IMG/VR virus record: IMGVR_UViG_3300044638_000700
Location: 1-32,366 of that record
DNA: 32,366 nucleotides
Strand: one strand, 5' to 3'
DNA from: a virus
Part shown: in pieces, positions 1 through 32,366 of the stretch
Position numbering within the stretch: position 1 is the stretch's first letter
Layout of the letters: every line of letters starts with the position of its first letter
Translations under genes and position numbers: made by a program
The notes under the pieces: model-generated
Told to the model about the DNA's origin: nothing
The model's database searches: none
What the model saw: the letters and a program-made list of their open reading frames with translations, nothing else

Positions 1-934
1 TAAAGTGACTAGCTGATGAAACCGTTACTCCAGTAACAGGAACTCTTGTAGGCACTGGAAATTCAAAAAGGCCATACACAGTAGTTGAGTTGATACCTGA
101 CCCAGCTATAGGCAGTTCCTCATTTGGTGTAACCGTTGTTGTTGTTGGATAAACAGGGCAGTAACGCTGGCACAAAGCCAACTCAGTGCCATACGGCCTG
201 TAGTCAAAGCTCGTTGCTGTTGAGCCTTTCTCAAGCTGAACGCCAGTGATGTAGAAGGTTGCGCTGAGTGTTGTGACGATTGAGACTGCGCCAGTCACAC
301 CATCAAAGTTGGATGCTGCCCATGCACCTGCTGTGCCACGGCGACTTGAACCTGAACCAATATCAAAAGTAACGCCAACACCAACACCGTTAGTTGCGCC
401 AACCCAAGTACCACTTGTATCGCCAGCAATAGTGACAGATTTCTGTTCCCATGTATTTGCTGCGTTGATCGTGTAGCTGAATGGATATGATCTATTTGAC
501 GTTGCATTTTTAAGTGAACCGCCAAATGTGCCTGTGATACTAGATTTGACCCAATAAGACAGAGTAACGGTGGCAGCACTTGCTGTACCAAAAGACAAAT
601 CAGCGGTGTTAAATCCTTCAATCCTTTGTAAAAGAAATCCAGCTTCAGAAGCGCCAATAGAGCCTGCTGCGGTGGTGACGCTTAGTTTCAAAGAGTTCGA
701 AAAACCAGAAGGAGCATCTTCAACTTGCTCTGCTGATAAAACACATCCTGAGTTTTCAACAACTTGCCAGCGGTCAACTGTGTAAAAGTTGGAGTCGTTT
801 GGAACGGTCACCGCCGCCCCCGCATTCCTCTGGTCTATGGTCATTGCGCCGTTTATCAGGCGATTCTTGAACCCAAATCCACCACCGCTGTCATAGGCCG
901 CAGCCAGATCAGCTAATTTTGCAGTTCTACTCAT
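1..934 (-). CDS. Tail fibre / receptor-binding-type protein (3' end outside window)
   Basis: An open frame of at least 311 codons runs from the ATG at 934 to the window edge with no stop, so the C-terminus is missing. The N-terminus MSRTAKLADLAAAYDSGGG is followed by GFGFKNRLINGAMTIDQRNAG, a motif seen at the start of many predicted phage tail and appendage proteins. The rest is Ser/Thr/Gly-rich beta-type sequence resembling a carbohydrate-binding jelly roll. The start is chosen for a strong AAGGAG site just upstream and because the ATG overlaps the stop of the preceding endonuclease gene (ATGA). Its place at the distal end of the tail genes fits host recognition. The specific receptor cannot be inferred. 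Confidence 0.75.
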   Translation of the reverse strand, partial: MSRTAKLADLAAAYDSGGGFGFKNRLINGAMTIDQRNAGAAVTVPNDSNFYTVDRWQVVENSGCVLSAEQVEDAPSGFSNSLKLSVTTAAGSIGASEAGFLLQRIEGFNTADLSFGTASAATVTLSYWVKSSITGTFGGSLKNATSNRSYPFSYTINAANTWEQKSVTIAGDTSGTWVGATNGVGVGVTFDIGSGSSRRGTAGAWAASNFDGVTGAVSIVTTLSATFYITGVQLEKGSTATSFDYRPYGTELALCQRYCPVYPTTTTVTPNEELPIAGSGINSTTVYGLFEFPVPTRVPVTGVTVSSASHF

Positions 935-1575
935 ACATTCTCCTTATAAGCCCAACGGAAACCGTGAGCAGATTTTGCCTTACCCATGCAGCATTTTGAG
1001 ATGCCAGAAGTTGCGCCATTGCAAGCCCTACCAGCATCAGATACAGACTCAAATACCACGCCATCATCCAATCGTACAACGGCCTTTGATGGTTTTCCGC
1101 AGCCATCTGGACGCTTCCTACCATACAAAGGACTATCTTTGCCTTTCGGCTTTGGTACGCCTCGTAGGGGACTTGGTTTGCCATACATGCCGTTCAATGG
1201 GCCAATCAGACGACCAATCATTTCAGGCCGTGTGCCACCTTTATTTGGGTGAGGCTTTCCATACCGATGGTTTGCCTCTCCAGCGCCAGCGCCATCAAGA
1301 CCATTTTCAAGAATGCAGTTTGCCCATCCAGAGTCTTTCACAATGTCGTTTTCTTTGCTGAAATTTAGCGCAGCAGACATGCATCGGTCTTTGTCAAAAT
1401 AAACACCAAGAACACCAACAGTCACATCACGACCATGCAACCTCATGTGCCGCTTCCAGTACACGCCGCTACCCTTGTACTTGTGCAAAAACCCAAGCCG
1501 AGTTGTTTTGCAGAAATACTTTAGGCCAGTAACGTTGTGCGTCATTACCAGAAGAGCGGTGGGTGCAAAGTCCAT
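931..1575 (-). CDS. Putative GIY-YIG-type (Seg-like) homing endonuclease with NUMOD motifs
   Basis: The product is 214 aa from the ATG at 1575. The N-terminal THNVTGLKYFCKTTRL, then KYKGSGVYWKRH (about 33-43) and WANCILENGLDG (84-95), match the degenerate GIY-YIG fold of T4 Seg-like endonucleases. Three NUMOD3-like Tyr-Gly-Lys/Arg repeats follow near 105, 131 and 151. The C-terminal part (about 164-211), with VFESVSDAGRACNG and SAHGFRW, resembles the NUMOD1/IENR1 DNA-binding module. The start at 1575 is preferred because it lies 1 base after the stop of the short ORF at 1577-1636, which allows reinitiation; an upstream in-frame ATG at 1599 is possible. The gene is a mobile passenger between tail genes. 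Catalytic competence is uncertain because the GIY and YIG tripeptides are not canonical. Confidence 0.75.
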   Translation of the reverse strand: MDFAPTALLVMTHNVTGLKYFCKTTRLGFLHKYKGSGVYWKRHMRLHGRDVTVGVLGVYFDKDRCMSAALNFSKENDIVKDSGWANCILENGLDGAGAGEANHRYGKPHPNKGGTRPEMIGRLIGPLNGMYGKPSPLRGVPKPKGKDSPLYGRKRPDGCGKPSKAVVRLDDGVVFESVSDAGRACNGATSGISKCCMGKAKSAHGFRWAYKENV

Positions 1576-1576
1576 A

Positions 1577-1636
1577 TTAGCCCAGCGAGCTATCAGCAAT
1601 GCTGCCTATGTTTGCAAGTGATGCTGCTTTTCCCAT
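1577..1636 (-). pseudogene. 19-codon remnant of a tail gene N-terminus
   Basis: A short ORF encodes MGKAASLANIGSIADSSLG and stops. Its ATG overlaps the stop of the long tail fibre gene (TAATG) and it has an AAAGGAAA ribosome site. Its sequence aligns without gaps with the start of the next tail gene, MSRTAKLADLAAAYDSGGG (shared M, A, L, A, D, S, G plus K/R). I read it as the surviving 5' end of a paralogous or ancestral tail gene cut by arrival of the adjacent endonuclease gene. It could instead be a short leader peptide coupling translation of the endonuclease. Confidence 0.5.
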
Positions 1637-4212
1637 TATGCGTTTCCTTTCAAAGCGGCTACGTCTGCCTGTAATTGGGTGATGGTGCTGGCTTGGGTGT
1701 CGATGATTGCCTTCATCTCTTGGATGGCTTTGAAAGCAACGGCAACTAAAGAACCATAATCAACACCAAGTTGTTTTTCTGGGTCGCCTGACACAACTTC
1801 TGGAATAACTTCTTGAAGCTCTTGAGCAACAAAACCAATGTAAGTTCCTTCAACATCTACCCTTTCATAATGTCTTGGCTGTGTCTCCAAAACAGTAGCA
1901 AGTCCATATTCAATATTACGCACATTGGTTTTTAATCTTGCATCTGATGCGTTTGTCCATGCGCCAGCACTGCTTAAATAGCCTTCGTTTGTTCCGTTAT
2001 AAAAATAAAGATTATTGCCACCACCCATATATATGGCCCGATACGCAGCAGAACCAGAATCTTGAATTGCAATTCCTTTGCTTGCCCCCCTAAAGGTTGC
2101 AATAGAGTAAGTGCTGTTTGCAGAAGCCGTTGCCCCCACCAGCAAGTTACCGCTGGAGTCGATAGCTACACGGGTAGTGGCGGCAGTTAAATCATAAAAA
2201 CCCAACATCCCCGTACTTGGGAAGTTATAGTTAATATCAAAACCATCAGCGGCCCCAACAGTAGCCAATCGCATAGTTGCAATACCAGTACCACGCTTGT
2301 TTGCAATAATTGCCGCACCATCATTTGTTCCGCTGGACGAAACTTCAAGGTTTTTTGTCCGTAATGCCGTTGGCGAACTCGTACCAATCCCCACATTACC
2401 AGAGGAGTCGATACGCATAGCCTCCGCACCACCCTCAGAGAAAGCAATAGTGTCAGCCGCAGGGAAGAAGATGCCTGTGTTGGTGTCGCCTGTAGTGGTG
2501 ATGGCAGGGGCAGAAACAGTACCAGCTTGAACAGTTGTCACACCAGTAATGGTGACAGCACCATTCACAGTACCGCCACTCACAGCACTCAGCGCATCAG
2601 CAACTGTGAAGCTCTTGAACGCAATGATGTCAATGACATCGCCAGTACCAGCAGCTACAGTCAGCACAATGCTTGTGCCGTTGCTTGCGGTGTACTCAGA
2701 TGTGTCCAACGTCACGCCATTGCGATGCACAGCAATGTTGTTGACCGTGTAGGTCAGCGTGGCACTTGCCGCATCAGCGCCACTGAATGTGGTCTGACCG
2801 CTTGTCGCAACATAGCGGAAGCGCAGCAGTGAAGTAGCGCCAGCAGATGTGGCTGTGATCCAGCTTGCGCCGTCATACACCTTCATCACGTTCTGGGTTG
2901 TGCTGAAGTACAAAGCGCCAGCGACCAAGGCATTGCCATCGTTGTCTAGCGTTGGGTCGCTTGTCTTAGTGCCAAGGTAGCGGTCATCAAAGCTGTCAAG
3001 CGCAGAGGCCGCAGCCGCAGCAGAACTGGCGGCAGCAGTTGCACTACCACTTGCGGCAGTTGCGCTGTTTGACGCATTGGTCGCCTGAGTGCTGGCTGTG
3101 CTTGCTGATGCCGCAGCGTTTGTCTCGCTGGTAGCGGCATTGCTGGCAGATGTACTGGCAGCAGACGCAGAGCTGGCAGCGTTGGTTGCCGATGTACTGG
3201 CATTGCTGGCTTGGGTTGTTGCAGTGCTTGCAGATGCCGCCGCATTGGTGGCTGATGTGCTTGCAGAGCTGGCGCTGTTGGATGCGTTTGTCGCAGAGGT
3301 CGATGCGTTGCTGGCCTGAGTCGAGGCTGTGCTGGCAGATCCGCTTGCGGCAGTAGCAGAGCTTGATGCTGAACTTGCGCTGGATGCCGCAGCAGTTGCG
3401 CTGGTCGATGCATTGCTAGCACTGGTAGAAGCGGCAGAAGCGGCAGTCTCAGCGTTTGTTTCTGCTGTCTCAGCATTAGTCTCGGCAGTTTCTGCTGCTG
3501 ACTGAGCGGCTTCAGCAGCGGCTTGTGCGGCTTCAGCGGCAGTCTGTGCATCTTGTGAAGATTCGTTATCAACAAACAAATCCCACTTGGCAGAATCAGC
3601 GTTGGTAGTAATTGGCTGAGATCCGCTTGATGTGTGAGATGTGTTGCAGTAGTAGACGTTTCCAGTTGATGTGTCTTTGACGATGTCACGCTTGTTGTAC
3701 GCAACACCAGCCGCCCAGTTACCACGGTTATCGCCAATCACTTCACCAGTTGTTGGATCGCCATTGGCATCAAAAGCCAGCGTCTTGTTGGCTCGTACTG
3801 ATGCCCTTGGCAGGGTCATGTCAATGGTGGTTGGATCTGTCTGTGGTGCGATCAAAGCACGTTGCAGGGCTTCAGCATTCTGCTGGGCAAAGATGGTCTG
3901 CTGATCCATCTCGTCATTGACAGTGTTGGCAAAGAAGTCACCACCAGTCACAAAGTCAGTAGTACGCTGAATGGTGCGGTTACCAACAATGGCAATCTGA
4001 GTAGCACCAGTGGGTGCGGCTGTCAGAGTGATAGAACCTGTGCCATTGCTGTTGATAGTGACTGTGTAGTTTGTGGTCAACGTCAACAGAGTGTCGTCAC
4101 GATAGACGGCAATGTCGGTGTTAGCCAGAATCTCAAAGGTAAAGTTGTACGGCCCAGTACCACTGGCTGTATATACCACTCGGCGTGTTACGTTGGAAAT
4201 TGGGATCGCCAT
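1636..4212 (-). CDS. T7-like tail fibre with S74 intramolecular chaperone
   Basis: The product is 858 aa. Residues about 1-160 (MAIPISNVTRRVVYTASGTG..., with TNYTVTINSNGTGSITL and QRTTDFVTGGDFFANTVNDE) resemble the tail-attachment domain of T7 gp17-type fibres. Residues about 217-405 are a long Ala/Ser/Thr/Asn repeat, typical of a trimeric coiled shaft. A beta-rich region with SGNVGIGTSSP-type motifs follows. The last 103 residues are a Peptidase_S74 chaperone beginning at Ser756 in SDARLKTNV and ending in a coiled coil. In this family the chaperone guides trimer folding and cuts itself off just before that Ser. The gene is the last full-length one of the tail operon. Receptor specificity is unknown. 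Confidence 0.88.
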   Translation of the reverse strand: MAIPISNVTRRVVYTASGTGPYNFTFEILANTDIAVYRDDTLLTLTTNYTVTINSNGTGSITLTAAPTGATQIAIVGNRTIQRTTDFVTGGDFFANTVNDEMDQQTIFAQQNAEALQRALIAPQTDPTTIDMTLPRASVRANKTLAFDANGDPTTGEVIGDNRGNWAAGVAYNKRDIVKDTSTGNVYYCNTSHTSSGSQPITTNADSAKWDLFVDNESSQDAQTAAEAAQAAAEAAQSAAETAETNAETAETNAETAASAASTSASNASTSATAAASSASSASSSATAASGSASTASTQASNASTSATNASNSASSASTSATNAAASASTATTQASNASTSATNAASSASAASTSASNAATSETNAAASASTASTQATNASNSATAASGSATAAASSAAAAASALDSFDDRYLGTKTSDPTLDNDGNALVAGALYFSTTQNVMKVYDGASWITATSAGATSLLRFRYVATSGQTTFSGADAASATLTYTVNNIAVHRNGVTLDTSEYTASNGTSIVLTVAAGTGDVIDIIAFKSFTVADALSAVSGGTVNGAVTITGVTTVQAGTVSAPAITTTGDTNTGIFFPAADTIAFSEGGAEAMRIDSSGNVGIGTSSPTALRTKNLEVSSSGTNDGAAIIANKRGTGIATMRLATVGAADGFDINYNFPSTGMLGFYDLTAATTRVAIDSSGNLLVGATASANSTYSIATFRGASKGIAIQDSGSAAYRAIYMGGGNNLYFYNGTNEGYLSSAGAWTNASDARLKTNVRNIEYGLATVLETQPRHYERVDVEGTYIGFVAQELQEVIPEVVSGDPEKQLGVDYGSLVAVAFKAIQEMKAIIDTQASTITQLQADVAALKGNA

Positions 4213-4242
4213 GATCAGTCCATCCTTTTAGAAATTGTACGA

Positions 4243-7200
4243 TTACTTGGCATATTTGCCTACCCTTGGAAGCCTGTTTTGAGCAGTTTCTATGCGGCGT
4301 TGGATGGCAGTAGAAAACTTGCTGTTTGCTATCAAGTCCTGCTTTGCCGCTTCCGTGAACGAACTGTAGACTTCAGCAATATTCTGCTGTCTGACATACT
4401 TATCCATGTCTTCAAAGCCTGGCGCTTTGGTGCGCTCCACGATGGCATCCTTCACCCGCAAGCCCTGACCGTCAGTGATCTTGCCAAACTGACGCATCAT
4501 GTATTCGTACTCGTCTGGCTCCAGCTTGACGCTGACACCGCCAACAGTAACAGCCCGATTAGGCTTCTTGATAGACATGCCAAGCTCAATCATGATTTTG
4601 TCTGCTGGACGTTGTTTGCTAGTGGAGAATCTGATGCCACTAGACGATGCCAACCATGGATTGGCTGGGTCAATGTCCATCATCTCTTCACCAAGGTAGT
4701 CATATTGTTTACCTAAGGAGTCGCTCAGGAACGGAGTCTTAGCAACAGACTTGTTTATACCTTCATACCAACCTTTTATTACAGTAGGCAAGTTGGGAGA
4801 TTCTCCAGTCTCACGCTTGTTGGGATCAACAATACGCTCGATTTGCGCTCTGGCACTGCTAAACATGCCAGGAGGAGAGCCTTCAATGACATACTGTGCC
4901 GCAGTGCTTGCAACCTGATTTAAGGCATCTTTGAACGCCTGCTTGGGGTTGGGTATGGTTTGGCTGAAAGCGCCAGCAATCGAACTTATACCAGTCAAAA
5001 ATGGCTGTTGACCGACATAGCTATACAAACCCCATGTTGCACCAAGAATAGCCTGAGCGACCAAGTCTTCATCGTCCTCATACCGAGCATATTCCACGGC
5101 ATCAGCCATCATTGCCATTGGGCCAGCAAGCGGGTCAATGCCACGGAATGGAACATACAACCGTTGATCCTTACCAATGGATGGATCAATCTTCATGGTT
5201 TTAAGGTATTCAACAAACTCAGCATCCCACTCACCAGGCTGGAACACAAATGAGTATGGCTTCCAACCGCTGTCTAAATAGATCTTTCGCAAATTAGCGT
5301 CGCCAGGGCCACCACCTGTAATGCGACCATCTGCAACATATGATCCAACGCCAATCATTAATGTTGAACCCATGCCAAATTTAGCCATGGCAAGTTCACG
5401 CTGTGCGCCACCAGCAGCCATGTCTTTGCGCCACTGGCTGGACAAGAACGCCATTCCACTGTGTTGCATTGACTCACTTAAAACCCATGTCGGAGTCTTA
5501 ACAAACGGCATGGTAATTCTGCCAATCAGATGATCTTGTGCAAGCTCTTGTATTTGCTTGGAAGCGCCAGTCAGCTTACGGCTGAATGTGATCATTTGGG
5601 CAAAGTCTGAGGCGGCTTCATCAATGTTGGCTGGTGGATTAGCCAATGTGTCGCCCATTACTTTTAACTCAATTTGTGCGGCTTCTTCTGCTGTCTTGCC
5701 ATTGGCAATAGCCTCACGCCGTGCTTTTGCGCCAGCACGATATGACTGTGCGGTCAATTCAGCACGATATCCAATTGTCTTAAAAAACTCATCCATTGCC
5801 ATGATTGGACGACCACCAAGCAATGTGACAAAGTTAGCTTGGAAATTAACACCTTTAATCAATGCTTCATTTTCAAAGCCATAGTCTCGTGCATCAAAGA
5901 TGTTGTACTGGCCTTCCAACTTCATGCCGCCATCATCTAAAAGACTTTGCCCAGCCCTTTGCTCACGAGTAGTACCAGTCTTTAATGCCTGCCAACTAAG
6001 GCTCATGCCATCTCTAAAGCCATGAATCATGCCAGACAGCAATGCACCAGCCTCACCAAGCTCAACTTCACCAGTACCGCCAAAAGCACGTTTAGTAGTA
6101 CTGATGCCTCCAGCAATTGCTCGTGTTGCTACGGTGCTTGCCAGCATGGTTGTGTTTGATGCAAAGTTGACAACGTGAGTGCCAGTGGCAGACAGCAAGC
6201 CATTTTTCCAAGTACGATCCCATAAGTCGCCAATTAGTCCAACCTTGCTTACCTTGTTAAGCAACCCTTCTCGTGCGCCATCATCGGTCAATTGCACAAA
6301 CTTCTCAATCATCAACTTCAAGTTGTCAGTCACATTTGGATCTGCCAACATCTTTTTCATCTCAGCATCATTAATAGATGGAATCTTGACGTTGCCAGCT
6401 TCATCCATGATGCCAGAAGCTTTGCCTTCAGTGATCTGCATACGACCAACAGCAGTACCTTGTGCAGATCGAGTACGAGACAAAATATAAGCATCTTGAA
6501 CAGCGCCCTGCAAATTTAACTGCCGCAACAGTTTGGCTTGCAATACTGTGTCATCAGGGTTCAGATATGCCTGTCGTGCCAAAGTATAAAAATCGGTCAT
6601 GCTTTGGTAAGTGGCAAGACGCAGACGGAGTAAGTCAACAGGAATTTCGTTGTATTGTTCTTTCATTGACTGTAGATCAGCAAGAATGTCAGAGCCAAAG
6701 CCCTTTTCCTTAGCCGCAGCCAATGTTTCTTCCCATGTCATTTTGTCAACTTTGATGCCTGTTGCGTCAGACAATGCGTTGACAGTCTGCTTGAAATCAT
6801 CAGGGCCATCAATGCGCTCGACATTGATCAGCGTGTCTGGTGGTTTGCCAGTAACAGGTGCAGTCTCAATCTTTGCCTCAAAGACTTCTAATTGCTTTGG
6901 CAACTCTTCAAGCTTTGCCGCTGGTGTTGGAGCCGCCTTAGCTTTGCGTGGCTTTGGTGTAGCAGGGATAGGCGCAGGAGTCCCCGCTGGAGTAGGCGAT
7001 GGCGTGATTACCTTCTCGCTCTCTTGCAACAGATTCTTTTCAGCCGCAGCCTTTTCAATTTTGCTACCTGCTGGGTTACCAAAGTCTGTGACAACCTTGG
7101 TCAACCCTTTGATGATCTTGTCGCCAAGACCAGCGACTTGGATTGTGGTGTCGTCACCAGCATCAGCAAGTTCTACATCAGCACGAGGCAGATCAGCAGG

Positions 7201-7266
7201 CAATTGTTGCTCTGCCTCAGCAGGCATGATTTGACTTAGACGCTGATCAAGAGATTCGTTTGCCAT
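4243..7266 (-). CDS. Large internal virion / DNA-ejection protein candidate
   Basis: The product is 1007 aa. The N-terminus is acidic, followed by a Pro/Ala/Thr-rich linker (about residues 88-125), then a long mostly helical body. A segment near 360 reading SATGTHVVNFASNTTMLAST recalls large polyvalent proteins and podovirus ejection proteins. No lytic transglycosylase motif is evident. Its position, downstream of two other internal-protein candidates and before the tail fibre, matches T7 gp16, which is longer (about 1,318 aa). Its ATG overlaps the stop of the upstream gene (TAATG). The role is inferred from synteny and size rather than a catalytic signature. Confidence 0.6.
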   Translation of the reverse strand: MANESLDQRLSQIMPAEAEQQLPADLPRADVELADAGDDTTIQVAGLGDKIIKGLTKVVTDFGNPAGSKIEKAAAEKNLLQESEKVITPSPTPAGTPAPIPATPKPRKAKAAPTPAAKLEELPKQLEVFEAKIETAPVTGKPPDTLINVERIDGPDDFKQTVNALSDATGIKVDKMTWEETLAAAKEKGFGSDILADLQSMKEQYNEIPVDLLRLRLATYQSMTDFYTLARQAYLNPDDTVLQAKLLRQLNLQGAVQDAYILSRTRSAQGTAVGRMQITEGKASGIMDEAGNVKIPSINDAEMKKMLADPNVTDNLKLMIEKFVQLTDDGAREGLLNKVSKVGLIGDLWDRTWKNGLLSATGTHVVNFASNTTMLASTVATRAIAGGISTTKRAFGGTGEVELGEAGALLSGMIHGFRDGMSLSWQALKTGTTREQRAGQSLLDDGGMKLEGQYNIFDARDYGFENEALIKGVNFQANFVTLLGGRPIMAMDEFFKTIGYRAELTAQSYRAGAKARREAIANGKTAEEAAQIELKVMGDTLANPPANIDEAASDFAQMITFSRKLTGASKQIQELAQDHLIGRITMPFVKTPTWVLSESMQHSGMAFLSSQWRKDMAAGGAQRELAMAKFGMGSTLMIGVGSYVADGRITGGGPGDANLRKIYLDSGWKPYSFVFQPGEWDAEFVEYLKTMKIDPSIGKDQRLYVPFRGIDPLAGPMAMMADAVEYARYEDDEDLVAQAILGATWGLYSYVGQQPFLTGISSIAGAFSQTIPNPKQAFKDALNQVASTAAQYVIEGSPPGMFSSARAQIERIVDPNKRETGESPNLPTVIKGWYEGINKSVAKTPFLSDSLGKQYDYLGEEMMDIDPANPWLASSSGIRFSTSKQRPADKIMIELGMSIKKPNRAVTVGGVSVKLEPDEYEYMMRQFGKITDGQGLRVKDAIVERTKAPGFEDMDKYVRQQNIAEVYSSFTEAAKQDLIANSKFSTAIQRRIETAQNRLPRVGKYAK

Positions 7267-7715
7267 TATTTATTCCCCATGACAGCTTCGCCAACTTTTT
7301 CTACAACCTTTTTTCCACCCTTAATTACCAACTTACTAGCAGCGCCAACAACAGGAACTGCATTCAATAGCTCAAGTGTGTCTTCCATCTTCAGCTTGGA
7401 TGTACCGCCAATACCGCCAGCACCTTCAATTGGATATTCTCCATAGCTGATTTGCTCAAGCACACGACCAAGATCGCCAACAGTCAAATCCTTCAACGTC
7501 AGATATCCAACATTTGGAAATCCAATTATGTTGAAATCAACAGCATCTGCACCAGTTTGAATAGCTGTGCCAATAGCACCAAGCGCATCTTGGTATTTAT
7601 TGCGAGGTGTGGCTTGCATAGAGTCAGGCGCTTGCTCAAGCTTTTGAGGCAACGGTGGATACGTTGCGTTCAAGTAGTTGTCGATCAATGATTGTTCAAG
7701 TTTTGTTGCCATCAT
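7266..7715 (-). CDS. Hypothetical virion-associated protein
   Basis: A 149-aa protein with no family I recognise. It has an N-terminal amphipathic segment, a Gly/Ile/Val-rich middle, and a C-terminal hydrophobic and basic stretch (AVPVVGAASKLVIKGGKKVVEKVG) that could contact membrane. It sits between two ejection-protein candidates and overlaps both neighbours by 1-4 bases, so it is probably translated with them and may be part of the ejected complex. Two adjacent ATG codons (7715, 7712) both give an overlap with the preceding stop. Confidence 0.6.
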   Translation of the reverse strand: MMATKLEQSLIDNYLNATYPPLPQKLEQAPDSMQATPRNKYQDALGAIGTAIQTGADAVDFNIIGFPNVGYLTLKDLTVGDLGRVLEQISYGEYPIEGAGGIGGTSKLKMEDTLELLNAVPVVGAASKLVIKGGKKVVEKVGEAVMGNK

Positions 7716-9469
7716 TTACCACGCAATATTTTTTGTTGTTGACGCAATGAAGAAATATTATCATTTGGTTCAGTAAACTTATATTTTTTAACCAAGTCGT
7801 CAATGTTTGTGCTTTCGTCAATGACAATGACAGCAGGCAATTTATTTTCCTTAACCATATCGTTAATCACATTTTTGATTTCATTGCGGGCTTTTGTTTT
7901 GTTAGCATCAGCACGGTCAGTAGTGTTGTATGTTTCCTCTGCACTACGAGCAATTTGCTTGTATGGGATTGGCACACCAGGATTGGTTTGTCTAAATGCA
8001 TTTACTTCAGACTCATAAATATCATTAAGACGTTCATTCTTTTTGATTTTGTGTTCGTCTCCTTCGCTTGAAAACAAACTGACAACATCAGGCACACCAG
8101 ACACACGGCGCAAATAGCGAGCGGCATCTGCTTGGTCTTTGTTATATCCTTCCAGCAACTTACTGTTCAGTCGGGTATATTGCTGACCACTCATGCCAGA
8201 CCGCATTGCAACACGCTTCAGTTCTGCTGGATCTGTGATGTCGCCAAACACAATGCGTGTCTCAATGTTGGCATACGCATATGGGTCGCCATCCTTTTGC
8301 TCAGGACTCAAGTACTTGTCCAATTGTTCTAACGAGAAGATGCCCATCTTTGCCACTTGCAGGGCAATGTCTTCCTTGCGCTTCATTGACGTATTCTTCT
8401 GATGAAACTCAATCATCAGAGTATTGGCATCTGCTTCTTTGCGGCGCTTATCTTCTTTCTGGACATCGTCATTCAATGTGCGGCGGTCAGCCAATGCCTG
8501 CATGTAGTTCTTTGAAACTTCTTCAACAGCTTTCAGATCCGTTGCGATCAAGTCTTGCAAGATGTGAGTCTTGTTACCAAGCTGTCCTTTGCGGATTGCA
8601 TCAAGTGTTTGTGTTGGGCTTGCCAAGTACTGATCTGATGTGACAATTTTTGTCACCACATCAATTTTTGCCTGGCGAACAGCTTTGTCATATTCTGCTT
8701 GCAAAGCATTGCCACGCTCAAGACCTCCAATAGCTGTGGCAAATTGTCCAAGCTGTAATCTTTTTGCTTGAATTTTTACATTTGGCGAACGTGGTTTACC
8801 ATTGTCATCAACTTCCAATGGCTCTTCCAACATAGGCTGAAGCATCTTGATTTCATTGTTCAAGGCTTGCTCCAACATCACCATGTCTTGCTCACGCTTA
8901 CGCTTGGCTTCAAGCTCAAAGCCTTTGGACATGATGGTGCTTGCATACATGCCCATTGAGCTGACAAACTTCAGCGCAGCTTCACCATCTTCTTTGCCAA
9001 GCGCACGAGTGAAACCATCGGTCACACTCTTCATTTTGGTGGCAGCGTCTTTGACAGAGATCTCGTTATTCACAAGCTGGTCATAGACCTTGTTGTGTTC
9101 GTTCTTTGCCTCTACCTCAAAGCGACCAGACAACTCATAGCTGCGAGCCTTTTGCAAAGCAATGTCGTAGATGCTGAATCCTTTGCCCAAGGAGAAGTCA
9201 ACAGGGATGCCATTCTTTGCATCTTCAATCTGCTTGTCGGTTACACGGTAGTTCTCAAAATAGTCTGTCAGTGCTTGCTCTTGGGCTTTCTTGCCAGCCT
9301 GTTCAAACAACGTGCCGCTCATGCGATCAAGAATCTGGCCTAATGTTCCAGCCGTTTGTGCTTGCGCTCTAAAGCCAATCTGGTCAACAGCCTGTGGCTG
9401 GATCTGTTGCATTGGCACATTACCAGCACTACGCAGTTGGATCTGTCCTGATTCAATTCTTGTAGCCAT
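7712..9469 (-). CDS. Internal virion protein candidate (T7 gp15-like position)
   Basis: A 585-aa, charged, almost entirely helical protein with many Gln/Lys/Glu coiled-coil stretches and no signal peptide. Size and location (after the nozzle and the small internal protein, before the large one) match the middle ejectosome protein of T7-like phages (gp15, 747 aa). I see no enzyme motif. The start at 9469 is an ATG overlapping the upstream TGA (TGATG); the codon just before it is GTG. Function is inferred from synteny. Confidence 0.6.
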   Translation of the reverse strand: MATRIESGQIQLRSAGNVPMQQIQPQAVDQIGFRAQAQTAGTLGQILDRMSGTLFEQAGKKAQEQALTDYFENYRVTDKQIEDAKNGIPVDFSLGKGFSIYDIALQKARSYELSGRFEVEAKNEHNKVYDQLVNNEISVKDAATKMKSVTDGFTRALGKEDGEAALKFVSSMGMYASTIMSKGFELEAKRKREQDMVMLEQALNNEIKMLQPMLEEPLEVDDNGKPRSPNVKIQAKRLQLGQFATAIGGLERGNALQAEYDKAVRQAKIDVVTKIVTSDQYLASPTQTLDAIRKGQLGNKTHILQDLIATDLKAVEEVSKNYMQALADRRTLNDDVQKEDKRRKEADANTLMIEFHQKNTSMKRKEDIALQVAKMGIFSLEQLDKYLSPEQKDGDPYAYANIETRIVFGDITDPAELKRVAMRSGMSGQQYTRLNSKLLEGYNKDQADAARYLRRVSGVPDVVSLFSSEGDEHKIKKNERLNDIYESEVNAFRQTNPGVPIPYKQIARSAEETYNTTDRADANKTKARNEIKNVINDMVKENKLPAVIVIDESTNIDDLVKKYKFTEPNDNISSLRQQQKILRGK

Positions 9470-10080
9470 CACTTTACTTTCTTAGGTGTTGATGGCGTAT
9501 AGGTCTTAGCAAAGTCCATTGCGCCTTTTGCCAATGTATATCCAGACAACAGATTGCCTTGCTGACGAGCAGCAGAAGCCGCCATCTCGTACTGACCAGC
9601 TTGGCGCTGTGCGGTAAAGTTGTTCAAGAATGTCTGGTACTGGGTGGACTGCACCAATGCGCTGGCATCTTCAAAGCCAAGCACCTTGGCTGTCAACGCA
9701 TTCAAGTCGGCAATGCCAACGTCACGCATGGTTGCCGCTACGTTCTCACGAGCAACAGCCGCAACGGAGCCTTCACCGACAACAACACCGCTTGCCGCCG
9801 CTCTTGCTCTCATAGAAGCATTGGCTGACCGCAGATTCTTGAGCAGTGAGTTACCAGCAATGGTGTAGTTCTGAGCTTCAATCTCTGCCTTCTTGAGCAT
9901 CCGACCAGCTTGGATCTCTGCGTACTGGTTGTCCATGTCTGCACGGACACTGGCAATGGCAAGGTTGTCCCTAGCCTGCACCATGTAGCCAGTCTGCTGA
10001 TTGATGGCGGCAGCTTTCTGGGCTTCTGATTGCCCATAGGCGCTGATAAATCCTGCTGCTGCGTCGTAACTTGTTGCCAT
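9469..10080 (-). CDS. Small internal virion protein candidate (T7 gp14-like)
   Basis: A 203-aa Ala/Gln-rich helical protein with an N-terminal segment SYDAAAGFISAYGQSEAQ, a middle reading SMRARAAASGVVVGEGSVAAV, and a basic tail ending in PKKVK. This general look is common in podovirus genes directly after the tail nozzle gene; T7 gp14 is 196 aa and forms the outer-membrane part of the ejection channel. It starts 3 bases after the nozzle stop and overlaps the next gene. The assignment rests on position, size and composition. Confidence 0.65.
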   Translation of the reverse strand: MATSYDAAAGFISAYGQSEAQKAAAINQQTGYMVQARDNLAIASVRADMDNQYAEIQAGRMLKKAEIEAQNYTIAGNSLLKNLRSANASMRARAAASGVVVGEGSVAAVARENVAATMRDVGIADLNALTAKVLGFEDASALVQSTQYQTFLNNFTAQRQAGQYEMAASAARQQGNLLSGYTLAKGAMDFAKTYTPSTPKKVK

Positions 10081-10083
10081 TTT

Positions 10084-12069
10084 TTATGTCCCTGGATGTA
10101 CTGCAACCCTGTAGTCCAAGCCAAGCAAGGTCATTTTCAAGGGCAGATTTTGCTGTACTTCAATGGATTGTTCTCTACTGTAGCCAAGTACGCCGTTCAC
10201 ACGCTTAACTCCAGTAAAGGTTGGCTCAGGGTCATCAAGCAATGGATTGTCAAACAACCTAAAAGCCACTGGCTGGTTGTTGATGATCAAGTGCTGTGTG
10301 TCTTTCACGATTGGGCTGATCTCCACAATGCGCTTCTTGAACGACAAACGAGAGCCAGTTTGCAACTTGACCTCAACAGGCATTGTCTTGACGTACACAG
10401 TGATTGGCAATCCAACCTCATACGATGTGGTGCTAGCACGGTCAAACGTCACGGAGCCGCCACCGCTGACAGTCTCATTAAACTGCACCACGCCATCAGT
10501 GATCACGTTCAGCGCCTTGCCAATGTGAGGCAAACTGCTGGCGCTTGCCGCTGCACCACCAATGAACGCACAATCTGTAAACAGAGTGTCTGTGAACAAC
10601 TCAACGAAATACCTGTCAACCGAGTTGAATGTGCGCTTGGTAACTGTGTATATGTTGGTGATATCTACGCCAACATCTAAGAATCTGCCATCGGTTGTGA
10701 ACTCAGATGGGCTGGTTACTTGCTGTGAGCGCATGACACTGAATGCCGCCATACTGCCATCTTGCGTATTGGTCATCAACAGCAAGTCAGCGTCCTCAGT
10801 GCTGGACGCACGGCGCAACGCAATACGCTCTGGGTTCTTCAGTAAGTGACCTGAGAACAGCGAGATGCGCTGGGTGATGTACGTCAACTGGGTGTCAGAG
10901 AACACAAACTCATTGAGCGACTTACCTTGGCGCTGTATATACACAGAGCCAGAGTCCACAGATTGCACACGAGTGCCAGGTTTGATTCCGTTTCTGCTGA
11001 CGTTCTTGAATGTGAATGTCAGTGGTGTGATCGGGTCAGTGCCAGCTTGTGGCACATAGAACTCACCGCCAGTGGTGAACACTTGGAAGTCACGAGAACT
11101 GATGATGTCAGTAATGACGTTCAAATCATTGGTGTCCAGCGTGGCTTCAACCGCATCATCGTCCAATGACTCTGTTGGAGCAAAGTCAAAGAACAACGCA
11201 ATCTTGCTACCCCAGATGGTAGATGGACGAGACTTGGAGCCACCAAAATACAGGCGACCTTCATGGAAAGTAACGGTGCGAGGCCAGCCCTTGCCAGACG
11301 ACCACACATCTTCATAGCCAGACTCATACTCCCAACTAGCACTTGCAACTGCTGCGGTGCTAAAGAATGGGTATTCTGTAATGGCGCTAACCACGGTTCC
11401 GCTGGTGTAGGCAATGATCCTTGCCCGACCCTGTGGCGACACGTTGACGTACTGGTTGACACTGCCTGCGGTAAAGACGCTAGCAGATGCCGTCAAAGTA
11501 ATATTGCCAGACACGGCGCTGGGTGTCAGTGTCGCTGCTGGGTTGGTGGTGGTTATCGTGAAAGCATATTTTGGGATGCTGTCAAACGTGATTGATGTTG
11601 CTGTCCACAAAGAATCTGAAGCACCACGCACAATCTTGACTGGCTGTAAGTCTGGGTGGACAACGATCAGCGTGTCAGCAGACTGAGTCCAGCACATGTC
11701 ATCAACCATGCTGGATGTGACGGTGGTGGTCAGGTAGTTGTTGCCAGTGCCATTGATGTTGGCAATCACAGCGCCAGCCTTGATGACGTACATGCGCTGG
11801 TGGGTAAAGCACAGCATGTAGCTGTCGTCCACAGAGAACTGGAACGGAACCAAGCGCACACCATTGCCAGCAGATGGGGTACTGCTGTTTGGAAGCTCTA
11901 GGATGTGTTTTAAGCCTGGTCTACGGCGCAGGCCACCTTGGGGTTGGATAAGGACGTTTGTGGCCTTTGCAAGCGCATTGGCATAGGTAGCAAGGTCAAC
12001 CCTTGCACGGAGCAAAGGATCAAGCTCTCCTGTGGAGAAGTTTGTGGTTACGTCAACAAAACGTGCCAT
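10084..12069 (-). CDS. Tail tubular protein B / nozzle
   Basis: The product is 661 aa. The N-terminus ARFVDVTTNFSTGELDPLLRAR, followed by QPQGGLRRRPG, is the signature start of T7 gp12-type nozzle proteins in podoviruses. The body is beta-rich, as expected for the propeller/nozzle. T7 gp12 is 794 aa, so this is a shorter version. It forms the distal tail tube that closes the virion until adsorption. Its ATG overlaps the stop of the gatekeeper gene (TGATG). Confidence 0.9.
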   Translation of the reverse strand: MARFVDVTTNFSTGELDPLLRARVDLATYANALAKATNVLIQPQGGLRRRPGLKHILELPNSSTPSAGNGVRLVPFQFSVDDSYMLCFTHQRMYVIKAGAVIANINGTGNNYLTTTVTSSMVDDMCWTQSADTLIVVHPDLQPVKIVRGASDSLWTATSITFDSIPKYAFTITTTNPAATLTPSAVSGNITLTASASVFTAGSVNQYVNVSPQGRARIIAYTSGTVVSAITEYPFFSTAAVASASWEYESGYEDVWSSGKGWPRTVTFHEGRLYFGGSKSRPSTIWGSKIALFFDFAPTESLDDDAVEATLDTNDLNVITDIISSRDFQVFTTGGEFYVPQAGTDPITPLTFTFKNVSRNGIKPGTRVQSVDSGSVYIQRQGKSLNEFVFSDTQLTYITQRISLFSGHLLKNPERIALRRASSTEDADLLLMTNTQDGSMAAFSVMRSQQVTSPSEFTTDGRFLDVGVDITNIYTVTKRTFNSVDRYFVELFTDTLFTDCAFIGGAAASASSLPHIGKALNVITDGVVQFNETVSGGGSVTFDRASTTSYEVGLPITVYVKTMPVEVKLQTGSRLSFKKRIVEISPIVKDTQHLIINNQPVAFRLFDNPLLDDPEPTFTGVKRVNGVLGYSREQSIEVQQNLPLKMTLLGLDYRVAVHPGT

Positions 12070-12683
12070 CAGTTCCTCACAGCAATAAGAGAATAATCTT
12101 CGATCACCCGCACTGGGTTGTTCTGTCCGTCAATCTGCATGGCTGTGCGGAAGTACCCGCCACGACCATTCTCTGAAATATCGCCAACGGCAACACGTTG
12201 CCAGTACTGGGCTTTGTCTGTTTGTTCGGTAATGGGCATTGCCAAGTGCCAAGACATCATGTACTTGAGCAGTTGGACAAAGTACTGCGGCATGGCAAAC
12301 TCGCCAACGCTGTACTGGTAGTCAATGTAGACGCTGGTCAAGTTGGTCAACAAGACATCGCCTTGGATCTCCCAGTCCTTTTGCACTGGACTGCTAGGGG
12401 TGGCTGAGTTGTACACAGCACGAGGGTTGGAGATCTTGTCACCAGGCAATTGGTACTGGTACTTCCACACGGAAGTAGGTGCTGTCAACAACTGCGCCAG
12501 TTGAATCTTTTTAGTGCTGAATGTCCACGGATAGGTAGCCAGCGTGGAATCTCGGATGTCGCTATACAGACGGTCACAAGTGCTGGACTCGTCAGTACCA
12601 TCATTGAAAGACGTAATAGCCTTGGCTCCCAGCATGATCAATGCATCTGAGCAAATTGAAATTCCTGTGTCGCCTGCTGCCAT
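12069..12683 (-). CDS. Tail tubular protein A / gatekeeper
   Basis: A 204-aa protein, the same size as T7 gp11 (196 aa). Family landmarks are ICSDALIMLGAKAITSF near the start, YPWTFSTKKIQLAQL around residue 52, and YQYSVGEFAMPQYFVQLLKYMMSWHLA around 120. It forms the dodecameric ring joining portal and nozzle. A GAGAGG site precedes the ATG. It is the first gene after the terminator at 12700-12738, so it probably depends on read-through, which would lower tail output relative to capsid. Confidence 0.9.
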   Translation of the reverse strand: MAAGDTGISICSDALIMLGAKAITSFNDGTDESSTCDRLYSDIRDSTLATYPWTFSTKKIQLAQLLTAPTSVWKYQYQLPGDKISNPRAVYNSATPSSPVQKDWEIQGDVLLTNLTSVYIDYQYSVGEFAMPQYFVQLLKYMMSWHLAMPITEQTDKAQYWQRVAVGDISENGRGGYFRTAMQIDGQNNPVRVIEDYSLIAVRN

Positions 12684-12699
12684 TTGAACCTCTCAATGT

Positions 12700-12738
12700 A
12701 AAAAAGGCCATCCTCCGAGAATCCCCAGAAGATGGCCT
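12700..12738 (-). terminator. Rho-independent terminator after the capsid genes
   Basis: On the minus strand AGGCCATC (12738-12731) pairs with GATGGCCT (12712-12705), followed by a T run (12705-12701). It lies between the 93-aa capsid-associated gene and the gatekeeper. Partial termination after the major capsid gene is also the T7 arrangement. Confidence 0.85.
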
Positions 12739-12755
12739 ACTCAGTTGACTACTGA

Positions 12756-13037
12756 TTAATCAGTATCAGTTGCAGTAACGGTCACACCGTCAGTGATGTC
12801 AACCACAGTACCTGTGTTTGAATTCACATAAGCGGTAGACATTACAGGAGTGCCACCAGTTGCCGAGTAGCAGAAGATCAAGTCGCCAACCTTGAGGATG
12901 GAAGCCACTGCATTGAAATACCCAGAAGCACGGATAACGCTTTGAGCGTCAGCACTAGAGTAGGTATAGATTGCAGGAGCGTTGCCAGCCTTGGATTGAC
13001 CGCCGATTGTGTTAAAGCCTGTAGCTGAAAATGCCAT
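12756..13037 (-). CDS. Small capsid-associated (decoration-like) protein
   Basis: A 93-aa protein with AFSATGFNTIGGQSKAGNAP at the N-terminus and short beta-rich repeats ending in an acidic DTD tail. Proteins of this kind commonly follow the major capsid gene in podoviruses and I would expect a head decoration or stabilising role, but no named family is certain. A strong AGGAGAA site precedes the ATG. It shares a transcript with the capsid gene and ends just before the terminator, so expression should be high. Confidence 0.7.
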   Translation of the reverse strand: MAFSATGFNTIGGQSKAGNAPAIYTYSSADAQSVIRASGYFNAVASILKVGDLIFCYSATGGTPVMSTAYVNSNTGTVVDITDGVTVTATDTD

Positions 13038-13051
13038 GTTGTTCTCCTAGA

Positions 13052-13894
13052 TTAAGTTTCACGGCAGGTGATCTTGACGATACCTTCATCGTCAATGGCG
13101 ATAGCGCCAGCACTGAAAACCTCATTCACCAACCAAGAAGTCTTCTCAGCGATGTAGTTGATCTCAGTACGCATGGCAAGACCTTCGGCGTAGCCAACTG
13201 CATCCTTGTGGAATGCAAAGCAAGTACGATCCAAAGAACCGTCAATTGCCAAGCCACCTTCAGAGCGGTCACCCAACACATGGAATGTGAATCCCAAGAA
13301 TGTGTTGATGTCGCCTTGCACCAATGCTTTCACACTGTTGAAGTCGGAGCTGGTAACGCTGGTTTCAGACAGCAAGTTGGACAAGCCATTTGCGTGGATG
13401 ATGATATTGCGACCATCAGGTGGCACATTACCTTTGTCCAACAAACGCTTGGCTTCACGCAGCTTGGCTACGTTCATGTTGGTGGTTGAACCACCAATGC
13501 TGTTAGCAACAGTCAAGCTGGTGCTGGAAGCGCCCAATGCGTCCAGAATCATCTGGTCTTGACGGCGACCCATAGCGCCAGCAACAACTTGCACCAATTC
13601 TTGGCGCTCGTCAAAGTTGACTTTAGCTTGAGAGAAGATGTCGCTGTACTCAGCAGCATTGAAATCAGCCAACGTACAAGTGACGGTGCTGAATGCTACG
13701 TTCAGAGGGGTGACATCAGTTTGGGGAACACGAGCAGTGGCAACACCACGACCCACTTTAGGGAACTTAACAGTTGAACCTTCGACTCCTCGACGCTGGC
13801 GAACCGCTGGAACCAGCATTGCCTTACCTTGGTAAGCTTGCTTGACTTCCGCATCGAACAGAGTAACAAAGGCGTTGGAAAGAGAAACGCTCAT
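13052..13894 (-). CDS. Major capsid protein (HK97 fold, T7 gp10-like)
   Basis: The product is 280 aa; T7 gp10A is 345 aa. Family landmarks are LSNAFVTLFDAEVKQAYQG (4-22), GVEGSTVKFPKVGRG (about 36-50), an E-loop/spine region with NFDERQELVQVVAGAMGRRQDQMI, and the C-terminal beta domain with GLAMRTEINYIAEKTSWLVNEV. It self-assembles into the shell with the scaffold protein encoded upstream. The start fits a GAGGT ribosome site. It has its own consensus-like promoter at 14037-14067 and two hairpins in its leader, which point to high expression. Confidence 0.93.
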   Translation of the reverse strand: MSVSLSNAFVTLFDAEVKQAYQGKAMLVPAVRQRRGVEGSTVKFPKVGRGVATARVPQTDVTPLNVAFSTVTCTLADFNAAEYSDIFSQAKVNFDERQELVQVVAGAMGRRQDQMILDALGASSTSLTVANSIGGSTTNMNVAKLREAKRLLDKGNVPPDGRNIIIHANGLSNLLSETSVTSSDFNSVKALVQGDINTFLGFTFHVLGDRSEGGLAIDGSLDRTCFAFHKDAVGYAEGLAMRTEINYIAEKTSWLVNEVFSAGAIAIDDEGIVKITCRET

Positions 13895-13940
13895 TTGGAT
13901 ACCTCGTTTAGTTAATTGATCAGGGTTCTCGCCACGGTAA

Positions 13941-13980
13941 GCCTGAGAGTCAGGGCCGAATGCTTGCTGGTTAAGCCAGC
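13941..13980 (-). other. Paired hairpins in the capsid mRNA leader
   Basis: Two stem-loops lie between the capsid promoter and its start codon: GCTGG/CCAGC at 13966-13980, and GCCTGA pairing with TCAGGGC (one bulged G) at 13941-13956. They could stabilise the mRNA or be RNase III sites, as in T7 late mRNAs. The role is inferred; the base pairing is visible. Confidence 0.45.
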
Positions 13981-14036
13981 CAATCTACAGCATCCACTGC
14001 GGTTAAGGGTCTGTTACCAGATATGCCTATGCTTAC

Positions 14037-14067
14037 ATTATATATATCAGTTCTTAACACCTGTCAA
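14037..14067 (-). promoter_or_regulatory. Sigma70-type promoter for the capsid gene
   Basis: On the minus strand a perfect -35 TTGACA (14067-14062) is followed by TATATA at 17 bases (14044-14039) or TATAAT at 19 bases (14042-14037). The -35 contains the TGA stop of the HNH gene. It would give about 145 bases of leader before the capsid ATG. Confidence 0.75.
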
Positions 14068-14405
14068 CACATTTTGTACTTATTTCCCTTTTTCTTATTA
14101 CAAGGGCCGCACATAGGTTGAAGATTGGTTATATCCAAGGAAAGCTCAGGAAAGAACTTGCGAGGCTTTATGTGATCAACATTGATTGGGTACTCCCTAG
14201 AGTTATCCCTTCCACATTGCATACACACTAATCCATATAACTCTAAAGCTTTAAGCCTTAGTTCTTTCCATTCTTTTGATCTTAGGAATCCATCAGAAGA
14301 CTTTCTCAGTCTCAAAGCAATCTCATTGTCAGACAGGTTATCCATCTTAGCTTTCAGAGACAACTTCCTAGATCTTGCTTCTAGACTTCTGATCTGTTGC
14401 TTCAT
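14064..14405 (-). CDS. HNH endonuclease (probable homing type)
   Basis: The product is 113 aa. The C-terminal half is a classic zinc-bound HNH fold: Cys61-x2-Cys64, Asp77-His78 in VDHIKP, Asn94 in TNLQPMC, Cys99-x2-Cys102, then NKKKGNK. The N-terminal half is basic and helical and may bind DNA. It stands alone between scaffold and capsid genes, which are normally adjacent, so I read it as a mobile insertion. Its ATG overlaps the stop of a doubtful 77-codon ORF. It is probably carried on the transcript that includes the structured RNA at 14406-14760. Confidence 0.88.
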   Translation of the reverse strand: MKQQIRSLEARSRKLSLKAKMDNLSDNEIALRLRKSSDGFLRSKEWKELRLKALELYGLVCMQCGRDNSREYPINVDHIKPRKFFPELSLDITNLQPMCGPCNKKKGNKYKMC

Positions 14406-14760
14406 ATAAATGCCCTATGGTGAATGTTTGAGCAAAGCACAGCCTTACCGTGGTCAAAACCAACAGTTCGCCTGTGCTTCGATGTATGCCCTACGGAGCC
14501 ATGCCATCGCATCACACTGAACAGACTTGCAGTCATTGCTGACCTACCACCTGGCTCTATTCTTAGCCCACCATCCCCGCTCTGGCTTGCTCGTGTAACA
14601 GGGTTATTTAAGGTTCTACCACCGACGTGCCGCATAGTTCCCGAGTCGGGAAAGCAAAAACCCTCTGGTTCCAGCTTTCCACGTAACGGCGTGTCCCCAA
14701 AATAAGGGATAGAAAGCTAGAGCCAAAGGGCTTTAGGTGTCGTGCCGTTACGCTTGACGG
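14406..14760 (-). ncRNA. Candidate structured RNA with pseudoknot between scaffold and HNH genes
   Basis: This 424-base gap (14406-14829) lacks a convincing gene but is full of complementary segments on the minus strand. A 9-bp helix (14752-14744 with 14690-14682) crosses a 19-position helix (14730-14712 with 14679-14661; one mismatch, two G-U pairs), so the two form a pseudoknot. Then come a 6-bp stem with a 3-base loop (14652-14638), a hairpin with a GCAA tetraloop (14544-14531), and AAGCACAG/CTGTGCTT (14479-14472 with 14442-14435). The predicted start of transcription lies about 8 bases before the first helix. It matches no RNA family I can name. It could be a 5' leader of the HNH/capsid transcript, a processed RNA, or a relic of a mobile element. 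Confidence 0.5.
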
Positions 14761-14765
14761 GGTTG

Positions 14766-14794
14766 AGTATAGGCGAAAAAAAGCCCCCACGCAA
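14766..14794 (-). promoter_or_regulatory. Sigma70-like promoter overlapping the scaffold terminator
   Basis: On the minus strand TTGCGT (14794-14789, 3/6 match) and TATACT (14771-14766, 5/6 match) are separated by exactly 17 bases. The -35 falls in the loop and descending arm of the terminator. It would start transcription near 14759, just before the pseudoknot. Confidence 0.5.
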
Positions 14795-14802
14795 GTAGGG
14801 GC
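14776..14802 (-). terminator. Rho-independent terminator after the scaffold gene
   Basis: On the minus strand GCCCCTAC, loop TTGC, then GTGGGGGC form an 8-bp stem (one G-U), followed by seven T (14782-14776). It ends transcription 28 bases after the scaffold stop codon and insulates the HNH/capsid unit from portal-scaffold transcription. Confidence 0.9.
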
Positions 14803-14829
14803 AAAGGGCAACTGCTTGCCTTGGAGATC

Positions 14830-15624
14830 TTATCGGAATGTTGCTTGAAACATCTTCTCGACCTTCTGGCGGTATGCAGGGTCAGTCTTGTACTTAGGAT
14901 CTTGCACCATTTGGTACAGCTCATCCTTAGAAGCTGCACCAGGCAGAGGGGCTGAATCAATTGGGATTCGACCTTCGTAAGACTCCCGAACCTTCATTAA
15001 GGCACGGATACCCCTAGCTGTACCACCCATGATCTTGAACTCTTCAAAGTCATCTGGTGACCAGACTCCCTTGTTAACCAGTCCTCTAGCCCAGTTCACC
15101 ATGCCGTCCACCATGGCTTTCCCATTGGGGCCAAGAGCTTTAAGTTCCTGTGCTGGGTCTACCATATCCCCGCCCATGATCTCTTGAGCCTGAGTCTGTA
15201 GGTTGTTGACCAAGTCGTCAAAAGCCGCCTGAGACAGCCCATTGTCCTTTGCCCAGTTGGTCAGGGTACTAGCCATGGGGTTGTCTTCAGCATTGTCGCC
15301 AAAGGCTTTGGTATCGTACTTTCCATCTGCTGGCGCTTTGTGCTTGCCTTGGCTGATTTGCTTACGCAAGTCTGACCAGCTTTTGGCAATACCTTCCAGA
15401 TCAGGCTCGTTGGAGTCTTTCTTCCAGAAGTTCTCAGGCCAGAAGTCAGGCCGCTCTAGGGGTTCATCACCGCCTGTAGGGGCTGTACTGGTTGCCGCAG
15501 TGGTGTCAGATCGGTGGTTAATCTCTACGGCTTGTGGGTTTGATGGAGTGCTTTCATCAGTCACTTGCACATTGTCCAATAGGCCGCTGGATGCGGGTTG
15601 GTCAGTTGTTGCTTCAGTGGTCAA
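14830..15624 (-). CDS. Capsid scaffolding (assembly) protein
   Basis: A 264-aa acidic protein with a disordered, Thr/Ser/Glu-rich N-terminus (1-55), a PDFWPENFWKKDSNEPDLEGIAKSW segment (about 59-83) typical of T7 gp9-like scaffolds, and a helical C-terminus ending in a basic YRQKVEKMFQATFR. The scaffold directs procapsid assembly and leaves before DNA packaging. T7 gp9 is 307 aa. The gene lies between portal and capsid as expected. Its start overlaps the stop of the 87-aa gene. Confidence 0.85.
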   Translation of the reverse strand: MTTEATTDQPASSGLLDNVQVTDESTPSNPQAVEINHRSDTTAATSTAPTGGDEPLERPDFWPENFWKKDSNEPDLEGIAKSWSDLRKQISQGKHKAPADGKYDTKAFGDNAEDNPMASTLTNWAKDNGLSQAAFDDLVNNLQTQAQEIMGGDMVDPAQELKALGPNGKAMVDGMVNWARGLVNKGVWSPDDFEEFKIMGGTARGIRALMKVRESYEGRIPIDSAPLPGAASKDELYQMVQDPKYKTDPAYRQKVEKMFQATFR

Positions 15625-15884
15625 ATTTTCCTCGCTTGGTTAATTCGTGCTTCAATTTCCCTCACCACCGTCCTCTGCCCTTCGGCAAAGTAGGCGTGTG
15701 AAGAGTCAGTACCTGGCACGGCAACAGGCACATTCACATACATATCCTTGAGCCACTGGAGCAGCTTTAAGCCGTCCTCAGTGCCAAAGACACGCAGGGT
15801 AAGTCTGGCAAGGTCTTCCCTCTTTTGCTCGACTTCCCTGACATCGGTAGGCTGGCCTATGGCCTCTAGCTCTTCCCAAGACAT
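15621..15884 (-). CDS. Bbp19-like small virion-operon protein
   Basis: An 87-aa protein. The arrangement LRVFGTEDGLKLLQWLKDMY, then VPGTDSSHAYFAEGQRTVVREI, matches small phage proteins related to Bordetella phage Bbp19, as I recall them. The function of that family is not established. It lies between portal and scaffold, overlapping both, so it may help head assembly or be a minor head component. Confidence 0.65.
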   Translation of the reverse strand: MSWEELEAIGQPTDVREVEQKREDLARLTLRVFGTEDGLKLLQWLKDMYVNVPVAVPGTDSSHAYFAEGQRTVVREIEARINQARKI

Positions 15885-17488
15885 TAAGCTGCCCCTGCTG
15901 GCGCTGGCAAGGCTCCCTGAGCCTGCATTGCCATCTGTTGTTGCATAGCCATAGCCTGTTGCATTTGTTGCGCTTGCATGTCTTCCATCAGCACAGCACG
16001 TTCAGCCGCTGTGTTCCTGACAGCCGCTGGCACACCCAGCTTGTCAGCCAAGTAGTCAACCAGCACATCGTTCTTGATAGCCAACTGACCATCTGTACCC
16101 AGTCCTTGGGCGATTTGCATGAACTGCATGATGGAGTTGACCTCTTCCATGTTTTGCGCCATAGCCAATGGAGCCACAGGCACAACCTTGACCTCCAACC
16201 CATTGACCCGCAAAGGCATGTCAATCAGTCCACGCTCGTCCATGACCTCTAGGATCTTGGCAACCAGCGGGATCATGGTTTCATTGATCAGACGACCAAA
16301 GGCTGAACCCAAGTTCTGAGCCAGTTCCTTCATGCGTTCCACGATCTCAGTGGCAGATCTGGCGCTCATGTTGTCTGGTGGCAACGATTCATCCAGCAAG
16401 ATGCGCTTGATGTTCTGCACCATGTCATTGATGATCAACTGGCTGACGTTGAAGTCGCCTGATCGTGGCAATGGTTGCAGGGCAGCGCCTTGTGGCCCAC
16501 CGTTTCGAGCCACTGGGATGATCGCACCAGGGACAATCTTGACGGTGTTGGGGTTCAACACGCCATCGTCTGCCGCTGTATATACGCCAGCCACAGCCAA
16601 GGATGCGTTCTTGAGCAACAACTCTTTGGTCTTGTTCAGCGTCTTGATGTCGGGCAGGGCAGTAATCAATGGCCCACGACCATAGATCTCACCAGCCACC
16701 TTCATGTAACGGCTGATCACCCATGGAGACATCTTGCGGCGGCGGTAGACAATCTCGTTCTTGCTGACACGGTCAATCACATGGTAGCAATAGTCACCAC
16801 GGTTTGCGTCATAGATGGTGGCCTCCAACAACTCGATCTCATCTGTTGGCTTGTTTTCAATGCGTCTAGCCATCTCTTCTGGGATCTCGGCATCAGGCCA
16901 CTGGCGCTGGATAGCCTCGCCCTTCATACGCATACGGCGGTAGACGTTGTCCACCTGACCATTTGCACCCTCTTCGTAGCTCACCAAGAACAGTGGCACA
17001 GGGATGAAGTTGATTGGATTGACATCGTCACCAGGCTGAACCATCATGCAGGCTGTACCCACAGCCAAGTCCAGCAAGAATTCACCGATAGCAATGTCAA
17101 AGTTTGACTGCTTGAGGACGGTGAACATCTCATCTGAGTACTGGTCAAAGATAGCCTGAGCCTGAGCTTTCTTCTCAAACGGAATCTGGCTACCAGCTTC
17201 TAGCTTGGCCCACTTGCGCTGAGGTGGAAACACGACAGACTGCAAGCGATTGGCAAACCGCTGGGTAGAGTTGATAGCAGTAGAGTCAAAGACACGTTGC
17301 ATTTTCTTGGAGCCAACAGCGCCGCCTTCCCAAACACCGTATAGCTGGCGCTGGGGCAAGGCAAACTCATATGCATCTTGATAGAGTTGCTGGAATTCGT
17401 CCTTCTTTGTCTGCGCTATCTGCTGGCGCTTCAAGATTTGCTCAGGACTGAGGCGCATACCGCCTGGTGCTTTTTTATCGTATTCCAT
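15884..17488 (-). CDS. Portal (head-tail connector) protein, T7 gp8-like
   Basis: The product is 534 aa, almost the length of T7 gp8 (536 aa). Landmarks are DEFQQLYQDAYEFALPQR, FDSTAINSTQRFANRLQSVVFPPQRKW (about 68-94), and SPWVISRYMKVAGEIYGRGP in the middle. The C-terminus is a Met/Gln/Ala-rich tail (QAQQMQQAMAMQQQMAMQAQ), which would form the inner barrel. The portal is the dodecameric ring through which DNA enters and leaves. The gene follows the 197-aa gene after 9 bases. Confidence 0.93.
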   Translation of the reverse strand: MEYDKKAPGGMRLSPEQILKRQQIAQTKKDEFQQLYQDAYEFALPQRQLYGVWEGGAVGSKKMQRVFDSTAINSTQRFANRLQSVVFPPQRKWAKLEAGSQIPFEKKAQAQAIFDQYSDEMFTVLKQSNFDIAIGEFLLDLAVGTACMMVQPGDDVNPINFIPVPLFLVSYEEGANGQVDNVYRRMRMKGEAIQRQWPDAEIPEEMARRIENKPTDEIELLEATIYDANRGDYCYHVIDRVSKNEIVYRRRKMSPWVISRYMKVAGEIYGRGPLITALPDIKTLNKTKELLLKNASLAVAGVYTAADDGVLNPNTVKIVPGAIIPVARNGGPQGAALQPLPRSGDFNVSQLIINDMVQNIKRILLDESLPPDNMSARSATEIVERMKELAQNLGSAFGRLINETMIPLVAKILEVMDERGLIDMPLRVNGLEVKVVPVAPLAMAQNMEEVNSIMQFMQIAQGLGTDGQLAIKNDVLVDYLADKLGVPAAVRNTAAERAVLMEDMQAQQMQQAMAMQQQMAMQAQGALPAPAGAA

Positions 17489-17497
17489 GATTTCCCT

Positions 17498-18091
17498 TTA
17501 TTCGTACCATTCCAACGTCATAGATGCGGCATGACTTGTGCCATTCACGTTTGTCAAACGGAACAAGTAGTTTGTCAATGGCTTCAGTACATATTCCAAT
17601 GAGCCAGCAGTACCACCACCAGACTTCTTGCCAGAACCTCCAGGAATAATCTGTGCATCAATCTCTGTACCAACTGATGTAACTGTTGGGTTGATCACCA
17701 TTGCTATTTGGCTTGGATTGCTGACGGCGTAGTTGCGGTTGCGGTTGATTGGCGTGAATGCTGTTCCACCAGTGGTAGATGCGCCTTCATAGATGTACAG
17801 CTCTGCGTTTCCAAGACACATTGCTTCCACAGTCAAATGTGGAAACACGCCAGATGGTGAAGCCAACACAATGTTGATGCTTGCATTGTCTGCCAATGGT
17901 GCTGAGTCAGGCGCAAGCTTGTACGCAAAATAACCACGACCATCATGGTTGCGCTGGTGGTTAACGTCAACCATGATTACAGGCGCATCAGCGCCAGCAA
18001 TTACTTGCTCCCCATCGTTGTTCTTGTGGGTCAGCGCAACAAACTGCGCCTTCTGGTTTTGTGACTCACGATTAACTAACAGGGTTGCCAT
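17498..18091 (-). CDS. Hypothetical head-region structural protein
   Basis: A 197-aa beta-rich protein with an RRGYFAYKLAP-like segment near 55 (RGYFAYKLAPDSAP), a Gly/Ser-rich loop at about 150-165 (GGSGKKSGGG) and LTNYLFRLTNVNGTSHAASMTLEW at the end. It looks like an outer virion or decoration component, but I know of no defined function. It overlaps the small basic gene upstream (TAATG) and precedes the portal gene. Confidence 0.6.
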   Translation of the reverse strand: MATLLVNRESQNQKAQFVALTHKNNDGEQVIAGADAPVIMVDVNHQRNHDGRGYFAYKLAPDSAPLADNASINIVLASPSGVFPHLTVEAMCLGNAELYIYEGASTTGGTAFTPINRNRNYAVSNPSQIAMVINPTVTSVGTEIDAQIIPGGSGKKSGGGTAGSLEYVLKPLTNYLFRLTNVNGTSHAASMTLEWYE

Positions 18092-18252
18092 TATTTGCTC
18101 TTCTGTTTCATGCCAGCTTCAGACATGGCAATAGCCACAGCCTGCTTTTGGTTGGTTACCTTGTCGCCACTGGAGCTTTTGAGCTTGCCAGCTTTGTACT
18201 CACGCATGACCTTGGCGACCTTGTCTTGCATTTTTGTCTTGCTGTCTTTCAT
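18091..18252 (-). CDS. Small basic protein, DUF6496-like
   Basis: A 53-aa Lys-rich protein: KVAKVMREYKAGKLKSSSGD (about 11-30), then KVTNQKQAVAIAMSEAG. This matches the small phage domain I recall as DUF6496 (VMxEFKxGxLxSGSG...KQAIAIALSEAG). The role is unknown; similar genes occur singly or repeated among packaging and head genes. The stop overlaps the start of the next gene and the ATG is 3 bases after the previous stop. It is easily missed because of its length. Confidence 0.75.
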   Translation of the reverse strand: MKDSKTKMQDKVAKVMREYKAGKLKSSSGDKVTNQKQAVAIAMSEAGMKQKSK

Positions 18253-18255
18253 GGT

Positions 18256-18582
18256 TCAGTCCTCGTCTTCCATCTTGTATTTGCTCAACAAACTGCGACC
18301 CTTTGCCGCCAGTCTTGCCGCAGATGCGGCGGTGCGTGGCACTGGTTCACCCCAAGCGTTTGCTGCTAGCGCCAATCTGGTTGGCTTTCCGTTGTCATCC
18401 ACCAGTGGCCCACTTGGGTTGGTGTAGAAGCGAGTCAAGAAAGAGCCTTTGCGTCTAGCTTTCTCACCGCTTGGCGAAGACTCTTTGACACCAGCTTGCA
18501 GATTCTTGCTTTCACCAGAACGCTCAAACTTGCGCCGTCCAGCTTCCGTCAATCCACCTTCTGGGTCTTCGTACTTGCTCAC
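18256..18582 (-). CDS. Small basic phage protein, DUF6321-like
   Basis: A 108-aa protein opening SKYEDPEGGLTEAGRRKFER, with an Arg/Lys-rich middle (GEKARRKGSFLTRFYT) and a NGKPTRLALAANAWGEP segment. It resembles small proteins of phage head operons that I recall as DUF6321; no function is known. The start codon is GTG at 18582, overlapping the stop of the upstream 52-aa gene (GTGA). Confidence 0.6.
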   Translation of the reverse strand: MSKYEDPEGGLTEAGRRKFERSGESKNLQAGVKESSPSGEKARRKGSFLTRFYTNPSGPLVDDNGKPTRLALAANAWGEPVPRTAASAARLAAKGRSLLSKYKMEDED

Positions 18583-18737
18583 TTGTTGTCCTTTGCCGCC
18601 GCCATGTTGTCCACCAAGTTGGGATATGGTCTACCAGACTTGGCAGCACGGCGCATGGCGTTGCGTTTTTCTACTGGAGAGAGCGGCTTTGACTTACCCA
18701 AGTCTTTTGGTCTTGGCTTGTCCCATACTTCTTTCAT
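18579..18737 (-). CDS. Small conserved-looking basic protein
   Basis: A 52-aa protein: WDKPRPKDLGKSKPLSP then EKRNAMRRAAKSGRPYPNLVDNMAAAK. The RPYPNLVDN motif recurs in small phage proteins near terminase genes. It has a GGAGG ribosome site, its ATG overlaps the previous stop (ATGA), and its TGA overlaps the next GTG start. Function unknown. It may bind nucleic acid given its charge. Confidence 0.7.
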   Translation of the reverse strand: MKEVWDKPRPKDLGKSKPLSPVEKRNAMRRAAKSGRPYPNLVDNMAAAKDNK

Positions 18738-19423
18738 GGTGTCGCTCCTCCAAGTAGTGGGCGTGTGGCTTTGCGAGATACAGCACCCAGCTTGGCAGCA
18801 CGGCGCTCACCAACTTCACGCTTGAGTGTTTGTTCTGCTTGAGTTTTTCGTGCTTCGAACTGTGAAGAGTCAAACTCACCAATGTTTGGGATCTCTGGTG
18901 CTGGTTCAGTGAACTTACCAGGTGATGTTGGTGCAACTGGCTCTTTGTCTGTCATCAATGGCTTGGCAATTACTTTGCTTGTGCCTCGAAAACCAGCTTC
19001 ATATGGCCCAACCACATATTCAAAGCCATAGTTTTTTGCGTTGTCAGTTAACTCGGTCAGACCAATTCGTTTTCCATTTGTTTCAAAATAAATTTTTCCA
19101 TATTTGTCTCTTGGCAGTTCCATTACCCGCTCTTGGGTAGCGGCAACTTTATCCAAATATTTAGTAATCTCACTTGAATACTTGGTCATGCCTTCGTTGT
19201 AGGCAGAGAGCTGATCTAGGTAGGAGCCATACTTGGTGTCGTATGCTTTCTTGGCTACATTAAATACGCTTTCTTTTTCAGCGGCTTGAGCGGAGTATTC
19301 AGAGAACTGGCTTTCGTATTCACCAGTGATGCCAGCGATTTCTTGCTGGTATTGTTTAGCCAGACGATCGATGTCTGACGTAGCACGGCGTACAGCCCTT
19401 TTTTTCTGGTAACTGGTAGCCAT
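18734..19423 (-). CDS. Hypothetical coiled-coil protein
   Basis: A 229-aa protein with a basic N-terminus, a helical coiled-coil half (about 15-115), a small central region with GFEYVVGPYEAGFRGTSKVI, and a C-terminal AKLGAVSRKATRPLLGG. I do not recognise a family. It is overlap-linked to its neighbours in the terminase-portal interval and may be a minor virion or assembly protein. Confidence 0.6.
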   Translation of the reverse strand: MATSYQKKRAVRRATSDIDRLAKQYQQEIAGITGEYESQFSEYSAQAAEKESVFNVAKKAYDTKYGSYLDQLSAYNEGMTKYSSEITKYLDKVAATQERVMELPRDKYGKIYFETNGKRIGLTELTDNAKNYGFEYVVGPYEAGFRGTSKVIAKPLMTDKEPVAPTSPGKFTEPAPEIPNIGEFDSSQFEARKTQAEQTLKREVGERRAAKLGAVSRKATRPLLGGATP

Positions 19424-19869
19424 TACTGCACCGTCATTCCAGAGCCAAGGGTAGTCATGCCAAGACCAAGCTCAGAATCCATGCGCTCTTTAGATAACAG
19501 GGAGCGGCGACCACCACGAGTGCGAGCTTTCAGTGCAGATGCTTCAGAAGCGGCGGCTTTGCGGCGTTCTTCTTCAGCAGCGGCTTGCACTTCCTTAGCT
19601 TTTGTTTCCATGGCGGCTTTGTTTTCGCCGTATTGCAACTGAGCCGCATTAAACTGATCTCTAGCAAGTTTGGCTTGCTGCTCAAGTGAAGCGCCTTGCT
19701 TGGCGTATTCAGTTGTTTGCTTTGCCAGCTCAGCCCGCATAGCTTCAGCATCAGCTTGCTGTTGCATCAATGCTTTTTCTTGGTTGCGTTCTGCACTTCG
19801 TCTAGCTTTTCTAGATTCACCTGCTGTGTAAATGCTTCCTCCAACGATAGCTAATGCAATTAATGGCAT
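19423..19869 (-). CDS. Hypothetical protein with N-terminal membrane segment and coiled coil
   Basis: A 148-aa protein. Residues 1-16 (MPLIALAIVGGSIYTA) form a short hydrophobic anchor, residues about 18-110 are a highly charged Gln/Glu/Ala/Lys coiled coil, and the C-terminus contains RTRGGRRSLLSKERMDSELG. The RRSLLS tail is common in uncharacterised podovirus proteins next to terminase. The anchor plus coiled coil could suggest a spanin, but its position argues for a virion role. A possible spanin already sits beside the endolysin. Confidence 0.55.
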   Translation of the reverse strand: MPLIALAIVGGSIYTAGESRKARRSAERNQEKALMQQQADAEAMRAELAKQTTEYAKQGASLEQQAKLARDQFNAAQLQYGENKAAMETKAKEVQAAAEEERRKAAASEASALKARTRGGRRSLLSKERMDSELGLGMTTLGSGMTVQ

Positions 19870-19871
19870 GG

Positions 19872-20174
19872 TTAACTCCTTATTAAGACTTCGTCAATTT
19901 TTTCAACATCAGTTTCGGCAGTGGCATGGATGCAATACCACACACTGTCCGTCACCCCAATGATTTCATGGTTCTTGCCAGCTTCAATGTTGATGCAAGC
20001 TGGCGCATGGTACTCAGTTTCGACCCCATCGACTTTTACCACAACACAACCTTCAGCCAAAATGCTCATGTGGTCGTAGGTATGCTTGTGCTGAGTAGCA
20101 CAGTGATTTTCTGGTATGCGGATCTCCTTGGCATACAAGCCATCAGAGAAAAAATGCTTGATCAGGTCATCCAT
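19872..20174 (-). CDS. Cupin-fold protein
   Basis: A 100-aa single-domain cupin. His29-x-His31 and His35 lie in QHKHTYDHMSILAEGCVVVKVDG, matching cupin motif 1, and INIEAGKNHEIIG with His69 and His83 resembles motif 2, so a metal site is plausible. Cupins bind small ligands or act as metal-dependent isomerases or dioxygenases; the substrate is unknown. It is the first gene after the large terminase, 57 bases downstream, behind a dyad at 20215-20231. Small cupins do occur in phage head operons but I know of no assigned function. Confidence 0.75.
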   Translation of the reverse strand: MDDLIKHFFSDGLYAKEIRIPENHCATQHKHTYDHMSILAEGCVVVKVDGVETEYHAPACINIEAGKNHEIIGVTDSVWYCIHATAETDVEKIDEVLIRS

Positions 20175-20212
20175 GAGGCGATTCTATGCGCTCCATGACC
20201 AAAAGCAATACT

Positions 20213-20231
20213 ATGCTATCAATCTGATAGC
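20213..20231. promoter_or_regulatory. Dyad element GCTATCA-ATC-TGATAGC between terminase and cupin genes
   Basis: A perfect 7-bp inverted repeat with a 3-base spacer lies at 20215-20231. It begins with ATGCTATCA (20213-20221), the same 9-mer found at 22694, 29416 and 29496. It follows the large terminase stop directly and has no T run, so it looks more like an operator or promoter element than a terminator. Confidence 0.5.
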
Positions 20232-21788
20232 TTATGAGAACACATCAAAGTCGGTATTGGCGTTCATGAGCTGACCCAAGGGTCGTGCGCCGTAGGTTGG
20301 ACTGCGGGTCATGCGGTTGTATTCACCCCCGCCCAGCATCAAATATCCAAAGGAATCACCAATGTGCGAGTGTTCATTCTTGTTTGGCGCATCTCGGAAC
20401 CGCTCGTGGCCTGCGCCGACAGCGATGCGCTTAAAGTGATATCCACCTGCTAGCGCCTTGCGTAAAAGCTTGCATTCTCGGTTGACAATCAGCCCAGGTT
20501 TGCCATTTATCAGCCTTTGCATGGGTGCGGCAGATGCTTCTCGGCGCACTTTGAAGTCGTTGCTAGCAGTTGGCTGGGCTTTTAGGCCAAGGGTTCGCAG
20601 GAAATCAAAGGCTGTTACCTCGTAGATAGCATCTCGTGCCATACCAGCGGGGTCACCCCAGATCATTACTTGGTGATTAGGGTATCTGGCGTTTAGTTCA
20701 GCCAGCAATTGAGTGCCGAACCGCTCCAAACCCATGTCAAAAGTGACAATTTCTTGGTGGATGATCCATCTTCCGTTGGGCAAACGCTGTCCAATGGTGG
20801 CTGCTGGGGTCAAACCAAAGTCAAGACCCACTTGGATCGGCACGGTCATGTCGATTTCGGTGTCTCCAGACATGGTGCTGTCTTCGTACTCAGGCCAGAC
20901 TGGTCTACCTTCTTGGACGTAGGTGTACTCGCCACCCGCATAGCACTTGATCCAGTCTAGATTCTTGCCGCCCAGCATCTGGAGGTAGTAGCCAGCGGGT
21001 AGATTGTTGATGTTTTCGGCTTTTGGGTTGATCTTCCACCACTTGCCAGCACTGAAAATGTGATCATTGGCCTCTGGGAACTCAGGCAGATCATCGCTGT
21101 TGACCTCGGTCACGCCGCCTGGCTGTCTCCAGAACTTCCAAGCAAACTTGCCTGTCAGCTTTTCCTTCTCTGCCATGCGATGCCACCAGTGGTCATCATC
21201 CATGGGGTTGGTGTCCATCCAGATGCCAGACCAAGATGCACCGCCATCCCGCTTAGTTGGGTATCGTCCAACACGGTGGGTCAATCCGTCAATTACAGCC
21301 TTGGGCAACTCCCTTGCCTCATTCACCCAAGCGCCAGTCAACTCCAATGACAGCAGTTTTCGGACATCTTTGGGTTGGTCAAGAGCCAAGAAGATCACTT
21401 CGCAGTCAATACCAGCGGCATCCCCACGAGCAGGCAGTCGGATGTGGTGGGTAATGGGTGGTGTCCACAGCATTGGGCCAAATGTGCCTTCTGGAAACAG
21501 ATCCAACCACGTTTTAATGGTGGTGGTCTTGAGCATGGGGTAGCTATTCCTGACCACAGCCCAGCGTGAGTACCTGATTCCGTCAACAGGACTGGGCGCT
21601 TGCTGGACAGCCTTGACCATGATCTTGGCAGCGCAGCCATAAGACTTGCCACTGCCAACTGGCCCCATGATTCCTTGGACAAAGTCGTTGTTCTGGATGA
21701 AGTCGTAGATTACAGGCGACTTGCTGAAGTCCAAATCAATGCCAGCCATCGGCACTGCCTTGGAACTCTGCTCTTTATGTTTTGTCAT
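20232..21788 (-). CDS. terL: Terminase large subunit
   Basis: The product is 518 aa. Walker A is GPVGSGKS (42-49) and Walker B is around 148-157 with Glu157 in TGAWVNEA. The nuclease (RNase H-like) acidic residues are visible as Asp323 (VGLDFGL), Asp379 (MIWGDPAG) and Asp478 (HIGDSFGY). The motor cuts concatemeric DNA and pumps it through the portal. Length and motifs fit T7 gp19-like enzymes (586 aa). It overlaps the small subunit gene by 4 bases. Here the terminase genes head the morphogenesis cluster, whereas in T7 they lie at its end. Confidence 0.95.
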   Translation of the reverse strand: MTKHKEQSSKAVPMAGIDLDFSKSPVIYDFIQNNDFVQGIMGPVGSGKSYGCAAKIMVKAVQQAPSPVDGIRYSRWAVVRNSYPMLKTTTIKTWLDLFPEGTFGPMLWTPPITHHIRLPARGDAAGIDCEVIFLALDQPKDVRKLLSLELTGAWVNEARELPKAVIDGLTHRVGRYPTKRDGGASWSGIWMDTNPMDDDHWWHRMAEKEKLTGKFAWKFWRQPGGVTEVNSDDLPEFPEANDHIFSAGKWWKINPKAENINNLPAGYYLQMLGGKNLDWIKCYAGGEYTYVQEGRPVWPEYEDSTMSGDTEIDMTVPIQVGLDFGLTPAATIGQRLPNGRWIIHQEIVTFDMGLERFGTQLLAELNARYPNHQVMIWGDPAGMARDAIYEVTAFDFLRTLGLKAQPTASNDFKVRREASAAPMQRLINGKPGLIVNRECKLLRKALAGGYHFKRIAVGAGHERFRDAPNKNEHSHIGDSFGYLMLGGGEYNRMTRSPTYGARPLGQLMNANTDFDVFS

Positions 21789-22216
21789 TCAATGTCCTGC
21801 ACATCGGGTGCTTTCATATTGATGCCAATGACAGACGGTTTTTGTCCATCATCTGGGGTATCGAGCAAACCAGAAGCTTTAGCCAGAATACGCAGCACTT
21901 GAACCTTGTCAAACAGTTCAATGTCAATGACTGCATTGCCTTCTTTGTCTACTCGTTGGCTGATCTTCTTGATTGATTGCAGTGCATGTTCGGGAATCTT
22001 GGAGCTGGCTTTGACTCGCACATTGCCAGAGTCATCCCACTCCATGATGTCAGTGATCTTGGTGTTAGCCATGGTGAGTAGGCTATAAGCCACAGCTTCA
22101 CGGTTGGCAACGATTGTTTGTGAGCGTTCAATACGCTGGACGACATTACGAACACCACCCCATCCTTTTACGGAGGGGTAAGTGCCGTTTGTCTTCTTCT
22201 CTACCTTTTCAACCAT
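21785..22216 (-). CDS. terS: Terminase small subunit
   Basis: A 143-aa protein from the ATG at 22216: MVEKVEKKTNGTYPS..., an N-terminal helical DNA-binding region, then ANTKITDIMEWDDSGNVRVKASSKIPEHALQSIKKI and a helical IELFDKVQVLRILAKASGLLD. That pattern is typical of small terminase proteins of Terminase_2 type. It recognises phage DNA and presents it to the large subunit. The frame is open to 22264, but 22216 is preferred because that ATG overlaps the TGA of the upstream 49-aa gene (TGATG). Confidence 0.82.
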   Translation of the reverse strand: MVEKVEKKTNGTYPSVKGWGGVRNVVQRIERSQTIVANREAVAYSLLTMANTKITDIMEWDDSGNVRVKASSKIPEHALQSIKKISQRVDKEGNAVIDIELFDKVQVLRILAKASGLLDTPDDGQKPSVIGINMKAPDVQDIE

Positions 22217-22365
22217 CAATAGCAGTTGGTATTGCAGTTGTTGCCATAACAGCAAGTGGTGCAAGTGACGTATCTACCATTAGAAGAATAGGTATGGGTC
22301 ACGCAAGATGCCCAGACGGTGAAAGTAGAGGCAACTAACCAGATGCCAATCAAAGCTTTTTTCAT
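22216..22365 (-). CDS. Small exported Cys-rich protein
   Basis: A 49-aa product. MKKALIGIWLVASTFTVWASC is a signal peptide; WASC could be a weak lipobox or precede ordinary cleavage. The mature part is short and very rich in Cys, Asn and Tyr, with VTCTTCCYGNNCNTNCY at the end. Its stop overlaps the small terminase start. It is too well formed (signal, Cys pattern, coupled overlap) to be noise, but I cannot assign a function. Superinfection exclusion or envelope modification are possibilities only. Confidence 0.7.
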   Translation of the reverse strand: MKKALIGIWLVASTFTVWASCVTHTYSSNGRYVTCTTCCYGNNCNTNCY

Positions 22366-22382
22366 GTGAGTCTCCAAGTTGA

Positions 22383-22664
22383 TCAGAAAGGGATGTCGTC
22401 ATCCATATCAGCAAAGCTCTTAGATACAGGTTTCTGTACAAGAGCAGGCTTCTTGGATTCGTAACCGCCAGATTGTTGTTCAACAGGAGCGCCAAGCTTC
22501 AAGCTGAACCAGACGTTGCCAGTCTTGTCATCAACATTGCGCCATGCCGACAACCAGTACTGTTGACCAGATTGGTCTGTCCACTTTCCTGTGAGATCAG
22601 GTTGTGAATCTTTTTCTTTCTTGGTATTTTTACGCAGGCTACCACCTGCTTTAGCAGCTTCCAT
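22383..22664 (-). CDS. SSB-like small protein with acidic DDDIPF tail
   Basis: A 93-aa protein. GGSLRKNTKKEKDSQPDLTGKW opens an OB-like strand region (YWLSAWRNVDDKTGNVWFSLKLG, about 37-59), followed by a flexible linker and the C-terminal tip ADMDDDIPF. That acidic tip is the hallmark by which single-stranded DNA-binding proteins recruit partners. The body is shorter than a classical SSB domain (about 110 aa), so this may be a compact OB variant. It has a strong AAGGAGAT site and is the first gene after the long non-coding interval. Confidence 0.6.
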   Translation of the reverse strand: MEAAKAGGSLRKNTKKEKDSQPDLTGKWTDQSGQQYWLSAWRNVDDKTGNVWFSLKLGAPVEQQSGGYESKKPALVQKPVSKSFADMDDDIPF

Positions 22665-22693
22665 CTGTTATCTCCTTTTTGAAGTGCGAATCT

Positions 22694-22714
22694 ATGCTAT
22701 CACAGTGCGATCAT
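22694..22714. promoter_or_regulatory. 21-bp regulatory repeat, copy 1 (upstream of SSB-like gene)
   Basis: ATGCTATCAC, two variable bases, TGCGATCAT. It is identical at 19 of 21 positions to the copy at 29496-29516. It lies 29 bases upstream of the SSB-like ATG. On the minus strand it contains TGATAGCAT, readable as an extended -10 (TG-N-TAGCAT), with TTGTCT (22723-22718) 18 bases upstream. It may be promoter, operator or both. Confidence 0.55.
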
Positions 22715-23405
22715 TGCAGACAACAATTATTTGTGGCATAGTTGAGCCATGCTTGAAAGAGCATCTTTGTCAGAGTCTATCGGTGATTGGTGGCATCAGT
22801 ATTCTGGGTAGGAAATCAAGTCTTCAAGGTGTCGTAGCCTTGGATAGATGTAGTCCCTAGATAACCACTTGGACGTTCTGGCTGACAACAGTACTTGGAA
22901 CACAGAAGACCGCTAAGGTTCCCGTGCAGGAGGACTGCTGATTACATGTGCTGGCTTGGATGCCAACTCCAATCCGTTCTTCAATGTGACGGTACACGGT
23001 GCAAACAGTATTCAGTGGCTATCAGGGCATTGTTAAGCAAAGGACTGCCTGAGTCCAAACCTGATAGATATCTTGAGGATCAGCCTTACTCAAGCCAGAA
23101 GCAACATCAGCGACCCGAGAGCCGATTAAGCTTCCCAGCAAATCCCTAACTCTTGCTTATTAGCATGGGTTGGGGAATATTTGTCCAGAATTTCATAGCT
23201 GCCTCAAGCCAACAAGTACCTCTGCTAGCCTCAGCAATTAGCCGCCAAGCTAAAAAACAGGGAAAAATTCAGTCAGGCCCCCCTCGATACAGCCAGCGGG
23301 TGGGGGGGCAAAGGGTCGTCTTTAGTGCTGTAGTATTACTGCGCTCTGCTGGCGGTGTGTGCTAAATGTACCTAATGACTAGGGTCAAACTGTAGTAACA
23401 CCCGC

Positions 23406-23433
23406 TTTATACAATGTCCATTATGTTAACCAA
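23406..23433 (-). promoter_or_regulatory. Candidate promoter firing into the long intergenic region
   Basis: On the minus strand TTGGTT (23433-23428), a 16-base spacer and TATAAA (23411-23406) resemble a sigma70 promoter. Transcription would start near 23399 and run through the non-coding interval toward the SSB-like and terminase genes. Confidence 0.4.
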
Positions 23434-23450
23434 CCAGGGCTATTGTGTAC

Positions 23451-24113
23451 TTAAGCAAGCATCTTTGCCAGTATGCGCTCGATGTCTGCAAGTGTTGCAT
23501 TCTTGCCAGCTTCTTGCTCTGCAATGCTGAAAAGCTCATTACCTACTGCTTTCCTAATTGCTTCTAATTGACTTTCTCTATCGCTAATCACTAGTTGATA
23601 GCCTGGCTGCATTGATTCCAGTTTGCTATCACTCTTGATAGATACTTTTTTGCTTCTCTTATTCATGTCTTCTCCCTTTGCTCCTGATGTAACTGGTTGA
23701 TTCTCTTGAAGATATGGAGCTGATTCACCAGCAATTGCTATGATGTCCTCCAGCTTCATGTCCTCCTTGTAGACAATCTGTCTTGTATGCGCTCTCTCTC
23801 CTTTGTATCCATGATAGAGAACTCTTATATAACCCTTTTTAATCAATTGTCTAGTATGGATTGCTGCGGTGTTCATAGTCAATCCAAAATGCTCTGCAAT
23901 CTTCTTTAGTCCAACCCATGTAAGACCGCCTCGATTGCTATAAGCGCAGAACATGAGCAATGTTCTTAATTGCATCTCTGAGAGATTGCGGTCTGTGATT
24001 GCTCTAATTGGCACTACTGCAAACTGGCGCATATCGGGAGCTTGCTCTTTTTTGAGTATTCTTGGCTTTTTAGGGAGCTTGATTGTTTCCATGCTCTGAT
24101 TATGCACAGACAT
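23451..24113 (-). CDS. Winged-helix DNA-binding protein (replication- or regulation-type)
   Basis: A 220-aa protein. Residues about 30-105 form a helix-turn-helix of the type found in plasmid and phage replication initiators: PIRAITDRNLSEMQLRTLLMF, then GLTWVGLKKIAEHFGLTMNTAAIHTRQLIKKGYIRVL. The C-terminal half is charged with no clear domain. It could initiate replication at the adjacent long non-coding region or act as a regulator. The first ATG (24113) lies just 1 base after the T run of a terminator and lacks a ribosome site; Met8 (24092) is an alternative start. Confidence 0.65.
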   Translation of the reverse strand: MSVHNQSMETIKLPKKPRILKKEQAPDMRQFAVVPIRAITDRNLSEMQLRTLLMFCAYSNRGGLTWVGLKKIAEHFGLTMNTAAIHTRQLIKKGYIRVLYHGYKGERAHTRQIVYKEDMKLEDIIAIAGESAPYLQENQPVTSGAKGEDMNKRSKKVSIKSDSKLESMQPGYQLVISDRESQLEAIRKAVGNELFSIAEQEAGKNATLADIERILAKMLA

Positions 24114-24114
24114 G

Positions 24115-24136
24115 AAAAAAGACCCCGAAGGGTCTT
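24115..24136 (-). terminator. Rho-independent terminator with TTCG loop
   Basis: On the minus strand AAGACCC, TTCG, GGGTCTT is followed by T, giving a seven-base-pair stem capped by a stable tetraloop. It lies between the TrfB-like gene and the winged-helix gene and should end the accessory operon that starts near 25834. Confidence 0.9.
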
Positions 24137-24156
24137 CTAAGTGGCTTTGCTGGCTG

Positions 24157-24369
24157 TCAGTACCTGATTGCCCCCTTGTTCGCTAGTCTCTGGGCATTCT
24201 TGATCTTGTTGACTGATGCGCTGATGGTACTTTGGGCGCATTCTATGAACCGAGAAGCTTCTGTCTGCTTCATGCCTTGCACAAGTACCGCATAAGCTCC
24301 TCTGCTGGCTTTGCTACCCATCTTCAGACCAGCAAGCTCATGCAAGGCAAAGAATTGGTCTGGCTTCAT
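24157..24369 (-). CDS. TrfB/KorA-like helix-turn-helix regulator
   Basis: A 70-aa protein. The order MKPDQFFALHELAGLKMGSKASRGAYAVLVQGMKQTEASRFIECAQSTISASVNKI matches the TrfB/KorA DNA-binding fold, with the helix-turn-helix at about 32-58 (MKQTEASRFIECAQSTISAS). KorA proteins repress plasmid promoters by binding palindromes. It is the last gene before the terminator, so it may autoregulate this operon or control the neighbouring winged-helix gene. Confidence 0.7.
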   Translation of the reverse strand: MKPDQFFALHELAGLKMGSKASRGAYAVLVQGMKQTEASRFIECAQSTISASVNKIKNAQRLANKGAIRY

Positions 24370-24590
24370 GCTTGATCCTCGAATAATGATTGCATGAATT
24401 GAATCTCTTCTCTTGCATACTGTCTCAAGATTGCAAGAATCTGCTCTCCCTTGTCTCCGCTGAAATAAACCCCAGCAAAGCCACCATCTTCTTGTCTGAG
24501 TTCATCTTGAATGCTCTTGCAAGCTTGATCTAGGGCATTCTGTGCAAGCTCATTGATTCCCTCTTCTGTGTATTCATGCCATGACTTCAT
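24366..24590 (-). CDS. Hypothetical acidic protein
   Basis: A 74-aa acidic, helical protein (ELAQNALDQACKSIQDELRQEDGGFAG). No family recognised. It is held between neighbours by 4-base ATGA overlaps on both sides, which supports real translation. Small acidic phage proteins here often modulate host factors, but nothing specific can be said. Confidence 0.6.
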   Translation of the reverse strand: MKSWHEYTEEGINELAQNALDQACKSIQDELRQEDGGFAGVYFSGDKGEQILAILRQYAREEIQFMQSLFEDQA

Positions 24591-24808
24591 GCTTGCTCCT
24601 TTAAAAGTTCACTGTCTCTATATGCTTTGTTCAATTGAATGTATTCTGTGCTGATGTCGTTCTCCCATCTGTGCCACCAATCAGAATCTAGGTCATAGTC
24701 TCTAGCATGTTGATCTAATCCTCTCTTAAGAGCATTCAACGCATGAGCGGTTGTCTGTCCATATGCGCTAAATATGAAATTAGGTGATTCAAAGCTTGCT
24801 TTAATCAT
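24587..24808 (-). CDS. Hypothetical protein
   Basis: A 73-aa protein: SFESPNFIFSAYGQTTAHALNALKRGLDQHARDY followed by a Trp-rich acidic segment (DLDSDWWHRWENDIS). The N-terminal part looks like a small alpha/beta unit. No known family. ATGA overlaps link it to both neighbours. Confidence 0.6.
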   Translation of the reverse strand: MIKASFESPNFIFSAYGQTTAHALNALKRGLDQHARDYDLDSDWWHRWENDISTEYIQLNKAYRDSELLKEQA

Positions 24809-25092
24809 TTGCTTGTCTCCTTATTTACAAAATCCAATGCTTGCTGCAAAGTATTACATTGGGCAATGCACTCAAAATTGACCTCATCTTCAATGTAAAC
24901 ACAGACAGTAAATTGCTCACCGCCAACCTCTCGGCGGTCTGGGTCTGGATAATCACACCAAAGCTTGTAAGTAACCTCTCCGAATTGCTTCTCAAAGCTG
25001 GGAGAGACATCGTTATGCCATGATGTATCAACCCAACCCTCAGGCAAGCTTAGTTCATCGTCATAGTCTGGGAATTCTGTTTTATAGGTCAT
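24805..25092 (-). CDS. Hypothetical protein
   Basis: A 95-aa acidic protein, Trp- and Asp-rich, beginning TYKTEFPDYDDELSLPEGWVDTSWHNDVSPSF and ending with a helix (CNTLQQALDFVNKE). The FTVCVYIEDEVNFECIA strand suggests a small alpha/beta fold. It has an AAGGAGA ribosome site 9 bases after the GP88-like stop. Function unknown. Confidence 0.6.
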   Translation of the reverse strand: MTYKTEFPDYDDELSLPEGWVDTSWHNDVSPSFEKQFGEVTYKLWCDYPDPDRREVGGEQFTVCVYIEDEVNFECIAQCNTLQQALDFVNKETSK

Positions 25093-25101
25093 GTTGTCTC
25101 C

Positions 25102-25749
25102 TTAGTGTGCTTTGTAAGATATGGTTTTTGTTGTCCAGCATTCACGACAGTCTAGGCATTTGCCTTGCTGGTTTGGTGCATTGCACTCTGTGCCAATTGC
25201 CTTGTCTGTGTGAACATTAGAGATGGCAATGTTGGCAATGCCTTGCAAGCTTGCTGGCACATTGACCGCCTTGTCAACATACATTGCAGACAAGCGCACA
25301 ATCAAGTTTTTAGGCAATGCCCCATGCTTCTCAATATATTGCTTGATCATTGAGTATTCCCTTGTTGGCAACCAATGCTGGCAATGTGGGGTTTGTTGTG
25401 CAACCTCTGCAATCTTCTCAAGATGCCAAAGCCCTTGCAGATCTCCAGAGTCATGCCAACGAAAATATGGATCTGCTCCAATGCTGGCAACCATTGAATC
25501 AACCCAGAATGCATCATTCAAACTGTCTAATCTTGCATGTTGTGCTGGTTCAATGTTGTTTGCATATTGCAGATAATTGCCTTTGTTTGCATAGCACATT
25601 GAACAGATTGATCCAGCGATCTTTGCCATCTTGAATCCAGTAATGCAAGCCACTGTGGGCAAACTATAGGATTTGCAAGGCATCTTGCTGGTCTGAGTCA
25701 ATCCAGCATTGATTGTGTGAGCTTCTTTCTTGAGCATGATGGTTTTCAT
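25102..25749 (-). CDS. GP88-like phage protein
   Basis: A 215-aa protein from ATG 25749. MPCKSYSLPTVACITGFKMAKI, GSICSMCYANKGNY, YFRWHDSGDLQGLWHLEKI and HWLPTREYSMI match the phage/plasmid family I recall as GP88 ('gene product 88'). Conserved Cys residues (CSMC near 50, and CNAPNQQGKCLDCREC at the end) suggest a metal or Fe-S site. The biochemical role of the family is not known to me. The frame extends to a GTG at 25800, but the ATG 1 base after the stop of the 27-aa peptide is the better start. Confidence 0.75.
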   Translation of the reverse strand: MKTIMLKKEAHTINAGLTQTSKMPCKSYSLPTVACITGFKMAKIAGSICSMCYANKGNYLQYANNIEPAQHARLDSLNDAFWVDSMVASIGADPYFRWHDSGDLQGLWHLEKIAEVAQQTPHCQHWLPTREYSMIKQYIEKHGALPKNLIVRLSAMYVDKAVNVPASLQGIANIAISNVHTDKAIGTECNAPNQQGKCLDCRECWTTKTISYKAH

Positions 25750-25750
25750 A

Positions 25751-25834
25751 TCAACCCCACAATGCCAAGATAACCAGCAAACAGACTTGGGCAATTGCAC
25801 AAGTCACAACGACATAAATATCTTGCTTTTCCAT
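25751..25834 (-). CDS. 27-aa membrane micropeptide
   Basis: MEKQDIYVVVTCAIAQVCLL then VILALWG: a short polar start and one transmembrane helix. It has an AAGGAGA site 7 bases upstream of the ATG, in a leader shared word for word with the gene at 29552, and its stop is 1 base before the GP88-like ATG. The strong site and coupling support expression; the function is unknown (membrane anchor, inhibitor or leader peptide). Confidence 0.6.
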   Translation of the reverse strand: MEKQDIYVVVTCAIAQVCLLVILALWG

Positions 25835-25981
25835 CTTCAATTCTCCTTAGTAGGTAGGTTTTTGAGATTTATCTAGGCTTGATTGCCTTAGATGCACATA
25901 GATTATTGCTTGCTCATGTGATATGAAATAGGGATAAACCCTAAGAGATGCAATTAATCATTGACTTGTTGTCAAAATGTA
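25835..25981 (-). promoter_or_regulatory. Control region of the GP88-like operon
   Basis: The minus strand has a consensus -35 TTGACA inside a dyad TTGAC-AACAA-GTCAA (about 25975-25961), a second dyad TAGGG-TTTAT-CCCTA near 25940-25926, and the 19-base leader repeat (25860-25842). I cannot pick a convincing -10. The dyads are candidate operators. Confidence 0.4.
25842..25860 (-). repeat. 19-base leader repeat with ribosome site, copy A
   Basis: AACCTACCTACTAAGGAGA on the minus strand, directly before the 27-aa peptide. An exact copy on the plus strand at 29528-29546 precedes the winged-helix gene of the recombination operon. It includes the Shine-Dalgarno sequence. Confidence 0.85.
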
Positions 25982-26239
25982 TCAAGCACATACAAAGACA
26001 AGCTTCTGTCTGTCTTCTGTGCTGGCTTTGGCTTTGCCATGCTGATTTATAAATCCATGGCATTGCATACAGTAATAATTGCCACTTACTGGCAGCGCCG
26101 CCTGGCTATTTGCAAAACCCTCATGTTGGGGCCATGAAATTATTTCCCAGAATTTAGCGCCAGCAATTTGACAATTTTGTCTGGCAATTTCATGCGTTTT
26201 CGGTTGGCTTGTCCTGGCGCATGATCGACAAGAACTCAT
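25982..26239 (-). CDS. Hypothetical small Cys-motif protein
   Basis: An 85-aa product with Cys4-x2-Cys7 at the start and Cys-x2-Cys in YYCMQCHGFINQHG near 57-60, which together could bind zinc. It overlaps the upstream gene by 50 bases in another frame, and the ATG has only a weak ribosome site, so either the start or the gene itself is uncertain. It is the last gene of the operon descending from 29417. Confidence 0.45.
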   Translation of the reverse strand: MSSCRSCARTSQPKTHEIARQNCQIAGAKFWEIISWPQHEGFANSQAALPVSGNYYCMQCHGFINQHGKAKASTEDRQKLVFVCA

Positions 26240-26390
26240 CTTTCAAGCCAGCATAAAAGGCATACGGGTCTGCTTCCAGCTCCTGCACACGCCACCATGC
26301 ATGGCGCTTGAATGCTGGCATCCGTGCCATCGTCACCAAGTGATCTAGCGTTGCCTGGTAATGCTCAGGATCAACCTCTTTCATCAGCAT
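26190..26390 (-). CDS. Hypothetical helical protein
   Basis: A 66-aa product: DPEHYQATLDHLVTMARMPAFKRHAWWRVQELEADP then YAFYAGLKDEFLSIMRQ. It is compact and helical, with no family recognised. The frame is open to 26441, but the upstream part overlaps the 36-aa membrane peptide in another frame. Met at 26390 or 26384 gives a more protein-like start, coupled to that peptide's end. Confidence 0.55.
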   Translation of the reverse strand: MLMKEVDPEHYQATLDHLVTMARMPAFKRHAWWRVQELEADPYAFYAGLKDEFLSIMRQDKPTENA

Positions 26391-26481
26391 CTTGCATCCA
26401 CACCAACACATTGGCAAACACCAACAGCGTACCAATGGCAATGGCTGCGCCTATAAACAAACACAGAATAGTGGCAATCAT
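26371..26481 (-). CDS. 36-aa single-pass membrane peptide
   Basis: MIATILCLFIGAAIAIGTLL then VFANVLVWMQDADERG: one long hydrophobic helix and an acidic cytoplasmic end. The ATG overlaps the stop of the 68-aa gene (ATGA) and a GGGGGGAAG ribosome site precedes it. It is too short for routine gene callers. It could be holin-like or an accessory to the preceding exported protein, but this is speculative. Confidence 0.6.
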   Translation of the reverse strand: MIATILCLFIGAAIAIGTLLVFANVLVWMQDADERG

Positions 26482-26684
26482 GCTTCTTCCCCCCATCGTT
26501 CACATATATCCATGAGCGTCTTGCTTCTCTTTTTCTTTTGACAAATTTCACTAAGTTGTTTTTTCTTGGCCTTGGCCTGTAGTTGTGCTGTGGTCAAAGG
26601 CTTTGGTAATTCCACAGTGACTGGCAAAAGATTGCTGACGCTAAAGCCAATCACAGCACACAGGAAGATGACTCTGCTAATCAT
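26478..26684 (-). CDS. Small exported or membrane-anchored protein
   Basis: A 68-aa product with an N-terminal signal/anchor (MISRVIFLCAVIGFSVSNLL) followed by a Pro/Leu linker and a very basic region with QAKAKKKQLSEICQKKKRSK and two Cys residues. There is no known family. Linked by 4-base overlaps to the zinc-ribbon gene and the 36-aa peptide; together they look like a small envelope cassette. Confidence 0.6.
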   Translation of the reverse strand: MISRVIFLCAVIGFSVSNLLPVTVELPKPLTTAQLQAKAKKKQLSEICQKKKRSKTLMDICERWGEEA

Positions 26685-27103
26685 GTGTTCTTTTGCTTGA
26701 GCAACGCAACAGCTTGAGAAACTGCACTTTGTTGGCCTAAATTGGTGTTGTAGAAAAGGTCTGTTAACTCCTCATCCGTCAGCCCTACCCATGTGCGCTG
26801 TGGCTGGGTGTAGGTCTGCCCACAGTTGTGGCATTGCACAACACGGTTAAAAGGATTCCACTTGACTGCACTTGCGTCCGTGTACCCGCAACAAGGCAAC
26901 TTGACAGGCTCTTGCTCTGTGCGCTGTGGTGGTGTGCAAGTGTGAATGTCCTTTGAGCGTTTACCGCATCGTGGGCAGAAGTTTTGCTCTGTGCGCTGTG
27001 ACAATGCCGCAATCACATCGTCAACAAGCAAGCGCAATGGGTCAATAGGGTCAAGTCCAAGGCAACTGATCTGAAGCTGTCTAATCAATGCTTTATGTGT
27101 CAT
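26681..27103 (-). CDS. Double zinc-ribbon protein (Lar-like second half)
   Basis: A 140-aa protein with a helical N-terminus, a first Cys cluster (FCPRCGKRSKDIHTC) and a second (LPCCGYTDASAVKWNPFNRVVQCHNCGQTY), the latter like restriction-alleviation (Lar-type) zinc ribbons. The segments are separated by repeated QRTEQ or QRT, encoded by three copies of TGTGCGCTGTG on the plus strand (near 26795, 26919, 26991). Restriction alleviation is a tempting idea next to a methyltransferase gene but is unproven. Confidence 0.6.
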   Translation of the reverse strand: MTHKALIRQLQISCLGLDPIDPLRLLVDDVIAALSQRTEQNFCPRCGKRSKDIHTCTPPQRTEQEPVKLPCCGYTDASAVKWNPFNRVVQCHNCGQTYTQPQRTWVGLTDEELTDLFYNTNLGQQSAVSQAVALLKQKNT

Positions 27104-27312
27104 TCCTTCATGCTCCTGATGTAGATAGCAAAGCTGCTGATGGTGTCTTTGCCAAACGATTCCATGCGCTCGATGGCTTGAGCCACCTCTTCAATGATGT
27201 GGTTGCGGTAGGGATTCAGCGATTCCACCCTGCTACGCAACTCTTGGACAGCCTGTTCAGCAGAGTCCACACGCTGCTCAACCTGCCGCTTGCGCCATAA
27301 GCTTTCATCCAT
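27100..27312 (-). CDS. Hypothetical coiled-coil protein
   Basis: A 70-aa product from ATG 27312: DESLWRKRQVEQRVDSAEQAVQELRSRVESL, a coiled coil, then a short helical tail. The frame is open to 27486, but that extension overlaps the helix-turn-helix gene in another frame and reads as low-quality sequence. The chosen start overlaps the upstream gene's stop by 8 bases. The stop overlaps the next ATG. Confidence 0.6.
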   Translation of the reverse strand: MDESLWRKRQVEQRVDSAEQAVQELRSRVESLNPYRNHIIEEVAQAIERMESFGKDTISSFAIYIRSMKE

Positions 27313-27508
27313 TTTTTTCCTTCCAGTTGTACTGACCCTTGACTGTGAATCTGCCAGCCTTGCGAAAGATCGTGAGCAATGACTTGTACGGCACACCAAA
27401 TCTAGCGGCAATCTCTTTCTTGCTGAAGCCCTGGTCATGCAAGCTGAAAGCCCTGCGCTCATCAATCTGGATGGGCTTGCGACCACCGCCTCTATATCCC
27501 CGCTTCAT
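27305..27508 (-). CDS. Small helix-turn-helix protein
   Basis: A 67-aa basic protein. GGGRKPIQIDERRAFSLHDQGFSKKEIAARFGVPYKSLLTIFRKAG is a homeodomain-like/resolvase-type helix-turn-helix (about 8-53). No catalytic domain is attached, so it is a small regulator or an accessory DNA-binding protein. Its start lies inside the 3' end of the methyltransferase gene (17-base overlap) and its ATG is coupled to the end of the alternate ORF at 27509. Confidence 0.65.
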   Translation of the reverse strand: MKRGYRGGGRKPIQIDERRAFSLHDQGFSKKEIAARFGVPYKSLLTIFRKAGRFTVKGQYNWKEKNG

Positions 27509-28316
27509 TTAAGACTCTCCATGCTGTTGCGGCGCACAATGGGACTTGTCCGTTGCCAATGGCTTTAAGTCTGTCCACCCGACAGGCCACCCCATGAGCC
27601 ACTCTACCCACGGCGGGTTCAACTGACCACCATTCCCTGCTCCCATCAGTCGGGCCTCTTCCACTGTCGTGTTCTTGTTGAGCAAATCCCAACTCCCAGT
27701 CCCGCCACACATCCCTGCTGTGCGTGGGGTTGGCCAGGTTAGCACCGCTGTGCTGAGACTTGTTTGCGTCCCCTTCTTTCCATCCCTGCGAATCTGCAAC
27801 CCCTGCCTTGCCTCCGAATGAACTGGCGTTGGCCACAATCCACATTCTGTCCCGCTGGTGTGGTGCGCCAATGTCGGCAGCTCCCATAACAGTCCATCTC
27901 GTGTCATACCCCATTTGGGTAAGGTCAGCAATGACTCGTGTTCCTCCCCTAGTAGTGAGCATTGGGCTGTTCTCCACGAACACGAATCGGGGTCGAACTT
28001 CGCTAACCACCCTCGCCATGTGTGTCCAGAGTCCTGACCGCTCCCCATCCAGTCCATCCCCTTTTCCTGCGGCTGAGATGTCCTGACAGGGAAAACCCCC
28101 GCTGATGACATCGACTTTGCCTCGCCAAGGGTTTCCATCAAAGGTACAGATGTCGTCCCAGATAGGGAATCTAGGTAAGAATCCGTCAGCTTGCCTTTGC
28201 AATAGAACTCTGCGTGGGTAATCTTCGATTTCAACGGCGGCAACGGTTCGCCACCCAAGCAGATGTCCTCCAAGGATTCCCCCGCCACTTCCCGCAAATA
28301 GTGCCAGCTCATTCAT
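27492..28316 (-). CDS. C5 cytosine DNA methyltransferase
   Basis: The product is 274 aa. The C5-methylase motifs appear in order: motif I LFAGSGG (6-12) binding SAM, motif IV GGFPCQDIS with catalytic Cys77, motif VI FVFVENSP (Glu115), motif VIII QRDRMWIV (154-161), and the motif IX/X-like RLKAIGNGQVP (249-259). The target-recognition region between VIII and IX is short (about 165-245), and the protein is smaller than M.HhaI (327 aa). It methylates cytosine in an unknown sequence, probably to evade host restriction; no partner nuclease gene is in view. The ATG overlaps the stop of the 54-aa coiled-coil gene. A second ORF (27509-28312) occupies nearly the whole gene. Confidence 0.92.
   Translation of the reverse strand: MNELALFAGSGGGILGGHLLGWRTVAAVEIEDYPRRVLLQRQADGFLPRFPIWDDICTFDGNPWRGKVDVISGGFPCQDISAAGKGDGLDGERSGLWTHMARVVSEVRPRFVFVENSPMLTTRGGTRVIADLTQMGYDTRWTVMGAADIGAPHQRDRMWIVANASSFGGKAGVADSQGWKEGDANKSQHSGANLANPTHSRDVWRDWELGFAQQEHDSGRGPTDGSREWWSVEPAVGRVAHGVACRVDRLKAIGNGQVPLCAATAWRVLNEAGI
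27509..28312 (-). CDS. Alternate-frame ORF inside the methyltransferase gene (possible overprinted gene)
   Basis: 267 codons open in another frame of the same strand, starting 4 bases after the methyltransferase ATG (ATGAATGAG). The product is unusually Trp-rich (14 Trp) and highly patterned: SWHYLRE start, FPVRTSQPQEKG (74-85), WLAKFDPDSCSWRTAQCSLLG (102-122), KWGMTRDG (133-140), two WPTP motifs (160, 193) and LNPPWVEWLMGWPVGWTDL (231-249). I recall proteins of this architecture as separately predicted phage products. The last motif is the other-frame reading of the methylase motif IX/X. It is either a true dual-coding gene or a recurrent shadow of the methylase sequence. No function known. 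Confidence 0.5.
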   Translation of the reverse strand: MSWHYLREVAGESLEDICLGGEPLPPLKSKITHAEFYCKGKLTDSYLDSLSGTTSVPLMETLGEAKSMSSAGVFPVRTSQPQEKGMDWMGSGQDSGHTWRGWLAKFDPDSCSWRTAQCSLLGEEHESLLTLPKWGMTRDGLLWELPTLAHHTSGTECGLWPTPVHSEARQGLQIRRDGKKGTQTSLSTAVLTWPTPRTAGMCGGTGSWDLLNKNTTVEEARLMGAGNGGQLNPPWVEWLMGWPVGWTDLKPLATDKSHCAPQQHGES

Positions 28317-28477
28317 TGCATCCCCATAGGATCTTCATCGCTCAGGCAATCCCTAACCCGCTTCAACTCCCTTGCCAGCATCACCATCAACTGGCTGTTG
28401 GCACTGAAAGCCTCAGACATCTGCTCAAACTGGCGCTCAAGATGGCTGATGCGCTGCTCCAAAGTCTCTTCTGTCAT
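28313..28477 (-). CDS. Small coiled-coil protein (SlyX-like shape)
   Basis: A 54-aa product: TEETLEQRISHLERQFEQMSEAF begins a continuous heptad coiled coil, ending in an acidic CLSDEDP tail. The start overlaps the RusA stop (ATGA) and the stop overlaps the methyltransferase ATG, so it bridges the two genes translationally. The function is unknown. Confidence 0.65.
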   Translation of the reverse strand: MTEETLEQRISHLERQFEQMSEAFSANSQLMVMLARELKRVRDCLSDEDPMGMQ

Positions 28478-28902
28478 GGCAATAACTCCAATACTGTTAC
28501 CTCAATGCAAGGTGAACCATATGCCTTGCTCCCATGTAACTCACACACCTGGCTGTCATCCACCCACAGAATGCCGTTGCCAGCGTCCATGATGGCCTTG
28601 ATGTAGTTGTCCAGATCAGGCTTGCCAACTGGCCTAAGCACACCTGTCTCCGCTTGGAGCCGCTTGGCCTTTGACCAGCTCACAGGAATAGCCTTGTAGA
28701 CCCGCACAGACAGGGCTACAGGCGTGTCCAAGGGAGACTGGCTACCCATGGCTTCTCTGGCTGCTTGGGCGATCTCCTGCTCCCAATTGGCTGTCTTCTG
28801 CGGGGTGTACGTCCGAACAAATCCCCCTTGACGAGCGAATCTCGGCCTGCCTTTCCCCACAGGCTCGCCAAAGACGCTGAAATTCACCATCAAAGTCATC
28901 AA
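28474..28902 (-). CDS. rusA: RusA-like Holliday junction resolvase
   Basis: A 142-aa protein. The RusA signature GEPVGKGRPRF (about 12-22) and KPDLDNYIKAIMDAGNGILW then VDDSQV (94-119) place the catalytic aspartates at about Asp96, Asp98 and Asp116. It is a dimeric endonuclease that resolves four-way junctions, here partnering with the YqaJ/ERF recombination genes across the divergent promoter. The Met at 28890 (MVNFSVFGE) is a likely alternative start. Its 5' part overlaps the upstream gene by about 150 bases. Confidence 0.9.
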   Translation of the reverse strand: MMTLMVNFSVFGEPVGKGRPRFARQGGFVRTYTPQKTANWEQEIAQAAREAMGSQSPLDTPVALSVRVYKAIPVSWSKAKRLQAETGVLRPVGKPDLDNYIKAIMDAGNGILWVDDSQVCELHGSKAYGSPCIEVTVLELLP

Positions 28903-29002
28903 GATCCCCTGTTATTTGCAAAGCTCTGTTCACTACGCTGTCGGGCATTGGCCTGCCCTCTTTCACGCAATCCAACACTCGGATGGCATCCTCAAACGTC
29001 AT
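28742..29002 (-). CDS. Hypothetical protein with long overlap into rusA
   Basis: An 86-aa product. Residues 1-45 (TFEDAIRVLDCVKEGRPMPDSVVNRALQITGDLDDF) look like a genuine small helical protein; the ALxLTGDL motif recurs in phage ORFs. Residues about 35-86 overlap rusA in another frame and are low-complexity (Ser/Arg/Gly). The ATG overlaps the stop of the upstream gene (ATGA), which supports the start. The tail may be a frame extension after loss of an earlier stop. Confidence 0.5.
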   Translation of the reverse strand: MTFEDAIRVLDCVKEGRPMPDSVVNRALQITGDLDDFDGEFQRLWRACGERQAEIRSSRGICSDVHPAEDSQLGAGDRPSSQRSHG

Positions 29003-29211
29003 CGCACAGCCCTCAAAGACTTGATGAATGGCAGTTCAGATGGTTTTTCTGGGGGAGGTGGTGGCATATTGGCGCTTGGCGGTGTCCAGCCATGCTTCCT
29101 CCACGTTGCCTGTACGTCAGCACCACGCTGGTACTTGAAGTTGTCTGATGTCACATGGATGCTGGGCAAGGTGATCCTCGTGCCAGCAGGGGGAACCCAT
29201 TTCTCGCTCAT
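28999..29211 (-). CDS. Hypothetical Pro-rich protein
   Basis: A 70-aa product: SEKWVPPAGTRITLPSIHVTSDNFKYQRGADVQATWRKHGW, then a polyproline stretch (PPSANMPPPPPEKPSELPF) and a short basic tail. DVQATWRKHGWTPP recurs in small phage proteins of unknown function. ATGA overlaps with the regulator gene upstream and the next gene downstream. Confidence 0.6.
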   Translation of the reverse strand: MSEKWVPPAGTRITLPSIHVTSDNFKYQRGADVQATWRKHGWTPPSANMPPPPPEKPSELPFIKSLRAVR

Positions 29212-29417
29212 ACATTGCCTTTCAAAAAAGCTTTAATCCTGTCGTCAGGGGTAGCATAAACGGCAGACAAGTTATCCACAATCAAGGTGTCCACAATGGC
29301 AGACTGGCTCTTGCGCTGGTCAATAGCCGCCTTCTGCAACAACGCCTTGGCTTGTGGTCTGATGCGAACCAGCAATTGCTGAGTCTCGATCTTGGGTTTG
29401 GTGTGTGTATGTTTCAT
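29208..29417 (-). CDS. Ribbon-helix-helix (Arc/CopG-like) regulator
   Basis: A 69-aa protein. QLLVRIR (14-20) is the DNA-contacting beta strand, followed by helix A (PQAKALLQKAAIDQRK, 21-36), a Ser turn and helix B (QSAIVDTLIVDNL, 38-50), the RHH arrangement. The first gene of the long minus-strand operon, it faces the recombination operon. Its upstream promoter is an extended -10 only 9 bases from the ATG and there is no ribosome site, suggesting leaderless or near-leaderless translation. The ATGCTATCA repeats at 29416 and 29496 are its likely operators (inference). Confidence 0.7.
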   Translation of the reverse strand: MKHTHTKPKIETQQLLVRIRPQAKALLQKAAIDQRKSQSAIVDTLIVDNLSAVYATPDDRIKAFLKGNV

Positions 29418-29435
29418 GCTATCAATCTTATATCA
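29416..29435 (-). promoter_or_regulatory. Extended -10 promoter and operator-like site of the RHH gene
   Basis: On the minus strand TG-A-TATAAG (29435-29427) matches an extended -10, and TGATAGCAT (29424-29416) overlaps the expected transcription start and the start codon. A repressor bound there would block its own gene. Confidence 0.5.
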
Positions 29436-29495
29436 AATTCCAAACGAGCAATTAGGGAAACCACCTAGAAAATCAGCATCCATTGGTGTTGTAAG

Positions 29496-29516
29496 ATGCT
29501 ATCACTTTGCGATCAT
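29496..29516. promoter_or_regulatory. 21-bp regulatory repeat, copy 2 (divergent control region)
   Basis: ATGCTATCAC, TT, TGCGATCAT; it differs from the copy at 22694-22714 only in the two central bases. It lies between the RHH gene (minus) and the recombination operon (plus), 35 bases before the start codon at 29552. Candidate operator and/or promoter for the rightward genes. Confidence 0.6.
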
Positions 29517-29527
29517 GCAAGGCAAAC

Positions 29528-29546
29528 AACCTACCTACTAAGGAGA
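29528..29546 (+). repeat. 19-base leader repeat with ribosome site, copy B
   Basis: An exact match to 25842-25860 (other strand). It carries the AAGGAGA ribosome site for the ATG at 29552. Downstream bases GTTCAA are close to ATTGAA in copy A, so the likeness extends slightly past the exact match. Confidence 0.85.
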
Positions 29547-29551
29547 GTTCA

Positions 29552-29860
29552 ATGGAATTCGGCACATTTTGGAAAAAACTTGTTCGCCGCAACGCACCCA
29601 CAACCAGTCAGGAAGCAGCCCAGTTGGTCAACACCACCAACATGGAGCAGATCGTCTATGAGGCAATTGCTGACTATCCGCAGGGGTGCATTCAAGACGA
29701 GGTACTAGCTCACCTGTCGAGCTACCCCTACTCTACAGTGACCGCTCGGTTCCGTGCCTTGCTGGACAAGGGTTACATCATTGACACTGGGCTGACCCGC
29801 CCTGGTCGATCAGGAAGAAAACAGCGGGTTCTCATCATCAAGGAGTTTCACAATGCCTAA
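29552..29860 (+). CDS. Winged-helix DNA-binding protein
   Basis: A 102-aa protein from ATG 29552, chosen for its AAGGAG site; the frame is open further upstream. Residues about 33-98 form a winged helix: EQIVYEAIADYPQGCIQDEVLAHLSSYPYSTVTARFRALLDKGYIIDTG, with a beta wing rich in Arg/Gly (TRPGRSGRKQRVL). It is the leader gene of the rightward recombination operon, overlapping the exonuclease gene by 8 bases, and may control that operon or help DNA entry by the exonuclease. Confidence 0.7.
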   Translation: MEFGTFWKKLVRRNAPTTSQEAAQLVNTTNMEQIVYEAIADYPQGCIQDEVLAHLSSYPYSTVTARFRALLDKGYIIDTGLTRPGRSGRKQRVLIIKEFHNA

Positions 29861-30803
29861 ATTAACCTCGGACACCATGCTGTCCTGCTCACAATTGCCC
29901 AGCCTTTTTGGTGTCAGCCCCTACAGCACACCCAACGATGTCCTGACCTTCTGCATGAAAGCCATGCGTGGTGAAGATCCACGCACCCCAGCAGGGGAAG
30001 CCGCAGACTGGGGCAACGCCTTGGAGCCAGCCATCCTTGCTGAAATGGCAAAGCGCCTTGGGCTGAAAAGCTACGTCATGCCCGACACTGCCTTCACCCA
30101 TCCGCACCTGCCACTTGCCGCCAGTGCTGATGCCATCGGTACGCCAGATGACAATGTTGTAATCCAGCATGATCCTAGCAAGGGCATCTATGTGGTGGGC
30201 GCCGACAGCATTGCCCTGATCGGCAACGGAGTGCTGGAATCTAAGCTGACTCGTGGTCACCCAGAGGATCAGCTCCCCCTGTACCGTGGGCCAATCCAAG
30301 TCCAAGGCGTGTTGATGTGTACTGGTTTAGACTGGGCAGCAATCGGTTGCCTGTACTCAGGCGTGGAACTTCGCATCTTCTTGTTCAAGCCACACGGCGA
30401 AACCAAAGAGCAGATCGAGAGCAAAGCCACCGACTTTGCCAACCGCCTGACAACCTTTGAAGAGACTGGCGATATCCAGTATTACCCAGCCGCCAACACC
30501 AAAGATGCCAACAGGGTTTGGGCAGTAGCCAAAGAAGATGAGATTGATTTGGGCATTGATGGCGAGGATCTGATTGCCGAAATCATCGTTGCCAAACAGA
30601 AGATCGAAAGTCTTCAAGATGATATTGATCGCTGGGAAACAGATCTCAAGTCCATGATGAAAGACAGTGCAAGCGGGAAAGCTGGTCACTGGACAGTTAA
30701 GTGGCCCATGCGTCACTACAAAGCCACGCCTGAGAAGATCACGCCAGCAAAAGAAGCCTACTCCATTCGTCAGTCAACGCTCACTATTAAGGAATACAAA
30801 TGA
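29853..30803 (+). CDS. YqaJ-like (lambda Exo family) recombination exonuclease
   Basis: A 316-aa protein. Visible PD-(D/E)XK-type landmarks: SQLPSLFGVSPYSTPNDVL, ADWGNALEPAILAEMAKRLG (about 46-65), AASADAIG with the metal-binding Asp, VLESKLT (Glu-x-Lys), and IQVQGVLMCTGLDWAAI. The C-terminal about 80 aa form a helical extension. It resects double-stranded ends for the annealase encoded next. Stop and start of the ERF gene overlap (ATGA). Confidence 0.88.
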   Translation: MPKLTSDTMLSCSQLPSLFGVSPYSTPNDVLTFCMKAMRGEDPRTPAGEAADWGNALEPAILAEMAKRLGLKSYVMPDTAFTHPHLPLAASADAIGTPDDNVVIQHDPSKGIYVVGADSIALIGNGVLESKLTRGHPEDQLPLYRGPIQVQGVLMCTGLDWAAIGCLYSGVELRIFLFKPHGETKEQIESKATDFANRLTTFEETGDIQYYPAANTKDANRVWAVAKEDEIDLGIDGEDLIAEIIVAKQKIESLQDDIDRWETDLKSMMKDSASGKAGHWTVKWPMRHYKATPEKITPAKEAYSIRQSTLTIKEYK

Positions 30804-31522
30804 AACAGATTGCATCAGCCCTTGTCAAAGCCCAACGTGCCTTTGGCCCAGCTCTGAAGACCAGCACCAACCCACATTTCCGCAGCCGATATGCTGACCT
30901 GTCAGCCTGTGTGGAAGCGGTCATTGATGCCTTAAATGAGAACGGCATCTTTTTACTGCAAAAAAATTACGACTGCAATGACGGCATCATGTGCGAGACA
31001 GTCTTTGTCCACGAGTCTGGCGAGATGCTGGAGTGCGGCATCGTCCACTTCCCTGCGGTCAAACAAGATCCACAGGGGTATGCCAGTGCCTTGACCTACG
31101 CTCGCAGATACAGCCTGATGTCAGCCTGTGGCATCGCTCCAGAAGATGACGATGGCAATGCTGGTAGCCGCCGTCAAGCGCCAGCAGCCAACCCATTGGA
31201 TGCCATCAAGCCAGCGCCAGCAGTGACACTGCCTTACACCCTCACGATACCAGGCAAAGAGTCACGCCAATATGCTGACTCAGAATCGTATGTCAATGAG
31301 ACTATCGAGTTGCGGGACAAAGTAGAGAAATCAACCTTGGCAACCCGCACAAAAATGACTAAGCTTCGGGAGCTGAAAGAGGCAAACGAGGATCAGGTTA
31401 ACAAGATCAACCCTGAGCATAAGGCCAAGTTGCTTGGGGATTACCAACTGCGCTTGAAGAGACTGGGCGCACAGCTTGAGGAGAAAGAAGATGAATCTAA
31501 CGGACTGGGAGAAGCTGGATAA
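30800..31522 (+). CDS. erf: ERF-family single-strand annealing recombinase
   Basis: A 240-aa protein. ERF landmarks are TNPHFRSRYADLSACVEAVIDAL (about 23-45), DPQGYASALTYARRYSLMSACGI and the acidic EDDDGNAG. After a Pro/Ala linker the C-terminal half is a helical, charged region with TIPGKESRQYADSESYVNETIELRDKV. It pairs complementary strands made by the exonuclease, as in P22 Erf or lambda Beta systems. It probably works with the SSB-like protein and RusA encoded elsewhere in the window. Confidence 0.88.
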   Translation: MKQIASALVKAQRAFGPALKTSTNPHFRSRYADLSACVEAVIDALNENGIFLLQKNYDCNDGIMCETVFVHESGEMLECGIVHFPAVKQDPQGYASALTYARRYSLMSACGIAPEDDDGNAGSRRQAPAANPLDAIKPAPAVTLPYTLTIPGKESRQYADSESYVNETIELRDKVEKSTLATRTKMTKLRELKEANEDQVNKINPEHKAKLLGDYQLRLKRLGAQLEEKEDESNGLGEAG

Positions 31523-31607
31523 GGAATACAGGGAGTATTGCCAGCAGTGTCAAACCACTGGCAAACCCCCTGTTGATTTCCACACTTGGCTACTAGGCCA
31601 AGATTAA
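31491..31607 (+). CDS. 38-aa hypothetical protein
   Basis: MNLTDWEKLDKEYREYCQQC then QTTGKPPVDFHTWLLGQD. The GAGGAG site 7-12 bases upstream, overlap with the end of erf in another frame, and clear composition support it. Similar short ORFs close phage recombination operons, but no function is known. Its TAA overlaps the convergent endolysin stop codon. Confidence 0.6.
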   Translation: MNLTDWEKLDKEYREYCQQCQTTGKPPVDFHTWLLGQD

Positions 31608-32215
31608 GCCATCAAGGTATCCAAGGCATGCTGAGTCCGTGCAACACGGTCTTCCATGCCATGGGTTCCACCATTGATTCGTTTGGTCAAGGTGGTCATA
31701 TCGTTGGCATCAGCAAACTGATTCAGCTTGTTTTTATCCCAGAACCAACCAGCAGATAAGGCAGCATATTGTGGGCTGGACACCTGATCTGGATTTTCTA
31801 CCAGGTCAACACCCAATGCTTCACCACACGCTGTGTAGTTATCCTTGCCAGTCAATTGGATCAAGCCACGACCACGGTACTTGAACCCTTCGCCAGATGA
31901 TTCATTGCCATTGCCCATGCGATCAGCATAGACCTTGTTGGCAATCTTCTCTGGGTTGCGGTGGTATGGCTGGGCAACGTCCAATGATGGGAACCGCTTA
32001 GGCCAAACCTTAGTCAAGCCTTCTGCTGAGTAGTTGAGGTTTTCTTTGAGCGCAGTGAATCCAGCCGACTCGTGAGCGCACTGCCCCAAGAAGCAAGCTT
32101 GTCTCTCAGGTGTGTTAATTTCAAACCGATCAAAAGTTTCATTGATTGCATCTATCCACTCCTCTGCTTTTACTGGGGTCATCTTCAAGGCTTGCGCCAG
32201 TTGCTCTGCGTTCAT
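31604..32215 (-). CDS. Endolysin, glycoside hydrolase family 19 (chitinase-like)
   Basis: A 203-aa enzyme. ACFLGQCAHESAGFTALKENLNYSAEGL (about 40-67) holds the catalytic Glu49 and Glu58 of the GH19 type; KYRGRGLIQLTGKDNY (112-127) and AALSAGWFWDKNKLN follow. It would cut peptidoglycan glycan strands at lysis. There is no signal peptide, so it needs a holin, not seen here. A strong AAAGGAAC site precedes the ATG, which overlaps the stop of the partial gene upstream. Confidence 0.9.
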   Translation of the reverse strand: MNAEQLAQALKMTPVKAEEWIDAINETFDRFEINTPERQACFLGQCAHESAGFTALKENLNYSAEGLTKVWPKRFPSLDVAQPYHRNPEKIANKVYADRMGNGNESSGEGFKYRGRGLIQLTGKDNYTACGEALGVDLVENPDQVSSPQYAALSAGWFWDKNKLNQFADANDMTTLTKRINGGTHGMEDRVARTQHALDTLMA

Positions 32216-32366
32216 GGGGTTCCTTTCATGGTTTGGTAGGCTTCGTTGTAGGCATCGATACAGGCGTTGAGTTGCCTTGTGTTGGCATCTCCTTGGTCTG
32301 TGATGGCGACAATAGATTTAGCAACCTCTCTGTCAAGTTCGGCTGTTGCTTGAATGCTATCTCCGC
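32212..32366 (-). CDS. C-terminal end of a possible Rz-like spanin (5' part outside window)
   Basis: The open frame on the minus strand reads GDSIQATAELDREVAKSIVA then ITDQGDANTRQLNACIDAYNEAYQTMKGTP and stops, overlapping the endolysin ATG. A helical, single-Cys C-terminus next to an endolysin gene fits an Rz-type inner spanin, but the membrane anchor is off the window, so this is tentative. Confidence 0.4.
   Translation of the reverse strand, partial: GDSIQATAELDREVAKSIVAITDQGDANTRQLNACIDAYNEAYQTMKGTP

Follow-up and report, generated by a model that had tools for sequence, protein, structure and literature searches.

What occupies the gap between the scaffold gene and the HNH and capsid genes of an uncultured aquatic phage? 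The window, that is, the whole stretch of DNA analysed, is a 32,366-base IMG/VR phage contig from a podoviral relative of Methylophilales phage MEP301, with which it shares 77% capsid identity. The first-pass annotation had proposed a pseudoknotted RNA at this site and had left three readings of it: a new phage RNA, a cis-regulator of the HNH or capsid gene, or a relic of an HNH mobile element. The analysis described here places an RNA of about 350 nt on the minus strand (14760-14410), where the gene order is connector, scaffold, RNA, HNH, capsid and tail. The RNA lies between complete genes and interrupts none. It almost certainly represents a new modular family of phage RNAs, with its own promoter, a kissing 5′ module and a pseudoknotted 3′ module.

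The surroundings of the RNA are well defined. On its upstream side, the scaffold gene ends at an intrinsic terminator recognised from the sequence (14776-14802, minus strand; GCCCC...GGGGC followed by T7), which stands at the same position also in loci without the RNA. Directly behind the RNA lies a gene for an HNH endonuclease of 113 aa (14064-14405, minus strand; Pfam PF01844, E 8.6e-12), and the capsid gene has a separate predicted promoter (TTGACA ... TATAAT, 14037-14067, minus strand) that recurs whether or not a locus has the RNA. Comparison of 80 capsid-anchored loci showed that the scaffold-capsid gap usually measures about 250 nt. At this same site, close relatives carry the RNA without the HNH gene (L008, 93% identical; L043, L044 and L047, 85%), and ten other capsid-anchored loci have a different 3′ sequence after the same 5′ architecture. 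The gaps of L018 and L061 contain no RNA and keep promoter-like or TCCAAACC remnants, which suggests the loss of an RNA that was formerly present. Elsewhere in the window, a second HNH/homing-endonuclease-like gene (931-1599) adjoins the tail fibre gene, and a C5 cytosine methyltransferase gene (PF00145) is found at 27492-28316.

Promoter and 5′ module

No phage RNA polymerase was found among the window genes scanned, which makes the use of host sigma70 promoters plausible. A candidate of this type, TTGCGT-17-TATACT (14766-14794, minus strand; TTGCGT 14794-14789, TATACT 14771-14766), sits within the terminator hairpin of the scaffold gene and predicts an RNA start at 14760, about 6 nt past the −10 box. 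The promoter-like element of the first-pass annotation gained weight from the comparison of relatives, because in 56 of 62 high-scoring family upstreams the module begins exactly 6 nt past the end of the −10 box, indicating that promoter and RNA travel together. In one relative (L006) the promoter reads TTGACA-16-TATACT.

The 5′ module (14656-14760, minus strand), supported by covariation, consists of two helices, A and B, an inner hairpin (UCCC...GGGA) and then a U-run (14660-14656). Helix A pairs CGTAACGGC (14752-14744) with GCCGTTACG (14690-14682) over 9 bp, and helix B pairs CCCTTTGGCTCTAGCTTTC (14730-14712) with GAAAGCTGGAACCAGAGGG (14679-14661) over 19 positions that include one C-A mismatch and two G-U pairs. 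The two helices cross in the order A5-B5-A3-B3, in full agreement with the positions, lengths and mismatch counts first proposed for them. The 5′ strand of helix A lies within the loop of a small hairpin (hairpin 1, 14739-14758, minus strand; GTC 14758-14756 with GAC 14741-14739), and helix A is therefore a loop-loop, or kissing, pairing. In the 5′ module, then, the loop of a small hairpin and that of a long, terminator-like helix kiss each other.

The compensatory changes by which the pseudoknot was to be judged are present in both crossing helices. When eight window-type 5′ modules were aligned, all 272 cells formed standard pairs (34 pairs, 100%), and double-sided changes occurred in nine pairs, four of them in helix A, two in helix B and three in the inner hairpin. 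None of 500 shuffles of this alignment was as good, and slid controls paired in 34-50% of cells; because the alignments are sequence-driven and shuffle statistics run too high when sequences are related, safer evidence comes from the slid controls and from the comparison of self- with cross-complementarity. In the GTTG...CAAC subtype, every A5 loop of 25 members perfectly complements its own B loop over 7-9 nt, with 19 different stems among the 25 sequences, and at least 7 nt of complementarity are reached in 3.4% of cross pairs. Self-complementarity was accordingly positive in 25 of 25 modules of this subtype and in the eight of the window type, and in a third subtype it reached at least 7 nt in 47 of 53 sequences versus 7.6% of cross pairs. 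Covariation together with the self-versus-cross comparison establishes that the 5′ pseudoknot is real. Folding of the RNA as a single sequence was moderately unusual (z = −2.57).

Helix B is followed directly by at least five U in every aligned member, and this U-run is invariant. All aligned members thus show the arrangement of an intrinsic terminator, a GC-rich hairpin and then T5 or more, so that some transcripts probably end there. A match of the region to the Rfam Phe_leader model (E 0.2, far below gathering) was set aside, as helix B resembles any long terminator hairpin.

The 3′ module and its self-matching tag

Stretches that match a 20-base pattern from the 3′ end of the RNA share a 3′ module of about 240 nt, here called type A, which in the window extends over 14410-14648 (minus strand) and comprises helices P1 to P6a. 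The type A covariance model finds one copy in the window (14572-14406, E 6.5e-37). The alignment places P2 at 14603-14599:14579-14575, and a second pseudoknot is formed by P3 (14573-14571:14554-14552) and P4 (14562-14559:14522-14519), which cross each other. There follow a GNRA hairpin (GTCA-GCAA-TGAC, 14543-14532), P5 (14509-14505:14484-14480), and P6 (14477-14472:14442-14437) with P6a (14462-14459:14454-14451), all on the minus strand. Pairing holds in 96.7% of cells across 22 type A sequences, and double-sided changes number 100, versus 28 in shuffles. This extends to the crossing helices P3 and P4, in which every cell pairs. Of the three further hairpins reported at first, the one with the GCAA tetraloop stands as drawn; as a plain series of hairpins the description had to be revised, because they belong to this 3′ module with its second pseudoknot. 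An ORF of 77 aa that covers the region (14402-14635) was rejected as protein-coding, since its frame is not kept and the base pairs co-vary; the segment after the first tag copy, described below, ranges from 33 to 50 nt across relatives and falls into all three frame classes.

The type A module ends with hairpin P6, an invariant GGTAAGGCTGTGCTTTGCTC, CACCA and a tag of 7-9 nt; the invariance of GGTAAGGCTGTGCTTTGCTC follows from the construction of the search, and a divergent copy (L258) differs in it. The tag occurs twice in the RNA. In the window, copy 1 (TAGGGCAT, 14486-14493, minus strand) lies in the loop closed by P5, a helix that co-varies by eye, and copy 2 (TAGGGCAT, 14410-14417, minus strand) follows CACCA immediately, at a point that is both the 3′ border of the RNA and the place of the HNH ribosome-binding site. 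The two copies agree over at least 7 nt in 85% of cases and over 26 distinct tags, compared with 3.8% of cross pairs, and none of 2000 permutations equalled the observed match. Where RNA copies share both the next gene and the flank, their two tags differ in concert (AAAGGCA and AAGAGCA). No complement of the tag was found at a fixed place in the RNA or in the 400 nt downstream, where single hits were few and scattered. Because the identity is kept without a fixed complement in cis, the natural partner of the tag would be the DNA template strand opposite copy 2. Across the 26 tag variants, a loop further upstream repeats the non-template sequence close to the RNA 3′ end, as would be expected of a preprimer of the ColE1 RNA II type.

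A second kind of 3′ module, type B, shows only a looser purine-rich repeat in place of the type A tag pair. It has crossing helices of its own, recognised by eye (ACCAG/CTGGT with GATTGA/TCAATC; in other sequences, for example, CAGCGA/TCGCTG). Type B occupies the scaffold-capsid gap of L002, L003, L005, L006, L036, L046, L049, L055, L074 and L077 and is present in further phages. It ends in a Shine-Dalgarno-like GGAG and an ATG that could start a DnaT-like gene; where no gene follows, a conserved GGRGAA..CTATG opens a minimal, minigene-like frame, MPK* or MPKNS*. A group I-like core seen by eye in type B (P3-P7-P8 order) was discarded, as it has no P4-P6 and no Rfam match. Two loci depart from the common layout. 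In L085 (about 4510-4750) the 3′ module lacks P2 to P5, an internal deletion which may mean either that the 3′ part is itself divisible or that the contig is misassembled. In L006 (about 2440-2800) an extra 190 nt or so with a T-arm-like GGTTCGACTCC lie between the 5′ and 3′ modules; a tRNA-like piece was considered here, and ARAGORN calls no tRNA.

A new family of phage RNAs

The exact 20-base pattern from the 3′ end matches at least 120 IMG/VR stretches, and the family is found in over a hundred contigs of uncultured aquatic phages, with RNAs of about 350-520 nt. Each of the two 3′ module types is found joined to 5′ modules of the kissing subtype as well as to those of the GTCTAGAGTGG subtype (counts of these combinations include repeats, because the loci overlap), and the 5′ and 3′ modules are therefore exchangeable between phages. 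Type A was found as a single copy in 18 contigs (16 of 20 scanned, plus the window and G001), which means one copy per record seen, since the collections hold fragments; type A is missing from the remaining 4 of the 20, which had been chosen for type B. Neither 50,697 phage records nor the PLSDB plasmids contain type A, and its exact 20-mer is absent from GTDB contigs. One type B was found in GenBank, in the environmental podovirus MW202484.1, behind a DnaT-like gene. The RNA of this record (about 33511-33885; 8512-8886 of locus L308) combines a kissing 5′ module with type B, and the hypothetical protein annotated over it (8534-8893 of the locus) is probably spurious. A profile search found no module of any type in three related phages of 32-34 kb (L065, L073 and L081, or G004-G006).

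No RNA in Rfam matched beyond noise, either at the gathering threshold or at E ≤ 5. At these thresholds the covariance models of GOLLD, ROOL and OLE gave no match, nor did the Rfam models of group I and group II introns and of HEARO, in keeping with the first-pass annotation, which could match the RNA neither to group I introns nor to known large phage RNAs. We know of no counterpart of the self-matching tag pair among catalogued phage RNAs. A search of open-access full texts found no description of the RNA. The family is rated new because no covariance model, annotated record or searchable open-access paper describes it, and because its co-varying tag pair has no known counterpart either. The suggestion of a new phage RNA is thereby upheld, by strong covariation, by the absence of any Rfam match and by the occurrence in over a hundred phage contigs. 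If the family stands, current RNA libraries miss a structured RNA that is present, unannotated and in a single copy, in these contigs of aquatic phages; its fold is backed by covariation of the kind accepted for RNA families, so that the RNA is open to probing and solving.

The wider kind to which the RNA belongs, large structured phage RNAs of unknown function such as GOLLD and ROOL, is already known. Like these, it is phage-encoded, large and pseudoknotted or kissing, and, as in GOLLD, its 3′ part is conserved and its 5′ part variable or exchangeable (PMC12286853). It differs from both in being shorter (about 350-520 nt), in its sequence and fold, in the lack of an Rfam match, and in having a promoter-locked start, a U-run between its modules and a co-varying tag pair. 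The put RNA of HK022, which measures about 70 nt, forms two stem-loops and is present twice per genome, is likewise a phage RNA that heads early operons behind sigma70 promoters (PMC9378689), whereas the RNA described here has about 350 nt, well outside the size of put, one copy and two pseudoknots. In type III toxin-antitoxin systems, the ToxI pseudoknot RNA is followed by a terminator and then by a gene. That order recurs here, but tandem repeats are lacking and no ToxN-like gene was recognised behind the RNA.

The gene behind the RNA differs between phages, and the RNA is close to it and in the same orientation. In the largest group the next gene matches replication initiation and primosomal protein families; others encode capsid, small zinc-ribbon-like or PAPS-reductase-like proteins (the last recognised by eye). 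In many phages the RNA heads the replication operon and in the window it occupies the scaffold-capsid gap, so that its position is free; many contigs have it at the start of a rightward operon that adjoins leftward genes. Of 112 distinct RNA copies, about 12 are followed at fixed spacing by a gene of one HNH family, and the HNH gene is a passenger of the RNA. The notion of an HNH relic is not supported as the main reading, given that about 100 of the 112 copies have no adjacent HNH gene and that close relatives hold an intact RNA at the same site without it. The variation of the next gene equally rules out cis-regulation of the HNH or capsid gene as the general function, and the capsid gene keeps its own promoter.

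What the RNA may do

Beyond the fold of the RNA, we infer every functional step. The most likely function, put forward tentatively and by analogy with ColE1 RNA II, is that the RNA pairs with its own template DNA at the 3′ border and primes replication. Host RNA polymerase would transcribe the RNA from the sigma70 promoter; part of the transcripts would stop at the U-run and part would read on. The folded 3′ module would then present the loop copy of the tag, which has the sequence of the non-template strand at the 3′ border of the RNA itself and so could pair with the template strand there. The resulting R-loop would prime replication or open the phage genome for it and give entry to a primosomal protein of the DnaT/O type, whose gene often lies immediately after the RNA, with the HNH gene using the conserved 3′ end of the RNA merely as a landing place. 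An upstream loop of ColE1 RNA II is said, after Masukata and Tomizawa, to be able to pair with template DNA near the 3′ end. Both RNAs would be structured products of a sigma70 promoter with variable kissing-loop specificity and an upstream loop directed at template DNA; they differ in that there is no sequence relation, the varying loop here kisses in cis and no antisense RNA was found. Priming of this kind is ranked first because no other reading accounts at once for the paired tags, the occurrence as one copy, the freedom of position and the primosomal link. Against it, the tag has only 7-9 nt, type B has only the looser repeat, and many transcripts would end at the U-run without reaching the tag. 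If the RNA is an origin, the related phages G004-G006, with no RNA detected, indicate that it is not the sole kind. The RNA lies at most 4% of genome length from the GC-skew minimum in 11 of 19 contigs, a proximity seen neither in the window, whose GC skew taken by itself carries no information, nor in the other contigs tested that have the RNA at the capsid site; it is weak evidence for an origin, since in most positive contigs the minimum coincides with the switch in gene orientation and the contigs are related.

A doubtful but substantial alternative is a cis-acting leader, with the pseudoknot-stabilised U-run hairpin as an attenuator and the 3′ module controlling read-through, as put does, or translation. 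The promoter locked to the RNA start, the invariant terminator-like U-run and the position close to a co-oriented next gene, often at the head of a rightward operon, would all suit a leader, as would the GGAG and ATG with which type B can start a DnaT-like gene. However, that next gene varies from phage to phage, and the two identical tags are left unexplained. At the capsid site, moreover, the start codon of type B opens a frame of only 3-5 codons and the capsid gene has a promoter of its own, and still the RNA is intact.

On a broader and more speculative scale, priming by the RNA would make the family a widespread class of exchangeable pseudoknot modules in which a self-copied tag, aimed at its own template, serves lytic phages as a movable RNA-based replication origin.

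It is improbable, though worth weighing, that the RNA acts in trans as an ornate RNA of the GOLLD/ROOL type, large, perhaps oligomeric and belonging to the lytic cycle, with intermolecular kissing loops that keep assembly phage-specific. The single copy, the independence of position and the elaborate fold point in this direction, as do the conserved 3′ and exchangeable 5′ parts known from GOLLD (PMC12286853) and kissing stems that diverge between phages and match within one RNA. Yet sequence and structure match none of the GOLLD, ROOL or OLE models, the window holds no tRNA neighbourhood around the RNA, and the tag pair again goes unexplained.

The HNH neighbour recalls HEARO and the omega RNAs of IscB and IsrB, structured RNAs that lie directly upstream of an HNH-containing gene and also occur as RNA-only copies (PMC9755519). 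An RNA-guided or HNH-assisted mobile element of this sort, with the loop tag as guide and the border tag as target beside the insert, would account for the identity of the tags, for RNA-only copies and empty sites, and for one HNH family at constant spacing in different genomes. It is nevertheless unlikely, because both tags change together at the same gene and flank, as a fixed target would not, and the empty sites looked at show no tag. Further differences are the missing HEARO match in Rfam, the absence of an adjacent IscB/IsrB protein (RuvC plus HNH) in favour of an HNH protein of 113 aa without the size of IscB or its RuvC part, the occurrence of HNH in a minority of copies, and the lack of a flank-derived 5′ guide.

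That the tags are mere direct repeats, homogenised by gene conversion or DNA recombination and without a role at the RNA level, is very unlikely: identical copies of 7-9 bp do flank a hairpin, but the window genes scanned include no site-specific recombinase, the segment between the repeats was not missing from any contig seen, and copy 1 lies inside hairpin P5, which co-varies by eye.

Follow-up and report, generated by a model that had tools for sequence, protein, structure and literature searches.

The stretch of viral DNA analysed here (the window, all 32,366 nucleotides of IMG/VR record IMGVR_UViG_3300044638_000700) carries two genes on almost the same DNA, a methylase frame (frame A, gene alpha) and a second frame (frame B, gene beta), and frame B is a real, selected gene. 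On the sequence comparisons, dual coding is close to certain, and the two products very probably form a two-subunit C5-cytosine methyltransferase in which alpha supplies the catalytic motifs together with motif X, and beta the target-recognition region (TRD) together with motif IX. Both frames were found on the minus strand, B being +1 relative to A, and the preliminary description had their positions right: frames of 274 aa and 267 codons on the same strand with starts 4 bases apart. The motifs that it quoted from frame B and the 14 Trp residues were also present. The features of the locus are the following:

27492..28316, minus strand: alpha gene (frame A), predicted C5-cytosine methyltransferase of 274 aa with motifs I–VIII and X (PF00145, phrog_363 and M.HhaI profile match).
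27509..28312, minus strand: beta gene (frame B, +1 relative to alpha), 267 aa plus stop, with predicted TRD and motif IX (stop avoidance, frame-B selection, phrog_1008).
28308..28316, minus strand: start site ATGAATGAG, with the alpha start codon and the beta ATG 4 nt on (conserved beta ATG).
27831..28310, minus strand: alpha motifs I–VIII (FAGSGG, GGFPCQDIS, ENS, QRDR), frame A dominant (A dN/dS 0.14–0.25; ordered in the AF2 model).
27878..28000, minus strand: beta stretch FDPDSCSWRTAQ...LPKWGMTRDG, overlapping alpha motifs VI–VII, both frames constrained.
27623..27841, minus strand: predicted beta target-recognition region with two WPTP motifs, the alpha overlap being a neutral spacer (B dN/dS 0.36, A 0.99).
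27566..27622, minus strand: predicted beta motif IX, LNPPWVEWLMGWPVGWTDL (B dN/dS 0.14; beta profile against the motif IX of the single-chain WillSterrel enzyme, E 7e-10).
27540..27572, minus strand: alpha motif X, RLKAIGNGQVP, just downstream of motif IX (A dN/dS 0.10; helix 259–271 in the AF2 model).

Other genes of the window, among them those for a terminase, a head-tail adaptor, an internal virion protein and a tail fibre, suggest a tailed phage. Genes for a RecE-like exonuclease and an Erf-like annealing protein are adjacent (29853–31522, plus strand) and run against the direction of most other genes, and a 232-aa protein (25102–25800, minus strand) matches phrog_1392, a family of unknown function, with an E-value of 1.7e-16. 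Scans for Rfam families, tRNAs and promoters found nothing relevant.

Homologous loci were collected from IMG/VR by searching separately with frame A and with frame B, and both frames were open in nearly all loci found. The expected number of stops was obtained from synonymous-codon shuffles of the methylase, which keep the protein and the codon counts of frame A fixed. For the gene in the window alone, such shuffles gave about six frame-B stops, and none of the 300 was free of them. Frequent frame-B stops among homologues had been named beforehand as a finding that would speak against a second gene, and almost none were seen: over 105 distinct homologous loci one internal stop was observed against about 563 expected, and the 35 loci obtained only by the methylase-frame search had none against 180 expected. 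The depletion began at the second codon and reached codon 254, with observed and expected numbers by region of 0/44, 0/66, 0/166, 0/78 and 1/81 (79 loci, thinned to <90% identity); codons 2–95 included no stops against 110 expected. Frame C of the 105 loci held 1752 stops against 1472 expected, an excess that is probably a side effect of the constraint on frame B, and the +1 frame of 90 neighbouring genes, used as a control, held 992 against 1045 (observed/expected 0.95). The divergent subfamilies represented by Kagunavirus, Paenibacillus phage Leyra, mycobacteriophage Aubs and a Lacticaseibacillus phage each had no stops where 4 to 7 were expected, while in phiBT1 and Suarez, with just 0.7 and 0.3 stops expected, the test is powerless. 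Two loci had one frame broken: in L055 the long beta frame is interrupted and alpha is open, and in L052 alpha is interrupted in its spacer and beta is intact. These are either degenerate copies or sequencing errors.

The beta ATG was kept in 77 of the 79 thinned loci. The Asn codon that provides it was AAT in all 76 loci with Asn at this position as against 305 of 778 (39%) elsewhere, a count to which no formal probability is given because the loci are related.

Selection on the two frames was estimated with an OLGenie-style overlapping-frame count over 43 non-overlapping pairs, and the values given here ignore multiple hits and codon bias and rest, for the TRD, on an alignment built on frame A. 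From motif I to about VI/VII the dN/dS was 0.14 in frame A and 0.76 in frame B, so that beta residues 1–95 are weakly constrained, and over motifs VI–VIII the values were 0.25 and 0.54. The stretch FDPDSCSWRTAQ...LPKWGMTRDG, also common to the betas of phiBT1 and Suarez, showed reduced third-position diversity in A together with the B value of 0.54. In the TRD the relation was reversed, with 0.99 (0.86–1.15) in A and 0.36 (0.26–0.47) in B, and in the following LNPxWVEWLMGWPxGWT region (motif IX) the values were 0.66 and 0.14 (0.07–0.23), respectively. In motif X they were 0.10 and 0.77. Diversity by codon position agreed with these counts. The result is a reciprocal mosaic in which each frame is dominant over part of its own length: over the apparent TRD the methylase frame is neutral and frame B is the informative one, as it is in the next motif, and motif X is back in frame A. 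Coding selection thus acts on both frames of one DNA, which makes the two genes an overlapping pair, and the synonymous constraint in the methylase frame that had been set as a test of dual coding was found.

Alpha matched PF00145 (E 3.7e-31) and phrog_363 (E 1.8e-70), and the profile match to M.HhaI covered its residues 5–172. Motifs I, IV (PCQ), VI (ENx) and VIII follow each other in order, FAG, GGFPC, ENS and RxR are invariant in the family alignment, and motif X (GNxxxP) is present after the TRD region as GNGQVP. The AF2 model is ordered over about residues 1–165 and in the motif X helix, and residues 168–254 have pLDDT <50; its best match among solved structures is M.HhaI (Z 16.1, 185 aligned residues, rmsd 3.3). 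A TRD and a motif IX were not found in alpha's own chain, frame A being neutral in the TRD and the IX-like sequence lying in frame B. Because both are missing from frame A, alpha is classified as one subunit of a C5-methyltransferase.

Beta matched phrog_1008 (E 5.8e-24). No beta had a match in Pfam, the beta profile found nothing significant among PDB sequences, and outside motif IX no sequence similarity to solved C5-methyltransferases was detectable. The AF2 model of beta alone, from which no fold search was made, had a mean pLDDT of 54.5, with low confidence except around motif IX, as one would predict if beta acquired its fold on alpha. The layout of the conserved beta motif is that of the motif IX consensus of C5-methyltransferases, L-x-P followed by M/Q-G-F/Y/W-P, and by this likeness and by its place in the single-chain WillSterrel enzyme (below) LNPxWVEWLMGWPxGWT corresponds to motif IX. 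Betas of the window type were also found in bacterial genomes of several phyla, among them 14 of the 249 sampled genomes of Pseudomonas (the genus of locus L174); these are probably in prophages.

Several relatives have the same parts in a different arrangement. Mycobacteriophage WillSterrel has a single ORF with PCQPFS, ENV and QRDR (motifs I–VIII), a PTP-repeat TRD, LNPAFPEWMMGWPTGWV and GNGVVP, the motif IX-type sequence LNPAFPEWMMGWPTGW being in the same frame as motifs I–VIII, the TRD and GNGVVP. The alpha profile matched residues 20–159 of this protein (E 1.7e-21) and the beta profile residues 331–357 (E 7e-10). WillSterrel and Gordonia phage Phinally have the catalytic motifs, the PTP-repeat TRD, motif X and the same type of motif IX in common with the window, but everything in one reading frame. 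In phiBT1, Suarez, McFly and L218, alpha stops after motif VIII and beta holds motifs IX and X; phrog_116 is matched by alpha at positions 212–375 and by the phiBT1 beta at positions 409–496. L218 (2470–3667), from a Spirochaetia MAG, is closely related and resembles M.AquI in layout, its 389-aa beta including both IX and X. The nested arrangement of the window recurs in Kagunavirus K1ind1 and K1ind2 ('C-specific methylase' and 'Mte8-like protein') and in Paenibacillus phage Leyra, where the second frame carries an LNPxxxxWLMGYP or LNPEWVECLMGFP motif and both genes are annotated, with the difference that the beta start lies 88 or 184 nt inside alpha and not 4 nt. In one viral contig (L168, 1824–2549) alpha motifs I–VIII run in frame into a beta TRD and motif IX; the fusion is natural, or else the contig was misassembled. 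Judged by these comparisons, alpha and beta correspond to parts of one enzyme that occurs as a single chain, split or nested.

Homologues outside the plain overlap, the third test proposed beforehand, were therefore present: the beta homologues of phiBT1, Suarez and McFly reach well past the overlap, and in WillSterrel the counterpart shares a chain with the catalytic domain. That phages have separately predicted products with WPTP / LNPxWVEWLMG motifs, as the preliminary description said, was borne out by phage records, which annotate alpha only (ABMM1, S9-5, Vibrio 1.003.O, PS-1, Mel-JY01), beta only (phPA-G, Vibrio 1.236.O, 1.291.O) or both (K1ind1, K1ind2, fTaEco03, Leyra). The proposal that dual coding is conserved here and linked to DNA methylation came through all three tests that could have refuted it and is supported. 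The term 'overprinted gene' implies a new protein with an unrelated function, but the evidence favours beta as the TRD and motif IX half of the same methyltransferase.

Since the two frames share their DNA, B would look similar even if nothing but A were conserved, and A is clearly dominant in motifs I–VIII. Frame B could on these grounds be read as an untranslated shadow of methylase conservation and codon use, but this is extremely improbable: one stop was found against 563 expected from shuffles that leave the protein and the codon counts of A unchanged, there was no depletion in frame C or in neighbouring genes, B is conserved in the TRD and IX regions where A is neutral or weakly constrained, and divergent subfamilies show the same pattern. 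That alpha is complete alone and beta a separate overlapping protein, for instance a regulator or an anti-restriction protein, would suit the existence of a second selected gene, but alpha has no selected TRD or motif IX in its own frame, the beta motif sits at the place of motif IX in the single-chain methyltransferase, and the betas of the split relatives hold IX together with X; this reading is considered very unlikely.

Programmed frameshifting might also yield one chain in which alpha motifs I–VIII are followed by the TRD and motif IX of beta, and single-chain relatives exist, as does the L168 contig with these parts in frame. Such a frameshifted product is very improbable because B is free of stops over codons 2–95 and has a conserved ATG at its 5' end, which lies well before any point where a shift would be useful and is needed by no shift after motif VIII, and because motif X, which comes after IX, is back in frame A and would need a second shift; frame A is, moreover, open throughout its neutral spacer.

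Under the preferred reading of two subunits, we infer that beta is translated, that it forms a complex with alpha, and that the complex methylates DNA. Alpha and beta would probably be initiated independently at codons 4 nt apart (ATGAATG). Alpha would bind AdoMet and provide the large catalytic domain with motifs I–VIII, including the catalytic Cys in GGFPCQDIS, and the motif X helix, while its neutral spacer between VIII and X is probably disordered, with the absence of stops as its main need. Beta would form the small domain, reading the target through the PTP-repeat TRD, which motif IX would hold against alpha, and the assembled pair would be equivalent to a single-chain C5-methyltransferase. 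Its role is probably to modify phage DNA and so protect it from host restriction. It is about an even question whether a widespread class of phage and prophage C5-methyltransferases is obligately dual-coded in this way, with reciprocal dominance, the whole recognition half nested from the fourth nucleotide, beta specificity evolving over a neutral alpha spacer, and some 95 additional N-terminal beta residues, brought in by the overlap, that may have a function of their own.

The locus is a clear bacteriophage example of dual coding over a long stretch of one strand, seen in about 100 loci by three kinds of test, and here dual coding comes with a functional reason and with living alternatives (single-chain, split and nested). 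Gene finders often keep one frame, either alpha as a methyltransferase or beta as a hypothetical protein, and as a consequence a test for methylation by such phages may include only half of the enzyme. The prediction is that orphan phage methyltransferases of this kind are inactive when alpha is cloned alone.

Among the known enzymes closest in arrangement is M.EcoHK31I, whose small subunit of about 176 aa is encoded inside the gene of the large one in another frame, and of which M.EaeI is an isoschizomer. The large polypeptide of M.EcoHK31I includes motifs I–VIII, X and the predicted TRD, and the small one motif IX only (PMC3404938). The window agrees in having two polypeptides, with I–VIII and X in the large one and IX on the second, whereas its TRD is by the selection test in beta and not, as in M.EcoHK31I, in the large subunit (PMC3404938). 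Its beta of 267 aa also spans nearly all of alpha, the comparison with M.EcoHK31I being one of layout. M.AquI, likewise a C5-methyltransferase in two polypeptides, is split between VIII and IX with IX–X in the small subunit (PMC3404938), whereas the window has X in alpha and an almost complete overlap of the two genes; the AquI layout is approached more closely by phiBT1, Suarez and L218, whose betas hold both IX and X. An orphan methyltransferase of a B. anthracis prophage has been predicted to have M.EaeI-like specificity (PMC4722110), which is a lead only. Among open-licence PMC papers none on this overlap in phages was found. Compared with the precedents of M.EcoHK31I and M.AquI, the new features are the near-total overlap, the TRD placed in beta by the selection test, and the breadth of the arrangement in phages.
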